Under the pieces are notes generated by a model that was not told the DNA's origin, did not search any database, and saw only the letters and a list, made by a program, of their open reading frames with translations. Shown here in pieces: positions 1 to 64,000 of a stretch of DNA of 64,000 nt. The position numbers and the translations under genes are program-made. Origin of the DNA: Candidatus Saccharimonadota bacterium (GTDB lineage Bacteria; Patescibacteriota; Saccharimonadia; Saccharimonadales; UBA4665); assembly GCA_014377525.1 (NCBI GenBank), contig JACMPL010000016.1, positions 1 to 64,000 of the forward strand, in the 5' to 3' direction. Position 1 is the first letter of the stretch, and the number at the start of each line of letters is the position of its first letter.

Positions 1-133
1 AGTTTTGGCCGATAATCCAAGCGAATACGCTGTCGCCAAGCTGATCGGCAAAGAAGTTATTCCAGCCGTCCAAGCAGTTGTCGAAAGCAAAATCGAAGAT
101 TTTGGCTCAGCTGGCAAAGCTCTAAAACTATAG
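1..133 (+). CDS. C-terminal end of an unidentified protein (partial)
   Basis: Only the last 43 codons lie in the window. The reading phase starts at base 2 and ends at TAG 131-133; the tail ends SAGKALKL. No domain can be recognised from so little. The alternating acidic and hydrophobic helix-like segment (IGKEVIPAVQAVVE) would fit the last helix of many alpha/beta barrel enzymes, but that is a guess. Its stop overlaps the stop of the convergent gene on the other strand by 6 bases. Confidence 0.6.
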   Translation, partial: VLADNPSEYAVAKLIGKEVIPAVQAVVESKIEDFGSAGKALKL

Positions 134-1054
134 CAGATTTCGGCTATCAGCTTGGTCTACGACGTAAGCTTGCAGTAATCGTAAGCCCGCAGACGCACCT
201 ATACTATGCGTTTCTCGCCAGCGAATCCCTTTGCCACTATAAATTATTGGGCATCCAGCTGCCACTGGGCCAGCCCGCAAGTCTCTCAGTTGCCGCGCAT
301 TATTTTCAGTTGCGCCCGAGATTGATTCACTGTAGATTTTAATCTCATGGACTGATAATGGCGTTTCGGCTAATGGTAACCGTCGTCTAAAAATACCTAA
401 TTGGTCATCATAGCGGAGGCTGCCTTCCATCTTCTTACGACGGGCAGGTTCGGAAAGTACGGAGAGCATCCAAGCATTCACGGATGCATGAGCTATTACT
501 ACTGCGGTACTACGCTTCATTGCGTCTACTTGCTCTGATTTGGTTAAGGTTGTTCTATAGCTCGCTCGGCTCATTTCTTCCACATAGTCGATTAACGTCT
601 GAGCTGCAGTGTATGAGCCATTTCGGAGCGAAGATTCTAGAGAGGTATTCTTCGCTAGGCTAAAGAGTTGAGACCGTAGCGCCTGGGCTTGTTTTAACGT
701 CGTTAGATTTGACTGCATTGCCGTATCATTAAGAACCGTATCGACGCCTATTTGTAGGCGACCGTAAACACTCCTTTCAAGTTCTTTAATACTATCTCGT
801 CGCCAAGCATGTGGACGCTTAGTGTCTGCCGATACACCAACATCGATCATTTTGTCGACGACATGCGCTAAGAGACCATAATAGGCTGGTTTTGTATCGA
901 CAGATAGTTGGATGGCGGTATCGCTATCTGCTATAAAAGTCTCGTCGACTGTTCTTTCTATGTAGCCTTGCAGAGCGTCAACGGCCGCGTCTGGACAATC
1001 GTAAAATCTAGCAGTGCTACGAGCCACATTAGGGTCTTTTGCTCTTGAGTGCAT
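128..1054 (-). CDS. Hypothetical protein, 308 aa
   Basis: I do not recognise this gene. The frame is open for 308 codons with codon use like its neighbours. The predicted protein looks soluble and mostly helical, with no signal peptide or long hydrophobic segment. A central region (about residues 120-200) is rich in Ala, Ser, Leu and Arg and looks like a helical bundle. The C-terminal third has a basic stretch (FRRRLPL) and a Gly/Ala-rich tail. It is transcribed away from the PfkB-family kinase and ends inside the last codons of the convergent gene at the window edge. An AT-rich stretch lies just before its ATG, but no Shine-Dalgarno sequence is visible. Confidence 0.6.
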   Translation of the reverse strand: MHSRAKDPNVARSTARFYDCPDAAVDALQGYIERTVDETFIADSDTAIQLSVDTKPAYYGLLAHVVDKMIDVGVSADTKRPHAWRRDSIKELERSVYGRLQIGVDTVLNDTAMQSNLTTLKQAQALRSQLFSLAKNTSLESSLRNGSYTAAQTLIDYVEEMSRASYRTTLTKSEQVDAMKRSTAVVIAHASVNAWMLSVLSEPARRKKMEGSLRYDDQLGIFRRRLPLAETPLSVHEIKIYSESISGATENNARQLRDLRAGPVAAGCPIIYSGKGIRWRETHSIGASAGLRLLQAYVVDQADSRNLL

Positions 1055-1174
1055 ACTAGCACATTTACATCACTAATGTAGAGTAAAGTAAAGCACATAC
1101 CGCTTGCGCTAATTGGTCAAACTATGAGAAAATATAAACAGTAATTATAAACATTAACTTAGGGTGGGAACAAC

Positions 1175-2179
1175 GTGGTACAGCGACCAGACGTCATTAG
1201 TATCGGTGATATCGTGACCGATGCATTTATTAAATTAATCGACTCGCAGGCGCATACCTATGCCAACGACCACGGTCAGTGGCTGGCGATGCAATTCGGT
1301 ACAAAGTTGCCATTTGACCACGCCGAAGTCCTAAAGGCTGTCGGTAATGCAGCAAATGCGGCCGTCGCTTTTACGAGGCTAGGACTAAACACCTCATTCG
1401 TGACAAATGTTGGTGGCGACCAAGAGGGCCGTGACATGATTTTGGCGCTCGGTGAAGAGCATGTCGACCATCGTTATGTCCAGATCAATCCGGGTAAAGT
1501 TAGCAATTACCACTACGTGCTGTGGTACAAAGAAGAGCGAACAATTCTTATCAAGCACGAAGAGTATGACTACGAGTGGCCACACATTCGGGCGGCCGAT
1601 GTACCGCGTTGGGTTTACTTTAGCTCGATCAGCGAACATGCGATCGAATATCATGATCAAGTCGCCGATTGGCTCGATCAACATCCCGACGTCAAACTGG
1701 CATTCCAGCCAGGCACCTACCAGATGGCGGCTGGTACCGAGCGGTTGGCGCACATGTATGCTCGTTCTGAAGTCGTTGTCCTGAACCGCGAAGAGGCCGT
1801 CTACGTCACGGGTGGCGATTACCATAACATGCACGATTTATTCGACCGTTTGCACACGCTGGGTGTCAAAATCGTTGTCATCACCGATGGCCCAGCTGGT
1901 GCCTACGCCTCCGATGGTGAAAACCGTTGGCAAATGCCGCTGTATCCAGACCCAGCGCCACCGAAAGAGCGCACTGGCGCCGGTGATGCGTTCGCATCGA
2001 CACTTGTGGCTGCGCTTGCAAAAGGCAATACACTCGAAGGCGCACTGCAATGGGCGCCGATTAATTCGATGAGTGTAGTCCAGCAGACCGGTGCTCAAGC
2101 AGGTCTTTTGACAGAAGCACAACTTGACGAATTCCTTAGAAATTCACCCGACTGGTACCGTCCGACTCGCATGAACTAG
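1175..2179 (+). CDS. PfkB-family carbohydrate kinase
   Basis: Probable ribokinase/PfkB-type sugar or nucleoside kinase, transferring the ATP gamma-phosphate to a hydroxyl of a small substrate in the cytoplasm. The N-terminus has the family start (VISIGDIVTDAF) and a glycine-rich substrate region (NVGGDQEGRD, near residue 80). The C-terminal signature TGAGDAFAS (near residues 267-275) carries the catalytic Asp and the anion-hole glycines. At 334 aa it has normal family length. The start is GTG at 1175, preceded by the SD-like AGGGTGG at 1160-1166. The substrate cannot be named: ribokinase, fructokinase and adenosine-kinase-like members all share these motifs. It appears to stand alone between a divergent hypothetical and the SLOG cluster. 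Confidence 0.88.
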   Translation: MVQRPDVISIGDIVTDAFIKLIDSQAHTYANDHGQWLAMQFGTKLPFDHAEVLKAVGNAANAAVAFTRLGLNTSFVTNVGGDQEGRDMILALGEEHVDHRYVQINPGKVSNYHYVLWYKEERTILIKHEEYDYEWPHIRAADVPRWVYFSSISEHAIEYHDQVADWLDQHPDVKLAFQPGTYQMAAGTERLAHMYARSEVVVLNREEAVYVTGGDYHNMHDLFDRLHTLGVKIVVITDGPAGAYASDGENRWQMPLYPDPAPPKERTGAGDAFASTLVAALAKGNTLEGALQWAPINSMSVVQQTGAQAGLLTEAQLDEFLRNSPDWYRPTRMN

Positions 2180-2304
2180 TCTGCTCGTTAATTTTACAAG
2201 CTTTAGCTTTATTCGCCGTTACGCTTGTGGTAATCTTAAGCTAGATAGTTGTGAGTAAACCAACATAATATGACAAATCAAAATTTCAAAATGGGTTGTA
2301 GGCT

Positions 2305-3552
2305 ATGACACGAATGTTGTCTGAGATTCTGCGGGCCCCGGAACCGTACTTTCGCTCGACGCTTTCCCGCTTGGAGCGTATGAACGGTAATCCAAGTGCC
2401 GACATCATCTTGTCGACAACCATGACCAGAGTTGCGCATTCCAAAGTGTCAGCGCTTGGTCTTGACCCCTGTGATACGACGGCTTGTGAGCTCTATCAGA
2501 CCATCATAAGTCGAGTCAAACACGACGATAAAATTTTGACCCGCACGCTACAAACACGAGCGGCGACCCATGTTTCGGCCGAAGCGGATGTGGTTGCTGG
2601 AATGGTGCATGCACTGGCCGAATTGCCAATTCCAAAAAAAGTGTACGCCCTTAAAGCAACGGCGTTCAAAGCCTTAATCCGTAAGCAACCACCGAAGCGT
2701 GCTATGAAAGAACTTGGATACCGATCGCTAGAATCGTTCTTAAAGCACGAACAGCCAACGGCTGTTCTGGCTGCTGCTAGTTTAGCTGAGAGCAAGTCTT
2801 GGGTGCGTAGCTTGCATGATCGATATAAAAAACTAACGCCTCGAGATTTTGAAACGCGCGATATGGTGGTTCTTCATCTGAACGATGTCAAATGGCAACG
2901 GCTCGCCAGTGGCACGGTTGCCGCCAAACGTCACAATATCGTATCGTTTCCGGAACTTGGATCGATGATGATGTTATCAATTCCCTCGCAAGCGCCCGAT
3001 GGAAGTGCAATCGCAAGTTTGACGCTGGCACTGCACGCCCTGAATGATCTTCGAGCTTCGGCCACGTATTTGCGGCTCTGCCAGGTCAGACCAGACTTCG
3101 GCGAGACTGTTTACGAAGTTGCTAACGGTCGGGCAAATATGCGGACAGGCCTGCTTGACCAGGAATTACCATGGCATGTGGTGCAGCGCTACTATGCTCA
3201 TTTCAAAGGTGTTTTTAATACTGAGGTTTTCGAACCGCATATTCAGGCTCATGATTTGTCCTGGCACTCTGTCGAAGTTGCGTTAGCGCAGATTGAACCA
3301 TCACTTAGTTTCTGGCAGGGATCAGAGTCTGCCAGTCTGCTGCATGGTCGAGAGGCGGTTTCGCTGAATATTGTCGACGCGGCTATCAACCTGTGCAATA
3401 ACTTGCCGTTCGAAGCTCGGAGTATGGTTCATATGCAACAAGCCCTTTGGCACGAACTTTTATCAAAATATTTACGGCTCGATTTGGTAGAGCAAAGCAT
3501 CATGGCGGAACTTCGGCCGCAACTGGCGTACCAGCCAGCGATGACTAATTAG
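2305..3552 (+). CDS. Hypothetical protein, 415 aa, upstream partner of SLOG gene
   Basis: I do not recognise this family. The 415-aa protein looks soluble, with no signal peptide or membrane segment. It is helical with many basic residues, and the region around residues 110-180 (KKVYALKATAFKALIRK and following) resembles HEAT- or TPR-like helical repeats, though I cannot confirm repeats by eye. The stop at 3550-3552 is followed within 10 bases by the ATG of the SLOG-domain gene, whose strong SD (GGGAGGT) starts right after the stop, so the two genes are almost certainly co-transcribed and translated together. Confidence 0.72.
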   Translation: MTRMLSEILRAPEPYFRSTLSRLERMNGNPSADIILSTTMTRVAHSKVSALGLDPCDTTACELYQTIISRVKHDDKILTRTLQTRAATHVSAEADVVAGMVHALAELPIPKKVYALKATAFKALIRKQPPKRAMKELGYRSLESFLKHEQPTAVLAAASLAESKSWVRSLHDRYKKLTPRDFETRDMVVLHLNDVKWQRLASGTVAAKRHNIVSFPELGSMMMLSIPSQAPDGSAIASLTLALHALNDLRASATYLRLCQVRPDFGETVYEVANGRANMRTGLLDQELPWHVVQRYYAHFKGVFNTEVFEPHIQAHDLSWHSVEVALAQIEPSLSFWQGSESASLLHGREAVSLNIVDAAINLCNNLPFEARSMVHMQQALWHELLSKYLRLDLVEQSIMAELRPQLAYQPAMTN

Positions 3553-3561
3553 GGAGGTAAT

Positions 3562-4128
3562 ATGTATCAAATTTGTGTATCGGGAGCAGCCAAAGGAACC
3601 AGCGTTGACGAGGGTAGGGAGCTAGCTTCGGCGCTCGGTGCGGCTATCGCGAAAGCTGGACATAGTCTCTTAACCGGAGCGACTGTCGGACTACCTAATT
3701 ACGCTGCTGAAGCCTACAAGCAGGCTGGTGGCCTGATGAGCATCGGTATTAGTCCGGCTGCTTCCAAAGTTGAGCATGTTATGAAGTATCGGTTACCTAC
3801 GCTTGCCTACGACAGTATCCTCTACACCGGTCTGCACTATGTTGGGCGCGACACGTTACTCATTACCTCGAGTGACGCCGTCGTTAGTATCGGAGGTCGG
3901 CTGGGCACGTTGCACGAGTTTACGATCGCCATGGAAACTGGCAAGCCGATCGGATTCCTACAAGGTGCCGGCGGCATTAGTGATGAAATTCAAACCCTGA
4001 TGGCCTTGGCGCATCCACTACGCAGCGGTGCCATGGTGACCTTTAATGAGAACGCCGACGAACTGCTCGCTGAGCTTACCGATCATCTTGATGTTGAGCA
4101 TTCCAAATACAAGGAGCTGTATCAGTAA
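3562..4128 (+). CDS. SLOG/LOG-like nucleotide-binding family protein
   Basis: A Rossmann-like protein of the SLOG superfamily (LOG/TIGR00725-like; relatives include lysine decarboxylase-like LOG proteins and DprA). Evidence is the N-terminal beta-strand/glycine turn (ICVSGAAKGTS), the TGATVGLPNYAAEAYKQAGG segment, and the central SIGGRLGTLHEFTIA motif, matching the family's PGGxGTxxE with Pro replaced by Ile. The usual catalytic Glu aligns with the E of LHEF. Members bind nucleotides or nucleotide-derived signals; some hydrolyse cytokinin riboside phosphates. At 188 aa it is a normal single domain. Strong SD GGGAGGT just before ATG 3562. Its stop overlaps the next ATG (TAATG), so it belongs to the 2305-4781 operon. 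Confidence 0.85.
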   Translation: MYQICVSGAAKGTSVDEGRELASALGAAIAKAGHSLLTGATVGLPNYAAEAYKQAGGLMSIGISPAASKVEHVMKYRLPTLAYDSILYTGLHYVGRDTLLITSSDAVVSIGGRLGTLHEFTIAMETGKPIGFLQGAGGISDEIQTLMALAHPLRSGAMVTFNENADELLAELTDHLDVEHSKYKELYQ

Positions 4129-4781
4129 TGAAAAAACCGCTAGCTGCGCACCGAAATTATTCAAATGCTGAGATAGTTCTTTTGTTCATAATGTTGTTCA
4201 TGATTGCCGCCATTGGCCTCTATGTCCACAACGCTAAAACTGACTCCGACAATGTTTTTACACATCAAACTAAGATTACTAGAGAGCCTAATCAGTTGAT
4301 AACCGGAGCCGTTGCTACGTCAAAGCTTCCCGTAATCGTATTGAACGGTGTTTTTACCTCATCGAGTAAACTATTTACAATTCGATTAGCAGATGGCTGG
4401 AAATTACATCAAAGTCAGGTTACCAAAGATGCATTATTAACACTTAACAATGATGACCTCACACCTAAAATCGGTGTTGCCCCCATTGTGACTGATGACT
4501 CTACCGGTAGTTATGGTACTACTGGACTGTTTATGTATTTCAATGATGCCGAAAATCCACCAGTGCACCAGGGAGTAAGAACAGCTGACCTAGTTACTAA
4601 CGATGGCCTAGCTGTCACTAAATATATATATTCTGATCCAAGTACCAATACTACTCAATACCTTTATATTGTTTCGGCAAATGACAAGGTTTTTAGCGCG
4701 CAGTATACTGTTAACAGCTTGATGAGTAGTCATCGTGAGGCGGTCGAAACGGTCATTAAATCGCTGCGGTTTAATCAATGA
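4128..4781 (+). CDS. Membrane-anchored hypothetical protein
   Basis: A 217-aa protein with one N-terminal hydrophobic helix (residues 16-33, VLLFIMLFMIAAIGLYVH) after a short basic/polar start, so it is predicted to be anchored in the membrane with its C-terminal domain outside. The outer domain (about 70-215) is beta-rich with aromatic and Thr/Ser-rich strands (FTIRLADGWKLHQ; KSLRFNQ at the end) and recalls PsbP-like or other lipid-exposed extracytoplasmic folds, but no family can be named. It starts with the TAATG overlap on the SLOG gene. Base composition is more AT-rich than the housekeeping genes around it. Confidence 0.7.
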   Translation: MKKPLAAHRNYSNAEIVLLFIMLFMIAAIGLYVHNAKTDSDNVFTHQTKITREPNQLITGAVATSKLPVIVLNGVFTSSSKLFTIRLADGWKLHQSQVTKDALLTLNNDDLTPKIGVAPIVTDDSTGSYGTTGLFMYFNDAENPPVHQGVRTADLVTNDGLAVTKYIYSDPSTNTTQYLYIVSANDKVFSAQYTVNSLMSSHREAVETVIKSLRFNQ

Positions 4782-4844
4782 TACACAAAGTAATGTTGCC
4801 ACGGTTGGTAAATTAGTCTAAATGCATAGTTTGGGGGCAAATAT

Positions 4845-5438
4845 ATGAATAGCCAAAATAGACAAGCCGGTTTTACCGCAGTTGTAACTCTAGCTCTACT
4901 AATAGTCGTGGTAATTACCGGCTTTGCCGGGTACTATGTACTTCGTAGCGACCACAATTCAAATGGGGTAGTATCGCAAGGCACTCGTTCTGCGCAGTCT
5001 TCTTCGACAACTAATTCTGCTAAACCGGTTGCTAAATCTGCATACGGCATCGAAACGTATAGCGCGGCTGATGTTACTAGCTCTACCGACCAGAAAGCGA
5101 TTATTAAATCAGTCCTAGCGTACTGTAAAGCTCAGTCGCCACAACTTGATAGCACAGCAGTAGTTGCCGTTTCAAAGGGGGTTTTCTCTGACAAGAATTC
5201 GTTTGCGATAAGTGGTGGTTTTGCTAAGATCATTGCCGGCTGTGCGAATGTTGCTGATCTACCAAGCGACGGCGCTACCCGCTTTCTGTTGCGCAGCACA
5301 AATGGTAGATGGAGCGTTCTATCTGCTGGTCAAGCTGAGCCTAACTGCAGTGAAGTTGATGCCATAAAAATACCGAAAGTTATACTTTTTAACTGTTACG
5401 ATGAAAAGGCGCAAACTGACCGAGCGCCGATTATCTAA
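4845..5438 (+). CDS. Secreted hypothetical protein with prepilin-like N-terminus
   Basis: A 197-aa protein whose N-terminus (NRQAGFTAVVTLALLIVVV, residues 5-23) matches the layout of a type IV prepilin leader: short polar start, Gly-Phe-Thr, then a long hydrophobic helix. The residue corresponding to pilin Glu5 is Val (GFTAVV rather than GFTxxE). A Ser/Thr-rich linker (about 40-65) precedes a globular domain with several cysteines that could form disulfides outside the cell. SD-like GGGGG lies 9-13 bases before the ATG. It follows the membrane-anchored gene by 63 bases and may be part of the same unit. It could be a minor pseudopilin or simply a signal-anchored protein. Confidence 0.68.
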   Translation: MNSQNRQAGFTAVVTLALLIVVVITGFAGYYVLRSDHNSNGVVSQGTRSAQSSSTTNSAKPVAKSAYGIETYSAADVTSSTDQKAIIKSVLAYCKAQSPQLDSTAVVAVSKGVFSDKNSFAISGGFAKIIAGCANVADLPSDGATRFLLRSTNGRWSVLSAGQAEPNCSEVDAIKIPKVILFNCYDEKAQTDRAPII

Positions 5439-5470
5439 AAATTTTACATAGCGCAGCCCGGCTAACTTGC

Positions 5471-5476
5471 TACACT
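5471..5476 (+). promoter_or_regulatory. -10 box giving a leaderless uvrB transcript
   Basis: TACACT ends 7 bases before the uvrB ATG at 5484, so the expected transcription start falls on or next to the start codon. There is no Shine-Dalgarno sequence. No good -35 box is seen at 16-18 bp; TTTACA at 5443-5448 is 22 bp away. Confidence 0.45.
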
Positions 5477-5483
5477 AATGTAA

Positions 5484-7469
5484 ATGACTAGATTAACTAT
5501 CAAAGCGAATTTCGAGCCAACTGGCGATCAGCCGAGCGCTATTAAACAGCTAACTACTGGACTTGACCAAAATCTCAAACACCAGACCTTGCTTGGCGTT
5601 ACTGGGTCGGGTAAAACGTTTACCATGGCTAACCTAATTCAGAACGTCAACAAACCGACGTTAATATTAAGTCATAACAAGACACTAGCTGCCCAGCTAT
5701 ACGGCGAGTTTAAGAACTTTTTTCCGGATAATGCAGTTCATTATTTTGTGAGCTATTTCGACTACTATCAGCCAGAAGCATATATTGCCCGGTCGGATAC
5801 TTTCATCGAAAAGGACAGCCAGATAAACGAAGAAATTGATCGATTACGTCATGCGGCCACTGATGCGCTATTAAGCCGGAAGGATGTAATTATTGTTGCC
5901 AGTGTCAGTTGTATTTACGGTATTGGATCTAAAGAAGATTACGGCGGTATGTCGATAACTATCAAAACTGGCGAAGTCCGTAAACGCGACAAGCTACTAC
6001 GACATTTAACCGATATTCAATACCAACGCAACGACATTGATTTTCATCGCGGTACGTTCCGGGTGCGCGGCGATACCATCGATATTTTCCCAGCCGGCGA
6101 GGAAGTCGCTTATCGGCTCGAGTTATTTGGTGATGAAATTGAGCGTATTACTAAAGTCGATCCGCTAACCGGTGAAATTCTTAAGACCATGGATCAGCAC
6201 ACCATTTATCCGGGTTCGCACTACGTGACACCGTTTGACAAACTCAAGGTGGCGATGCTCAAAATTGAATCGGAGCTCGAACAGCGATTAGCTCAGTTCA
6301 AGATGGAAGGTAAATTGCTCGAAGCGCAGCGGCTCGAACAGCGCACGCGGTTTGACCTGGAAATGCTCGAAGAAACCGGATTCGTCAAGGGAATCGAAAA
6401 CTATAGTCGTTACCTAACAAATCGCGAGCCAGGCGAACAGCCGGCCACTTTGATGGACTATTTTCCTGATGATTACTTGCTACTGATCGACGAATCACAT
6501 ATGACTATTCCCCAGGTCCGGGGCATGTACAACGGTGATCGTGCCCGCAAAGAGGTCTTAGTCGAGCACGGCTTCCGGTTGCCGAGCGCACTTGATAACC
6601 GTCCACTGACGTTTACCGAATTCGAACGACACGTCAACAAAGCAGTCTACGTCTCGGCGACACCGGCCGAATATGAGCTGAGTCGTTCACCGGAACCGGC
6701 TTTGCAGATTATCCGACCAACAGGCTTACTAGACCCACCGATTGAAATCCGGCCGGTTACCGGCCAAGTCGATGATTTGATCGCCGAGATTAACGATACG
6801 ATTGCTAAGCATCAGCGTGTGCTCGTCACTACACTTACCAAGCGAATGTCTGAGGACTTGACGGAATATTTGCAGGAACTCGGCATGAAAGTCGCCTACT
6901 TACACAGTGACGTCGATACGCTTGATCGGACTGACATTCTACGCGATTTACGGCTCGGGATTTACGATGTGCTGATCGGCATCAACCTGCTACGTGAAGG
7001 CCTGGACTTGCCAGAAGTGTCGTTGGTAGCGATTCTCGACGCCGATAAAGAAGGTTTTTTGCGCAGTGAACAAGCCTTGACTCAAACGGTCGGTCGAGCC
7101 GCTCGCCACGTCGAGGGCCGCGTTGTTATGTACGCTGACCGGATAACCAAGAGCATGCAGCGGACGATTGATGAAACCGATAAGCGGCGGGATATTCAAA
7201 AAGCCTATAACGATGAACATGGCATCACGCCTACCGGCATCCGAAGGGCCGTCGAAGCTGGTATGCGAGCCGACATGCCGGAAGACCCTAAAAAAGGTAA
7301 GCTTAATCTCAACAAGATTCCAAAGGATGAATACAAGTCACTTATGAAAGAACTATCTGGACAGATGGAGCTAGCCAGCGCCAACTTGCAATTCGAGCAG
7401 GCGGCCGAACTCCGTGACATGATCGAAGACATCAAAGCTAAAATTGCCGGCTCGAAAAAACTAATGTAA
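5484..7469 (+). CDS. uvrB: Excinuclease ABC subunit UvrB
   Basis: DNA damage recognition helicase of nucleotide excision repair; it is loaded by UvrA, verifies the lesion and recruits UvrC. Visible are the N-terminal [11 protein letters not shown], Walker A GVTGSGKT (residues 38-45), the beta-hairpin region YYQPEAYI, the DEAD-like LLIDESH, helicase motifs in [10 protein letters not shown] and [20 protein letters not shown], and a C-terminal UVR domain (last about 35 residues, [16 protein letters not shown]) that contacts UvrC. At 661 aa it is full length. ATG 5484 is preceded by a -10 box and no SD, suggesting leaderless expression. The gene ends 5 bases from the convergent hydrolase gene. 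uvrA and uvrC are not in the window. Confidence 0.98.
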
Positions 7470-7474
7470 AAAAG

Positions 7475-8629
7475 TTACGAGTTCGATTTATTCGTCACTG
7501 TCGTATACATTTCGGCAATATGCCGAGCTGCCGTCAGTGCATCGAAACAGGCAGCATGGCCGACTCCTTTTACAATGTTGACACTGACCATTTCGGGCAT
7601 AGCAGTTTCCAGCCTGCGCAGGCGATCTTCTTGGCGAAGCGGATCCCGTTCACCAGATACAAAACCGGTTGGAAAATTACCGGACACGCTGTACAGTGCT
7701 TGGTCGGTCGTACCTTGAACGAGGTTCTTAATATTGCCAGCTAGTGCTGGAGCCGCCTTAGGCAGAGATAATGATAACTTTAATAAACTTGCTAAACGAT
7801 TATCAGATTCGGACTCAAGGCCGACTCGACCAACATCAATCGGTACATGAGGCAAGAAACGCAGAAACATATCAACGGGGACATGACCGGGTGCGATCAG
7901 TGCATGCGAATGGAACACGACTGCATCGATATCGAGTGGTTGACTACCAGTTTGTTTACGCATAAACCGGTCTGACTGCAACTGCAAATCGTAGGTCAGA
8001 AGTCGGTTGCTAAGCACTGAACCCATCGAAACGCCAATCAGCGTGACGACACCTCGGCCGGCAAATGCACTGATTAATTTGTGACGGGCTTCGGCCATAG
8101 CCGTAAAATCTTTACGCCAACCTTCTTTCCAGCCAATTGACGCAGTATGTGCACCAACGCCATCGGTACCAATTGATATAATTCGCCGGTCTGGAAAATG
8201 TCCTGATAAAGCTTTGTGTAAGCTGCAGCCGGTCGCGGTATCGATCATTTCGGTAAAACCCGGCAGCATGACGACACTGTCAACCTCATCGTTGATGCCG
8301 CCCGTACTGCGTTCGGCTTCGGTAATGCGCAACGAGTAATCGATGCCCCCAAGATTCGCGGTCAAACTCCGACGTAATCTCGGTGGGGTATCACGAAATC
8401 GTTGGGCATAGGGTAGTTGGTAGCAGCTTACTTGCCCGAGACCTTGGACCGTCTGAGTTGGCCGGGCATATTCATCTGGAGTCTCAAATAGGGATGTAAC
8501 CGACGCGCTACCAGCTACATCGAAATCAGCGGGGAAATTTACTGGCGGTTGACTTAGTAGTTCTGCCGCTCTAATAGCATCGGTATGGTGCCGAAAACGG
8601 ACAAAAGGGCTGGTGGGTTGCGTTGTCAT
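7475..8629 (-). CDS. Alpha/beta hydrolase-fold protein
   Basis: A 384-aa serine hydrolase-like protein. The fold is supported by an oxyanion-type VVMLPGFTE (near residues 119-127), a nucleophile elbow GVSMGS with Ser201, a candidate acid Asp329 in SGERDPL and a candidate base His358 in GVGHAAC, all in the right order for a catalytic triad. The first 110 residues are an N-terminal extension with no recognised domain. There is no signal peptide, so it is probably cytoplasmic. The substrate is unknown; esterases, lipases and thioesterases share the fold. The ATG has no SD, and on the minus strand TTACAT lies 4 bases before it, consistent with leaderless expression. Confidence 0.78.
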   Translation of the reverse strand: MTTQPTSPFVRFRHHTDAIRAAELLSQPPVNFPADFDVAGSASVTSLFETPDEYARPTQTVQGLGQVSCYQLPYAQRFRDTPPRLRRSLTANLGGIDYSLRITEAERSTGGINDEVDSVVMLPGFTEMIDTATGCSLHKALSGHFPDRRIISIGTDGVGAHTASIGWKEGWRKDFTAMAEARHKLISAFAGRGVVTLIGVSMGSVLSNRLLTYDLQLQSDRFMRKQTGSQPLDIDAVVFHSHALIAPGHVPVDMFLRFLPHVPIDVGRVGLESESDNRLASLLKLSLSLPKAAPALAGNIKNLVQGTTDQALYSVSGNFPTGFVSGERDPLRQEDRLRRLETAMPEMVSVNIVKGVGHAACFDALTAARHIAEMYTTVTNKSNS

Positions 8630-8762
8630 TTTTATGTAACTAATACAAGTACTTGCATACTAGTCTTAAAGCTTATGGTTTGTAAAGAAGATTATTTGGC
8701 AAAGTTTGTCGTCAATTTAACGGGGACAATTAACCGGTGGGGTGGTACAATCATAGCTAACT

Positions 8763-9056
8763 ATGGCAGATATTTCACGCAACGATATAGTAAAACTTGC
8801 CCGACTCGCTCGCCTAGAGCTCAGCGAGGCAGAAATTGATGAATATGTTTTGGAGATGAGTGAAATAATTGGTTATGTTGATCTACTGCAATCAGTCGAT
8901 GTGACAGGCCTCAAACCAACCAACCAGGTAACTGGTCTAACGAACGTAACTCGTCTCGACGAGGTCGTCGACTATGGCTACGACCTGGCGGCGCTCCGCT
9001 CAAATGTACCGGGCATGCAAGATGACCATATCAAAGTACGAAGGATGATAGGATAG
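8763..9056 (+). CDS. gatC: Asp/Glu-tRNA amidotransferase subunit GatC
   Basis: Small subunit of the GatCAB amidotransferase, which converts Glu-tRNA(Gln) and/or Asp-tRNA(Asn) to the amidated forms; GatC wraps around GatA and stabilises it against GatB. The 97-aa sequence has the typical VKLARLARLELSE start and the conserved tail with RLDEV. ATG 8763 follows TACAAT (8746-8751) after 11 bases, so the leader would be only a few bases and carries no SD. The TAG stop overlaps the GTG of gatA by one base. It is the first gene of gatC-gatA-(10477)-gatB. Confidence 0.95.
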   Translation: MADISRNDIVKLARLARLELSEAEIDEYVLEMSEIIGYVDLLQSVDVTGLKPTNQVTGLTNVTRLDEVVDYGYDLAALRSNVPGMQDDHIKVRRMIG

Positions 9057-10480
9057 TGCAGAGTCAATGGCCATCTATTTGCGCCATCGCATCGGCGGTT
9101 CAAGCTGGTACTACATCTGCCAGCGAGCTCGTCGAACGGGCATTAATAGCGATTGCAAAAAAAGACGAATATAAGGCAATAATTGCTACCACCGAAACGC
9201 GGGCTCGGCAGCGAGCCCTGACTATCGATAAGCAAGTTTCCGATGGTTTGGCAGTCGGACGACTGGCCGGCGTTCCGTTCATCGCCAAGGATAATTTCCT
9301 GGTCTTTGGCGCTGACACTACGGCCGCAAGCAATATTTTGCGAGGTTTCAGCGCGCCGTATCAGTCAGTGGCTATCGAAAAGCTCGAAGCCGAGGGTGCG
9401 ATCTGTGTTGCTAAGGCCAATCTCGATGCGTTTGCCCATGGTTCGAGTACGGAGAATAGTGATTTTATGACTACTAAGAATCCGCATGACAGTACCCGAG
9501 TGCCTGGCGGTTCGTCTGGCGGCTCAGCTGCCGCTGTAATGCTTGATTTAGCGCCGTTTGCACTCGGCACCGATACAGGCGGCTCTATCCGCTTACCAGC
9601 CAGCTACTGCGGCGCAGTCGGCTACAAGCCGACCTACGGACTGGTCAGTCGATCCGGCGTTGTTGCGATGGCTAGTAGTACCGATGTCATTGGACCGCTT
9701 ACGCGTAGCGTAGAAGATGCTGCTATGGTGCTCGATGTCATGGCTGGCAAAGACGCCCTGGACGGGACGACTATCGAGCGCGAATCAGCTGGCTATACCA
9801 ATCTCGCCGGCGCATTGCCCAGTAAGGTCGGTGTTATCAAAGAATATATGGCCGAGGGAATTGATCCGGCGGTTAAGGGCCAGATCGTTGCTGCTATTGA
9901 CGCGTTAAAAGCGCGGAGTGTCGAGGTAGTTGAAATCAGTTTACCGAGTTTGTCGGCAGCGCTAGCAGCGTATTATATTCTTTGCCCAGCTGAGGTCAGC
10001 AGTAATTTGAGCCGTTACGATGGCCAGCGATTCGGTCACTCTGACTTGGAAGCTCGAACGCTCGACGAAAGTTATGGCCGATCGCGCTCGACCGGTTTTG
10101 GCCGCGAAGCCAAGCGACGAATTATGATTGGTACCTACGTGCTGAGCAGCGGCTACTACGACGCATACTACGTAAAAGCACAGACTGTCCGGACTAAGCT
10201 TATTGCTGAGTTTAACGAGGCTTTCCAGTCGGTTGACTTCTTGCTTGGTCCAACGGCACCAAACACCGCCTTCAAGATCGGCGAAAATATTAAAGATCCT
10301 TTGCAGATGTATTTGATTGATATTTTGACCGTCGCAGCTAACCTAGTTGGCGTTCCAGCGATTAGCTTGCCCGCTGGCAGCGCTAACGATATGCCAGTCG
10401 GGTTGCAAATCATGGCTGCGCAAAAAAATGACCGGGCATTGCTGACATTTGCAAAAGCTTACGAGGAATTACTAGCATGA
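9056..10480 (+). CDS. gatA: Asp/Glu-tRNA amidotransferase subunit GatA
   Basis: Amidase-signature glutaminase subunit that releases ammonia from glutamine for transfer to the mischarged tRNA on GatB. The catalytic Ser-cisSer-Lys triad is visible: Lys78 in VPFIAKDN, Ser153 in GGSSGGS and the nucleophile Ser177 in GTDTGGSIR. At 474 aa it has normal length. The start is GTG at 9056, overlapping the gatC stop. The stop overlaps the next ATG in ATGA. Presence of GatCAB implies that at least one of Gln-tRNA or Asn-tRNA is made by transamidation in this organism. Confidence 0.97.
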   Translation: MQSQWPSICAIASAVQAGTTSASELVERALIAIAKKDEYKAIIATTETRARQRALTIDKQVSDGLAVGRLAGVPFIAKDNFLVFGADTTAASNILRGFSAPYQSVAIEKLEAEGAICVAKANLDAFAHGSSTENSDFMTTKNPHDSTRVPGGSSGGSAAAVMLDLAPFALGTDTGGSIRLPASYCGAVGYKPTYGLVSRSGVVAMASSTDVIGPLTRSVEDAAMVLDVMAGKDALDGTTIERESAGYTNLAGALPSKVGVIKEYMAEGIDPAVKGQIVAAIDALKARSVEVVEISLPSLSAALAAYYILCPAEVSSNLSRYDGQRFGHSDLEARTLDESYGRSRSTGFGREAKRRIMIGTYVLSSGYYDAYYVKAQTVRTKLIAEFNEAFQSVDFLLGPTAPNTAFKIGENIKDPLQMYLIDILTVAANLVGVPAISLPAGSANDMPVGLQIMAAQKNDRALLTFAKAYEELLA

Positions 10481-10950
10481 GGCTCTACATTGTTACCGCT
10501 GCCAGCATAGTCGTTCTATTAATTATTGCGTTAGTAGTGCGGAAATATCGGCCACGCAAACTAAACAGCGACGCGTACACGGCGCGCTGGCAAGCAATTC
10601 AAAAAAATTGTGCTAATAAAAAAACCTGGACGGTTGCCGTTGTCGAGGCAGATAGCCTGCTGGACGAAGTTTTAAAAAGGCGGAAGTACAAAGGTAAGAC
10701 TGCCGGTGAGCGCCTTGTCAAAGCACAGCATGATCTTAAAAATAATGAGTCGGTTTGGTTTGGTCACAAACTCTGTAATCGAATCAAGCAGGAGAATCTC
10801 AAAAAGATAAGCAAACACGATACGCTCGAATCGCTAAGTGGCTTCCGCCAGGCGCTCAAAGATCTCGGTGCACTCCCGGAAAAAGTTGTTACTACGCCTC
10901 AGATTATTAAACCCGAAACGATTGCCCCGGAAACGGAGCCCCTAGCATGA
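10477..10950 (+). CDS. Membrane-anchored HEPN-like protein inside the gat operon
   Basis: A 157-aa protein with one N-terminal membrane helix (residues 4-21), a basic KYRPRK stop-transfer stretch and a cytoplasmic helical domain. The domain pattern WQAI...VVEADSLLDEVLKRRKYKG...GERL...VWFGHKLCNRIKQE matches, from memory, a large uncharacterised Patescibacteria family whose usual ending is HKxRNxIAH, which looks like a HEPN RNxxxH motif. Here the last His is replaced (NRIKQ), so RNase activity, if the family has any, may be lost. It overlaps gatA and gatB by ATGA at both ends, so expression is tightly coupled to the amidotransferase. The C-terminus is a Pro/Glu/Thr-rich tail. Confidence 0.72.
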   Translation: MRLYIVTAASIVVLLIIALVVRKYRPRKLNSDAYTARWQAIQKNCANKKTWTVAVVEADSLLDEVLKRRKYKGKTAGERLVKAQHDLKNNESVWFGHKLCNRIKQENLKKISKHDTLESLSGFRQALKDLGALPEKVVTTPQIIKPETIAPETEPLA

Positions 10951-12413
10951 TTAACGCCGAACTGCGTAAAAGTTATACCGTGACCATTGGTATCGAGTGC
11001 CATGTGCAACTCAAAACTGCTACGAAATTATTCTCGGCAGTTGGTAACGACGCCCGCGATGCCGAGCCAAATACGCTTGTCAGTCACATCGACTTCGGAA
11101 TGCCCGGAGCACTCCCCGTACTTAACAGCGAAGCTGTTCGCTTGGCCGTCAAAGCCGCCTTTGCACTTGGTACAGAGCCGGAACGATTCAGCAAATTCGA
11201 TCGTAAACATTACTTCTATCCTGATCTTCCAAAAGGCTACCAAATCAGTCAATTCGATGAGCCAATCATCGGCAAAGGTTCATTAGAAATTGTCGTTGAC
11301 GGCGAAACTAAGGTCATCGGTATTACCAGAGCACATATGGAAGAGGATGCTGGTAAAAGCACGCATCCAGCTGGCAAAGATTATTCACTGGTTGATCTGA
11401 ACCGCGCCGGAACGCCATTACTCGAAATCGTTAGCGAACCGGATATGCACAGTAGCGCCGAAGCCAAAGCTTATGCCCGCGAACTGTACCTACGGATGCG
11501 TTACGCCGACGTTTCGGAAGCAAATTTGTACTATGGTAATATGCGGTTCGACGTTAACGTCAGTGTTAGCAAAACCAGTGAACTCGGTACTCGAACCGAG
11601 ACAAAAAACCTCAATAGCTTCCGCTCAGTCGAAAAATCCGTCGAATACGAAGTCGATCGCCAGATCGAAGTGCTAGAGAAGGGCGGCGTTATTGTCCAAG
11701 AAACCCGCGGCTGGGACGACGCCAAACAGCGTACTTTTAGCCAGCGCTCAAAGGAGAACGCCGACGACTATCGCTACATGCCCGATCCGGATATCCCACC
11801 GATCGTTCTATCGGAAGAGTATATTGCTGAGATTGGTGCTGCCATGCCAGTCATGCCCGACGCCTGGCGTAAGCGCCTCAGTAGTCTCGGACTCGACCGG
11901 GCTCAAACCGAAACATTGCTCGATGCCCAAGTTGAATTTTCTAAGGAGGGCTATCTGCAGCTACTCGAAGCTATGCTCGATAATCAGGCGTTCGCCAAAC
12001 AAGTTGCTAACTGGCTAGTTAATATCGATATTCCGTTTATGCGTGATTACGATCAGCCGATCAAGGTTCAAAGAGTAGTACTTTACGGCGCCATCGCGGA
12101 ACTTATCGGCGACGGTAAGCTGAGTTCAACCAACGCCAAAGCGTTGATAACTGAACTCCTAGCCGCCGAATCGCTACCAGACGATATTGCAGTTTATGCT
12201 GCTGACAAAGGCTATATCCAAGAGTCTGACGAAGCGGCAATCGCGGCAATCGTCGCACGGGTTCTTAAAGACAACCCGCAAGCCGCCAATGACGTTAAAA
12301 ACGGCGAATTAAAAGCAATCGGCTTTTTGACGGGGCAGGTCATGAAAGCCTCACAAGGCAAAGCCAACCCAGGTCTTGCCAGTCAGCTTATAAAAAAACA
12401 ATTGACTGATTAA
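10947..12413 (+). CDS. gatB: Asp/Glu-tRNA amidotransferase subunit GatB
   Basis: The tRNA-binding, ATP-dependent kinase/transferase subunit of GatCAB: it phosphorylates the misacylated carboxylate and accepts ammonia channelled from GatA. Visible are the N-terminal IGIECHVQL, the KLF(S) segment with HIDFGMPGALPVLN, DRKHYFYPDLPKGYQISQ, LVDLNRAGTPLLEIVSEPD, ETKNLNSF, and a C-terminal GatB/Yqey helical tail (after about residue 340) ending with the conserved LTGQVMKASQGKANP. At 488 aa it is full length. It ends in a 4-base convergent overlap with the AAA+ gene. Confidence 0.97.
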   Translation: MINAELRKSYTVTIGIECHVQLKTATKLFSAVGNDARDAEPNTLVSHIDFGMPGALPVLNSEAVRLAVKAAFALGTEPERFSKFDRKHYFYPDLPKGYQISQFDEPIIGKGSLEIVVDGETKVIGITRAHMEEDAGKSTHPAGKDYSLVDLNRAGTPLLEIVSEPDMHSSAEAKAYARELYLRMRYADVSEANLYYGNMRFDVNVSVSKTSELGTRTETKNLNSFRSVEKSVEYEVDRQIEVLEKGGVIVQETRGWDDAKQRTFSQRSKENADDYRYMPDPDIPPIVLSEEYIAEIGAAMPVMPDAWRKRLSSLGLDRAQTETLLDAQVEFSKEGYLQLLEAMLDNQAFAKQVANWLVNIDIPFMRDYDQPIKVQRVVLYGAIAELIGDGKLSSTNAKALITELLAAESLPDDIAVYAADKGYIQESDEAAIAAIVARVLKDNPQAANDVKNGELKAIGFLTGQVMKASQGKANPGLASQLIKKQLTD

Positions 12414-13966
12414 TCAATGTTATTTTTGTCGTGAACGGCACGCCTGACGGCCGTAGTCACAGTTAACGCGTCAATCGGCCGATTGCAGCCAGTCCGTATC
12501 TTGCTAACAGCTCCTGACAATTTTATCCGATTAAAGATATTCAATACATCATTACCGCTCAGTGTCCCAAAACTTATTTCGACCAATTCATTTTCTAATT
12601 CTAAACTGCCAGCCAGTAGCCATTTTTCCCCGGTTACCATTTCGAGAAGCTTACTGCCAAATAATTTCGATAGCGTATCTTTACTGGGTAAGGGGACTTC
12701 GATATGAACATCAAAACGACCTGCACTGAGCAGGGCAGGATCCATTCCGGCCATCGAATTAGTTGTCGCAATAAACATGGCATTGGGGTTGGATTCGCCC
12801 AAATCGCGCATCATTCGTTTGAATACCCCGATGGTGTCTACTCGTTCCTGAGATGCATTGCCATTTCCACCGAGAATCGCATCAAATTCATCCAATAAAA
12901 TAACCAGTGGTGTTTTTACCCGACCTATATCAACCAATAGTTTACGGGCGTTAAGCGCCGACTGTCCCACAAACTTATCCATAATATCGGTACTACATAC
13001 TTGCCACAGTTCGGCGCCAATCTCATTTGCAAAGCCTCGTGCCATAGTTGTTTTCCCAGTTCCAGATCGGCCATATAAAATTATTCCCGATGGCGAACGA
13101 ACACCGTATTCTTTCAATATTGCCGGATTGTTAACCGCGGTTGCGATATCTCGAAGTTCACTAATAATTTCTTCGTAACCCTGTATTTCATCGAAGTTGC
13201 TGGTGTTCGATTCAACTAAATAAGTCGATTTCCGACGTTTTTTATCCAAGGCTAATGGGTGGTTTGAACGAGGCGGTGATAGACGTGTGTCATGGTAAGC
13301 AGTGGGATTAGTGCAGTCCTCGCCGAGTCGAATCGTCTTATGAACTGGCTGGATTGTCTTGTTATGAACATTATCTAAAATATGTAGTAATGATAGCGTC
13401 GATCGACCGAAAGCGCTGAACAATTGCTCGGCGCTTTGGTAGGTGAGTGGCCGCGGACCAATTCCGACAAAATCTTCTGAGAAGCTAGCATCGGAGTATA
13501 TATGGAGATCATTGGCTAAGACTACCTGCTTGGTAGTTACGTCGTGCCATAACATAAAAGAAACTTGCTCTGGTGTCGAAACAAGGTATGTCGACGGCGC
13601 TAGGGACCGTTCAATAGTCAATTGACCATAGCCCGGTGTTGATTTATCGCGCAGCCGACCGAGCACGTGACTATTCCACTGCGCATCAGTTATGGGGTAG
13701 TTCAGACCAACTTCGAGCATCAGGGACAAATATTCATCGCAGTAGGTTTGTTCGAGTGACGATACTATAGTCGCTTGCTCGACGGAGCCATAATAGCCGT
13801 TAGAAGCATGCAACAGAAGCGTGGCCTCATTGCCAACAATGCGATCGATATTGCAAACCTCGAAAGATGAACCTTCCATGGAGTGTCGAACTTGCGTGAC
13901 ATACTCCGGCTCAAAGTTTTGCTCGCTCATATCGTCAGCTAAACACGACAGAGCTATCGATGTCAA
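12410..13966 (-). CDS. AAA+ ATPase of unknown function
   Basis: The C-terminal half (from about residue 255) is one AAA+ module: Walker A GRSGTGKT (299-306), Walker B VILLDEFD (355-362), sensor-1 region MFIATTNS and arginine-finger region SAGRFDVHIEVPLPS, closest in type to the FtsH/proteasomal-ATPase/Vps4 class. The first 250 residues match no family I know and probably select the substrate. There is no membrane segment or protease domain, so it may act as a remodelling ATPase. The TTG start at 13966 gives 518 aa; an ATG at 13930 (MSEQNF, 506 aa) is an equally good or better start. It is divergent from galU. Confidence 0.8.
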   Translation of the reverse strand: MTSIALSCLADDMSEQNFEPEYVTQVRHSMEGSSFEVCNIDRIVGNEATLLLHASNGYYGSVEQATIVSSLEQTYCDEYLSLMLEVGLNYPITDAQWNSHVLGRLRDKSTPGYGQLTIERSLAPSTYLVSTPEQVSFMLWHDVTTKQVVLANDLHIYSDASFSEDFVGIGPRPLTYQSAEQLFSAFGRSTLSLLHILDNVHNKTIQPVHKTIRLGEDCTNPTAYHDTRLSPPRSNHPLALDKKRRKSTYLVESNTSNFDEIQGYEEIISELRDIATAVNNPAILKEYGVRSPSGIILYGRSGTGKTTMARGFANEIGAELWQVCSTDIMDKFVGQSALNARKLLVDIGRVKTPLVILLDEFDAILGGNGNASQERVDTIGVFKRMMRDLGESNPNAMFIATTNSMAGMDPALLSAGRFDVHIEVPLPSKDTLSKLFGSKLLEMVTGEKWLLAGSLELENELVEISFGTLSGNDVLNIFNRIKLSGAVSKIRTGCNRPIDALTVTTAVRRAVHDKNNID

Positions 13967-14042
13967 TTAAGATTGCCTAATTGGTCCGCGGTAGCACATG
14001 CTATGATGATAATTGAAACAATCATAGCTAAAGGTGGCAGAT

Positions 14043-14945
14043 ATGTCAGAAACGAGAAAAGTTACGAAGGCAGTTATCGCTGCTGCTGGATTTGGTACGA
14101 GATTCCTGCCGCAAACCAAAGCCATGCCGAAAGAAATGTTACCACTTATCGACAAGCCGATTATTCAATACGTTGTCGAACAGCTGGTCGAGGCCGGTAT
14201 CCAGGACATCATCATCGTCAGTAACTACAGCAAACGGGCTATTGAAGATCACTTTGACGCGCCTAACCAAGACCTAGTCGCTAATTTGTTGGCTGGCGGC
14301 CCTAAAAAGCAACATTATCTCGATGAGATTAACGAAATTGCTAATTTAGCTAACTTTGCGTTCGTCCGTCAAAAAGGCCCATATGGCAGCGCGACGCCGA
14401 TCACGAACGCTGCACATCTTATCGGCGATGAGCCGTTTATCTACACCTACGCCGATGACCTGATCACGGCTAGTCCCAACCGGTTCAAGCAAATGATCGA
14501 CTTGTACGAAGAACTTGGCGGTAGTATATTTCCGTGTATTGAAATATCTAGCGAAGAAGAGTTTGATCGCTACGGTGTCGTTGCCGGTCGGGCGATCAAC
14601 GAAAATACGATCGCTATGGAAAAACTCGTCGAGAAGCCAGGCAAGGCAGCGGCACCATCTAATTTTGCCAGCGTCGGCGGTTACTTGTTGACGCCAGAAC
14701 TATTCCCCTATCTCGACACTGCTCGAAATATGTTGACGGAAGGCGAAGAATTTTATTTAACGACGTACGTGCTTGAACCGATGATCCGCGATGGCAAGCA
14801 GTTCTTTGGTTGTAAGCTCAACGAGAGCCACTACTACGACACCGGCAATAAGCTGGAGTATCTTAAAACGGTCTTCGACTTCGCAATGGCCCGGCCCGAC
14901 ATCCAGCCGGAGCTCGAAGCTTATCTGCGAAAAAAGTTACAGTAA
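14043..14945 (+). CDS. galU: UTP-glucose-1-phosphate uridylyltransferase
   Basis: Makes UDP-glucose from UTP and glucose-1-phosphate for cell-surface glycans. The nucleotide-binding GFGTRFLPQTKAMPKEMLP segment, DKPIIQYVVEQLVEAG, the YADD metal site (around residue 140) and VEKPG are all typical, and 300 aa is normal. ATG 14043 is chosen rather than GTG 14034 because AAAGGTGG (14030-14037) sits at SD distance from the ATG. TATGAT at 14002-14007 is a good -10 box. It is divergent from the AAA+ gene, with about 75 bases between the two starts. Confidence 0.95.
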   Translation: MSETRKVTKAVIAAAGFGTRFLPQTKAMPKEMLPLIDKPIIQYVVEQLVEAGIQDIIIVSNYSKRAIEDHFDAPNQDLVANLLAGGPKKQHYLDEINEIANLANFAFVRQKGPYGSATPITNAAHLIGDEPFIYTYADDLITASPNRFKQMIDLYEELGGSIFPCIEISSEEEFDRYGVVAGRAINENTIAMEKLVEKPGKAAAPSNFASVGGYLLTPELFPYLDTARNMLTEGEEFYLTTYVLEPMIRDGKQFFGCKLNESHYYDTGNKLEYLKTVFDFAMARPDIQPELEAYLRKKLQ

Positions 14946-15007
14946 CATATTCCTGAGTAAGCTAGTATAATTCATATTGTTATGTAACTAATGAAAGTAC
15001 TATTCCT

Positions 15008-15271
15008 ATGGGCCTAACAACAGTTGAAATGGTTATCCTCATTATCTTGGTAGTGTTCCTAGCACTGGCTCTTATTCTTAGCGTTGCAACGCTCGTACTC
15101 ATCATCAAATTAGTCAAGAGCGTCAAGCGCATCGTTGCAAAAGCCGAAGATGTCGTTGATTCAGTCGAGGTAGCTACTGACGTTCTAAAAAACGTCTCAG
15201 GTCCGCTGGCGACGTTACGGGTATTAAAAAATATTGTTTCGATCGTTCAAAACGGTCAGAAGAAGAAATAG
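15008..15271 (+). CDS. Small membrane protein, DUF948-like
   Basis: An 87-aa protein with one strong membrane helix (residues 9-33) followed by an amphipathic region with regularly spaced Val/Asp/Lys (KRIVAKAEDVVDSVEVATDV) that could form a coiled coil along the membrane. This layout resembles DUF948-type general stress proteins, which often sit next to YtxH proteins, as here: a YtxH gene with a good SD starts 9 bases after the stop. TATAAT at 14966-14971 is a likely -10 box. The molecular role is unknown; an envelope or stress role is inferred from the pairing only. Confidence 0.7.
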   Translation: MGLTTVEMVILIILVVFLALALILSVATLVLIIKLVKSVKRIVAKAEDVVDSVEVATDVLKNVSGPLATLRVLKNIVSIVQNGQKKK

Positions 15272-15280
15272 GAGAATAGT

Positions 15281-15682
15281 ATGGCAAAATTACTGAAAAA
15301 AATCGCCATCGGTGCCGCGATTGCAGGAGCTGCCGGTTATGTAGCTGGAGTGTTATCAGCACCTAAGAGCGGTAAAAATTCACGCAAAGAATTGCGCAAA
15401 TCCGCCGGGAGCGGGCTTGATGACGTCGAATCGCAGCTAAAATCTATTCAGGGCGAACTGCGTGATCTTATTAGTGACGCTAAAGACGGTAGTAGTGATG
15501 TTGGCAAGATTTCACAAAAAAAGCTCAATAAGCTTGTTGAGAATGCTACTGAAAGCAAAGATAAAATCCAAGATGTCATCCATGCTTTCAAGGGAGGTAA
15601 GGCCAATGATAAAGATCTCAAAAAAGCCGTATCTGATGCCCACCACGCAGTCGAGCACATCAAAGATTTTATAAAAAAATAG
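15281..15682 (+). CDS. YtxH domain-containing protein
   Basis: A 133-aa protein with an N-terminal glycine/alanine-rich membrane helix (IAIGAAIAGAAGYVAGVLSA) followed directly by the YtxH signature APKSGKNSRKEL and a long charged helical tail likely to form coiled coil. YtxH proteins in Firmicutes are small stress-associated membrane proteins of unknown biochemical role. SD AGGAG lies 6 bases before the ATG. It pairs with the upstream DUF948-like gene. A second YtxH protein lies at 62293-62640. Confidence 0.85.
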   Translation: MAKLLKKIAIGAAIAGAAGYVAGVLSAPKSGKNSRKELRKSAGSGLDDVESQLKSIQGELRDLISDAKDGSSDVGKISQKKLNKLVENATESKDKIQDVIHAFKGGKANDKDLKKAVSDAHHAVEHIKDFIKK

Positions 15683-15690
15683 CCTATCTG

Positions 15691-15712
15691 ACAGCTGTTT
15701 TGCGTCAGCTGT
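15691..15712 (+). terminator. Weak hairpin after the YtxH gene
   Basis: ACAGCTG (15691-15697) and CAGCTGT (15706-15712) form a perfect 7-bp stem with an 8-base loop just after the stop. No clear run of T follows, so it may be a weak terminator or a 3'-end stabiliser. Confidence 0.35.
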
Positions 15713-15790
15713 TGTAAACTTGGCAGTCGTCAAGCGATTACTACTAGCGTATAATTGAACGTATATTTGTAACGCTTGAAGGGTATTAGG

Positions 15791-18700
15791 TTGGCATCAG
15801 AAGCACTCTCACAGAGTGATTATGTTCATCTGCATAATCACACACAATACAGCCTACTCGACGGGCTGACTAAAATACCGAAACTCATGGAATATGTCAA
15901 AGAAAATGGCATGAATTCGGTGGCTATAACCGACCATGGAACGCTCAGCGGAGTGATCGAATTTTATAAAGAGGCAAACGCCCAGGGTATCAAGCCGATC
16001 ATCGGTATAGAAACGTATGTGGCGCCGCGGACGAGGCACGACCGTGACCCGACCAAAGATAAAAACTATTTTCATCTTATTGTTTTAGCGATGAATAATC
16101 AGGGCTACCAGAATCTGATGCAGCTCTCGACAATCGCCAATCTCGAGGGCGTGTATTACAAGCCACGCGTTGATCACGAATTACTCGAAAAGTTTAATGA
16201 AGGTTTAATTATCTTAAGCGCCTGTATCGGTGGCGAGATTGGTGACGCCCTGCGTAACGGCCAATACGACAAGGCTGTCGAGACGGCTGCGTGGTACAAA
16301 CGAGTCTTCGGTGATCGCTATTACTTAGAGGTTCAAGATCATGGCCACCCTGACCACCCCAGTAAATGGGATGAGCAAGTCGCCGTAACCGAGCAGACAA
16401 TCAAATTATCGCGTGAACTTGATATTCCTTGTGTCGTCACCTGCGACGCTCACTACCTGCGTCATCAAGATCAAACCGCTCATGAGATTTTGCTCTGCGT
16501 TCAAACTGGAGCTTTTTTATCAGAAGAAAAGCGCTTTAGCCTGCGCGACTTTGAGCTGCACGTCACCGATCCGAACGAGATTATTAAGCGTTGGGGGGCT
16601 GACTACCCCGAAATGATTCTGAATACCGGCCGGATAGCCGAACGATGCCATGTTGAAATCGAAATGGGCAAAATCCTGATTCCTAAGTTTCCGGTTCCCG
16701 ACGGAGAAACAGAAAAAACATTTCTTGATCGATTAACGTTCACTGGTTTGGCTCGGCGCTACGCCGATACCTCTGAAGTTGATGCGGCCGCTATGTCCAT
16801 CGAAGCCATCAAAGAATTACTACCTGAGCCTGTTCTAACCCGGACGATGTACGAGTTAGGCGTTGTTGATCAGATGGGCTTTAACGGCTATTTCTTGATC
16901 GTCTCTGATTTTATAAGTTGGGGTAAGGCGCAGGGAATCGTGTTTGGACCGGGTCGCGGTAGTGCGGCGGGGTCGATTATTTCCTACGCTCTGCGCATTA
17001 CCGAGCTGGATCCGCTCAAATACAGTCTGCTGTTCGAGCGATTCCTGAACCCGGATCGAATCAGCATGCCGGATGTCGATATTGACATCCAGGACACGCG
17101 CCGCAACGAAGTTATTCAATACTGCGTCGAGAAATATGGCACCGAACGCGTTGCCAACATCGTGACATTCGGAAAAATGGCTGCCCGAAACGCTGTGCGC
17201 GATGTTGCTCGGGTGTTGCAGGTGCCATATTCGGAGGCCGACCGACTATCCAAGATGATTCCGCCTCCAGTCCAAGGCAACCAGGTTCCATTAGCGGTAG
17301 CCCTCGAAACCGACGCCGATCTTAAGCGCGAATACGAAACGAACGAAACTTCGAAGCAAGTGTTCGATCTGGCATTGCAATTAGAGGGCACGATTCGTTC
17401 ACACGGCGTGCACGCCTGTGGCGTGGTGATTGCGCCAGATGATATCAATAAATTCGTGCCACTTGAAATGGCTCAAAAGGGCGTTGTTGCAACGCAGTAC
17501 CCAATGTCGACCGTCGAAGAACTTGGCCTGCTTAAAATGGACTTTCTTGGGTTGTCTAACTTAACAACAATCAAAAACTGCCTGCGTATCATCAAACGTG
17601 TTAACGGTATAGACGTCGATATAAACACCATTCCACTAGACGACGAAGATACGTATAAATTATTACAGCGTGGCGATACGACTGGAGTGTTCCAGCTGGA
17701 ATCGGCTGGTATGAAGCGGTATCTGCGTGATTTAAAACCAACGACGTTCGAAGATATCGTCGCCATGGTAGCACTGTATCGCCCAGGCCCAATGCAGTTT
17801 ATCGATGAGTTTATCGGACGCAAGCACGGCGAGCGCAAAATTATGTATGCGCACCCGAGCATGGAAAACTCACTCAAAAACACGTACGGTGTCCTAGTTT
17901 ACCAAGAGCAGGTGATGCAAATCTCTAAAGAGGTCTGTGGCTTTAGCGGTGGCGAAGCTGACACCCTTCGTAAGGCAATCGGTAAGAAGAAGATTGATAT
18001 CATGCGGAAAATGCGCCAGCGCATGATCGAGGGCGGCCAGGAAGTTTCCGGGATCCAGCCAGCTGTCATGGAGAAATTCTGGAAGCAGTTGGAAGACTTT
18101 GCGGCGTACTGTTTTAACAAGAGTCACGCGGCCTGCTATGGACTGATCGCCTACCAAACGGCGTTTCTTAAAGCGCACTACCCAGAAGCCTTTATGGCGG
18201 CTCTCATGACCAGCGACTACGACGACACCGACCGGTTAGCGATTGAAATCACCGAGTGTAAGCACATGGGGCTCAAAGTTATGACGCCGGATGTTAACGA
18301 ATCATTCTTAGAGTTCGCGGTCGTGCCGGATTCAAAGCAAATCCGGTTCGGGATGTTGGCCATAAAAAACGTCGGTGCCGGAGCGGTCGATGAGATACTC
18401 CGGGCCCGCAATGAATCTCAGTTTAATTCGCTTGAGGATTTCCTTACCCGGGTAAATTGTCGGGTCGTCAATCGCAAAGCGATCGAAAGCCTTATTAAAG
18501 CTGGCGCTTTCGATCGTTACGGCGTACGAACGACGCTACTGCACAATATTGACACGCTGCTAGCTTTTGCCTCCCGTTCCCAGAAACAGGCGAGCAGTGG
18601 GCAGACCGATTTATTTGGTAGCTCTGACGGCAGTCCAGCCGAGGCGCCAAAGCTTGAGCTCCAAATTTCTCCAGCACCGGCCGATAAACGAGAACAGCTC

Positions 18701-19423
18701 CTGTGGGAGCGAGAACTACTCGGCCTGTATCTGAGCCAGCATCCGCTCGAAGTTTTTGCCGCGTATTTGAACGAGCAGTGCGTTCCTATTAAGACGTTGA
18801 CCTCGGGCCACGATGGTAAACAAGTTATTATTGGTGGTTCAGTTAGTGAAATACGCGAGATAACCACCAAGAATGGTCAGAAAATGGCATTCATAAAGCT
18901 CGAAGATCAATCCGGTGAAATCGAATTGATCTTATTCCCTAATGCATTCCAGCAAACTGCTGGGTTGTGGGAGCGCGACCGAATAGTACTGGTGCGCGGA
19001 AAGATCAGCGCCAAAGACCGCGAAGGTAACATCAGCAGCGATATCAAAGTTATGGTCGACGATGCCCGTGAGATAACAACCCACCAGGCGACCGGCTACC
19101 AGGCAACTGGCCGCAAACCCAAAGTCCCTAAGCCAGTCAAAGCTAAAAAAGTACCAATGGTCGGCCCTGGTGCCAAAGCAGTTGCCGAAACGACCACGCC
19201 GCAACGTATTTATGTCCGTGTCAGCGACAGCAAAGATCAGCAAATGCTGCAAAGCCTCAAGCAAATGCTTGATATGTTCATCGGTTCGACAGAAGTTGTT
19301 TTGGTGCTCGGCGAAGCCGAAGCTCGACAGGCGATCAAACTACCGAGCGGGCTTGACCGTGAGAGCGAAGGACTTACAAAAATACGCGATCTCGTCGGTG
19401 CCGACAACATCAAAATTCAGTAG
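15791..19423 (+). CDS. dnaE: DNA polymerase III alpha subunit
   Basis: Replicative DNA polymerase of the DnaE1 type. The domain order is a PHP domain at the N-terminus (VHLHNHTQYSLLDGL), the polymerase core with FGPGRGSAAGS and the catalytic aspartates in PDVDIDIQD (Asp428, 430, 432), the KKKIDIMRKMR fingers region, helix-hairpin-helix segments, and an OB fold (VIIGGSVSEIREI...LILFPNAF) near the C-terminus. Length is about 1210 aa, normal. I choose TTG 15791, which has SD GAAGGG (15778-15783) at good distance, over the in-frame TTG 15776. TATAAT at 15750-15755 is a probable -10 box. No intein is present. Confidence 0.97.
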   Translation: MASEALSQSDYVHLHNHTQYSLLDGLTKIPKLMEYVKENGMNSVAITDHGTLSGVIEFYKEANAQGIKPIIGIETYVAPRTRHDRDPTKDKNYFHLIVLAMNNQGYQNLMQLSTIANLEGVYYKPRVDHELLEKFNEGLIILSACIGGEIGDALRNGQYDKAVETAAWYKRVFGDRYYLEVQDHGHPDHPSKWDEQVAVTEQTIKLSRELDIPCVVTCDAHYLRHQDQTAHEILLCVQTGAFLSEEKRFSLRDFELHVTDPNEIIKRWGADYPEMILNTGRIAERCHVEIEMGKILIPKFPVPDGETEKTFLDRLTFTGLARRYADTSEVDAAAMSIEAIKELLPEPVLTRTMYELGVVDQMGFNGYFLIVSDFISWGKAQGIVFGPGRGSAAGSIISYALRITELDPLKYSLLFERFLNPDRISMPDVDIDIQDTRRNEVIQYCVEKYGTERVANIVTFGKMAARNAVRDVARVLQVPYSEADRLSKMIPPPVQGNQVPLAVALETDADLKREYETNETSKQVFDLALQLEGTIRSHGVHACGVVIAPDDINKFVPLEMAQKGVVATQYPMSTVEELGLLKMDFLGLSNLTTIKNCLRIIKRVNGIDVDINTIPLDDEDTYKLLQRGDTTGVFQLESAGMKRYLRDLKPTTFEDIVAMVALYRPGPMQFIDEFIGRKHGERKIMYAHPSMENSLKNTYGVLVYQEQVMQISKEVCGFSGGEADTLRKAIGKKKIDIMRKMRQRMIEGGQEVSGIQPAVMEKFWKQLEDFAAYCFNKSHAACYGLIAYQTAFLKAHYPEAFMAALMTSDYDDTDRLAIEITECKHMGLKVMTPDVNESFLEFAVVPDSKQIRFGMLAIKNVGAGAVDEILRARNESQFNSLEDFLTRVNCRVVNRKAIESLIKAGAFDRYGVRTTLLHNIDTLLAFASRSQKQASSGQTDLFGSSDGSPAEAPKLELQISPAPADKREQLLWERELLGLYLSQHPLEVFAAYLNEQCVPIKTLTSGHDGKQVIIGGSVSEIREITTKNGQKMAFIKLEDQSGEIELILFPNAFQQTAGLWERDRIVLVRGKISAKDREGNISSDIKVMVDDAREITTHQATGYQATGRKPKVPKPVKAKKVPMVGPGAKAVAETTTPQRIYVRVSDSKDQQMLQSLKQMLDMFIGSTEVVLVLGEAEARQAIKLPSGLDRESEGLTKIRDLVGADNIKIQ

Positions 19424-19437
19424 TGCATACGTGTTTA

Positions 19438-20355
19438 CTATCGAATGACGCCACTGGCTTGGCACAGAATAAACGCAGCTGTCGCCGTCGAAATAATTCC
19501 AATGTCGAGCAACGGGTGAACTAGTACAAAATGTTCGCCGCGGCGAATAAGTCGGTGCCAATATAGCCCGTGCCGCGTAATAAATATAGTAATCATAGCG
19601 CCAAGTATTGTCGATACGACTACCAGACTCCACGGCGCCTGGCCTGCCGTAAGCTGCTGTATCCGCGAAACAGAAGTAGCTGGAAGCTCGGCTGTGCCCG
19701 AAGCAATTGTCCCCGGGCGGCCGCTGGCAGTAAATTGTTGGCTAAGGGCATTTGCGCTGGACGGCGTGCCGTATAGAGCGACAATTATTGTCTCGGGCCC
19801 TTTACCTTGATAATTGGGGTTACTAGAAACGCCGAAACCAACGTTTTGGTAGTCAGCATTCAGGACGTTACTGCGGTGCTCTGGACTATTCATCCAACCA
19901 ATGATTGCCGGCTCGGCCCCCGAAAAGCCGTATGCTAGATTCTCACCAGCCTTTTGATAACTATAACCGCTGGCAACCACGAAGCTCCAAGGTGCTTGGC
20001 CATCGGGCGTGTCATGAGACCAATAATTTCGTTTTGACATATCGTTGGCTTTAGCCTGGGCCGCCGCGTTAAGCTGCGCGTTCAGCGTTAATGGCGCTTC
20101 TTTGGCCGCAGTGCGTCGTGCATTCGTGCTAATTAATAAGCTGGCGCTGCTGAGGTCGCTGGAATCACCAAGCACCTTGCTACCTCCAGCTAGGAAACTG
20201 TTCAAAAATAGTCCGGCAGCGACAATAATGAGCATAGGAATATACGGCCAGTACGACTTGAGGTAATCTTTACCCTGACGGTGGTGCTTACCGCTGCGCT
20301 TTTTATGTGTTACTTTGGCCTTGGGCCGAGTAGGTTGTTTTGCTGCTAAGGCCAT
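19438..20355 (-). CDS. CAP (SCP/PR1) domain membrane protein
   Basis: A 305-aa protein with a very basic N-terminus, a membrane helix (about residues 36-57), then an extracellular CAP domain: ALNAQLNAAAQAKANDM-type first helix, YWSHDTPDG, YQKAGENLAYGF, WMNSPEHRSNVLN and VGFGV, which include the conserved His and Glu positions of the CAP cavity. Two C-terminal membrane helices follow (about 240-260 and 280-300), so the domain is held between membrane spans on the outer face. CAP proteins often bind lipids or act on envelope components; the exact role is unknown. It is convergent with dnaE. Confidence 0.87.
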   Translation of the reverse strand: MALAAKQPTRPKAKVTHKKRSGKHHRQGKDYLKSYWPYIPMLIIVAAGLFLNSFLAGGSKVLGDSSDLSSASLLISTNARRTAAKEAPLTLNAQLNAAAQAKANDMSKRNYWSHDTPDGQAPWSFVVASGYSYQKAGENLAYGFSGAEPAIIGWMNSPEHRSNVLNADYQNVGFGVSSNPNYQGKGPETIIVALYGTPSSANALSQQFTASGRPGTIASGTAELPATSVSRIQQLTAGQAPWSLVVVSTILGAMITIFITRHGLYWHRLIRRGEHFVLVHPLLDIGIISTATAAFILCQASGVIR

Positions 20356-20413
20356 ATGTTTGCTATTTTTGTTAATTTTTGGGCTATGTATTACTTTAGC
20401 ACATTGCTATAGC

Positions 20414-20908
20414 TTATTTGAAAACTAGCTGGTACAGGGCCATTGCTGCCGACTGCACCACATTGAACGATTCTTTGCTACCGAACATTGGGATTTCCAA
20501 CAGGACGTCACAACTGGCTTGCAACAACGGATCAATACCGGTCACTTCGCTTCCGAGTAAGACGGCAATTTTAGCTGGCGAGCGATAGTCTGGTAGCTTT
20601 ATCGACTCGTTTGATTGCTCCAATCCCGCAATCACGAAGCCGTCTAGCCTGAGCTTCTGTAGCACGGTGCGAACATCCTCTTGGTAGTTCCAGGCTTGAG
20701 AATTCTCGGCGCCGAGAGCAGTTTTGCTGATTTGAGCATGAATTTTTCGACTGATATGCGGTAAGCGTTCGTCATCGATTTGCTGAGGATGCGGCGTATA
20801 GCCAGTCATAATAACTTCGCTAACACCAAGGCCCTCGGCTGTCCGCAACAACGAACCGATATTGTGCGTACTCCGTAAATTGTGAGCAATGACGATAATT
20901 GTAGGCAT
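20414..20908 (-). CDS. TrmH/SpoU-family RNA methyltransferase
   Basis: A 164-aa SPOUT-fold methyltransferase that transfers a methyl group from SAM to a ribose 2'-OH in tRNA or rRNA. Motif 1 is NLRSTHNIGSLLRTAEG (Asn and Arg for binding and catalysis), motif 2 LLGSEVTGID, and motif 3 IPMFGSKESFNVVQSAA, all in the expected order for the knotted SAM site. It lacks the N-terminal substrate-binding extension of RlmB, so it is a minimal form. The RNA target cannot be inferred. Confidence 0.9.
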   Translation of the reverse strand: MPTIIVIAHNLRSTHNIGSLLRTAEGLGVSEVIMTGYTPHPQQIDDERLPHISRKIHAQISKTALGAENSQAWNYQEDVRTVLQKLRLDGFVIAGLEQSNESIKLPDYRSPAKIAVLLGSEVTGIDPLLQASCDVLLEIPMFGSKESFNVVQSAAMALYQLVFK

Positions 20909-20959
20909 CCAATTATTCTAACGGCCAAGATCGAGATTCCATAATGCGGCTCTAAGCTT

Positions 20960-20965
20960 TATACT
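20960..20965 (+). promoter_or_regulatory. -10 box for leaderless pilus-ATPase gene
   Basis: TATACT ends 7 bases before the ATG at 20973, so the transcript is expected to begin at that ATG. This also argues against the ATG at 20967. The -35 region at 17 bp (TTCCAT) is weak. Confidence 0.45.
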
Positions 20966-20972
20966 TATGCTT

Positions 20973-22580
20973 ATGAGTAATAACGTCCGTCTCGATGAAG
21001 AACAATCAACCATGCGCCGAGCTCGAGTACTAGGCTACGATTACATCGATACCTCGCTGATCACCGACAAAGCTTTGTTTAAGGATATTCTCACCAACGA
21101 CGAACTATATTCTCTCCGCGTTATTCCGCTGCAGGCCGACCCGCATAATATTTTGTACGGTATTACAACGACGACATCGCAGCAAACCATCGCGATGATC
21201 AAGGCTCGTTTTCAAGATCAGCTCATTAATTTCGCTATTATTTCTGATACCGGTTACGCCGATTACATGCGACTGTACAACCCACCTGAAAAGGTCATTT
21301 ATCACGATATCGATATTAAGGACACGACAAAAGCTAGTTCCATAGATACGATTTCGGATATTCTGGAGCAGGTCCGGGCCGACGATATGCTGGCTTACTT
21401 GGTCAGCCAAGCGCATATTCTGAATGCCTCGGATGTTCACATTGAGACGCAACCAGACCGGGTACGAATCCGATTCCGCATCGATGGTGTACTCCATATT
21501 ATTGCTAACTTGTCACTCGAAAAATACCGCATTCTGATCTCAGCGATAGCCAGTGCCGGCAATGTATCGACGGCGTCTGACGAAGCCCAGCAGGGCCATA
21601 TCGCCCACAAAGTGACAATGGCCGACGGCCGACTAGTCTATGTTAACGTCCGACTGGAAACGGTACCGACGATCAATCAAATGGACGTCGTAATGCGCTT
21701 GTTCAATATGGACGCCAGTATGTACACGCTCGATAGGTTGGGGCTGAGCGTGGCCGAACGCAGCGTCGTGGACGAAATTATTGCCAAGCCGAGCGGCCTG
21801 GTGATGGTCGTGGGCCCGACCGGTTCCGGTAAGACTACTACGCTGTATTCCATGCTCAATACGCTCAACACTGAGTCGCGCAAAATCATCACAATCGAAG
21901 ATCCAGTCGAATACCAGTTTCCTGGTATCACCCAAATTTCTGTTAAAAGCGCCCAAAACGGCAAAGACACTAGCTTCGGCGAAAAACTTCGGGCAGTACT
22001 GCGACTCGACCCGGACGTTGTGATGGTCGGAGAGATTCGCGATATGGATACTGCTAAAACAGCGCTACAGTCAGCGCTTACCGGGCACTTAGTGCTGAGC
22101 ACCTTTCACGCTAGCTCCGCCTCGGCAGCGCTGACGCGCTTAGCCGACGTTGTCGGTAAAAACCCGTTACTAGTTTCGGCAATTCGGCTAATTATGGCCC
22201 AACGGCTCATTCGAAAGCTCGACGAAACTACCCGCATAGCCTACGCCGCCACTCCGGTCGAAATTCGTCAGATCAAACTCGTAACTGACACACTACCGGA
22301 GCAACTACGGCCGAATCTCGAAAACTTGCAGCTGTACAAGCCGGGCATAACAGCTGACAACCCATATGGCTTCAAGGGCCAAATGGCAATTCGTGAACAG
22401 TTCGTGATGACCGATAAGCTTCGAGCGCTGCTAGAAAATCCAAATGACGAGATAATCTCAACGCAGCAAATTGAAACAGTCGCGGTGGCTAGCGGGCTAC
22501 GGACCATGTTGCAAGATGCAATGCTTAAAGTTGTCCGAGGTGAGACGACGCTCGAAGAAGTCTTCCGCGTCGTCGGCTAG
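20973..22580 (+). CDS. GspE/PilB-family type IV pilus assembly ATPase
   Basis: Secretion-type hexameric ATPase that powers assembly of type IV pili or pseudopili. The N-terminal domain (about 1-130) is followed by the N2 domain (LNASDVHIETQPDRVRIRFR), Walker A VGPTGSGKTTT (near residue 280), Asp-box EDPVEYQ, Walker B VVMVGEIRD and the His box GHLVLSTFHA. The tetracysteine zinc loop found in many PilB/GspE proteins is absent: no Cys pairs occur after LIRKLDE. At 535 aa it is nearly full length. The start at 20973 is chosen from the -10 box placement. No other pilus gene is adjacent, although prepilin-like proteins occur at 4845 and 31892. Confidence 0.9.
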   Translation: MSNNVRLDEEQSTMRRARVLGYDYIDTSLITDKALFKDILTNDELYSLRVIPLQADPHNILYGITTTTSQQTIAMIKARFQDQLINFAIISDTGYADYMRLYNPPEKVIYHDIDIKDTTKASSIDTISDILEQVRADDMLAYLVSQAHILNASDVHIETQPDRVRIRFRIDGVLHIIANLSLEKYRILISAIASAGNVSTASDEAQQGHIAHKVTMADGRLVYVNVRLETVPTINQMDVVMRLFNMDASMYTLDRLGLSVAERSVVDEIIAKPSGLVMVVGPTGSGKTTTLYSMLNTLNTESRKIITIEDPVEYQFPGITQISVKSAQNGKDTSFGEKLRAVLRLDPDVVMVGEIRDMDTAKTALQSALTGHLVLSTFHASSASAALTRLADVVGKNPLLVSAIRLIMAQRLIRKLDETTRIAYAATPVEIRQIKLVTDTLPEQLRPNLENLQLYKPGITADNPYGFKGQMAIREQFVMTDKLRALLENPNDEIISTQQIETVAVASGLRTMLQDAMLKVVRGETTLEEVFRVVG

Positions 22581-22595
22581 ATCCAACAATAACTC

Positions 22596-22624
22596 TTGTG
22601 CCAAGAGGTTAATTGCTGTAAAGT
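22596..22624 (+). promoter_or_regulatory. rplS promoter, leaderless
   Basis: TTGTGC (22596-22601), 17-bp spacer and TAAAGT (22619-22624). The predicted start site, 6-9 bases downstream, falls at or just before the rplS ATG at 22633, and no SD is present. Confidence 0.55.
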
Positions 22625-22632
22625 AGACTGAT

Positions 22633-23064
22633 ATGCAAGGAATTATTCAAAAGTTAGAGGCTAAGTTTCTTAAGCCGGCGGTCGTAGACGTCCGTAGCGG
22701 CGACACGGTTCGTGTCTCGCAAAAGATTCGTGAAGGTAGTAAAGAGCGCGTACAGATTTTCGAAGGTCTGGTTATTCGTACTGATCGAAAAGGCAGTGCG
22801 CTCAGCCGTATAACTGTTCGCCGTAATAAGGGCGGTGTCGGTGTTGAAAAAAGTTTCTTAATGCACAGTCCACTGATTGTCGCCGTTGAAGTTACCAAGC
22901 GAAGCAAAGTCCGTCGTAACTACCTGACCTACATGCGTCAACGAACCGGTAAGGCTGCTCGATTAACTGGTGTTGACTTTGACAAGCGTGCCGTCAATGA
23001 GTTGCCCGTTATCGAAAGTGCAAAAGCCGAAGTTCCTGCAGCCGAAACCTCCGAAGCCGCTTAA
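22633..23064 (+). CDS. rplS: 50S ribosomal protein L19
   Basis: Structural protein at the 30S-50S interface. The core (residues 1-115) has FLKPAVVDVRSGDTVRV, RVQIFEGLVI and SRITVRRNKGGVGVEKSF, as in all L19 proteins. A C-terminal extension of about 25 residues rich in Glu and Ala is not part of the core. It appears to be a one-gene unit: a promoter lies directly upstream and a strong terminator directly downstream. In many bacteria it follows trmD, which is not here. Confidence 0.97.
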   Translation: MQGIIQKLEAKFLKPAVVDVRSGDTVRVSQKIREGSKERVQIFEGLVIRTDRKGSALSRITVRRNKGGVGVEKSFLMHSPLIVAVEVTKRSKVRRNYLTYMRQRTGKAARLTGVDFDKRAVNELPVIESAKAEVPAAETSEAA

Positions 23065-23083
23065 ACGTCACTAGTCGTTAATT

Positions 23084-23110
23084 AAAAAGCCCCAAATTTG
23101 GGGCTTTTTA
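23084..23110 (+). terminator. Rho-independent terminator of rplS
   Basis: AAAAAGCCCC and GGGGCTTTTT arms form a strong GC stem with a short AAATTT-containing loop and a T run. The A tract before and T run after make it bidirectional in form. Confidence 0.9.
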
Positions 23111-23167
23111 AGTCTCTTTATTTTAAGATTTTTAATAGATAAGATGAACTTTTGATTAAATCATGCC

Positions 23168-23767
23168 ATGTTTTTCGCTATGGCGACATATACTGACCAG
23201 ATGAATATAGTAGTTGGCATCGACGAAGTTGGCCGAGGCTGTTGGGCAGGACCGGTAGTAGCGTCGGCTGTCATTTTGGATACTTCAAAACCAATCGATG
23301 GTCTCCGCGATTCTAAAAAAATGACCAAGTCGCAGCGGGTAGCAGTCGCGGCGCTCGTCAGAAAAAATGCTCAGTCATATGGTATTGGCTGGGCTTCCGC
23401 CCAATACGTTGACGCGCACGGTCTGACGCAGGCAGTCAGGCATGCTATGCAACAGGCTCTCGATAAAATTTCGCAGACCTACAGCGTTGTTATCATTGAC
23501 GGTAGTTTTAATTTCTTAGCGGACAATCTCAAAACCGAAACCATGGTTAAGGCCGATGACAGCGTGCCCGCGGTTAGTGCAGCTAGTATTATTGCTAAAG
23601 TTGCCCGCGACGATTTCATGGCTAAGCAGGCTTTGCTGTATCCCGGCTATGGTTTCGAGCGTCACGTCGGCTACGGTACGGCTGTACATGTGGCTGCGCT
23701 ACGTCAATTTGGTCCCACTCCATTGCACCGTATGTCCTACAAGCCCTTGCAGGCTCTGGTACAATAA
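23168..23767 (+). CDS. rnhB: Ribonuclease HII
   Basis: Cleaves RNA in RNA/DNA hybrids and starts ribonucleotide excision. The catalytic motif VGIDEVGRG holds the first Asp and Glu, IIDGSF the next Asp and VKADDSVPAVSAASIIAKVARD the following Asp; the family PLAGPV reads CWAGPV here. The tail GFERHVGYGT and HRMSYKPLQ is typical. ATG 23168 gives 199 aa. ATG 23180 and ATG 23201 are alternatives; TATACT at 23189-23194 would make 23201 a leaderless start (MNIVVGIDEVG, 188 aa). The stop overlaps the -10 box of the following small ORF. Confidence 0.94.
   Translation: MFFAMATYTDQMNIVVGIDEVGRGCWAGPVVASAVILDTSKPIDGLRDSKKMTKSQRVAVAALVRKNAQSYGIGWASAQYVDAHGLTQAVRHAMQQALDKISQTYSVVIIDGSFNFLADNLKTETMVKADDSVPAVSAASIIAKVARDDFMAKQALLYPGYGFERHVGYGTAVHVAALRQFGPTPLHRMSYKPLQALVQ
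23760..23765 (+). promoter_or_regulatory. -10 box for leaderless small ORF / yraN unit
   Basis: TACAAT ends exactly 7 bases before the ATG at 23772 and overlaps the rnhB stop codon, so it would start a new transcript at that ATG. Confidence 0.45.
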
Positions 23768-23771
23768 ATTC

Positions 23772-23864
23772 ATGAGCAACAGCAATATCCAAATACGCAA
23801 TACGGGGATGTATAGATGGAGTAACACCGATGGACATTTAGGGACTAATTTTGACGTCAACTGA
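23772..23864 (+). CDS. 30-aa leader ORF overlapping the yraN start
   Basis: ATG 23772 opens a 30-codon frame (MSNSNIQIRNTGMYRW at the start, ending FDVN) that stops at TGA 23862-23864. It sits at the expected start of a transcript from TACAAT 23760-23765. The yraN TTG start at 23851 lies inside it in another frame, with SD-like AGGGA (23839-23843) also inside. The arrangement suggests a leader peptide whose translation opens or couples the yraN start, but chance cannot be excluded. Confidence 0.35.
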   Translation: MSNSNIQIRNTGMYRWSNTDGHLGTNFDVN

Positions 23865-24198
23865 AACGGGTCGTAAGGCCGAAATGGCTGCTAAAGTTTA
23901 CCTCGAAATGCGTGGTTTTGAAATTGTCGAACAAAATTTTCGCCGTCCACGCTGCGAAATCGATATTATTGCTCGCAAAAATGGCATTATTCAATTCGTT
24001 GAAGTTAAATACTATAAAAACTACGACCAAGGCGGTGGCTCAGATGCCATCACGATTACTAAACTCAATCAAATGCGCCGCGGAGCTACAATCTGGATGG
24101 AAGAATCAAAATGGCAGAAAGGTTACCTGCTTTCGGCGGTCGAAGTAGCCGGAACGGACTTTCAGATCATGAGCTTCCTCGAAGATTTACTATATTAG
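23851..24198 (+). CDS. YraN/UPF0102 family endonuclease-like protein
   Basis: A 115-aa protein of the YraN (UPF0102) family with a restriction-endonuclease-like fold. Visible are the N-terminal GRKAEMAAKVYLEMRGFEIVEQNFR, CEIDIIARKNGIIQFVEVKYYK, in which E/D-x(n)-E-x-K forms the PD-(D/E)xK-like site, and a C-terminal strand-rich part. Members commonly lie next to rnhB, as here. The cellular role is not established. The start is TTG 23851 with AGGGA about 7 bases before it. The C-terminal half is less conserved than the core. Confidence 0.9.
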   Translation: MTSTETGRKAEMAAKVYLEMRGFEIVEQNFRRPRCEIDIIARKNGIIQFVEVKYYKNYDQGGGSDAITITKLNQMRRGATIWMEESKWQKGYLLSAVEVAGTDFQIMSFLEDLLY

Positions 24199-24245
24199 CG
24201 GTACTGATTTCTCTCATACTGCTAAATTAGCCAGTATTGCTCATG

Positions 24246-24273
24246 TTGCATTTACTTAGAATTAATTCATAAT
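24246..24273 (+). promoter_or_regulatory. Promoter for the 24280 gene, leaderless
   Basis: TTGCAT (24246-24251), 16-bp spacer, CATAAT (24268-24273). The expected transcription start falls on the ATG at 24280. Confidence 0.45.
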
Positions 24274-24279
24274 ATTATT

Positions 24280-24579
24280 ATGAATGGTGAATATAAACGA
24301 AACCACTTAGAATTAGTGTTTAGTCAAACGCTACCGACTCAACCATCATTTGTTTCGATGTTCAAGCTGTACTCTGTTGGTGAAACTGTCGAATTAGAAC
24401 CTGCAGCCAAAATAATTAATCCGCCTGAATTTGAATTGTATAATTTACCAAGAGCTATACAAAAGAGCATTTCAAAAGTTCTTGAGGTATCTGATCGCTC
24501 GACCCGCTCAGTTTTTCTGGAGGCACTCCGAGTCGGTTTAACACCTGTAGAACGCAATTTTCTAGGTGATGACGGATAG
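24280..24579 (+). CDS. Small hypothetical protein, 99 aa
   Basis: I do not recognise this protein. It is 99 aa, soluble, without membrane helix or cysteine, and distinctly AT-rich compared with its neighbours. The second half (RAIQKSISKVLEVSDRSTRS) looks helical and basic. It has its own promoter-like sequence directly upstream and is convergent with pepN, 38 bases away. The composition suggests a recent or fast-evolving gene. Confidence 0.5.
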   Translation: MNGEYKRNHLELVFSQTLPTQPSFVSMFKLYSVGETVELEPAAKIINPPEFELYNLPRAIQKSISKVLEVSDRSTRSVFLEALRVGLTPVERNFLGDDG

Positions 24580-24617
24580 TAACCAGATGATTTTATTTAA
24601 AGCGTGCCAGCGGCGGC

Positions 24618-27167
24618 TCAGCTAAAGTATTTTTTGATGGCCGCGAGGTCGCGTTGCTTCCATGCTGCTTGCCACTCAATAGTCTCAATACCTTGTTTGA
24701 TCGGGCGTTCAAAAGCTGGTGACAAATTCTTCTCAAAGAATGCTGAGTAGGTTGGTAAGAACGCTATATCGCTGTAACAACGGGCGGCGTAATTTGGCAT
24801 CCGGAAGAAGCTGAGATCAGTGCCCATGTTATTCTCGAGCCAATCCCAGTTGGCTGTCATCCAATCCCAGGTTTTGTCGCGGGCGTAACGATTAGCAAAG
24901 CTGTACGCCACCCAATATGCGGCGTCTTGCAAACGGACGTTTTCCTGCTTGATCTGCGCTAAGGATTTTTCGATCAAATCGGGTTGTTCGAAGTTCGTCA
25001 ACGAAGCCGACAGGGTAACGCGCTCCTCGCTGTTGGTACTAGAATTATGCATTGCGAGCAATTTCTCAAACTCAGCTTCGCCGCCAAGGCGTGATACGGT
25101 GCCGTAGACGACCCCACGGATGTCTGGATGGACATCTTCGGGTAGTTTCATGGATGCAAATCGCTTCTTTGCTTCGGCTACCACTGACGGTTCTTCTCCG
25201 AACGAAGCGAGGCCTAGGATGACGGGTCGTAACAATAAATCAAAATGGGTATCGCTCGTTGATTCTTCCCAGCCGAGTCGAGCTAATTGTTTGCCAACTA
25301 GCGTACGAACAAATGGCTTCATTGCAGTGCGAAGATCTTCGTCGTCCATGACGCCGCGGATACTGCCAAGTCCGGCAGCCATTACGTCCCACACGACGGA
25401 GCTATCTTCGTTGCCGTACGCTTCTAGGAGCTTTAAGGCGTCAACGCTGCTACTGTAGCCAGCTTTAGCGGCTTCGAATGCATCGGCCAGTAGCCCGAGT
25501 CGGTCAAGCTCGCTTAATGCCCCACTCCGAACACTGGCAGCTAGCACTTCGACGTGCTCGGGGTTATAGGCCACCCGAAAAAATCCCATTCGGTCTTTAT
25601 TGAGCAGTATCGGTTGTTCGCCGCGTGTTATTGCGGCTACAGCTGATGATTTCTCCAAAATTTCTTCCGGTGCTAAAATATTCGCTAATAATGGCACGGG
25701 CCAGGTCTGTTGTTCTTTTTTAGCGGCTGGATTTAAGTAGAAACGTTCTTGAGCAGTAGTAAGCGTTTCGTCAGAAATATTCGCAGTTACGATCGGGTAG
25801 CCGGATTTGCCAATCCATTGGCCCATAAAGTCACCAACTGGCTTACCGGAAGCTTGTTCCCAAGCGGCCCAAAGATCGGTCGCCTTGGTGTTGCCATAGG
25901 CATGTTTTTTGAGGTAGAGTCGCAGCCCGTCGCGGAAATCATCCTTGCCAAGGTAATTGTGCAGCATATTTAAGACGCTAGCGCCCTTTTCGTAGCTGAT
26001 TGCGTCAAAAATAGTTCGAATTTCGTCAGGATGGTTAATCACGACTTGAATCGGATGAGTATTTTCTAGGGCGTCAAGTTTGAGTGCTAAGCTTTGTTCG
26101 TCAACGATGAACTGGGTCCAAACTTTCCAGTCCGGGAACAGTTCGTCGACTGCCAAGTAGCTCATCCAGCTGGCAAAACTTTCGTTAAGCCAGAGATCGG
26201 TCCACCATTGCATGGTGACCAGATTGCCAAACCATTGGTGCGTAAGCTCGTGGGCAACGACGTTAGCAACGTATTGTTTGAGACTGAGAGAAGTATTTTT
26301 TGGATCGACAATTAGGGCTTGCTCGCGGAACGTGATAAGTCCCCAATTTTCCATAGCGCCACTGGCGAAGTCCGGTAACGCGATGAAATCACATTTTTGC
26401 AGTGGGTATTGTATATCAAAGTATTCGTTATAAAACTCTAAGCATTTGACCGCCACGTCGAGGGCAAACTGCGTGTGTTTCGTGTTATCTGGCGTAGCGT
26501 ACGTTCTTACCACGACACCATGCTTTGTTGTCGCCTCCAAATGCGTGAACTCACCGCAAGCAAAAGCAAGTAGATAGGTGGACATTCGCGGTGTCGTCTC
26601 AAACGTTGTCACTTGCTTCCCATTTTGAGTAGTCTGCGCCATTATCGGCGTATTAGCTAACACGATTTGTTTGCCCTGTGTTATGAGTGTCAAATCGAAG
26701 CTAGCTTTAGCTTCCGGCTCGTCAATACAAGGAAACGCTTCGCGGGCGTGATGACTCTCGAATTGGGTTGCGATGAGCTGTTTTTGCTGGCCGTCATGCT
26801 CAAAGAAACAGGGGTAAATCCCATTCATTGGCCGAGTAATTTTACCGCCGAAAATAATATTTACCGAATATTCGCCCGGATAGAGCATTTCATCGGTATG
26901 CAAACGAACTTCATCGAAGCTCTTCTGCTTATTAATGCGGGTTACTTCAATGACTTTGTCGCCTTTTTTGTCATGCTTGATTATCGTCGCGGCGGTAATG
27001 TTCAAATCTTTTTGATGGAAAGTTAAACGCTGCGAAGGTCGGCCAGTTTTCTTGCCTTGAACCATGACAGTACCATTGAAGGTCATATCGTCCTGGTTAA
27101 GATCAAGTGCCAGGCCATAACGTGCAGGTTGGAATTGTTGAAATAAGCGAGTTACAGATTTAGTCAT
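24618..27167 (-). CDS. pepN: M1 family aminopeptidase
   Basis: Zinc aminopeptidase that removes N-terminal residues from peptides, useful for an organism dependent on scavenged peptides. The substrate motif GAMEN (residues 270-274), the zinc site HELTH (306-310) and the third ligand Glu329 in NESFASW are intact. An N-terminal beta domain and a C-terminal helical ERAP1-like domain (from about 520) complete the 849 aa. I choose ATG 27167 (MTKSVTRLF): the SD GGAGG lies 6 bases before it, and the longer frame's TTG start overlaps that SD. TACACT on the minus strand just upstream is a likely -10 box. No signal peptide, so cytoplasmic. Confidence 0.95.
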   Translation of the reverse strand: MTKSVTRLFQQFQPARYGLALDLNQDDMTFNGTVMVQGKKTGRPSQRLTFHQKDLNITAATIIKHDKKGDKVIEVTRINKQKSFDEVRLHTDEMLYPGEYSVNIIFGGKITRPMNGIYPCFFEHDGQQKQLIATQFESHHAREAFPCIDEPEAKASFDLTLITQGKQIVLANTPIMAQTTQNGKQVTTFETTPRMSTYLLAFACGEFTHLEATTKHGVVVRTYATPDNTKHTQFALDVAVKCLEFYNEYFDIQYPLQKCDFIALPDFASGAMENWGLITFREQALIVDPKNTSLSLKQYVANVVAHELTHQWFGNLVTMQWWTDLWLNESFASWMSYLAVDELFPDWKVWTQFIVDEQSLALKLDALENTHPIQVVINHPDEIRTIFDAISYEKGASVLNMLHNYLGKDDFRDGLRLYLKKHAYGNTKATDLWAAWEQASGKPVGDFMGQWIGKSGYPIVTANISDETLTTAQERFYLNPAAKKEQQTWPVPLLANILAPEEILEKSSAVAAITRGEQPILLNKDRMGFFRVAYNPEHVEVLAASVRSGALSELDRLGLLADAFEAAKAGYSSSVDALKLLEAYGNEDSSVVWDVMAAGLGSIRGVMDDEDLRTAMKPFVRTLVGKQLARLGWEESTSDTHFDLLLRPVILGLASFGEEPSVVAEAKKRFASMKLPEDVHPDIRGVVYGTVSRLGGEAEFEKLLAMHNSSTNSEERVTLSASLTNFEQPDLIEKSLAQIKQENVRLQDAAYWVAYSFANRYARDKTWDWMTANWDWLENNMGTDLSFFRMPNYAARCYSDIAFLPTYSAFFEKNLSPAFERPIKQGIETIEWQAAWKQRDLAAIKKYFS

Positions 27168-27427
27168 TAAAGCCTCCAATTCAATGTAACTAGTGTAGCA
27201 GGCTACGAATTTGAAGACGACCCCAATTTGTCCTTAATCAGCAATGTGTAGGACATTGTATTTGACGTAGTACATTATTACTAAGTCTCTTGTTTAATTA
27301 CATTGGGCACTGTTAAGTGCACTAACGTAAATATCAAGCCAACAAAGGACCTTCGCGGTCTGAAGTAGAAAGTACAATTCATAATTCCCTTTATAGCCCC
27401 TGGCGTCTTAGTCTTGCTGTTGCCGCT

Positions 27428-27985
27428 TTGGCGATTAGTGCTGGTGCTGTAACTGGTGTTACAAACAGTTCGGAATTTTCAAATGTCAGTAACATCACAG
27501 CAAGCAGTATTGCCGCAATTGGCAGCGCACTTGTAAATAGTTCGTCGAAAAAAGCGCACGAAAGTGCTAGATATGAAATATCGGTGTACGCCAAGAAACA
27601 TAACACGCTCATTTTGCCAAGCAGGCGGACTCAACTATTAATAGTAGATGGTGATTTAACGGAAGAACAAATAGCCGATGAAACTGCTGTGGTGCAGCCA
27701 AAGATTAATAGTCTCAAATTTAGTCTTCCTCTGACAGTAAGTGGATTTTATGGCTCAAGTGCGTATTTGGAGAGTCAGACGTTAAATGGAACTGAATCGA
27801 CCATCATGATTGGTGTAACGTTACCAGCCATTGGAGGTGCCGCCCTATTTTCAAATAAGAACAAATTATATGTTGCTGGTATGGCTTATGAAATCAAATG
27901 TATAATATCAAAAACCGGTTGCCAGCAATCACCATTTTACTGCAGGAGAACAATTCAAATTGACTTTTTGACGTTAAGAAAGTAA
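27428..27985 (+). CDS. Hypothetical protein with unclear start, possible signal peptide
   Basis: I do not recognise this gene. From TTG 27428 it encodes 185 aa, but the same frame is open back to 27326 without any ATG, GTG or TTG. The upstream codons continue a hydrophobic stretch (WRLSLAVAALAISAGAVTG) that, with a basic residue in front, looks like a signal peptide or membrane anchor. If the gene really starts at ATT 27377 (MHNSLYSPWR) the product is a 202-aa exported protein. The rest is Ser/Thr-rich and has two beta-rich parts; the C-terminus has three Cys. It is AT-rich. A good terminator follows at 28000-28025. Confidence 0.5.
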   Translation: MAISAGAVTGVTNSSEFSNVSNITASSIAAIGSALVNSSSKKAHESARYEISVYAKKHNTLILPSRRTQLLIVDGDLTEEQIADETAVVQPKINSLKFSLPLTVSGFYGSSAYLESQTLNGTESTIMIGVTLPAIGGAALFSNKNKLYVAGMAYEIKCIISKTGCQQSPFYCRRTIQIDFLTLRK

Positions 27986-27999
27986 TATTGGAATGATCG

Positions 28000-28025
28000 T
28001 CCGGCCCAAATTGGTCGGATTTTTT
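28000..28025 (+). terminator. Rho-independent terminator upstream of nusA
   Basis: TCCGGCC (28000-28006) pairs with GGTCGGA (28013-28019), 7 bp with one G-T pair, loop CAAATT, followed by six T. It ends the transcript of the preceding hypothetical gene. Confidence 0.82.
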
Positions 28026-28073
28026 CATAAAAACCCACCAAAACTTTCAGGTTATCAGATAAAGGAGATAAAA

Positions 28074-29237
28074 ATGGATATGGATTTTAAACAACTAGGT
28101 GTTGCTATTAAAGCAATAGCCGAAGAGAAGAACTTGCCCGAAGAAACAGTGCAAGAAGTTGTCGAGCAGGCATTGGCAGCCGCTTACCGCCGCGACTACG
28201 GCGACCGCGAACAAGAAATTCGCGTTACGATGAACTTAAATACTGGTGAAGTCGATGCCTACGTCACCAAAGAAGTCGTCGAGCGAATCGGCGATGAAGC
28301 TTACGAGATATCGTTGGTTGAGGCTGGCGTTATGAAAAAGAACGCAGCTATCGGTGATATGATCGAAATTCACGAGCAGGTTCAGACCTTTGGCCGGGTC
28401 GCGGCCCAGACTGCCAAGCAAGTTATTTTGCAGCGTCTCCGCGAAGCAGAGCGCGAAATCGTGATGAATGAGTACGAAGATAAAATCGGTACGGTAATCA
28501 ATGCGACTGTGGCTCGTGTCGAAGGTAACATAACCCGCATTGACCTCGGTAAAGCACAGGGAATTATGCCCCGCAGCGAACAAATCCAGGGCGAACGTTA
28601 CTACCCGGGCCAACGCCTGAAAGTGTATCTAAAAGATGTTGAACGCGGTTTCAGAGGCCCACAACTGGTTGTCTCCCGTGGTAATAAAGAATTTATCGAA
28701 TGGTTATTCCGTGGCGAAGTCCCCGAAATGGAGAGCGGCTCCGTAGAAATCAAGGGCATAGCCCGCGAAGCTGGTGTTCGTAGTAAAATTGCAGTCGCTA
28801 GTAATGTTCCTGGTGTCGATCCCGTCGGTACGTTTGTCGGTGGCCACGGCACCCGCGTCAACGCCGTTGTCAGCGAAGTTGGCGAACAGGAGAAAATTGA
28901 CATTATCGTGTGGGCTGAAACTCCCGTCGAGTATATTACTCAGGCGCTCAGCCCTACCAAAGTCACGCGCGTCATATTAGACGAAGCTAATAAAAAAGCT
29001 CGTGTCATTGTACCGGAAGATCAGCTCAGTATTGCCATCGGAAAAAGTGGCCAGAATGTGCGATTAGCTAGTAAGCTGACTGGCTACGAGCTCGATATAG
29101 AGGCAGAACGTCCCGATGTCGCTGGCAGCAGTAACGGCGAAATTGAAATCTCTGAGCTTCCGAAGCAACCGAAGCTCAAGAAAAAGAGTGATCTCGAGAA
29201 CAGCCTGCTCGACGCCATCGAAGAACTTGGCGAATAG
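28074..29237 (+). CDS. nusA: Transcription termination/antitermination factor NusA
   Basis: RNA polymerase-binding factor that controls pausing, termination and antitermination. The domains are an N-terminal RNAP-binding domain (1-130), S1 (GTVINATVARVEGNITRIDL), KH1 (IAREAGVRSKIAVASN...VGTFVGGHGTRV) and KH2 (VPEDQLSIAIGKSGQNVRLASKLTG). The protein ends soon after KH2 and lacks the acidic C-terminal repeats of E. coli NusA, as in many bacteria. ATG 28074 is chosen because AAAGGAG (28061-28067) precedes it. An in-frame ATG 81 bases earlier lies in the terminator and is rejected. The usual partners rimP and infB are not adjacent. Confidence 0.96.
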   Translation: MDMDFKQLGVAIKAIAEEKNLPEETVQEVVEQALAAAYRRDYGDREQEIRVTMNLNTGEVDAYVTKEVVERIGDEAYEISLVEAGVMKKNAAIGDMIEIHEQVQTFGRVAAQTAKQVILQRLREAEREIVMNEYEDKIGTVINATVARVEGNITRIDLGKAQGIMPRSEQIQGERYYPGQRLKVYLKDVERGFRGPQLVVSRGNKEFIEWLFRGEVPEMESGSVEIKGIAREAGVRSKIAVASNVPGVDPVGTFVGGHGTRVNAVVSEVGEQEKIDIIVWAETPVEYITQALSPTKVTRVILDEANKKARVIVPEDQLSIAIGKSGQNVRLASKLTGYELDIEAERPDVAGSSNGEIEISELPKQPKLKKKSDLENSLLDAIEELGE

Positions 29238-29310
29238 TAACGGTAATAATCATCGTAGATAGTGGCTGTAGTGAATTAGTCACCACAAATTCTAATGTGA
29301 TATAAATAAC

Positions 29311-29341
29311 AATTGGCACTCTTGACGTGAGAGTGCCAATT
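29311..29341 (+). promoter_or_regulatory. CIRCE-like operator of clpC
   Basis: Perfect 11-bp inverted repeat AATTGGCACTC / GAGTGCCAATT with a 9-bp spacer. The core TTGGCACTC-N9-GAGTGCCAA differs from the HrcA-binding CIRCE consensus TTAGCACTC-N9-GAGTGCTAA by one symmetric base per arm. It contains the -35 box in its spacer, so a bound repressor would block RNA polymerase. The same site lies before clpP. Confidence 0.85.
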
Positions 29342-29350
29342 TACTATGAT
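29322..29350 (+). promoter_or_regulatory. clpC promoter
   Basis: TTGACG (29322-29327), 17-bp spacer, TATGAT (29345-29350). The -35 box lies in the operator spacer and the right operator arm fills most of the promoter spacer. The leader to the clpC ATG is about 80 bases. Confidence 0.78.
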
Positions 29351-29436
29351 GTATATATCAGCCGAATCCATACTTCCGCGGTTATAAAAAGAGAAAAACT
29401 CACAGCTAGCACTTAGCGAAAGGTGGTATAAATTTT

Positions 29437-31911
29437 ATGATGCCAAATTCACCAGATTTCCAAGAATTCCTCAATCATTTGACGAATAATGCGCTGCAAA
29501 GCCTTAAGCACGCCGATGCGATTGCCCGCAGCTTCGGTAGTGCCTATGTCGGTACCGAACATTTACTTCTGGGAGTACTTGCCCAAGACGGCAGCATGGG
29601 TAACAAAATGCTGGAAGGCGCTGGCGTAACGCTTGATCGCGCTCGATTAGCGCTTAACATGACGCCCAAGACGCTCGTGATCAACATGGGGGCTAAAGGT
29701 CTCAGTGAAACTGCTAAACTCACACTCAAGATGGCATATGACGTTGCCCAAGATTATAGCCAAGAATTTTGTGGTACCGAGCACATCCTGTTTAGCATTC
29801 TTAGTCAAAAGAATGCTCGGGCTACTATACTACTCCGCGATATGAATATTGATCTCGACAACTTAATGAATGAACTCGAGCAGTTCTTAAACCGCCAGCA
29901 GTATGACGATGACAGTGTCACCGGCACATCGCGCCGCGGTAAGAAGACCAAGAAGACAGCGCTTGATCATTACGGTACCGACCTCACGCTGCAAGCGCAG
30001 CAAAATAAGCTTGACCCCGTTGTTGGCCGCGATAACCAGATTCGTCGGCTAATTACTATTCTTAATCGTCGCACTAAAAATAACCCGGTGTTAATTGGTG
30101 AGCCAGGTGTTGGTAAAACGGCTATTGTCGAAGGTTTGGCCCAGCGCATTATTAGCGAAGACGTACCGGATAGCTTGATCGATAAGAAAATTGTCATGCT
30201 TGATCTCGCGGGAATGATTGCCGGCACAAAATACCGCGGCGAGTTTGAAGAGCGGCTCAAGAAAGTGATGAATGAACTAGAAAAAGATACCAAGACGATC
30301 GTATTTATCGACGAACTGCATCTAATTGTAGGAGCCGGTGCTGCCGAAGGTGCAATGGACGCCGGCAATATTCTCAAGCCGGCCCTTGCCCGTGGCAAAA
30401 TTCAAGTGATCGGCGCAACTACAACTGCCGAATATTCCAAGCACATCGAAAAAGATGCTGCTCTGGAACGACGTTTCCAACCGATCCAGGTTCCCGAAAC
30501 TACTCCGGCCGAAACGCTGGCCATCCTAAAAGGGCTTCGTAAGCACTACGAAGCCTTCCACGGTGTAAAAATTAGCGACGAGGTGTTAGAAGACGCAGTT
30601 TTGTTAGCTAAACGCTACGTGAATGATCGGTTTATGCCGGATAAAGCTATTGACCTGATCGATGAATCGGCCGCTCATTTGCGGGTTGATAAAGGCAAGA
30701 CAAGTCCTGAACTACGACGTTTACAAAAAGAGGCGAAGTTGCTTAAGAACCGTACCGAAGAAGCGGTTGATAGCGAAGATTACAAACTAGCTGCTCAATA
30801 TAAAACGCGGGCCAGTCAAATATCTGAGGAAATTGCTAAACTCACTAAATCAAGCAAGGCCGACAAACGTTTGGTACTTACTAGCGAAGATTTAGCCGAT
30901 GTTGTGTCGCGGATGACCGGCGTACCGGTTAAAAAAGTTATACGTTCTGAAGCTAAGTTCTTATTGTCGCTCGAAAAAAATCTTGGCAAGCATGTAATTG
31001 GTCAACACGAAGCTGTCGAAGCGGTATCTAAGGCTGTTCGCCGAAACCGCAGTGGTATCGGCAGTGAGAAACGGCCGATTGGTTCGTTTATATTCCTCGG
31101 TCCTACCGGAGTTGGTAAAACCGAATTAGCTCGAGTCCTAGCTCGTGAGTTCTTCGGTGATGAAAACAATCTCATTAAAATTGATATGAGTGAATTCGGC
31201 GAACATCATAACGTCTCACGTTTAGTCGGAGCGCCAGCTGGCTACGTAGGTTACGACGAAGGAGGTCAATTAACTGACAAAATCCGCCGCCAGCCGTACA
31301 GCCTGGTTCTTTTTGATGAGATCGAAAAGGCTCATCCAGACGTCTTTAACATGATGTTACAGATATTTGAAGATGGCTATTTGACCGATGCCAAAGGTCG
31401 CAAAATTGACTTTACTAATACTATTGTCATCATGACCAGTAACATCGGTGCCGATAAACTACAGAAAGAAGCTAACTTTGGATTCCGGGCAGTCAACAGC
31501 GGTGATATGAAGGATCTCGATGCATTGCATGAGGCTAATCGTGGGCAGGTGCTTAATGAACTCAAGAAGTTAATGCGCCCCGAACTATTAAATCGAATCG
31601 ATAAAACCATAGTTTTCCGAGCGTTAACGCAGAAGGATATCTTTAAGATAATTGATCTACAGATCGAGGAATTAAAGGCGCGTTTGCAGCGAAAAGGCCT
31701 GAGCGTTCAGCTGACAACGGCGGCTAAGCAGTATCTATTAGATAATGGTTACGATGCTAAGAACGGGGTCAGACCATTACGCCGACTCATACAAGATACT
31801 ATCGAGGATCAAATGGCGCTTAATGTGCTTGACGACAAGTATAGTAAGGGTGATATTATTCAGGTAGCAGCTAAAAACAGCCAGCTTACTTATGCAACAA
31901 CAAACGAATAA
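29437..31911 (+). CDS. clpC: ATP-dependent Clp protease ATP-binding subunit ClpC
   Basis: Hexameric Hsp100 unfoldase that feeds proteins to ClpP. The N-domain has two Clp repeats (about 5-145, [16 protein letters not shown] and [13 protein letters not shown]), D1 has Walker A GEPGVGKT and Walker B VFIDELH, the middle domain lies near 410-470 (coiled coil, short as in ClpC) and D2 has Walker A GPTGVGKT and Walker [12 protein letters not shown]. 824 aa is normal for ClpC. SD AAAGGTGG (29419-29426) precedes ATG 29437. Control is likely through the CIRCE-like site shared with clpP. Its 3' end overlaps the next gene by 20 bases. Confidence 0.97.
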
Positions 31912-32947
31912 AACTTCTCGAACTATAGAAATAACAACGAGCTTAAACGGCCGGTTTAGACTGCTCGACCAACGCGGCGCTAGCATGCTTGCGACGTTGA
32001 TTACCTTGAGCGTACTACTCGTTATTGTTGGATTTGGAGCAGTTAATCGACAGGATATTTTTGACTACATCAAGCTGCGCGGCTATACACCGCCAGCAGA
32101 AGTCTCGGCGCTAGCTTCCGAAACGACGATGAACAGTTATGGTCGTAAGATTTTTTATGTCAACGCTCCGGCTATCGATAGTAAATCAATCTTCAAAACA
32201 AGTTGTCCAAATAACGGTGGTGAGCAAAGTATCGTACTTGGCTGTTACCACGGCAACCAAAGCGGTATATTCTTATTGAACGTGACCGATCCGCGGCTCG
32301 GCGGGGTAGCAGAGGTTACTGCAGCTCATGAGATGCTTCACGGTGCCTATGACCGGCTAAGTTCTTCCGAAAAAACAACAATCAACGCGATGGTGCAGTC
32401 ATATTACGACACCGGCCTCAAAGATAAGCGTATCAAAGATACTGTCGATGGTTATCGCAAAAGTGAGCCGAAAGATGTCGTAAATGAAATGCACTCGATT
32501 TTCGGCACTGAGGTGAGCGATCTGCCAGCACCGTTGGAGGCGTACTACACACGCTACTTTACGAACCGTAAAGCGGTCGTTGCCTTTGCCGATAAATATC
32601 AGTCAGAATTCAGTACTAGGCAATCGGCTGTCGAGAAATACGACGCCCAATTAGCCACCTTAAAAACCAGTATTTCCGCGCAGGAAGCGACACTTCAGTC
32701 TCGCCAAGCAGCGATCGGCCAAAGTCAGTCAGGCCTCCAGGAGATGCGCTCGGCTGGACAGGTTGAGGCTTATAACGCTGGAGTAGCCGGTTTTAATGCT
32801 CAAGTTGCTCAATACAATGGAGACGTTGCTACGCTCAAGTCTACGATTACAAAATACAATACTATTGTTTCAGCTCGTAACGCCGTTGCTGTCGAAGAAT
32901 CTGAGCTAGCAAGTGCCCTTAATACGAATGTTGAGACAATTAAGTAA
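31892..32947 (+). CDS. Membrane-anchored HExxH metallopeptidase-like protein
   Basis: A 351-aa protein with a short basic cytoplasmic start, one membrane helix (residues 30-50, preceded by the prepilin-like DQRGASML) and an extracellular part. It carries TAAHEMLHGAYDRL with HEMLH at 146-150, the zinc-peptidase HExxH signature, and a candidate third ligand in VNEMHSIFGTE (Glu199 or Glu207). Residues 240-350 form a long coiled coil rich in Ala, Gln and Ser. I cannot assign it to a known peptidase family. The gene starts 20 bases before the clpC stop, so it is translated with clpC and probably under the same stress control. Confidence 0.75.
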   Translation: MQQQTNKTSRTIEITTSLNGRFRLLDQRGASMLATLITLSVLLVIVGFGAVNRQDIFDYIKLRGYTPPAEVSALASETTMNSYGRKIFYVNAPAIDSKSIFKTSCPNNGGEQSIVLGCYHGNQSGIFLLNVTDPRLGGVAEVTAAHEMLHGAYDRLSSSEKTTINAMVQSYYDTGLKDKRIKDTVDGYRKSEPKDVVNEMHSIFGTEVSDLPAPLEAYYTRYFTNRKAVVAFADKYQSEFSTRQSAVEKYDAQLATLKTSISAQEATLQSRQAAIGQSQSGLQEMRSAGQVEAYNAGVAGFNAQVAQYNGDVATLKSTITKYNTIVSARNAVAVEESELASALNTNVETIK

Positions 32948-33010
32948 TATTTGAGACCATTCAAGGCTTAGTTAATAACCGGATGGTACACTAGAGAAAA
33001 GGGAGTACGC

Positions 33011-34360
33011 GTGGCCAAAAAACCAGCAAGTCGATTTGTGTGTAGTAATTGTGGAGCAATGAGCTCTAGCTGGAGCGGACGCTGCTCACAGTGCGGCGAA
33101 TGGAACACTCTGCAAGAGCAATTGACGCAGAGCGCCATGACTACCGCAGTTAGTGGTGGAACTATTTTACAGCCGCAATCGGTAACAGACTCGGTTTCGG
33201 CTGATCGGCCACGGCTGATGACCGGTATCTTGGACGTCGATAACGTGTTAGGCGGCGGCATCGTAAGCGGTAGTGTCAACCTGATAGCCGGGCAACCGGG
33301 GATTGGCAAGAGTACACTTTTACTGCAACTGGCGTACGCCGTAGCGGCTAATGTACCAGTATTATATGTCAGCGGAGAAGAGTCAGCCTATCAGATTGGA
33401 CTGCGAGCTGAACGGCTTGGTACGATGCGTCCGGAATTACAGCTGGCAACTAGTAGCTCGGCCGACGATATCGCCGCAACAATCGCCAGCGGCATCTATA
33501 AATTAGTGATCGTTGATTCTATTCAGACAATCAGCGCTAATGCTATTGCGTCGGCTGCTGGAACCGTTTCTCAGATTACTAACAGTACGCAGCTAATTAC
33601 ACTAGCCGCTAAACAAACTGACACGGCTGTGATCCTGGTCGGCCATGTTACCAAGGAGGGTGCTATAGCCGGGCCAAAAGTTCTGGAGCATGTCGTTGAC
33701 GTCGTATTGCAGCTCGAGGGTGACCGTTACGGTGGCTTTAAGATTCTGCGGGCTATCAAAAACCGATTCGGCTCGACCAACGAAGCTGGTATTTTTGAAA
33801 TGGTGGAGCTCGGACTGCAACCAGTCAAAAATCCCTCGGCTGCCCTATTAGCTGAGCGGCAGGTCAGTGACGGATCCGTCGTGCTAGCGACTCTCGAAGG
33901 TACTCGCCCGTTACTAGTAGAAGTCCAAGCGCTAGTTAATAAAACGAGTTACGGTTACCCAAAGCGAGCAGCCAGTGGCTACGATTTAAACCGGCTCAAT
34001 CTATTAATCGCGATGCTTGAGCGACGAACAAAGTTGAATTTAGCCGAGCAGGATATTTACATAAATATTGTAGGCGGTATGCAGATTCGTGAGCCGGCAG
34101 CGGATCTAGCAATTTGTCTAGCAATTGGTTCGGCGGCAAAAGGCCTACAACTCAAACAGAATGCGGTCGTTTTTGGTGAAGTCGGCCTGTCCGGAGAGGT
34201 TCGCCACGTACCATATACTGACAAAAGATTATCAGAGGCTAAGAAACTTGGCTTTGACGGAGCAATCGGTCCAGTTCAGAAGTCTGGCAAGGCGCCAGCG
34301 GACTTGTACGGCGTCAAAGATGTTCGGACAGCGCTCAATCAATTCTTAGAAAAAGATTAA
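33011..34360 (+). CDS. radA: DNA repair protein RadA
   Basis: RecA-like ATPase that helps process recombination intermediates. An N-terminal zinc finger with four Cys (VCSNCG...GRCSQCG) is intact, followed by Walker A GQPGIGKST (about residue 96), Walker B KLVIVDSIQT, the RadA-specific KNRFG motif and a Lon-protease-like C-terminal domain (about 290-445, YINIVGGMQIREPAADLA, VFGEVGLSGEVR). 449 aa is normal. GTG start at 33011 with SD AAAGGGAG ending 5 bases before; TACACT (32987-32992) is a probable -10 box. Confidence 0.97.
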   Translation: MAKKPASRFVCSNCGAMSSSWSGRCSQCGEWNTLQEQLTQSAMTTAVSGGTILQPQSVTDSVSADRPRLMTGILDVDNVLGGGIVSGSVNLIAGQPGIGKSTLLLQLAYAVAANVPVLYVSGEESAYQIGLRAERLGTMRPELQLATSSSADDIAATIASGIYKLVIVDSIQTISANAIASAAGTVSQITNSTQLITLAAKQTDTAVILVGHVTKEGAIAGPKVLEHVVDVVLQLEGDRYGGFKILRAIKNRFGSTNEAGIFEMVELGLQPVKNPSAALLAERQVSDGSVVLATLEGTRPLLVEVQALVNKTSYGYPKRAASGYDLNRLNLLIAMLERRTKLNLAEQDIYINIVGGMQIREPAADLAICLAIGSAAKGLQLKQNAVVFGEVGLSGEVRHVPYTDKRLSEAKKLGFDGAIGPVQKSGKAPADLYGVKDVRTALNQFLEKD

Positions 34361-34365
34361 AGGCG

Positions 34366-37300
34366 CTACGGACTACCGGAAACGGTTGTTTCGAGTGAAC
34401 TACCACTACTGTCCCGAACAGTAACTTTTGTGCCAATAGGAACTTTAGGACTTGGCACGCAATCGCCACTAGCTGTGCTACAAAGCGTTATGCCGGAGCT
34501 ACTAACTATGACATTGTACGGCGAAGCGCCGCCAGACCACGTGTACTTGGATGGGCTGGCCGAAAACGTCGTGATCGGATTGGCCGCTACGGCAGCGTAG
34601 CTAATGGTTTGGGCGTCAGAAGTCGCTTGGTAGAGCACACTATCGACGACCGTAGCTGTCAAGGCCCCACTACCGGAACTTGTCGGGCTGTACGTGAACG
34701 AAACGGTACTCGGTGAGTCAGAAACGTTGGAGGTGTTGATGACCTGTCCAGCGAGCATGAACGTTACCGTTCCTGGGGTTGCAGAGTAAGCAGAGTCGGT
34801 GAGGGCATGGGTGCCTTGCGTCACTGTTGCGGTAATCGTACAAGAGCTACCGCAGTTGTTCGGTGCGGTGAGAGTGATCGACGGCTTGGTATCGTTACAG
34901 TTGTGGACATCGTCAGTCGGAACAGCTACATTCGATGTTTTGACGCTGCTAGCGCTGTTAGCGTTGCCGCCCATGAACTGGTCGATATTCCAGAACTGGG
35001 CATTGCTATTGTAGGCGGTTTGCTTGGCTAACTCCGGCGTACAACTGGTAGCGGCTTTGCCTGAAATTTTATCGGTGATGGTTGAAGTATTGTCGGCTTT
35101 GGCACCGCCAGTGTAGCTGGCAGGGTATAGGTCGTTGGTCGGGCTCGGTTCGATGCTGCCGAGGGCGACATGGTTACGGATGACGAAGGCCGGGCCAGTT
35201 TTGATATCGGCTGGCTGCGTCCAATTGACCGGTTTCTGATCGGTGTGGGCGTATTCCATGAAACCTCGGGCTAGTGGCTCGGTTAGCGCCTCCATTGAGG
35301 TCGTCAGGGCGACATTACGGGTGTGATTACCAACCCACGTGACGACAGCATATTTAGATGACCAGCTCGTCATTAAACCGTCGTAGTTGTCATTGGTAGT
35401 TCCAGTTTTGACGGCAAACTTCCAGCCGTTGAAGCGTTGGAATTTATAACCACCGCGGTTGAGGGCCGTACAGCTGGTATCGGTACAGGAGCCCGGTAGA
35501 TAACTCGCTTTATAGTCACTGGCCATATCGTTCACGATATAGGCCGTATCGGCCTTGATGACCTGCGTGCCCTTGGGCTGCGTGTATTCTTTGATAGTCT
35601 TATTACTGGCATCAACGACTTTGAGCAAGTAGGTTCGTGGAATAGCGTTACCGAGGCGTGCTAGCGTCGACAGGCCGTTGACATGATCGTCAAGATGCAA
35701 GAATGCACCATCGCCAATAGCCGAAGCACCGTAACACTGTGTTGTTTGCGTTAATGCTTCATCACTGTAACAATTGTAACTTTTCTGATTTTTCTGTTGG
35801 TCTGACGTGTTGGACATCATGGCCGAAGCAGTCGATATGACTTTATTGATTGAATCAACTTTGGATTTACTATTGTCGTTGGGTACGGCCGATAACATTG
35901 CTTTAATCGCTGGAACGTTGCGCGATCCGCCTAGGGCGTATCGCAATGGAATGGCGCCGGGATATCTGAAATCATAGTCCCACAGGCAGTTAGCGGTCTT
36001 GTCGATTTTTGGGTTGTTCTTATTGGTACATGGGTAGCCGGGAATAGCACCCTGACTGTCGTACAGTACCGAACCGGCCCCGACGTTATTATTGTTGTTT
36101 ATGAGCGTTGCATAATCGTACGGTTTGAAACTGGAGCCCGGTGGAATCTTAATACCGGCAGCATAATTATCCTGACCATGATCGGCATTGAAGAAATCCG
36201 TACCACCAACCAACGAGACGATTTGTCCGGTCTGGACATCCTCTGCAACCATGGCCGACTCATCGGCGCCGTAACGGGTAATATTCTTTAAGTTAGAGGC
36301 GGTTAGCTCCTCAGACTTGGTCTGCATGTTCATGTCGAGCGTGGTAGTAACTTTAAGGCCGCCCCGTTGCACCATGTTCTTGCCGTAAACTTGTTGTAAC
36401 TCTTGCTTGGCGGCTAGTACGAAGTATGGAGCTTTGATATTTTGATACTTTGTCGCCTGGGGCTTGACGGACGCTAGTACATCGACCTTTTTCGCTTCAT
36501 CAGCCTGAGCCTGCGTTAGGTAGCCTTGCTTAGCCATTTGATCGAGAATGTAATGCTGTCTGCCGATTAATTTGCCGGCGTCGAAAGTGTCGACGGTAAC
36601 GGCAGAATTATATTTATGACTAGCATACGGCGAATAGTAGCTTGGAGCTTGCGGAATTGCTGCCAGCATCGCCGACTGAGCCAACGACAAATCCTTGGCG
36701 CCGATCTGGAAATAGTCGCGAGCTGCCGCCTCGGCGCCGTATTCGACACCGCCGTAAGGGGCAATGTTCAAGTATCCGGTTAAAATATCAGCCTTGGAAT
36801 ATTCCCGTTCCAGTTCGACTGCCAGAATTAATTCCTTAACTTTGCGAGTAATGGTGCGGTCGTCAGTCCATTGTTGATTCAACTTGACAAATTGCTGCGT
36901 AATAGTTGATCCACCCTGGACGCTGCCGCCACCGCTCAGGTCTTTAGACGCTGCTCGAAGAATGCCGCGGGTGTCAAAGGCGCCGTGTTTGTAATAATCT
37001 TTGTCCTCAATAGCAACGGTAGCTTTGCGGAGGTAGTCGTTAATTTGATTGCCTTCGACCGGTAATCGTTTAACGGCGTCGTAATCCTGCCAGAGAACAG
37101 TTTGGCCGGTTCGGTCGTAGTAGGTAATACTACCACCCAGGTTACTACCGGCAATATCGCGAATTTTAGGGAGATCTTTTCGGAAATAGGCAAATAACCC
37201 GACGGTTAAGAAGAAGCCGGCTAGGATGGCCACGCCGGTTAGTTTGAGGGCCATGATGCCGCCCTCACGGCTAAACCAATACTTTATGACTCGCTTAGGG

Positions 37301-37497
37301 TGCAGGCGGTAGAGCACGCGTTTAATCCGACCTTTTGGAAGAGTGCTGAGGTAGGTCGCTTTGTCGGCGTCACGACTAAGCTTACGGGCTTTTGACCGGT
37401 CACCCATGGTACGATTTACTTTAATATTTTTACCGCTTTTTGTTGTAAAAGTATTTCGAGGGCGACGACTCCGCCCTGGTCCGCTAGAAGTGTTCAT
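34366..37497 (-). CDS. Class A penicillin-binding protein (PBP1a type)
   Basis: Bifunctional peptidoglycan synthase. A strongly basic cytoplasmic tail (about 1-75) and one membrane helix (about 82-104) are followed by the GT51 transglycosylase domain (VAIEDKDYYKHGAFDTRGI, QGGSTITQQFVK) and a transpeptidase domain with SxxK in PGSSFKPY, SxN-type SRN and KTG in FAVKTGTTNDN. About 190 C-terminal residues are Ser/Thr-rich, beta-type, Ig-like sequence with Cys pairs, probably contacting the wall or the surface. At 1043 aa it is longer than usual because of both ends. TATAAT on the minus strand at 37531-37536 is a likely -10 box. It shows that the cell makes a peptidoglycan wall. Confidence 0.95.
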   Translation of the reverse strand: MNTSSGPGRSRRPRNTFTTKSGKNIKVNRTMGDRSKARKLSRDADKATYLSTLPKGRIKRVLYRLHPKRVIKYWFSREGGIMALKLTGVAILAGFFLTVGLFAYFRKDLPKIRDIAGSNLGGSITYYDRTGQTVLWQDYDAVKRLPVEGNQINDYLRKATVAIEDKDYYKHGAFDTRGILRAASKDLSGGGSVQGGSTITQQFVKLNQQWTDDRTITRKVKELILAVELEREYSKADILTGYLNIAPYGGVEYGAEAAARDYFQIGAKDLSLAQSAMLAAIPQAPSYYSPYASHKYNSAVTVDTFDAGKLIGRQHYILDQMAKQGYLTQAQADEAKKVDVLASVKPQATKYQNIKAPYFVLAAKQELQQVYGKNMVQRGGLKVTTTLDMNMQTKSEELTASNLKNITRYGADESAMVAEDVQTGQIVSLVGGTDFFNADHGQDNYAAGIKIPPGSSFKPYDYATLINNNNNVGAGSVLYDSQGAIPGYPCTNKNNPKIDKTANCLWDYDFRYPGAIPLRYALGGSRNVPAIKAMLSAVPNDNSKSKVDSINKVISTASAMMSNTSDQQKNQKSYNCYSDEALTQTTQCYGASAIGDGAFLHLDDHVNGLSTLARLGNAIPRTYLLKVVDASNKTIKEYTQPKGTQVIKADTAYIVNDMASDYKASYLPGSCTDTSCTALNRGGYKFQRFNGWKFAVKTGTTNDNYDGLMTSWSSKYAVVTWVGNHTRNVALTTSMEALTEPLARGFMEYAHTDQKPVNWTQPADIKTGPAFVIRNHVALGSIEPSPTNDLYPASYTGGAKADNTSTITDKISGKAATSCTPELAKQTAYNSNAQFWNIDQFMGGNANSASSVKTSNVAVPTDDVHNCNDTKPSITLTAPNNCGSSCTITATVTQGTHALTDSAYSATPGTVTFMLAGQVINTSNVSDSPSTVSFTYSPTSSGSGALTATVVDSVLYQATSDAQTISYAAVAANPITTFSASPSKYTWSGGASPYNVIVSSSGITLCSTASGDCVPSPKVPIGTKVTVRDSSGSSLETTVSGSP

Positions 37498-37666
37498 GCG
37501 TGTTAATTATTCTCCCTCATGTTTCCCGCTATTATATCAATAGTTTGGGTAAAACACCTATGTTTTATAGTTACGGCACAGGCAACTCTCAGTGAGGGAG
37601 TTTGTCGGCGGAGCCGGGGGTAGGCTATACTGAACGTAAGAATAATAATTAATTTCAAGGAGTCTG

Positions 37667-38923
37667 ATGAAACTTTCCGAAGAACTTGCCTGGCGAGGCT
37701 TCGTCAATCAAACAACTTACAAAGACGCGACTGCCTTGGACGGCGATCCAATTACCTTTTATTGGGGAGTCGACCCGAGCGCCAGTTCTATGCAAATTGG
37801 AAATTTCGCGGCCGCCATGATGGTCAAGCACCTGGTTAAGGCCGGTCATCGAGCAGTGTTGCTCGTCGGTGGGGCAACCGGTATGATCGGTGACCCAGAT
37901 GGCAAAAATGATGAACGTTCGCTGAAGACTTTAGATGAAATAGCCCATAATAAAACCGGCATATCTGCGCAGTACACTAAAATCTTCGAAGGTTATGACT
38001 TTGATATCGTCGACAACTACGACTGGTTCAAAACAATTAATTACGTTGATTTTCTGCGCGATATTGGCAAGCATGTTCCAATGAGTCAAATGCTCGGTCG
38101 CGAATTTGTACAGTCTCGTCTCGGCGAATCCGGCAGTGGCATTAGCTACGCTGAATTCAGCTACTCACTCATACAGGCCTACGACTTTTTGCACCTCAAC
38201 GAAACGTACGGCGTCACCCTACAGGTTTGCGGCGCTGATCAGTGGGGTAATAGCATCGCCGGTGTCGATCTTGTGCGCCGGACGTCTGGCCGCGAGGTAA
38301 ATGTCTGGTCAACGCCACTGGTCATAAATAAGGCTACCGGCATCAAGTTTGGTAAGTCAGAATCGGGGGCCATCTGGCTCGACCCTAATAAAACATCGCC
38401 GGCTCAGTTTTATCAATTTTGGATTAACTGCGACGACGAAGGTATCGAAGAATATATGAAAATATACACCGAGCTGTCTCAACCGGAGATTACTGAGATT
38501 CTTGCGGAGCATAGCGAAAATCGTCAGCAGCGGTACGCTCAGCGCCGTCTCGCTCAAGAAGTTACCGCATTGGTTCACGGTGAGATTGACATGCGGTTCG
38601 CCGAAACGGTTACGGAATATTTAACTGGCCGCCAAACTATCGCTGATGCCGGTGAAACTGCTTTGGCGGTGCTCCGCCAGGAAATTCCTTCAATTACGTT
38701 AATGGAAAGAGAAAGTTCTGTCATCGAAGCTCTGGTTGCGACCGGTTTGGCTAGTAGCAATTCGGATGCACGCCGCTTGCTAACCAGCAACGCCGTTAGC
38801 GTTAATGGCGTCAAAATTACTAACGAAACGTTTGCGGCCTCTGATTTTCGCGCGGACCGATTACTGCTCCGTCGTGGCAAGGCGTTTAAAGATTCGGCGC
38901 TGGTCGAATACTCCGGCAACTAG
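37667..38923 (+). CDS. tyrS: Tyrosyl-tRNA synthetase with QIGN signature
   Basis: Class I aminoacyl-tRNA synthetase attaching tyrosine to tRNA-Tyr. FYWGVDPSASS and LVGGATGMIGDPDGK shape the active site, the KMSKS loop is KFGKSE, and a C-terminal S4-like RNA-binding domain is present (VSVNGVKIT). The class signature HIGH reads QIGN (Gln43 to Asn46), replacing both histidines. 418 aa is normal. SD AAGGAG lies 6 bases before ATG 37667. The promoter is TTGTCG (37602-37607), 18 bp, TATACT (37626-37631). Confidence 0.95.
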   Translation: MKLSEELAWRGFVNQTTYKDATALDGDPITFYWGVDPSASSMQIGNFAAAMMVKHLVKAGHRAVLLVGGATGMIGDPDGKNDERSLKTLDEIAHNKTGISAQYTKIFEGYDFDIVDNYDWFKTINYVDFLRDIGKHVPMSQMLGREFVQSRLGESGSGISYAEFSYSLIQAYDFLHLNETYGVTLQVCGADQWGNSIAGVDLVRRTSGREVNVWSTPLVINKATGIKFGKSESGAIWLDPNKTSPAQFYQFWINCDDEGIEEYMKIYTELSQPEITEILAEHSENRQQRYAQRRLAQEVTALVHGEIDMRFAETVTEYLTGRQTIADAGETALAVLRQEIPSITLMERESSVIEALVATGLASSNSDARRLLTSNAVSVNGVKITNETFAASDFRADRLLLRRGKAFKDSALVEYSGN

Positions 38924-38982
38924 GGTGGATTTGGTAATCCAGCCATAATGAAATAACGTAAGTGTAATAAATAGGACGTACA

Positions 38983-39783
38983 ATGCAACAACCACCCGAT
39001 TCAACCACTCAGAAAAGCAGCTTAAAATTGGTCACCAAGAAAAAAGCCGATCAGTACAATGACCCGACGCATAATTATCTGCGGTACTGGGACGGCCGTG
39101 ATTACGAACATGCTGCTGAGGAAGTCGCCATCAAACGATTACTTAGAGGTAAGCATTTTACGCACGCTATAGACATCGGCGGTGGCTACGGACGTCTCTG
39201 TGTTCTTCTGGAAAACTACGCCGACAAAGTTACCTTGGCTGAGCCGAGCCAGCAGCAGCTCGACATCGCTAAAGATTTCCTGAAAGATCATCCAGAAGTC
39301 GATCGTAAGCTTGTCCAGGCCGATTCTTTACCGTTCAAAGATGGATCACTTGGGCTAATTACGATGATTCGGGTTATGCACCATCTGCCAGATCCAAGCG
39401 CTGAATTCGCCGAGATTGCCCGTACGCTGAGCCCTGACGGCTATGCAATAATCGAAGTAGCCAATTATTCTCATGCTCGCAACCGCGTCAAGCATTTATT
39501 AAAGGGCCAAAAATTGCCAATCAAGCCAGTTGATATCCGGTCGAAGGCCAACCAGCGCGACGAAGAAATCGCTTTCGTTAATCACAATCCTAAAACGGTC
39601 ATTCGGCAATTAAGCCATGCCGGACTCCGGGTAGAAAATGTTCTGTCGGTATCTAATTTGCGCAGCGCCAAGCTCAAAAAAGCTCTGCCGCGCAGCATGC
39701 TCCTCACTATCGAAAAAGCCGTACAGAAGCCCCTGGCTGGCATGTTTTTTGGGCCGAGTATCTTTTTACTGGTCTGCAAATAA
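38983..39783 (+). CDS. SAM-dependent class I methyltransferase
   Basis: A 266-aa Methyltransf_11-type enzyme. SAM-binding motif I is AIDIGGGYGRL (about 58-68), the acidic residue after strand 2 is in VTLAEPS, and motif IV/post-I includes VQADSLPF and ITMIRVMHHLPDP. There is no membrane segment. The C-terminal part (residues 150-266) is basic and may bind the substrate. The substrate cannot be inferred. SD-like TAGGACG lies just before the ATG. It stands between tyrS and recG on the same strand. Confidence 0.85.
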   Translation: MQQPPDSTTQKSSLKLVTKKKADQYNDPTHNYLRYWDGRDYEHAAEEVAIKRLLRGKHFTHAIDIGGGYGRLCVLLENYADKVTLAEPSQQQLDIAKDFLKDHPEVDRKLVQADSLPFKDGSLGLITMIRVMHHLPDPSAEFAEIARTLSPDGYAIIEVANYSHARNRVKHLLKGQKLPIKPVDIRSKANQRDEEIAFVNHNPKTVIRQLSHAGLRVENVLSVSNLRSAKLKKALPRSMLLTIEKAVQKPLAGMFFGPSIFLLVCK

Positions 39784-39804
39784 CCCGGTATCCGTCTAAA
39801 ACCG

Positions 39805-39810
39805 TATACT
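39805..39810 (+). promoter_or_regulatory. -10 box for leaderless recG
   Basis: TATACT ends 7 bases before the recG ATG at 39817, so the transcript is expected to begin at the start codon. No SD is present. Confidence 0.5.
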
Positions 39811-39816
39811 GAACCT

Positions 39817-41853
39817 ATGACAGTAAACAGTCCCTTAACAGATCTTAAAGGTATTGGGCCTGAACTCGCCAAAAAATATGCACTGCTCGGCCTGCATACT
39901 GTAGGCGAACTGATTGATAACTTCCCACGTCGCTACGACGATTATTCAGTCGCGACTAGTATTGCTGACATCCGCCCAGGTCTTGTAACCATTACAGCCC
40001 GGATTCACCATGCAACCACGCGCTACATACGCCGTGGTATGCAAATCACCGAGGCGATCGCCGGAGGCGATGATGGCAGCGTCAAACTAGTTTGGTTCAA
40101 TCAGCCATACCGGGCGGCCAGCATCAAAGCTGATCAGGATTATTTTATTTCCGGTGTCTACGAACTAAAGAGCCAGCGGTTTAGCATTACTAATCCAAGT
40201 CTGGAATTGGCCACTGAGTTCCCTCTAAATACCGCTCGGATCGTGCCAATTTACCGCGAAACCAAGGGTCTCGTTTCGCGTCAGATCAGGCAGGCTTTAA
40301 ACCAAGTACTTCCGGTCATTGCAACATTAACAGAAACTTTACCGGTCTGGCTCCGAGATGAGCGCGGACTGATGCAGCGAAGCGATGCTATTTTGGGTAT
40401 TCATTTTCCAGATTCCAGCGAACATTTACAAACTGTTAGAAGGCGCCTAGGTTTCGAAGAAGTTTTTGAGCTGACGCTTGCGGCGCTAATGAATAAGCGG
40501 CAACATCAGCAAGAAATTTCAGTTACCGTTCCATTTGAGGAGCAGATAGCCCGCAAATTCGTCGCCAGCTTACCTTTTTCGTTGACGAATGCCCAACGAC
40601 GGGTTGGCTGGCAGATATTTCTGGACATGGAACGAGTCCAGCCGATGAACCGTTTGGTGGAGGGCGATGTCGGGTCGGGCAAGACGGTGGTTGCGGCCAT
40701 GGCGGCCGTAATGGCGATGAGTCAAGGTTGGCAAACAGTACTTATGGCGCCAACTGAGCTACTTGCTCGACAGCACGCCGACACGCTGTATACGTTACTT
40801 CAGCCACTCAAACTTGATTCGTCGATCATTCTGCTGGTCGGTAGTCAAAAAAAATTACAGAAAGATAAAGCTCGGGCGGCAATCGCCAGCGGCCAGGCAA
40901 AATTGATGATCGGCACGCAGGCCCTTATTCAAGATTCGGTCGAAATGCACAAGCTGGCACTGGTGATTATCGATGAGCAACACCGGTTCGGCGTCGACCA
41001 ACGTCAAAAATTACAAGTTAAAGCCGGGCACATGCCCCATGTGCTCAGTTTGACGGCGACGCCCATTCCCCGGAGCCTGGCGCTAACATTATACGGCGAA
41101 CTTGATGTGTCGGTTCTAGCCGAAAAGCCGAAAGGCCGCGAGCCGATCACTACCGAGATCGTGTCGCCGAACTCCCGTAAGCAGCTATACGCTAAGATCG
41201 ACGACGAGCTTGCGGCCGGTCGCCAGATGTTCGTTGTCTGTCCACTAATATCGGTATCGACCAGTCTTAAACTCCGTTCGGCGGAGGAAGTATTTAAAGA
41301 AATGAAAACCAAAGATTTTAAGCATCGCCGAGTCGGACTTTTGCACGGTAAACTCAAGGCCGACGAAAAACAACTAATTATGCAACAATTCGTGCGGCAC
41401 GAGCTCGATATATTGGTTGCGACAACCGTTATCGAAGTTGGCGTCGACGTACCAAATGCCAGTATTATGCTGATCGAAGGCGCTGAACGGTTTGGACTTG
41501 CGCAGGCCCATCAGCTTCGTGGCCGGGTTGGTCGGGGCAGCGACGCCGGATATTGTTACTTGATGTTGAGTGATTCTAAGCCGCCCAGCCGCCGCCTGAG
41601 AGCGCTTGAAACTTCGCAGGATGGCTTTAAATTAGCTGAATTAGACTTAGAACTACGGGGGCCGGGAGCAATCTATGGAACGATGCAACATGGCCAGTTG
41701 GACCTCCGAATAGCAAAACTAAGCGACACCGAACTAATCGCCGACGCCCGTACCAGCGCTCAAGAATTCTTGGATGGACCGAATGATTTGCTACAATACC
41801 CAGAGCTACTTTCCCACGTTAACCGACTTCGTAGCCTAACGAATCTCAACTGA
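39817..41853 (+). CDS. recG: ATP-dependent DNA helicase RecG
   Basis: Branch-migration helicase that regresses stalled forks and processes Holliday-like junctions. The N-terminal wedge/OB region (TDLKGIGPELAKKY... FPRRYDDYS) is followed by Walker A EGDVGSGKT (about residue 285), DEQH box IIDEQHRFGV, LSLTATPIPRSL and motif VI HQLRGRVGRG, plus the C-terminal TRG-like DGFKLAELDLELRGPG. 678 aa is full length. Confidence 0.97.
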   Translation: MTVNSPLTDLKGIGPELAKKYALLGLHTVGELIDNFPRRYDDYSVATSIADIRPGLVTITARIHHATTRYIRRGMQITEAIAGGDDGSVKLVWFNQPYRAASIKADQDYFISGVYELKSQRFSITNPSLELATEFPLNTARIVPIYRETKGLVSRQIRQALNQVLPVIATLTETLPVWLRDERGLMQRSDAILGIHFPDSSEHLQTVRRRLGFEEVFELTLAALMNKRQHQQEISVTVPFEEQIARKFVASLPFSLTNAQRRVGWQIFLDMERVQPMNRLVEGDVGSGKTVVAAMAAVMAMSQGWQTVLMAPTELLARQHADTLYTLLQPLKLDSSIILLVGSQKKLQKDKARAAIASGQAKLMIGTQALIQDSVEMHKLALVIIDEQHRFGVDQRQKLQVKAGHMPHVLSLTATPIPRSLALTLYGELDVSVLAEKPKGREPITTEIVSPNSRKQLYAKIDDELAAGRQMFVVCPLISVSTSLKLRSAEEVFKEMKTKDFKHRRVGLLHGKLKADEKQLIMQQFVRHELDILVATTVIEVGVDVPNASIMLIEGAERFGLAQAHQLRGRVGRGSDAGYCYLMLSDSKPPSRRLRALETSQDGFKLAELDLELRGPGAIYGTMQHGQLDLRIAKLSDTELIADARTSAQEFLDGPNDLLQYPELLSHVNRLRSLTNLN

Positions 41854-41867
41854 GCATTAAATTACGT

Positions 41868-41933
41868 ATGAATAATCCTCATCTGCCACAATTACAGTAC
41901 CCCCATCGGGGTTCGCTCGCGGACGTTGCCTAG
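41868..41933 (+). CDS. 21-aa leader ORF overlapping the next start
   Basis: ATG 41868 opens a 21-codon frame (MNNPHLPQLQYPHRG at the start) ending in TAG that overlaps the GTG start of the next gene as TAGTG. It begins 14 bases after recG. It may be a translated leader that couples recG to the GTG gene; the proline-rich content fits no family. Confidence 0.3.
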   Translation: MNNPHLPQLQYPHRGSLADVA

Positions 41934-42769
41934 TGTATTCCGGCTCAACTCTGACGGCAGTATCAGGCCGGCTCCTCGGTGCTCACCAGAAAATCGATAA
42001 AGCCGCCCGTCGCCACCTCGACCGGTTGGCGCCAGCTTGCCGCTTTCCATCAAGCAGTGCCATCCTCCACTTCGAGGGTGACAACGGGCCAGATGCCATC
42101 AAGCGTAAAAGCCCCGCCAGAGATGAGCCATGGCATTACATCCAACCATTCGATGCCAAGGACGTCCAGCTGCTTGGATTAATCGCTTCGCATTATAAAA
42201 AACTTGTTGGTGCGTTAGTTGCCGACGATCAGGTCCGGGCGGCCTTCGAAGCGTCCTGGCTGGCCCATGCGCTAGTCGATGGCCTGACGCCCGCCCATCA
42301 TTACCCTTACGAAGAAAAACTAGTTGAACTGCGAAGTGGTAAGGGCATTGAGACTCGGACGACCATCAGAGAAAAATTACTGATGCCCGGCGAAACGACG
42401 ACAAAACAGCTGCACAACAACTGGAAAATGTGGGGCCCGAAAGGTTTATTCACGACGCATGCCGCCTTTGAATGGGGCGTTGCCACACTGATAGTGCCAT
42501 TATCGTTTAAAAGTTGTCTGCCATCGGCCAGCGACATTGACGCGTTTCAGAAACAATCCATCGAGACTTGGTATCGCCACGTTGCGCAGGACGTTGCCCG
42601 CATGAATATTTATGACGAGTTTTATAGATCCGGGTGGACGGTTCGTTTGGCTCGCCAGGTACGACGAAAATTAGCGCCGATGCTGGTAAGTACCGTTGCG
42701 ACCGTATGGTATGCTGCCGTCGCCGAAGCCGGCGTGTCGAGAGCAGGCAATAATCATGCGAGTCATTAG
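41933..42769 (+). CDS. Hypothetical protein with His/Asp motif
   Basis: I do not recognise this 278-aa protein. The centre holds ASWLAHALVDGLTPAHHYPY, a His/Asp-rich pattern like the metal-binding helices of zinc-dependent phospholipase C and S1/P1 nucleases (H...D...H), with an earlier His-containing helix (LGAHQKIDKAARRHL) near the N-terminus. A metal-dependent hydrolase is possible but not shown. The GTG start at 41933 lacks an SD and overlaps the stop of a small leader ORF. The 3' end overlaps rsmD by 14 bases. Confidence 0.62.
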   Translation: MYSGSTLTAVSGRLLGAHQKIDKAARRHLDRLAPACRFPSSSAILHFEGDNGPDAIKRKSPARDEPWHYIQPFDAKDVQLLGLIASHYKKLVGALVADDQVRAAFEASWLAHALVDGLTPAHHYPYEEKLVELRSGKGIETRTTIREKLLMPGETTTKQLHNNWKMWGPKGLFTTHAAFEWGVATLIVPLSFKSCLPSASDIDAFQKQSIETWYRHVAQDVARMNIYDEFYRSGWTVRLARQVRRKLAPMLVSTVATVWYAAVAEAGVSRAGNNHASH

Positions 42770-43295
42770 CGGCCGGTTGGGTGGCCGAACATTTTCCTCC
42801 CCCGGTAATGACCGAACCCACCCAATGAGCGACAAAATTCGTGGCGCATTATTCAATGCTCTTGGTAACATTGAGGGCTTGCGGGTTCTCGACGCTTTTG
42901 CCGGTAGCGGCGCGATTAGCTACGAGGCCATCAGCCGCGGTGCGCTGTATGCCATAGCACTCGACACCGACGCCAGCGCAGTCACAACAATTCGAAAAAA
43001 TATCGAGCAGTTAGCAATTGGCGATAAGATTTCGGTGTATAAAGCTAATGCTGTCAGCTGGACCGAAGCTTCCTCGCCACGGCAGCTATTCGATGTCGTT
43101 ATTTGCGATCCACCATATAACAATGTGCAGTTACCACTGCTCCGCGCGATCTCTTTGAGTACGATCATGGGCGGTATATTAGTCGTATCGTTGCCGCCAA
43201 GTTCCCAACCAGATTTTGATGCCGATTTTGATCTACTGCAAGAAAAAGCCTACGGTGACGCCCGGCTGTACTTTTACCGCCGAGTAGCCTGCTAG
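42756..43295 (+). CDS. rsmD: 16S rRNA (guanine966-N2)-methyltransferase RsmD
   Basis: Methylates G966 in the P-site region of 16S rRNA. The start MRVISGRLGGRTF, THPMSDKIRGALFNAL, the SAM motif VLDAFAGSGAISYEA and the catalytic VICDPPYNN (DPPY) are all characteristic. 179 aa is normal. ATG 42756 is chosen since the protein family begins at MRVI; the longer frame upstream is inside the previous gene. The overlap suggests coupling to that gene. The tRNA-Leu gene follows. Confidence 0.94.
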   Translation: MRVISGRLGGRTFSSPGNDRTHPMSDKIRGALFNALGNIEGLRVLDAFAGSGAISYEAISRGALYAIALDTDASAVTTIRKNIEQLAIGDKISVYKANAVSWTEASSPRQLFDVVICDPPYNNVQLPLLRAISLSTIMGGILVVSLPPSSQPDFDADFDLLQEKAYGDARLYFYRRVAC

Positions 43296-43343
43296 ACTAG
43301 TATTTTTACAGAGACCACGCTACAATATTCCGAGTCGTCGCAT

Positions 43344-43427
43344 GCGGATGTGGTGAAATGGTATACACGCGTGCCTTAGGAGCACGTGCCGCAAGGCGTG
43401 GAGGTTCAAGTCCTCTCATCCGCACCA
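43344..43427 (+). tRNA. tRNA-Leu (UAG anticodon)
   Basis: A complete 84-base class II tRNA. Acceptor GCGGATG (43344-43350) pairs with CATCCGC (43417-43423), discriminator A and an encoded CCA (43425-43427). The anticodon stem CGTGC/GCACG encloses loop CTTAGGA with anticodon TAG at 43377-43379, reading CUA. A long variable arm and T arm with GTTCAAG follow. It lies downstream of rsmD and runs directly into a strong hairpin. Confidence 0.96.
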
Positions 43428-43467
43428 AATAAATGGACCCACTAAAGTGGGTCCATTTATTTGGTGC
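43422..43467 (+). repeat. 21-bp perfect inverted repeat at the tRNA 3' end, likely terminator
   Basis: Left arm 43422-43442 and right arm 43447-43467 are perfect reverse complements around a TAAA loop. The GC core GGACCCAC/GTGGGTCC followed by ATTTATTT works as a rho-independent terminator. Unusually, the pairing extends through the A/T tract into the tRNA itself: GCACC of the tRNA end and its CCA pairs with GGTGC at the far end. Confidence 0.8.
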
Positions 43468-43713
43468 AGTGACCGGGCTAAGAGCCGGTACCATGAAGCG
43501 ATCTAAGCGGTTCGCAGAGCGAAGAACAGCACAGGAGTTTACTCCGAGCACGCCGCAGTGGCGGAAGTCGTCAAGGCCGATAGTTCCGAACGTACGTACT
43601 ATTCAAATGAACCAAGAAATCTCTAGAAGAATTTTGATATGGTTAACATATTTGCTAATTACATAATATTATAAAGTCTTACTAAATTTTAGTAATTTAG
43701 AAGTTTAATCAAA
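43468..43713. other. Intergenic region after tRNA-Leu, no clear gene
   Basis: The first 130 bases are GC-rich, the last 100 strongly AT-rich. A second hairpin, ACCGGGCT/AGCCGGT with one bulge and an AAG loop, lies at about 43470-43487. A basic 58-codon frame starts at ATG 43493 (MKRSKRFAERR) but has no SD and no family match, so I do not call it a gene. No direct repeat of the tRNA 3' end is visible, so no attachment site is called. Confidence 0.4.
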
Positions 43714-44133
43714 ATGAGTAAGCGTAATCCAAACCATGGTGGTGATCGAATGCATCAGCGTAGAATGGTAATCTCTATGCTGGATGGCGGTGTTTTGCTT
43801 GCCGGATATTACGGCTGGATGCATGAAGATGACATTAGTACTGATTACGAACCGTATAACTTGAGCCATTATCAAGACGGATTGTACATTGCCGATATAC
43901 TAAAAATCACTTGTAGCGGTGATGCTATGGACAATCCAAACGCTAAAGACGGTCGATTTTTCAAAGACGATGCACACCCTGATGCTTATGGCAGCTATCA
44001 GATTTATGTGTTAGGTGCGTTATCGAGCATAGTTAATTGGTATGTAACACTTGAAGATGGGGGTATTAACATTTATAGAGTAGCTAATGCTGTTTCGGCT
44101 ATGAGCCACATGCTCGACCCAACACACATATAA
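43714..44133 (+). CDS. Hypothetical protein, 139 aa
   Basis: I do not recognise this protein. It is 139 aa, His- and Asp-rich at the start (NPNHGGDRMHQRR), with YYGWMHEDD and DDAHPDAYGSYQIYV segments and two short hydrophobic stretches that are too weak for sure membrane helices. It is more AT-rich than the core genes and has no SD. The gene stands alone in an accessory-looking gap between the tRNA and the hydrolase-like gene. Confidence 0.5.
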   Translation: MSKRNPNHGGDRMHQRRMVISMLDGGVLLAGYYGWMHEDDISTDYEPYNLSHYQDGLYIADILKITCSGDAMDNPNAKDGRFFKDDAHPDAYGSYQIYVLGALSSIVNWYVTLEDGGINIYRVANAVSAMSHMLDPTHI

Positions 44134-44217
44134 CTTGGTGAAAAACTTGCGGTGCCAGTAATCTGTAAAGTTACCCAAATCAAATAAGCAAATTATCTAA
44201 CCATAAGTTCACTAATG

Positions 44218-44245
44218 TTGCAAATTACTTCATATCTGCTATAGT
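44218..44245 (+). promoter_or_regulatory. Promoter of the 44254 gene, near-leaderless
   Basis: TTGCAA (44218-44223), 16-bp spacer, TATAGT (44240-44245). The ATG at 44254 begins 9 bases after the -10 box, so the leader is 0-2 bases, without SD. Confidence 0.6.
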
Positions 44246-44253
44246 ATGCTTAT

Positions 44254-44856
44254 ATGAAGCATGCAGTAATTTACATTCCTGGTCTCGGTGATGCCCGCGT
44301 TAGCGGGCAGCTTCTTGCTATCAAAACCTGGAATTGGTATGGGGTACATGCCGAGTTATTTCAAAAAAATTGGATTGACGGTGAACGGTTTGAGCCGAAG
44401 TTTCTAAGATTACTTAGCCGGATCGACGAGCTAGTCGAGCAGGGCTACGCCGTGTCTATCGTGGCTGTCAGCGCTGGTGCCAGTGCGGCTATCAATGCTT
44501 ACGCCGCCCGGCCGGATACGATTCATTCAGTCGTTTGCATTGCTGGCGAGATTAATGGTCGCGACCGTATGCACCCTTCCGTCTATCAAAAAAATCCTGC
44601 ATTTCGCGATTCAATGCATATGATCGAGGCGTCATTGCCTCGCATAACTCCAGCCATGCGCCGACGAATTTTGTCGCGGCGCGGCGCACTGGACATCTCC
44701 GTTACGGCAAAAGACAGTATTTTGCCAGGTGCCATCAACCAAGTTGTTCCAACTATGGGGCATGCTATTACGATTGCCACGCAAATCCTGTTCGGTGCTC
44801 CAAGTTTTATTCAATTCATAAAACATTTGCCAGCTCGTAACGTTGATTCGATATAA
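44254..44856 (+). CDS. Alpha/beta hydrolase-like protein
   Basis: A 200-aa compact protein with alpha/beta-hydrolase layout: an initial strand and glycine turn VIYIPGLGD, a nucleophile elbow AVSAGASAA with Ser73 (first Gly of GxSxG is Ala), a possible acid Asp154 in TAKDSILPG and a base His170 in PTMGHAIT. The triad order is right. There is no signal peptide. The substrate is unknown. It is expressed from its own promoter just upstream. Confidence 0.72.
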   Translation: MKHAVIYIPGLGDARVSGQLLAIKTWNWYGVHAELFQKNWIDGERFEPKFLRLLSRIDELVEQGYAVSIVAVSAGASAAINAYAARPDTIHSVVCIAGEINGRDRMHPSVYQKNPAFRDSMHMIEASLPRITPAMRRRILSRRGALDISVTAKDSILPGAINQVVPTMGHAITIATQILFGAPSFIQFIKHLPARNVDSI

Positions 44857-44928
44857 CCACCACGGCACTGTCAAAATAAGCATCTAACCCACGGTGACAG
44901 TGCTACAATCTATACTAGAGGATTAACT

Positions 44929-46257
44929 ATGTCATTATCTACTCAGCCCTATAAAGGCGCCCGCGACTTTTACCCCGAGCAAAAACGTTTACAGAGCTTT
45001 ATGTTTGGTAAGATCCGTCAGGTGGTTCACCGCTATGGCTACGAGGAGTACGACGCCCCAATTTTAGAGCCATTGGAGCTATACTTAGCAAAAACTGGCG
45101 ATGAGATCGTTAATGAACAGACTTATACGTTTACTGACCGTGGTGGCCGTCAGGTTGTTATCCGCCCTGAAATGACGCCAACGGTAAGCCGGATGGTGGC
45201 CGCCAAGCGTCAAGAATTAGGTTACCCGCTGCGCTGGTTTAGTATTCCTAACTTGTGGCGCTACGAACGGCCGCAGCGCGCCCGCTTGCGTGAACACTGG
45301 CAACTCAACGTCGATATTTTTGGCGTCGCTAGTACTCAGGCAGAGTTAGAGGTGATTTTGATCGCTGACCAGATATATCAAAGTTTTGGCGCAACCCACG
45401 ACATGTACGAAATTCGCCTCAACAGCCGTAAATTTATGGACTTTGTATTGAGTGAATATCTTGGCCTAGATGGCGCGCAGGCATATTCTATGGCAAAACT
45501 TATCGACCGGATGAACAAAATGGAGCGTGGCGTGTTCCTAGCGCAAGCCGATCTGTTGTTCACACCAAGTATCCGCGAAGCCGGCGCTTTAGAAAGGCTG
45601 GTCAAAGTACTAGATGCTAAAAAATTCGAGCAATTACCAGAAATTTTGCAAAGCCACGCTACTATCGCTAATATCCGAGCTACGCTCCAGCTACTCGAAG
45701 ATAACGGCGTCCGCAACGCCCGTTTCGATAGCACTCTCATGCGAGGCTTCGATTACTACACCGATATCGTATTCGAAGTTTTTGATCTGCACCCTGACAA
45801 CAACCGTGCCATGATGGGCGGCGGCCGCTACGATGGTCTGGTCGCGCTATTTGGTGTGGATCCGGTACCTACGGTCGGCTTTGGCCTGGGTGATGTACCG
45901 TTAGCCAATTTCTTGGAAGCTCATGGACTCCTACCAAACTTGCGAGTAGAGACTGATCTTTATGCCGTAATTGTTGGCGATGTTCAGGAGGCAGCTCAGA
46001 GAACTGTTTCCGAACTACGTAGTATGGGATTAAACGTCGCGATCGATTTATCGGGTAAGAAACTTGGCGATCAGTTTAAGACTGCCCAAAAAAAGTCGGT
46101 ACAACACGTTATTATTGTCGGCGAAAACGAGCTTGCCGAGCAGCAGTTCAAGCTCAAAAATCTGCTTACGGGCGTTGAGGAAACGCATAGTTTGTCGCGG
46201 ATTGTTAGTATTGTTAAAGATCACCGCAAAACAGACGTGTTCGACGAGGCAGAATAG
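44929..46257 (+). CDS. hisS: Histidyl-tRNA synthetase
   Basis: Class II synthetase attaching histidine to tRNA-His. Motif 1 region KGARDFYPEQ, motif 2 RPEMTPTVSRMV with YERPQRARLREHWQ, histidine-A motif RGFDYYTD and motif 3 MMGGGRYDGL are present, followed by the C-terminal anticodon-binding domain (DLYAVIVGDV..., DLSGKKLGDQFKTA). 442 aa is normal. SD AGAGG lies 8 bases before ATG 44929; TACAAT 44904-44909 or TATACT 44911-44916 serve as -10 boxes. A membrane-protein gene starts 4 bases after its stop. Confidence 0.97.
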   Translation: MSLSTQPYKGARDFYPEQKRLQSFMFGKIRQVVHRYGYEEYDAPILEPLELYLAKTGDEIVNEQTYTFTDRGGRQVVIRPEMTPTVSRMVAAKRQELGYPLRWFSIPNLWRYERPQRARLREHWQLNVDIFGVASTQAELEVILIADQIYQSFGATHDMYEIRLNSRKFMDFVLSEYLGLDGAQAYSMAKLIDRMNKMERGVFLAQADLLFTPSIREAGALERLVKVLDAKKFEQLPEILQSHATIANIRATLQLLEDNGVRNARFDSTLMRGFDYYTDIVFEVFDLHPDNNRAMMGGGRYDGLVALFGVDPVPTVGFGLGDVPLANFLEAHGLLPNLRVETDLYAVIVGDVQEAAQRTVSELRSMGLNVAIDLSGKKLGDQFKTAQKKSVQHVIIVGENELAEQQFKLKNLLTGVEETHSLSRIVSIVKDHRKTDVFDEAE

Positions 46258-46261
46258 TCCT

Positions 46262-46717
46262 GTGCGAGCTATCAACCACGCACTAGGCGGAGCGGTAATC
46301 GGACTGTCAATTGCAAATCCGGTAGTAGCACTGCCACTTGCATTCTTGTCACATTTTCTCGTCGATGCGATTCCACACTTCGGTGTCAGTGGTTTCGACG
46401 ATGTCGGCGGCAAATGGTTTAATAGGACGCTGATTGCTGACGCATCTCTCTGCGTGGCCTTGGTCGGAGTATTAGCCGTAACCAGACCGTATTATTGGGT
46501 GTCGGCTAGTATTTGTGCGTTTCTAGCAACTTCTCCAGATTTGATGTGGGTTCCAAATTATATTCGAGTAAAACGGGGTAAACACATACAACCAAATAAG
46601 TTGTGGTTGCTCAGATTCCACACCCGGATTCAGTGGTTTGAGCGCCCGATCGGGGCCGCAGTCGAGGTGGTATGGTTTGCAGCGGGAATCATATTGGTTG
46701 AAATGTTCCTGGTATAG
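46262..46717 (+). CDS. Integral membrane protein with SHFLVDAIPH motif
   Basis: A 151-aa protein with several hydrophobic helices (about 8-30, 60-80, 84-97 and the C-terminal 130-150) and a conserved-looking SHFLVDAIPHFG, a His/Asp motif seen in YdjM/DUF457-type membrane proteins annotated as metal-dependent hydrolases. The start is GTG 46262, 4 bases after hisS, so translation is coupled. The longer in-frame extension to 46064 lies wholly inside hisS and is rejected. Function unknown. Confidence 0.72.
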   Translation: MRAINHALGGAVIGLSIANPVVALPLAFLSHFLVDAIPHFGVSGFDDVGGKWFNRTLIADASLCVALVGVLAVTRPYYWVSASICAFLATSPDLMWVPNYIRVKRGKHIQPNKLWLLRFHTRIQWFERPIGAAVEVVWFAAGIILVEMFLV

Positions 46718-46742
46718 GCTAGCCAGGGAGCACGTGCCCTGT

Positions 46743-46748
46743 TACAAT
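46743..46748 (+). promoter_or_regulatory. -10 box of tig
   Basis: TACAAT with the ATG at 46757 beginning 9 bases after it, giving a leader of about 2 bases and no SD. A short hairpin CAGGG/CCCTG (46724-46741) sits on the -35 side and could be an operator or weak terminator of the preceding gene. Confidence 0.5.
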
Positions 46749-46756
46749 TGCACACT

Positions 46757-48052
46757 ATGCAATTATCACAAGACAAGATCAACGACACTACTACTAAACT
46801 AACCGTCACAGCCGACAAAGACGTGCTTGAAGCTGGCCGTTTGCGAGCAGTCAAACGGCTCGGCAAAAACGTAAAAATTCAAGGTTTTCGCCCTGGTAAA
46901 GCACCACTTCACATCATAGAAAAGCAGCTTGATCAAAATTTTTTACAATCAGAATTCCTCGAAGAAATCGTTAATCAATTGTATGTTGAAGCAGCGCAAG
47001 AGCTTAAGCTTCGTCCAGTTTCTCAACCGAATGTTACGATCAAAAAATTTGTTCCTTTTAGCGAGTTAGAAATCGATTACGAAGTCGAGATCATTGGTGC
47101 GATTGTTCTGCCGGAATATCGTAAATACAAAGTCACTCGCAAGGCTGTAGCAGTCGCTGCTACAGACATCGCTGATGTACTGACGAATATGCGTACCCGC
47201 ACTGCCAGCCGCGCAACCGTAGAACGGGCCGCCGTAAATGGCGACTCCGTCACACTCGACTTTACGGGAACCGATGCCAAGACAAAAGAAGCCATCCCCG
47301 GTGCTGACGGAAATGACTACCCATTGGTACTCGGCAGCAAAAGCTTTATACCTGGTTTCGAAGATGAGATTATAGGACTTAAAGCTGGTGACGCCAAAGA
47401 GTTTGCCATCACGTTCCCCGCCGATTATGGATCAGTTGAACTACGAAAGAAAAAGGTTAGCTTCGCCGTCACAGTTAAGGAAGTGCAAGCCGTTGAGCTA
47501 CCAAAACTTGACGACGAATTTGCTAAAAATATTGGGCCGTTCGAATCTCTGGCAGCGCTCAAGACTGATATCAAAAAACAGCTTACCGATGAGCGCAACC
47601 AAGACGCCGATCGCGAATTCGATAATGAACTGCTAGAAATGATTGCTAAAGCGACGAAAATCACTGTTCCGGACTCATTGATCGAAGACGAGATTGACCG
47701 CATCGAAGCCGAAGAAAAGCGTAATTTAGTGTACCGTGGACAGACATGGCAGGAGCATCTTGATGCCGAAGGAGTTGACGAAAAAGCGCACCGCGAAAAG
47801 AACCGCGATGGTGCTGTAATTAGAGTCAAGGCAGGACTAGTACTTGCGCAAGTTGCAGAAGTTGAAAACATCGTAGTATCGCCTGATGAGCTCAATATTC
47901 AAGTTGAGTTGCTGAGGGGACGCTACACAGATCCAACGATGCAAGCCGAGCTAGATAAGCCAGAAAATCGTCGCGAACTTATGAGCCGCATGATCAGCGA
48001 GAAGTCGATGACCGCCATCAAAGCAAACATAAATGGAGCAACCAAGAAATAA
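46757..48052 (+). CDS. tig: Trigger factor
   Basis: Ribosome-associated chaperone and peptidyl-prolyl isomerase. The N-terminal ribosome-binding domain contains the tail-binding loop signature QGFRPGKAP (about residues 44-52), then an FKBP-type PPIase domain (about 150-235, GDSVTLDFTGT, VLGSKSFIPGFEDEIIG) and the C-terminal substrate-cradle helices. 431 aa is normal. ATG 46757 is chosen over the TTG at 46748 because TACAAT lies at leaderless distance. As in many bacteria it lies upstream of clpP, with one small gene between. Confidence 0.96.
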   Translation: MQLSQDKINDTTTKLTVTADKDVLEAGRLRAVKRLGKNVKIQGFRPGKAPLHIIEKQLDQNFLQSEFLEEIVNQLYVEAAQELKLRPVSQPNVTIKKFVPFSELEIDYEVEIIGAIVLPEYRKYKVTRKAVAVAATDIADVLTNMRTRTASRATVERAAVNGDSVTLDFTGTDAKTKEAIPGADGNDYPLVLGSKSFIPGFEDEIIGLKAGDAKEFAITFPADYGSVELRKKKVSFAVTVKEVQAVELPKLDDEFAKNIGPFESLAALKTDIKKQLTDERNQDADREFDNELLEMIAKATKITVPDSLIEDEIDRIEAEEKRNLVYRGQTWQEHLDAEGVDEKAHREKNRDGAVIRVKAGLVLAQVAEVENIVVSPDELNIQVELLRGRYTDPTMQAELDKPENRRELMSRMISEKSMTAIKANINGATKK

Positions 48053-48053
48053 A

Positions 48054-48311
48054 ATGACTTTAGCGTTAGAACGTATTCAACACCAAACAACAGAAATAAC
48101 AGTTGCGGCATCTGAAACAGAAGTAGGATTTGTCGGATTATCAACAGAAGATATAGAATTACGGCCCAATGGCAATAACCCCGAAGACCCACTTCTAGCT
48201 GTATATGATGATCAGCATAATCGGTTAATAGCTCACTGTTTTACTCAAATTAAAGTCGGACAATTAATTTTAGACATCGAACATTTTGGTGGATATTTCA
48301 CACACAAATGA
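48054..48311 (+). CDS. Small hypothetical protein, 85 aa
   Basis: I do not recognise this protein. It is 85 aa, acidic, without membrane helix, probably beta-rich (ITVAASETEVGFVGL; DDQHNRLIAH). ATG 48054 lies one base after the tig stop, so it is probably translated after tig; an in-frame ATG 48033 inside tig would add 7 residues. It is AT-rich. The CIRCE-like operator of clpP begins 20 bases after its stop. Confidence 0.5.
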   Translation: MTLALERIQHQTTEITVAASETEVGFVGLSTEDIELRPNGNNPEDPLLAVYDDQHNRLIAHCFTQIKVGQLILDIEHFGGYFTHK

Positions 48312-48330
48312 CCAATACATCAGCTGAATA

Positions 48331-48365
48331 AAAATTGGCACTCTTGACGTAAGAGTGCCAATTTT
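48331..48365 (+). promoter_or_regulatory. CIRCE-like operator of clpP
   Basis: Perfect 13-bp inverted repeat AAAATTGGCACTC / GAGTGCCAATTTT with a 9-bp spacer TTGACGTAA. The core is identical to the clpC site and differs from CIRCE by one symmetric base per arm. Confidence 0.85.
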
Positions 48366-48372
48366 GTATTAT
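48344..48372 (+). promoter_or_regulatory. clpP promoter
   Basis: TTGACG (48344-48349) in the operator spacer, 17 bp, TATTAT (48367-48372). Same geometry as the clpC promoter. Leader about 29 bases with SD GAAGGAGG. Confidence 0.8.
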
Positions 48373-48407
48373 GTCAGTAGAACTTTTGCTTATTTGAAGG
48401 AGGCGCC

Positions 48408-49010
48408 ATGTCAATACTGATCCCAACTGTTGTCGAAAGCGACGGCCGTTACGAGCGCGCCTATGACATCTATTCGCGGCTACTCAAAGATCGTATTATT
48501 TTTCTTGGCAGCGATGTCAACGAAGCCAGTGCCAATGTGATCGTCGCTCAATTACTTTTCTTGCAATCAGAGGATGCCAAAAAAGATATTTATTTTTACA
48601 TTAACAGCCCCGGCGGCAGCGTCTATGACGCCTTGGCTATCTACGACACTATGCATTACATCACGAATGACGTGCAGACGGTTGGCATTGGCGTACAGGC
48701 ATCGGCTGCTGCGTTCTTGCTTAGCTCTGGTGCGAAAGGTAAGCGATTTGTCTTGCCAAATGCAACGGTCATGATTCATCAACCATCTAGTGGTACCCGG
48801 GGTAAAGTTACCGACCAAGAGATTGATCTTCGCGAAAGCCTACGCATCAAGCAATTATTAGAAACGATCATGGCAGGGAACACTGGCCAGAAACCGGAAC
48901 AGATTCATATCGATATGGAGCGTGATAAGTGGCTGACTGCTAAAGAGGCACTCAAGTACGGTATTGTCGACGCGATTATCGACAGCCCTAAAGAACTTGA
49001 AAAGAAATAA
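48408..49010 (+). CDS. clpP: ATP-dependent Clp protease proteolytic subunit ClpP
   Basis: Serine protease that degrades proteins unfolded by ClpC. The nucleophile Ser is in [11 protein letters not shown], the catalytic His in VMIHQPSSG and the Asp in the region following ([21 protein letters not shown]). The N-terminus [23 protein letters not shown] and the [18 protein letters not shown] strand are typical. 200 aa is full length. A strong SD GAAGGAGG (48396-48403) precedes ATG 48408. Control is through the CIRCE-like operator shared with clpC. Confidence 0.98.
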
Positions 49011-49044
49011 TTACGTACAGTTGCAGATTTGTATGCTAGCGCTG

Positions 49045-49073
49045 TTGACAAAAAGTCAGCAGCCGAGCATAAT
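49045..49073 (+). promoter_or_regulatory. Main rpoBC promoter
   Basis: Consensus TTGACA (49045-49050), 17-bp spacer, CATAAT (49068-49073). The transcript would carry a leader of about 275 bases before rpoB. Confidence 0.75.
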
Positions 49074-49355
49074 AGAATATAAGAAGTAGTGTAAGCTAGG
49101 ACGCTTGTGGTTGATTGCTTAGCAGTGAACAGAAAAGTCAAAACCTTCGCTTAGTAATCTTCGGTCGATATCGAACAAACACTACTAAAGCAAAATACTA
49201 ATTATCAACTTTAGACAGAAGTATTATTATAATTTTTGCACGTTTCGCCTAGTTGAAATTTGTTAACCACTTACTTAGTGGTTGTTTATATTTGGTTGAG
49301 ATTAGTAATTTAGTTAAAAATGGCAGCAATTAAATACAGGGGGCGTTGAAGCTTT
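49074..49355 (+). other. Long rpoB leader with hairpin and second -10 box
   Basis: Together with the promoter this 345-base gap holds no gene. A TATAAT at 49228-49233, without a good -35, may be a second promoter. A 7-bp hairpin AACCACT/AGTGGTT (49265-49283, loop TACTT) followed by a T-rich stretch could pause or attenuate transcription. AGGGGG (49338-49343) is the only SD candidate, 12 bases from the ATG. Confidence 0.5.
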
Positions 49356-52300
49356 ATGGCTAAAACTACAGCAACAAAATCAAAGCGCGTGTTTTTTACC
49401 GATGACACGAGCTCAATCGATCTACCAAGCTTAGTAAATCACCAAAATAAGTCATTCCAATGGTTTGTCTCAGAAGGCCTTGGCGAATTACTCGCAGAGA
49501 TCAGCCCGATCGACGATTACACTGGTGGCAAATTATCACTATCGTTTAAGAACTATCATTTCGGTGATCCTAAACTTCCGGAATCGGTTGCTCGCGAGAA
49601 CAACGTTAGTTACGAAGCGCCATTGCTTGCAACGGTTGAACTGGTCAACAAGATAACCGGCGAAGTTAAAGAGCAAGAAATCTACTTGGGTGATTACCCA
49701 TGGATGACAACCCGTGGTACGTTCGTGATCAACGGCGCAGAACGCGTTGTTGTTAGCCAGCTAATCCGTTCGGCTGGTGTTTTCTTCACTGGTGAACTTC
49801 ACGGTACTAGCAAACTCTACGGCGCAAAGGTTATTCCTGGCCGTGGTGCTTGGCTAGAGTTCGAAACGGCTGCTAACGGTGCTATTTTCGTTAAGATCGA
49901 CCGAAAACGAAAAATTGCTGTTACAACTTTGCTTCGTGCTCTCGGTGTCACCGAAGCCCATATGAAGGAAACCTTCAATCATGTCGATACCGGCAAAGTT
50001 TCTCACATCGACTTAACCCTCGACAAAGACCCAACTAAGGGACAGAACGATGCCCTCATCGAAGTTTATCGCCGCTTACGCCCAGGTGACTTGGCAACGG
50101 TTGATAACGCAAAGTCGCTGATCGAAAACATGTTTTATAACTACAAGCGTTTCGACTTCTCCCGCGTTGGGCGCTATAAAATTAACAAACGACTCGATCT
50201 TGACGTGCCAAACACGCTCGAAAACCGGATCATGCGCTTGGCTGATATCGAAGCGATTATCGCTGAGATTATTCGCCTCAACAACACGCAGGAACCAGCT
50301 GATGACATCGATTCATTGGCTAACCGCCGCGTTAAATTAGTTGGTGAACTTGTTCAGCGCCAATTCCGCATCGGTCTGCTCCGCATGGAGCGCAACACCA
50401 AAGATCGCATGAGCATGAGCGAAATTGAGACAGTCACTCCTGGACAGTTGATCAATGCTCGTCCAATCGTCGCCGCCGTTCGTGAATTCTTTGCCAGCTC
50501 TCAGCTATCGCAGTTCATGGACCAAATTAACCCGTTGTCGGAACTTGCCCACAAACGCCGCCTGTCTTCGATGGGTCCTGGTGGTCTATCGCGCGAACGT
50601 GCCGGTTTTGAAGTCCGCGACGCCCATGCAACCCACTATGGCCGTATCTGTGCAGTCGAAACACCAGAAGGTGCCAACATCGGTCTTGTTCTTAACTTGG
50701 CTAACTACGCCCGAGTGAACGACTACGGTTTCGTCGAAACCCCGTACCGTAAGGTCATCAACGCAGCCACTCCAGCCGATATCGTTGGTCATATTGCCGC
50801 AGTTGATCTCGAAGACGCTGACGGTAAAGTTCTTGTCAAGAAAGGCGCTACTGTTACGGCTGCCGATGCCACTAAGCTTGCAAAAGTTGAGAAGCGGATT
50901 ACCTGGCCCGTTAAGGCTCGAGTTACATCAGACATCGTCTATCTCGATGCCTACGATGAACAAGCCAAAATCATTGCCGGTGCCGGTGCGAGCTTTGATG
51001 CCGACGGTCATTTCGTCGACGAACGCGTCGCGGCTCGTTTCCGTCTCAAGTCCGGTGAAGTTGAATCCGATGACGTCAACTACGTCGATGCTGCTCGCAA
51101 CCAAATTATTGGTAGCTCAGCCGGATTAATTCCATTCATCGAAAAGAATTACGTCTACCGTTCACTCATGGGTAGTAATCAGCAACGTCAGGCAGTGCCG
51201 CTGATTCAGCCACAGTCGCCAATCGTTGGTACTGGTCTCGAAGGTGTTGCCGCTCGTAACACTGGTCAGGTCATGTTGGCCGAAGCCGATGGTGAAGTCA
51301 CCCAGGCAACCGCCGAAGCGGTGATTGTTAAGTACAAAGAGGGTAGCATTACCTACGAACCGCAGCGATTCCTGCGTTCTAACGAAGGTACCAGCGTCAA
51401 CCAAAAGGTTGTCGTCAGTACTGGTGACAAGGTTGTTGCCGGTGACGTGCTGATCGAAGGTATGTCGATATCTGGTGGTGAGTTAGCGCTTGGTAAAGAC
51501 TTGATCGCGGCCTTTATGCCTTGGTCTGGTTATAACTTCGAAGATGCCATCATCATCAGCCGTAAACTGGTCGAAGATGATACGCTCACCAGCGTGCACA
51601 TCGTTGACTTCATGATCGAAGTCCGTGAAACCAAGTTAGGGCCAGAAGTTGTAACCCGTGATATTCCGAATGTTTCCGAAGAAACTCTCCGTCACCTTGA
51701 TGAGGATGGGATTGTTCGCATCGGTGCCGAAGTTCACCCTGGTGATATCTTAGTCGGTAAGATTACTCCTAAGGGAGAGCAAGAACTTAGCTCAGAGGAG
51801 CGACTACTCCGCGCTATCTTTGGTGAAAAAGCCAAAGAAGTCCGTGATACCTCGCAGCGCATGAGCAATGGAAAGCACGGTAAAGTCGTCGGCGTTAAGA
51901 TCTTTAGCCGCGAAAACGGCCATGAGCTCAAAGCCGGTGTCATCATGCAAATCCAGGTCTTCGTTGCCCAAATGCGTAAAATTGCCGTTGGCGACAAGCT
52001 TGGTGGACGCCATGGTAACAAGGGTGTCATTGCCCGAATCCTACCAGTTGAGGACATGCCGTACATGGAAGATGGTACGCCAATCGATATTCTCTTGAAC
52101 CCACTGGGTGTCCCATCCCGTATGAACGTCGGACAGTTGTTCGAAACCCACCTGGGTATGGCCGCTCGTGCTCTTGGCATGAAAGTCGCCAGCCCATCGT
52201 TTAACGGTGTGCCTGTTAGCAAAATCCAGGAACTTCTTAAAGAAGCTGGTTTCCCAGAAGATGGTAAGCAGCGCCTGTACGATGGTCGCACCGGTGAAGC

Positions 52301-52907
52301 CTTCAAGGAACGTACCACCGTTGGTAGTATGTACATGATTAAGCTGAACCACATGGTTGCCGATAAGATTCATGCCCGCTCAACTGGTCCGTATACCATG
52401 GTCACGCAGCAGCCACTTGGTGGTAAAGCTCAAAATGGTGCTCAGCGATTCGGAGAAATGGAAGTCTGGGCGCTCGTAGCTTACGGCGCCGCTACGACTC
52501 TCCAAGAAATGTTGACAATCAAGTCGGACGACGTCTACGGACGATCTAAAGCTTACGAGTCGATCATCAAGAAAACTGCTATCGTTGGACCGAAAGTACC
52601 AGAGAGCTTTAACGTGCTCGTTAAAGAGTTGCAAGGTCTTGGACTTAAAGTCGACCTAGTACACTCCAATACCGTCGTTGACGCCGAAGAGGTTCTAGCA
52701 AACAACATTCAGGAAGAATCCACCCATCCATCAGTCGTCGAAGTACCACAGTCATCAATTTCTGACGTCGATGTGACCGAAGAGGCTGTTCCCGAAGAAT
52801 TTAGTATCGTCACCAGTGACGACGACACAGACAATACGCTTGATGATGCAGCGGTCACCGTACCAGCTGACGATACAAGCGATAACGAAGAGAAAGAGGT
52901 TGCCTAA
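49356..52907 (+). CDS. rpoB: DNA-directed RNA polymerase subunit beta
   Basis: Second-largest RNA polymerase subunit. Visible are the protrusion and lobe, the rifampicin region SQFMDQINPLSELAHKRR followed by LSSMGPGG, the fork THYGRICAVETPEGANIGL, the active-site GGRHGNKGV and the C-terminal clamp QPLGGKAQNGAQRFGEMEVWAL. In the rifampicin region Asp516, His526, Arg529 and Ser531 (E. coli numbering) are kept, while Asn518 is Ile and Leu533 is Met. 1183 aa is typical for a form without large lineage insertions. The last 70 residues are an acidic Asp/Glu/Thr tail. The stop overlaps the rpoC ATG (TAATG). Confidence 0.98.
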   Translation: MAKTTATKSKRVFFTDDTSSIDLPSLVNHQNKSFQWFVSEGLGELLAEISPIDDYTGGKLSLSFKNYHFGDPKLPESVARENNVSYEAPLLATVELVNKITGEVKEQEIYLGDYPWMTTRGTFVINGAERVVVSQLIRSAGVFFTGELHGTSKLYGAKVIPGRGAWLEFETAANGAIFVKIDRKRKIAVTTLLRALGVTEAHMKETFNHVDTGKVSHIDLTLDKDPTKGQNDALIEVYRRLRPGDLATVDNAKSLIENMFYNYKRFDFSRVGRYKINKRLDLDVPNTLENRIMRLADIEAIIAEIIRLNNTQEPADDIDSLANRRVKLVGELVQRQFRIGLLRMERNTKDRMSMSEIETVTPGQLINARPIVAAVREFFASSQLSQFMDQINPLSELAHKRRLSSMGPGGLSRERAGFEVRDAHATHYGRICAVETPEGANIGLVLNLANYARVNDYGFVETPYRKVINAATPADIVGHIAAVDLEDADGKVLVKKGATVTAADATKLAKVEKRITWPVKARVTSDIVYLDAYDEQAKIIAGAGASFDADGHFVDERVAARFRLKSGEVESDDVNYVDAARNQIIGSSAGLIPFIEKNYVYRSLMGSNQQRQAVPLIQPQSPIVGTGLEGVAARNTGQVMLAEADGEVTQATAEAVIVKYKEGSITYEPQRFLRSNEGTSVNQKVVVSTGDKVVAGDVLIEGMSISGGELALGKDLIAAFMPWSGYNFEDAIIISRKLVEDDTLTSVHIVDFMIEVRETKLGPEVVTRDIPNVSEETLRHLDEDGIVRIGAEVHPGDILVGKITPKGEQELSSEERLLRAIFGEKAKEVRDTSQRMSNGKHGKVVGVKIFSRENGHELKAGVIMQIQVFVAQMRKIAVGDKLGGRHGNKGVIARILPVEDMPYMEDGTPIDILLNPLGVPSRMNVGQLFETHLGMAARALGMKVASPSFNGVPVSKIQELLKEAGFPEDGKQRLYDGRTGEAFKERTTVGSMYMIKLNHMVADKIHARSTGPYTMVTQQPLGGKAQNGAQRFGEMEVWALVAYGAATTLQEMLTIKSDDVYGRSKAYESIIKKTAIVGPKVPESFNVLVKELQGLGLKVDLVHSNTVVDAEEVLANNIQEESTHPSVVEVPQSSISDVDVTEEAVPEEFSIVTSDDDTDNTLDDAAVTVPADDTSDNEEKEVA

Positions 52908-55900
52908 TGATTCCCCAACGTTACTCAAACAACGGAACCGATATTGCAGATTTTGATGCCGTTCGCCTAGCAGTCGCTAGTCCTGGAGACATTCTCGACT
53001 GGAGTTACGGCGAAGTTACCAAGCCGGAAACAATTAACTATCGTACACAGAAACCAGAACGAGATGGATTGTTCTGCGAGCGGATCTTCGGACCGGTTAA
53101 AGATATAAATCCTCACGATGCGAAATACAAAGGCGTCCGTTCCCGCGAAGCCGCCGTCGATAAAAACGGCGAGCTGGTAACCCGCAGTATTGTCCGCCGC
53201 GAACGCATGGGCCACATTACCCTAGCAGTTCCAGTCGCGCACATTTGGTTCCTTCGTGGTACGCCATCTGCGATGGGGCTATTACTTGGCATGACCGTCA
53301 AGAATCTAGAGCGCGTCAGCTACTTCGCAGCCTACATCGTCAAAAGTGTTGACACTGAAAAGCGTGACAAAATGCTTCACGACAAAGAAGCTGAATTCTC
53401 AGCTGCTAAAGAAGCTATTAAGCTTCGATTCGAGCGTGACGCCGAAGCTGAAGATGCTAACGTCAAAGCCTTAGCCGAAGCTCAGACCAAGGAAATGGAA
53501 GAAGTTACCGTCGATTTTGAAACGATCAAAGCCCAGCTGGCTTCACTCGTCAAAATGTCGCTGATGAGCGAAACTGATTTCCGTAGCCTGCCCGATGACC
53601 TCAGGGCCATCGTTAAAGTTGGTATGGGCGGCGCCTCACTGCGCGACATGTTGGAAGAAATAGATCTCAAAGAGTTGATAGCTCAACTAATGGCCGAAGC
53701 CGAAGACGCCAAGGGCCAGCGTAAAAAGAAGTTGATGAAACGACTCCGTTTACTGGAAAGCATGGACCGCGCCGGTATCAAGCCATCGAGTATGTGTTTG
53801 TCCGTCTTGCCGGTCATTCCTCCGGACCTGCGCCCAATGGTTCAGCTGACCGGTGGTCGATTTGCAACTTCTGACCTAAACGACCTGTACCGCCGTGTTA
53901 TCAACCGCAACAATCGTCTTAAGAAACTGATGGATTTGAATGCACCAGAAGTTATTCGTCGTAACGAACAACGTATGTTGCAAGAAGCGGTCGACGCATT
54001 GATCGACAACAACAACGCTCGTTCTGGACGCGCAGTGGCCGCAACTGGTCAGCGCCGTCGCCTCAAATCTTTGAGTGACATGCTCAAAGGTAAGCAGGGC
54101 CGTTTCCGACAGAACTTACTTGGTAAGCGTGTCGACTACTCTGGTCGTTCAGTTATCGTGGCTGGTCCAGAGCTTAAGATTCACCAGTGTGGTCTGCCAA
54201 AAATGATGGCGCTCGAACTGTTCAAGCCATTCGTAATCGGTGAACTCATCGAAAACGAGCATGCTCATAACATCCGTAGTGCCTCTCGTTTGATCGAAAT
54301 GGGTGAAACGGTTGTCTGGGACGCCCTCGACACCGTTATTAAGGGCAAGTACGTGCTCCTAAACCGGGCACCGTCACTCCACCGTTTAAGTATCCAAGCT
54401 TTCCAGCCATTACTCATCGAAGGCAGGGCAATTCAATTGCACCCGCTCGTTTGTAAAGGCTTCAACGCCGACTTCGATGGCGACCAAATGGCCGTCCACC
54501 TGCCATTGTCCGATGAAGCTCAGGCCGAAGCTCGCGATATCATGGCAGCTAACCGTAACCTACTAAAGCCAGCTGATGGTTCGCCAATTTTGCACATCGA
54601 GCAAGATATCGTCCTCGGTTGTTACTACCTGACCTACGACCGTCCCGGATCCAAAACAACGGCTGACACCGCCAAGCGATTCTCCAGCTTAGAAGAAGCT
54701 TTGATGTCATATGACGAGGGTCACACGGCGCTGCAGAGTTTCGTAACGCTACCGTTCCGAGGCCAGCAATTGACGACGACACTGGGCCGCGTGTTGTTCA
54801 ACGAAATTTTCCCAGACGACTTTACCTTCCAAGATGAAGCAATGACCAAGAAGCGTCTCCAAAAAGTCATGGCCAGTGTTTACGCGCAGTATGGCCAAGA
54901 AAAGACGGCCGAAATCGCTGACGTCCTTAAAGACGTCGGGTTCCAGTACGCCACACTTTCTGGCCTCTCGATGGGTATGAGTGACTTCGATAGTATTGAT
55001 GGCATGGATGAACTCGTGAAGGGCGGTGAAGACCGAACTGCCGCAATCTCCGACCAGTACGAAGAAGGCTTCATCACTGAAGACGAGCGCTACCGTTTGA
55101 CCGTCGAAAACTGGATGAAAGTCGATGCTGCCGTCCAAGACCTGCTAGCGCAGCAAATGGTTGGTCGCGATTCATCGATGGCTATCGCGATCACTTCTGG
55201 TGCTCGTGGTAACATTTCTCAGATGAAAAGCTCCGTTGGTATGCTTGGCGTCCAATCTGATGCATCTGGACTCGCAATCGAACTACCAATCAAGTCCGGT
55301 TACATCAAAGGACTCGATCCACTCGAATACTTCACCGGTACTCGTGGTACTCGTAAGGCATTGATCGACATCGCCCTTAAAACGGCCGATGCCGGTTACT
55401 TGACTCGTCGCTTGGTCGACGTATCACAGGACGTCTTTACGATTCCTGACGATAATACCGATCCAGGTTTTGCGCTGATGCGCGAAGACGCCGCCACAAT
55501 CGGTGTGACGTACGCGTTCCGTCTGACGGGCCGCTATGCAGCTGAAGAAGTGAAAGGCTACGTCAAGCAAGGCGAGATGTTCACTGCTGATATCGCTGCA
55601 GCAATTGACGCCGATGACAAGCTCGATGGTGTAAAAATCATGAGCGTGCTCAGCTGTACCAATGTTCGTGGTGTTTCCCGTAAATCATACGGTGTTGACC
55701 CAGCTACCGGTAACCTAGTTGCCGATCACCACCCAATCGGAGTGATCGCTGCTCAGAGTATCGGCGAGCCTGGTACGCAGCTGTCACTTGACTCAAAGCA
55801 CCGTGCCGGCGCCGTCCTAGCCGACGATACCGCTCAGGGCCTGAGTCGTATCGAAGAGCTGTTCGAAGTTCGAACACCAAAGGGCCAAGCTTACATAACC

Positions 55901-56770
55901 GAAATTTCTGGTATTGCTAACACCTGGGAAGAAGGTGACCATTATATCGTCCAAGTTACAGCCGATGACGCTGAAGTTTTGACGCTCGAACTCGGTACGC
56001 GTAAGCCACATTTGGCTAGCGGCTCCGATGTTTCTATCGGTGATGTTGTTGCAGCCCACGAAGATGGTTCTGAGCCGCTGATCGCGCCAATGTCTGGTAG
56101 AGCCGAGATTACTGACCGTGCGGTCATGATCACGCCGACCAAACAAAGTGTTAATCGTTACGAAATTCCTGGCTTTAAGCAGATGCAAGTCCGTGATGGC
56201 GATAAAGTCGTAGCCGGTCAGCGTTTGACTAACGGTTCAATTAACCTGCATGACTTGCAACGCCTCCAAGGTGTTCAGCCAACGCAGCGTTACGTCATGA
56301 ACGAAATTCTGCAGATCTTTGCTGGACAGGGTCAGAATATCGCCGACAAGCACCTTGAAATCATCGTGCGTCAGATGTTTAGCCGGGTTCAGATCGAAGA
56401 TGCTAGCGATAGCGAATTCGTCACCGGTGACATCGTCAGCAAGCTGGCTGTCGTCGAAGCAAACGAAACATTAGTTGCTGCCGATAAAGAACCAGCTGAG
56501 TTTACTCAGTTGCTACTCGGCATTACAAAAGCTTCGCTGAGCACCGATTCATTCCTGAGTGCTGCATCGTTCCAAGATACTACTCGCGTGCTGATTGCCG
56601 CTAGTACTTCTGGTAAGATCGACAAACTGTATGGTCTGAAAGAAAACGTCATCCTCGGTCGAAAGATACCCGTTGGAACTGGTTGGAAAAATGAATCAGC
56701 CGATGATGCGCAGAGCGACGCTGATACTATCATCAGCGCAACCGAAAGCCACCAGCTCACACAAAACTAG
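52907..56770 (+). CDS. rpoC: DNA-directed RNA polymerase subunit beta-prime, zinc sites degenerate
   Basis: Catalytic RNA polymerase subunit. The metal-binding NADFDGD (residues 520-526), the [20 protein letters not shown] switch/zipper region, the bridge helix region and the C-terminal [18 protein letters not shown] are intact. Three things are odd. All four Zn1 cysteines are replaced (P69, D71, V84, N87 by ungapped alignment with E. coli). Only one of four Zn2 cysteines remains (N850, C917, S924, S927). The trigger-loop motif TMRTFH reads SLDSKH (961-965), with Asp962 in place of Arg933 while His936 is kept. There is no large trigger-loop insertion. 1287 aa. Confidence 0.98.
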
Positions 56771-56792
56771 CGTGCTGTTAGCCAGTGCCTAG

Positions 56793-56821
56793 TTGTAAGA
56801 CTTGAGCTAATCTGTTAAAAT
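56793..56821 (+). promoter_or_regulatory. rpsL promoter
   Basis: TTGTAA (56793-56798), 17-bp spacer, TAAAAT (56816-56821) with an upstream TG. It would start a separate rpsL-rpsG transcript with a leader of about 75 bases. Confidence 0.6.
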
Positions 56822-56901
56822 GTTGTTACAAACGTAAGCAATCCGAGCCGGGAACAGGCATGATCCCAAGTCGCAGTAGATTGCATCCATAAGGAGAAAT
56901 A

Positions 56902-57315
56902 ATGCCAACAATCAATCAATTGGTTCGCAAGCCTCGCACCAAGCTGACTGTTAAAAGCAAGTCGCCTGCTATGCAGCGCGTTGTGAATAGTCTTAAGACC
57001 AAAAATTATGAGAAACCAGCCCCATTCAAGCGTGGCGTCTGTGTTAAGGTTACGACCAAGACTCCGAAGAAGCCGAACTCGGCACTTCGTAAGGTAGCTC
57101 GTGTTCGTTTGACCAACGGTTACGAGGTATGGGCTTACATCGGCGGCGAAGGCCACAACCTGCAAGAACACGCCGCTGTCCTAGTTCGTGGTGGACGCGT
57201 CAAAGATCTTCCTGGTGTGCGCTATCACATCGTTCGTGGAAGTCTTGACCTTCAGGGAGTTAACAACCGCAAGCAGGGCCGTTCCAAGTACGGTACTAAG
57301 AAAGAGAGCAAGTAA
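56902..57315 (+). CDS. rpsL: 30S ribosomal protein S12
   Basis: Decoding-centre protein. The N-terminal arm (NQLVRKPR), the [21 protein letters not shown] loop and [11 protein letters not shown] are typical. The residues matching Lys43 and Lys88 of E. coli, sites of streptomycin-resistance mutations, are the wild-type Lys. 137 aa with a lysine-rich tail. SD AAGGAG lies 7 bases before ATG 56902. The stop overlaps rpsG (TAATG). Classical str-operon order. Confidence 0.98.
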
Positions 57316-57794
57316 TGCCACGTAAAAAAACCAAGGCGCTTGTCCGCGAAGTCCAACCCGACCGCCTCTACAACAATGTCCAAGTCCAGAAGCTTATCAA
57401 CCGTGTTATGAATGACGGGAAAAAGCAAATTGCCGAGAAGCTTGTATACACCGGTATGCAAAAAGCCGCCGAGCGACTGAAAGTCGAGAGTCCACTCGAA
57501 GTCTTCGAAAAAGCTTTTAAGAATGTTCAACCACAGGTCGAGACTCGTTCTCGTCGTGTCGGTGGTGCCAACTACCAGATTCCTTTCGAAGTTAAAGGTC
57601 AACGCCAGAACCACCTGACTACCATGTGGTTCGTCGCAGCCTGCCGCTCACGCAAGGGTATCGGCATGGCCGATAAAATCGCTGCTGAACTCCAAGATGC
57701 CTACAACGGTCAAGGTAATGCCGTTAAAAAGCGTGAAGACACCCACAAGATGGCCGAAGCTAACCGTGCCTTCGCACACTTTGCACGTACCTAG
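57315..57794 (+). CDS. rpsG: 30S ribosomal protein S7
   Basis: Primary 16S rRNA-binding protein of the small-subunit head and, in other bacteria, the repressor of the str operon. [37 protein letters not shown] and the C-terminal helix with MAEANRAFAHF are typical. 159 aa is normal. The start is coupled to rpsL by TAATG. Confidence 0.98.
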   Translation: MPRKKTKALVREVQPDRLYNNVQVQKLINRVMNDGKKQIAEKLVYTGMQKAAERLKVESPLEVFEKAFKNVQPQVETRSRRVGGANYQIPFEVKGQRQNHLTTMWFVAACRSRKGIGMADKIAAELQDAYNGQGNAVKKREDTHKMAEANRAFAHFART

Positions 57795-57853
57795 TAACAG
57801 CTGAAGAACGCGAAAAGTTATATCACGCTCTTAATGCTGTAACTACTACCAAT

Positions 57854-57880
57854 TTGACTATCTCGATAGCGCAATATAAT
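57854..57880 (+). promoter_or_regulatory. fusA promoter
   Basis: TTGACT (57854-57859) and consensus TATAAT (57875-57880), spacer 15 bp (16 bp if TTTGAC is taken). SD GAAGAGGAAAG follows before ATG 57909. Confidence 0.6.
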
Positions 57881-57908
57881 GTATTAAATTTGAAGAGGAA
57901 AGATACAT

Positions 57909-59996
57909 ATGGCAGATAAGAAAGCCCCAATGGATAAAATTCGTAATCTTGGCATTATCGCCCACATTGATGCCGGTAAAACGACAACCACTGAGGGCAT
58001 TCTGTATCGAACTGGCCTAAACCACAAAATTGGTGCTGTACACAACGGCGAGACAACTACTGACTGGATGGCGCAAGAGCGTGAGCGCGGTATTACTATC
58101 GTTGCTGCTTCCGTTACCTGTTACTGGAAAGGTCACCAAATCAATATTATCGACACACCAGGTCACATTGACTTTACGGTTGAGGTTGAACGTTCACTTC
58201 GAGTTCTCGACGGCGCTTGCGTCGTCTTCGATGGTAAGATGGGTGTTGAATCGCAGTCCGAAACAGTTTGGCGTCAGGCTGATAAGTATGGGGTACCTCG
58301 TGTTTGTTTCATCAACAAAATAAACCAAACTGGCGGTGACTTCTATAAGTCACTCGACACTATCCATGCCCGTCTCTCCAAGCGCGCTTTCCCAATTCAT
58401 CTACCGATTGGCTTTGAACAGAGTATCAATGGAATCGTCGACCTTATTGAAATGAAAGCCTTTACGTACAAAGACTTTACCGACAAAGAGCTCGTTGAAG
58501 CTCCGATTCCCGAAGATATGATGGAGCAAGTTAAGCGTTACCGAAGCTTACTGATAGAGAACGCCGTTGCAGAGGACGAGGCGATGCTCGAAAAATTCTT
58601 CGAAGTTGGCGAGGAAGGTCTCACCGAAGCGGACGTTAAGCAGGCTATTCGTTCGGCCGTTTTGTCTGGTAACTTTTTTGCGGTAAGCGGTGGTGATGGT
58701 CGTGGTGTGATAGTCGAAAAAGTTCTCGATATGGTTAATGATTATCTGCCAAGTCCAATTGATCGTGGATCAACTTGGGGCATTCAGCCAAAAACTGGCG
58801 AGGAAATCGAGCGCAAGCCTGATGAGAATCAACCATTCTCGGCATTGGCGTTTAAAATAACTACCGATCCCTTCGTCGGCAAGTTAGCGTATTTCCGTGT
58901 CTATTCAGGAAAAATTACTGCTGGTTCATACGTCATGAACAGTTCCAAAGGCGACCGCGAGCGCATTGGGCGCATTGTCCGCTTGCAAGCCGACAAGCGC
59001 GAAGACGTCACTGAAGTCGGTGCTGGCGACATTGCGGCAATCGTTGGCCTTAAAGGTACAACGACTGGTAATACACTTTGTGACGTGAATGATCAGATCG
59101 TGCTCGAGAGTATTACCTTTCCTGAGCCACCAGTTTCGATTGCAATCGAGCCGAAGACCAAAGTTGACCAAGAAAAAATGGGTGTTGCATTGCAACGTCT
59201 AGCAGAAGAAGATCCAACTTTCCGAGTTCGAGTTGATGACGAAACTGCTCAAACCATCATTATGGGAATGGGTGAACTTCACCTTGAAATTCTGGTTGAT
59301 CGTATGAAGCGTGAATTTAATGTCGAGGCTAACATTGGCCAACCGCAGGTTGCCTACCGTGAAACTATCCGAAAGGATAATGTCGAGGTTCAAGGTAAAT
59401 TTGTCCGTCAATCTGGTGGTCGTGGTCAATACGGTGATGTCTGGCTTCGTTTGTCTCAGAATGAAGTTGGCAAAGGCTATGAATTCATCAACTCTATTAG
59501 AGGTGGTGTTGTTCCAACCGAGTATATTCCAGCCGTTCGCAAAGGGATCGAAGAAGCTATGAAAAATGGTGTTGTTGCTGGATATCCTATGGTAGACATC
59601 AAAGCTGAGTTGTATGACGGAAGTTATCACGAAGTTGACTCCAACGAAATGGCCTTTGGAATTGCCGGCTCACTTGGATTTCAAGAAGGTGCCAAGCGCG
59701 CGAGCCCAACGCTACTCGAACCAATCATGAAAGTTGTCGCCGTTACTCCAGAAGAATTCATGGGTGACGTCATCGGTAGTCTGAACAGCAAACGTGGGCG
59801 CATTGAATCAATGGAAGATCTTTCAAGCGGAATCAAAGAAATCACTGCCTTTGTGCCGCTTGGAGAAATGTTTGGCTACACAACTGACCTCCGTTCGATG
59901 ACACAAGGTCGGGCTAGCTCGAGCATGGAGCTTGACCACTACGCTGATGTGCCAAACCACATCGCCGAAGCGATTGCTGCTAAGAATACTAAGTAG
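57909..59996 (+). CDS. fusA: Elongation factor G with altered G4 and G5 motifs
   Basis: GTPase that drives translocation and, with RRF, ribosome recycling. Domain I has G1 AHIDAGKT, G2 RGITI and G3 DTPGH, all intact. G4 reads NKIN (residues 136-139) instead of NKxD, and the G5 SA motif reads SGG (260-262). Domains II-V are normal, with GMGELHLEI and the domain IV loop QSGGRGQYGDVWL. 695 aa is full length. It lies in the canonical rpsL-rpsG-fusA-tuf order, so it is the main EF-G rather than a side paralogue. SD GAAGAGGAAAG precedes ATG 57909. Confidence 0.97.
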   Translation: MADKKAPMDKIRNLGIIAHIDAGKTTTTEGILYRTGLNHKIGAVHNGETTTDWMAQERERGITIVAASVTCYWKGHQINIIDTPGHIDFTVEVERSLRVLDGACVVFDGKMGVESQSETVWRQADKYGVPRVCFINKINQTGGDFYKSLDTIHARLSKRAFPIHLPIGFEQSINGIVDLIEMKAFTYKDFTDKELVEAPIPEDMMEQVKRYRSLLIENAVAEDEAMLEKFFEVGEEGLTEADVKQAIRSAVLSGNFFAVSGGDGRGVIVEKVLDMVNDYLPSPIDRGSTWGIQPKTGEEIERKPDENQPFSALAFKITTDPFVGKLAYFRVYSGKITAGSYVMNSSKGDRERIGRIVRLQADKREDVTEVGAGDIAAIVGLKGTTTGNTLCDVNDQIVLESITFPEPPVSIAIEPKTKVDQEKMGVALQRLAEEDPTFRVRVDDETAQTIIMGMGELHLEILVDRMKREFNVEANIGQPQVAYRETIRKDNVEVQGKFVRQSGGRGQYGDVWLRLSQNEVGKGYEFINSIRGGVVPTEYIPAVRKGIEEAMKNGVVAGYPMVDIKAELYDGSYHEVDSNEMAFGIAGSLGFQEGAKRASPTLLEPIMKVVAVTPEEFMGDVIGSLNSKRGRIESMEDLSSGIKEITAFVPLGEMFGYTTDLRSMTQGRASSSMELDHYADVPNHIAEAIAAKNTK

Positions 59997-60016
59997 TAGA
60001 ATGCGCGTCGTAACCC

Positions 60017-60045
60017 TTTACAAACACCTGTAGATTCTCTATACT
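60017..60045 (+). promoter_or_regulatory. tuf promoter
   Basis: TTTACA (60017-60022), 17-bp spacer, TATACT (60040-60045). Leader of about 80 bases ending in SD AAGGAGAT (60116-60123). Confidence 0.7.
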
Positions 60046-60130
60046 TTGTCAGGTTACGATGTGTAGTTTCTGTATACCTACGTGTCCGATATTTAAAGAT
60101 AATTAATAAATTACTAAGGAGATAACCCCT

Positions 60131-61315
60131 ATGGCTGATAAATTCGACCGAACAAAACCTCACGTTAACGTTGGTACAATGGGACACGTTGACCATGGTA
60201 AAACTACATTAACTGCAGCAATTACTGCTGTCCTTGCAAAGAAGCTTCCATCACCTGTCAACAAACCAGTCGCATATGACATGATTGACAACGCTCCCGA
60301 AGAGCGCGCTCGTGGTATTACCATTGCTACTTCTCACCAGGAGTACGAATCTGAGAAGCGTCACTACGCGCACGTCGATATGCCTGGGCACGCCGATTAC
60401 GTGAAGAACATGATTACCGGTGCGGCTCAAATTGACGGTGCTATCCTTGTTGTTGGTGCTAACGACGGCCCATTGCCTCAGACCCGTGAGCACGTCCTTT
60501 TGGCTCGCCAAGTGGGCGTTCCATCAATCCTTGTTTTTATGAACAAGATGGATCTTGCTGACGAAGAATTAGTCGAGCTTGTCGAACTCGACATCCGTGA
60601 ACTGCTTGCCAAGAACGGTTTCGATGAAAACGCTCCTATCATTAAGGGTTCTGCTACACAGGCACTTGCTGGTGACCCAGCTGCCGAAGACGCAATTATG
60701 GAACTAGTCGCAGCAATGGACAGCTACGTACCAGAGCCAAAGCGCGAACTCGACAAGCCATTCTTAATGCCTATCGAAGATGTCTTCTCTATTAAGGGTC
60801 GTGGTACGGTTGCCACCGGTCGTATCGAGTCTGGTATCGTCAAAATCAACGAAGAAGTTGAAATTGTCGGCATTCACGCGCCTCGTAAGACTGTCGTTAC
60901 CGGAATCGAAGCTTTTAAGAAGCAACTCGACCAAGGTCAAGCTGGTGACAACGCCGGGCTACTACTTCGTGGTATTGAGCGTGATGATATTGAGCGTGGC
61001 CAGGTTATTGCCAAGCCAGGTACGATTACTCCGCACACTGAATTCGATTCAGAGGTTTACATTCTTACCAAAGAAGAAGGTGGACGCCACACGCCTTTCT
61101 TCAAGGGCTACAAGCCACAGTTTTACTTCCGTACTACGGACGTGACTGGTGAAGTAGAACTTCCAGCTGACAAAGAAATGGTTATGCCAGGCGATACAAT
61201 TACCTTTAAGGTAAAACTGCTCGCTCCAATCGCTATGGAACAAGGACTACGCTTCGCTATTCGCGAAGGTGGCCGTACTGTTGGCGCTGGTGTCGTTACT
61301 AAGATCGTAAAATAA
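60131..61315 (+). CDS. tuf: Elongation factor Tu
   Basis: GTPase delivering aminoacyl-tRNA to the ribosome. G1 GHVDHGKT, G2 RGITI, G4 NKMD and G5 GSATQAL are intact. G3 reads DMPGH where DCPGH is usual (the reactive Cys81 is Met). Domains II and III are normal ([40 protein letters not shown]). 394 aa. NKMD is intact here in contrast to fusA. It has its own promoter and a terminator, so it can be expressed at a level different from fusA. Confidence 0.98.
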
Positions 61316-61334
61316 TTTTACAAACCTCACTTAT

Positions 61335-61367
61335 AAGAGCGCCTCGTCGAGGCGCTCTTAGTATTTT
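61335..61367 (+). terminator. Terminator after tuf
   Basis: AAGAGCGCC (61335-61343) pairs with GGCGCTCTT (61351-61359), loop TCGTCGA, tail AGTATTTT. Strong stem, modest T run. Confidence 0.75.
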
Positions 61368-61774
61368 AAGGAATAAATATTCACAAATAAATTACGGCTT
61401 TCCATATACAAATATACAATAAGCTTCTAATCTGTGTGCCGATATCGTATGTATCAATACAACAAGCTCTGAACAATAATCTGTACCAATTTAAACGTCG
61501 GCTATGTAGCATGCGTACTTCAATGAGCGCAGCTACGGCACACTATTGCTTGCTCACGCAGAAGGTATCGATATAATTGTCCAAAGTCAAAACAAAAGAT
61601 GAAAGTTCTGGACTGGATTATCCGTGAATTATTCATCGAATTACTTTGTCTTTAGCGTTAAATATTGTAATATAAAAACTATAAACTAATCTGCACTGAC
61701 TAAAAGTCATTATACCTAATGTGGTATGAAGATGTTACAGCGCCAAGTCGGGTAAAGCCGATAGGAGTCCCGTC
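61368..61774 (+). other. Long rpsJ upstream region with promoter and hairpins
   Basis: No gene is seen. TTGCTC (61550-61555), 16 bp, TATAAT (61572-61577) is the best promoter, giving a leader of about 190 bases. Three small hairpins follow near the start: TGACT/AGTCA (61697-61709), ATACC/GGTAT (61712-61727) and TCGG/CCGA (61748-61761), the last next to the SD ATAGGAG. Such stacked hairpins fit a regulated ribosomal-protein leader. Confidence 0.45.
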
Positions 61775-62101
61775 ATGGCAGAAGCTAAAACCGAACCAAA
61801 ACAACGTATTAGAATTCGCCTAAAAGCTTACGATCACAAAGTTATTGACCAGGCTGCCAAGCAGATTGTAGATACAGCACTACGTACTGGTGCAACATTG
61901 GCTGGTCCAATCCCGTTGCCAACTCGCCGCAGTATCTTTACGGTAGTCAAGAGTCCCCACGTCTACAAAAAAGGTCGTGAGCAATTCGAAATGCGTGTTC
62001 ACAAACGCCTTATCGATGTCTTTGAACCAACTCCTAAGACTATTGACTCATTGATGAATCTTAGTTTGCCAGCTGGTTGTGATGTCGAAATTAAAATGTA
62101 G
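61775..62101 (+). CDS. rpsJ: 30S ribosomal protein S10
   Basis: Head protein of the small subunit and, as NusE, a partner of NusB in antitermination. [51 protein letters not shown] and the C-terminal [11 protein letters not shown] are typical. 108 aa with a short N-terminal extension. SD ATAGGAG lies 7 bases before the ATG. It is followed by a terminator rather than by rplC. Confidence 0.98.
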
Positions 62102-62130
62102 ATCTTTCTGCTAAGCAGTTATTGATTATG

Positions 62131-62157
62131 AAAAACCGCACCCCTAGAGCGGTTTTT
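62131..62157 (+). terminator. Rho-independent terminator after rpsJ
   Basis: AAAAACCGC (62131-62139) and GCGGTTTTT (62149-62157), a perfect 9-bp stem with a 9-base loop and T run. It separates rpsJ from the rest of the S10 operon. Confidence 0.88.
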
Positions 62158-62292
62158 CATGTAATTGATCAATTGATCTGGCTAATTTGTGTAAATTATT
62201 TCATAAACGGATATAAGGTAGTAGGCTATAGTTAAATTTGTTACAAAGTATACGCTCAACAATTCTAGCAGTACTAATCCAGGAGACTAACA

Positions 62293-62640
62293 ATGTCACA
62301 TCGTCACTCAGACTCAGATAAGATTAAACAATTTACTGGTATTGCAGCTCTGGCGGCTGGCGTTGGCGCTGCTGTCGCGCTCCTGCTGGCGCCAAAATCC
62401 GGTGCCGACACTCGCAGCAAGATTCGAACTGCCGCAAAAAACCAGAGAGATTCGTTAATAAACCGTACAAAAACAGTTGACGTCAGTACCGATTCCGATA
62501 AAGCGATCAATCAGGCTAAAACGGTTGCTACCGAGGCTAAAACCGCGGCAATGAAAGCCCAAACATCCGTTAAAGAAAAGTTGTTAGATCTCAAGAAGGA
62601 AGTCAAAAACACTAAAGACGAAATCAATAAGAAGCAGTGA
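62293..62640 (+). CDS. YtxH domain-containing protein
   Basis: A 115-aa small membrane protein: polar start, hydrophobic helix (residues 13-31, IAALAAGVGAAVALLLAP), YtxH signature APKSGADTRSKIR and a long Lys/Ala/Thr-rich helical tail likely to be coiled coil. It resembles the YtxH protein at 15281. SD AGGAG lies 8 bases before the ATG. It is one of two genes inserted between rpsJ and rplC. Confidence 0.83.
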   Translation: MSHRHSDSDKIKQFTGIAALAAGVGAAVALLLAPKSGADTRSKIRTAAKNQRDSLINRTKTVDVSTDSDKAINQAKTVATEAKTAAMKAQTSVKEKLLDLKKEVKNTKDEINKKQ

Positions 62641-62707
62641 CTGCTTATGGGTTACAACCAAAAATAGTATAAAAGTTGTCAAAGGCTGGTATAGCTAGAC
62701 TTTTACA

Positions 62708-62735
62708 TTGAGTGAGTAGACTTAAATGGTAAACT
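62708..62735 (+). promoter_or_regulatory. Promoter of the 62744 gene, near-leaderless
   Basis: TTGAGT (62708-62713), 16-bp spacer, TAAACT (62730-62735). The ATG at 62744 starts 9 bases after the -10 box. Confidence 0.45.
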
Positions 62736-62743
62736 TAAGCTAT

Positions 62744-63058
62744 ATGGCACAAACAGAACGAAACAGCGCTTCGAAAACAAGTAAATCATCTAAAGCTAAG
62801 CCGAGAGTCGCCAAAGTAGACGAGCAAGACAGCGCTTACTTCTTAAAATTAGTTTTATACGTCATAGTCGGTGCGCAGTGGCTCCGTATTACGACTGCCA
62901 GTGGCACCGAGTTACCGATTCCTGTCGGCTTACTAGTTGGATTACTGTTTGCTAGCCATGAACATTTCCAAGTTGATCGTAAAATTGAGTACGCGATATT
63001 GCTAGTCGCAACTATGATCGGCTTTTTTGCGCAAATTGGTCTTTTTGCTTCGATTTAG
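62744..63058 (+). CDS. Small hypothetical membrane protein
   Basis: A protein of 104 aa from ATG 62744 (110 aa from ATG 62726) with a Ser/Lys-rich cytoplasmic start, and two or three hydrophobic segments (LKLVLYVIVGAQWL; PVGLLVGLLFAS; AILLVATMIGFFAQIGLFA). A charged loop HEHFQVDRKIE lies between helices. I do not recognise the family. The start at 62744 is preferred from the promoter placement. It stands between the YtxH gene and rplC. Confidence 0.65.
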   Translation: MAQTERNSASKTSKSSKAKPRVAKVDEQDSAYFLKLVLYVIVGAQWLRITTASGTELPIPVGLLVGLLFASHEHFQVDRKIEYAILLVATMIGFFAQIGLFASI

Positions 63059-63102
63059 TAGTATCGCCGGACGCACGGCGTTATAGTATTATTCGCAACA
63101 CA

Positions 63103-63132
63103 TTGACAGAAGTAACGAGCGTATGTTACTCT
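63103..63132 (+). promoter_or_regulatory. Probable rplC operon promoter
   Basis: Consensus TTGACA (63103-63108) with TTACTC-type -10 near 63127-63132 preceded by TATG. The leader to rplC is about 135 bases. A small hairpin CGCCG/CGGCG lies upstream at 63065-63080. Confidence 0.45.
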
Positions 63133-63273
63133 TACGAGGTATCTTTTTGAGAACACAACTTGGCGAATCTCGTAGGTCTATCAATAACAGAGGTAGAAAC
63201 CACAGATCTCCAAGAATTTTTATGTCAGTCATAAATCAATACGATTGACCACTAAAGCAATAAAAGGGAAATA

Positions 63274-63888
63274 ATGAAAGCATTAATCACTCGAAAAGTC
63301 GGTATGATGAGCACCATCGCAGAAGATGGCGTCTTACAAGCCGTAACTCTACTTGCAGTAAGTGACCATACGGTTACACACCATAAAACTGCCGAAAAAG
63401 ACGGCTATGTCGCCGTCCAGGTCGGAACTGGCACGGGAAAGCACCTCTCTAAGAGTGTTACTGGCCATGTTAAGGCATCCGGAGCAACTCCTAAGGTCAT
63501 TCGCGAATTCCGCATTGATGAGATCACCGAAGATCTAAGCGTCGGCAAAACATTTACAGCCGACGTTTTTAGTGTCGGCGATGTAGTCGATGTCACCGGA
63601 ACTAGCAAAGGTAAAGGCTGGGCCGGTACTATCAAACGTCACAACTTCCACCGTCAGCGAAAAACGCATGGTGGTAAGGGAAACACTCGTAAAGTTGGTT
63701 CAATCGGTTCGATGTACCCACAGCACATTTTTAAAGGTAAGAAAATGGCCGGACACATGGGCGCTGAGCAAGTTACCATTCAAAACCTTAGGGTCGCTTT
63801 CGTAGATTTAGAAAATAACGTCATCGGTGTCACCGGCGCCGTCCCTGGTCCGCGCAAAAGTGTCGTCATCGTGAAAGGGGCAAAGTAA
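63274..63888 (+). CDS. rplC: 50S ribosomal protein L3
   Basis: Early-assembly 23S rRNA-binding protein near the peptidyl transferase centre. MKALITRKVGMMSTI, the VTGTSKGKGWAGTIKRHNFHR loop and FKGKKMAGHMGAEQVTIQNL are typical. 204 aa is normal. SD AAAGGGA lies just before the ATG. It is the first gene of the remaining S10 operon; its stop overlaps rplD (TAATG). Confidence 0.98.
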   Translation: MKALITRKVGMMSTIAEDGVLQAVTLLAVSDHTVTHHKTAEKDGYVAVQVGTGTGKHLSKSVTGHVKASGATPKVIREFRIDEITEDLSVGKTFTADVFSVGDVVDVTGTSKGKGWAGTIKRHNFHRQRKTHGGKGNTRKVGSIGSMYPQHIFKGKKMAGHMGAEQVTIQNLRVAFVDLENNVIGVTGAVPGPRKSVVIVKGAK

Positions 63889-64000
63889 TGGCTATTGCAA
63901 CATTTACCGCATCCGGCGCAAAAGCTACCAAAGCTGCCGTGCTTGATCAGAGCGTTTTTGGCATCGAAGCTAAAAACCACGCATTATTAAAAGAAGCCTA
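63888..64000 (+). CDS. rplD: 50S ribosomal protein L4 (partial, N-terminal)
   Basis: The first 37 codons of a gene starting at ATG 63888 by TAATG overlap with rplC. The sequence (MAIATFTASGAKATKAAVLD, then VFGIEAKNHALLKEA) fits the L4 N-terminus, where VFGIE/NHALL corresponds to the usual VFG(I/V)EPNxHLLHEA. The position after rplC is canonical. The window ends inside the gene. Confidence 0.9.
   Translation, partial: MAIATFTASGAKATKAAVLDQSVFGIEAKNHALLKEA

Follow-up and report, generated by a model that had tools for sequence, protein, structure and literature searches.

The inverted repeat that precedes clpP in the window (the whole stretch of 64,000 nucleotides analysed here) is by its sequence a CIRCE element, the operator type of the HrcA repressor, and we are strongly confident that it serves as the operator of this heat-shock repressor, overlapping the clpP promoter, so placed that HrcA binding would repress clpP and heat would induce it. 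A near copy of the same operator-promoter module precedes clpC in the window. The features concerned are:

46748..48052, + strand: tig (trigger factor), the upstream neighbour of clpP
48331..48365, + strand: CIRCE operator of clpP, an inverted repeat with extended 13-bp arms, conserved in 80/80 GTDB relatives
48344..48372, + strand: clpP promoter, sigma-70-like, with a TTGACG -35 (48344-48349), 17 bp, and a TATTAT -10 (48367-48372), the register being kept in relatives
48408..49010, + strand: clpP, ATP-dependent Clp protease proteolytic subunit, 200 aa (PF00574, E 3.3e-74)
29311..29341, + strand: CIRCE operator of clpC, 11-bp perfect arms, core 29313-29339
29322..29350, + strand: clpC promoter, TTGACG -35 in the spacer, 17 bp, TATGAT -10
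29437..31911, + strand: clpC, 824 aa, with Clp_N, two AAA modules, and D2-small

The arms of the clpP repeat, AAAATTGGCACTC (48331-48343) and GAGTGCCAATTTT (48353-48365), are exact reverse complements separated by the 9-bp spacer TTGACGTAA (48344-48352), and the core TTGGCACTC-N9-GAGTGCCAA (48335-48361) can be set beside the CIRCE consensus TTAGCACTC-N9-GAGTGCTAA (PMC3842655; PMC8762339). Both the clpP and the clpC cores fit this consensus with an exact N9 and perfect arms, departing from it by one symmetric A-to-G change; the spacer at clpC is TTGACGTGA. A sigma-70-type promoter, TTGACG-17-TATTAT, overlaps the repeat ahead of the start codon at 48408: its -35 hexamer sits within the CIRCE spacer, and its two hexamers enclose the right arm. 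The first-pass annotation did not recognise CIRCE, but it had described the clpP site with 13-bp perfect arms and the same promoter, and the sequence bears this out; its description of the clpC site as a second perfect copy holds for the core, the TTGACG, and the 17-bp distance, but the clpC arms are 11 bp rather than 13 and the -10 is TATGAT rather than TATTAT. The same annotation was right that two such copies are not due to chance: with a 9-bp spacer, arms of at least 13 bp are expected 0.001 times per window and arms of at least 11 bp 0.015 times; allowing up to 3 mismatches, CIRCE is matched at the clpP and clpC sites and nowhere else in the window; and shuffled windows contain a mean of 0.09 matches, with two matches in 0/100 shuffles. 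Other 9-bp-spaced repeats in the window, at 61334-61360 and 62128-62160, are unrelated to CIRCE in sequence; the latter, with 12-bp arms ATGAAAAACCGC and GCGGTTTTTCAT, could be a terminator.

Consistent with a promoter threaded through the operator, among 136 distinct clpP sites from relatives the spacer of 124 has TTGAC on the same strand as clpP and that of none has it on the other, a strand bias which supports this arrangement. The motif begins at the first base of the spacer in 80 of the 136 sites and at the fifth base in 43, with one odd case, and in most sites the best -10 follows it at a distance of 17-18 bp. The 69 clpC sites show TTGAC registers of 42, 7, and 4 in others, and several further sites have TTG followed by different letters.

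A scan for CIRCE with up to 3 mismatches across the whole assembly of this Saccharibacteria genome (890,971 bases in 40 contigs), whose nearest relatives bear the name Candidatus Saccharibacteria, matched nine places. Besides clpP and clpC these are i) a site before hrcA-grpE (1 mismatch); ii) a site after grpE (0 mismatches), where dnaK follows in relatives, dnaK itself lying beyond the contig end here, and the order hrcA-grpE-CIRCE-dnaK being present in a complete relative (L371; HSP70 match); iii) two copies before groES of groESL (2 mismatches each); iv) a weak site in the 3′ end of tilS, ahead of ftsH (2 mismatches); and v) two remaining matches with 3 mismatches each. The clp geometry recurs in the hrcA promoter (TTGCTA-17-TAAACT) and in that at the dnaK position (TTGACA-17-TATTAT), while the groES promoter differs in having its -10 within the spacer of the first CIRCE copy. 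CIRCE thus stands before the hrcA/dnaK and groESL operons as well, and by this reading of the sequence the HrcA/CIRCE regulon of the genome comprises at least five units; the Clp genes therefore appear to join the class I chaperone regulon. The claim that the shared module places clpC and clpP under one repressor agrees with their common CIRCE and its retention in relatives, but the first-pass annotation was wrong to call this a two-gene regulon: the genome-wide scan that it proposed did match both clp sites, together with seven further places, and a dedicated clp pair is rejected by the sites at hrcA, the dnaK position, and groES in the same genome.

The CIRCE-like site before ftsH (L006:10282-10308) is also found in nine relatives (L362-L370), usually overlapping the end of tilS, and often reads CTAGCGCTC-N9-GAGTGCCAA with 1-2 mismatches. 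In three of these relatives (L368, L369, and L370) the site persists although the end of tilS is different, and ftsH is therefore suggested as a regulon member, probably a genuine one on this evidence.

One hrcA was found in the genome, followed by grpE. Its product (L006:658-1413, - strand) is a 251-aa protein with the winged-helix N-terminus and the HrcA C-terminal domain, PF03444 and PF01628 both scoring above cut-off, but it falls short of the full-length HrcA equivalog of about 340 aa (TIGR00331 score 180.2 against a cut-off of 197.2), and PF01628 is matched from position 94 only, the first part of the profile being without a match. This short form is general: among 162 Patescibacteria genomes with a match, nearly all have HrcA frames of mostly 230-280 aa in which the match to PF01628 usually sets in only around position 75-110, whereas the HrcA of T. 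maritima (1stz) is 338 aa long. Patescibacteria as a whole may lack the inserted dimerising domain of HrcA. Because the short form is general there, we regard the protein as a variant HrcA; the CIRCE membership of the operator is independent of this assignment.

The clpP operator is strongly conserved, in an order where hrcA was found in 89/100 genomes. CIRCE precedes clpP at 80/80 of the closest clpP loci in GTDB genomes with 0-2 mismatches (6-9 in an in-gene control scan) and at 81/88 clpP matches in genomes of the order with up to 3 mismatches, and it precedes clpC at 29/29 family loci and 40/40 order loci (69 in all), although the GTDB, family, and order sets overlap and these counts are not independent. 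Class members outside the order have the clpP site in 2/2 cases, and Patescibacteria outside the class in 2/58, both from family f88; divided by hrcA status, the latter have it in 0/17 genomes in which no hrcA was found and in 2/41 with hrcA. In the two f88 genomes (L276, L296) the CIRCE-like site before clpP has the right arm GACTGCTAA, and it is perhaps an independent gain. Judged by this distribution, the link between CIRCE and clpP is mainly a trait of the class to which the Saccharibacteria belong.

Seven clpP matches in the order lack the site. One is non-orthologous (28% identity, G096). Two, from genus g91, have a clpC-clpP tandem, its genes separated by about 25-43 bp, that is headed by a perfect CIRCE (L302 and L303, with L224 and L228), an arrangement in which a single CIRCE before clpC by position replaces the separate clpP site. 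The remaining four, two from f20 and two from f34, keep clpP without a good CIRCE; clpP lies directly behind tig in three of them (both f20, one f34), the f20 genomes retain CIRCE before clpC, and no ClpC ortholog was recognised in the f34 genomes, where the clpC search gave only distant ClpB-like matches. The conservation that the first-pass annotation had asked for is therefore present, at 81/88 clpP and 40/40 clpC loci of the order. As to the observation that it said would overturn its reading, namely relatives keeping the genes but losing both repeats without compensation, the g91 pair is compensated by the tandem and the f20 pair keeps the clpC CIRCE, but four genomes do keep clpP without a site, two of them (f34) without a recognised ClpC.

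In Firmicutes, clpC and clpP are classical CtsR targets (PMC3842655), and one could imagine a repressor of the CtsR, HspR, or ClgR type that serves the clp genes alone, as in Firmicutes or Actinobacteria, with the repeat as its operator. This we consider exceedingly improbable, as the clp repeat is CIRCE, a palindrome common to the hrcA, dnaK, and groES sites. CtsR control is rejected by a gene found in 0/100 genomes of the order and by 0 matches to the CtsR box (a tandem heptamer) in the window. HAIR-like matches, as expected of HspR sites, occur only at chance level, with none near the clp genes. A subtler version would make the clp sites a separate sub-regulon of a second HrcA-like repressor, marked by the symmetric G/C variant (TTGGCACTC..GAGTGCCAA): within this genome, G..C occurs in both perfect arms at the clpP and clpC sites alone. 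We give this almost no credence, given that the genome has one hrcA and no second HrcA gene was found in it, and that most clp sites in relatives are of the ordinary A..T form, which is commonest at this place, the G..C form making up about 4-7% of relatives' sites. Since the variant is not conserved in relatives, comparison of the sites gives the A-to-G change common to both clp sites no special meaning.

That the repeat instead acts as RNA, either as a tig-clpP terminator or as a hairpin in the clpP leader, is suggested by a terminator scan, in which 48331-48365 scores as a stem with T-rich sequence behind it. We think this very unlikely: the repeat ends before the -10 and would be missing from a clpP transcript made from that promoter; the T-run is often absent in relatives that keep the CIRCE letters; the spacer retains a -35; and no Rfam family matched above its gathering score. 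The RNA element is accordingly rejected as the primary function, although the repeat may have a side role in ending tig transcripts.

HrcA in model organisms is a repressor that needs GroEL and is relieved under stress. The operators, promoter geometry, hrcA gene, members by position, and conservation are all observed, and from them we infer HrcA binding, repression, heat induction, and GroEL feedback. In the unstressed cell an HrcA dimer would occupy both half-sites and keep sigma-70 RNA polymerase off the clpP promoter, because the operator covers the -35, which falls within its 9-bp spacer, and its right arm fills the stretch from there up to the -10. When unfolded proteins occupy the chaperones, HrcA would lose activity (GroEL feedback by analogy), clpP would be expressed with clpC, hrcA-grpE, dnaK, and groESL, and folding and ClpCP degradation would rise together. 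In a stress comparison of cultured TM7x, the initial encounter phase showed higher levels of most chaperones, and the later, recovery phase higher levels of one predicted clp protease (PMC10768705). Co-expression is therefore not simply confirmed there; further control, or clp genes other than these, may play a part.

Compared with the HrcA/CIRCE class I regulon of many bacteria (exemplified by the dnaK and groE operons of Bacillus subtilis), the palindrome, 9-bp spacer, hrcA-grpE-dnaK order, CIRCE before hrcA, and groESL target are the same, but the Saccharibacteria order appears to add clpC and clpP (and probably ftsH) as direct targets, and the clp sites usually have the -35 hexamer inside the CIRCE spacer. 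HrcA/CIRCE itself is a well-known system, and there are earlier cases of clp-type genes under HrcA. In Streptococcus salivarius, clpP is reportedly under dual control by CtsR and HrcA with a CIRCE operator (Chastanet and Msadek, cited in PMC3842655); CIRCE is used as here, but CtsR acts there too, whereas none was found in Saccharibacteria, where HrcA would therefore act alone. The clpL gene of Lactobacillus gasseri is another precedent (PMC3192767). The Mollicutes regulon of HrcA includes clpB, lon, and dnaK (PMC5138195), so that HrcA took in AAA+ protease/disaggregase genes in another genome-reduced group, though clpB and lon rather than clpC and clpP. The CtsR class III regulon of Firmicutes (clpC, clpP, clpE) has the same targets and stress logic but differs in repressor family and in its tandem heptamer operator. 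In the literature searched, with subscription journals mostly outside it, we found no description of class-wide inclusion of clpC and clpP without CtsR, and nothing linking CIRCE with Saccharibacteria or HrcA with the candidate phyla radiation; matches for HrcA with Saccharibacteria or Patescibacteria concerned other subjects.

Saccharibacteria are tiny, parasitic, and live on the surface of other bacteria with small genomes. We wish to raise a broader proposal whose chances we put at about even: that they possess one unified proteostasis switch, in which a shortened form of HrcA, general in Patescibacteria and perhaps lacking the inserted dimerising domain, directly represses chaperones and AAA+ proteases (ClpCP, probably FtsH, and in some species ClpB and Hsp20), in place of the two repressors, one for chaperones and one for proteases, that other bacteria use, with operators fused to the core promoter by placing the -35 in the CIRCE spacer. 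The class-wide operator before clpC and clpP allows their heat-shock circuit to be read from the sequence and tested in cultured strains, and predicts that HrcA controls folding and degradation together in Saccharibacteria. It also shows a way for a lineage with a reduced genome to bring two classical stress regulons under a single repressor.

Some minor observations may be added. A 92-aa open frame without a Pfam match (48033-48311) overlaps the end of tig just ahead of the clpP operator. In one genome (G084) an hsp20 gene (L359:1833-2306) has a CIRCE at 1621-1647 with TTGACA in the spacer, and a distant family member (G127) has a perfect CIRCE core at C1:184098-184120 (L342), where it lies upstream of a minus-strand ClpB/ClpC-like gene (181026-183569).
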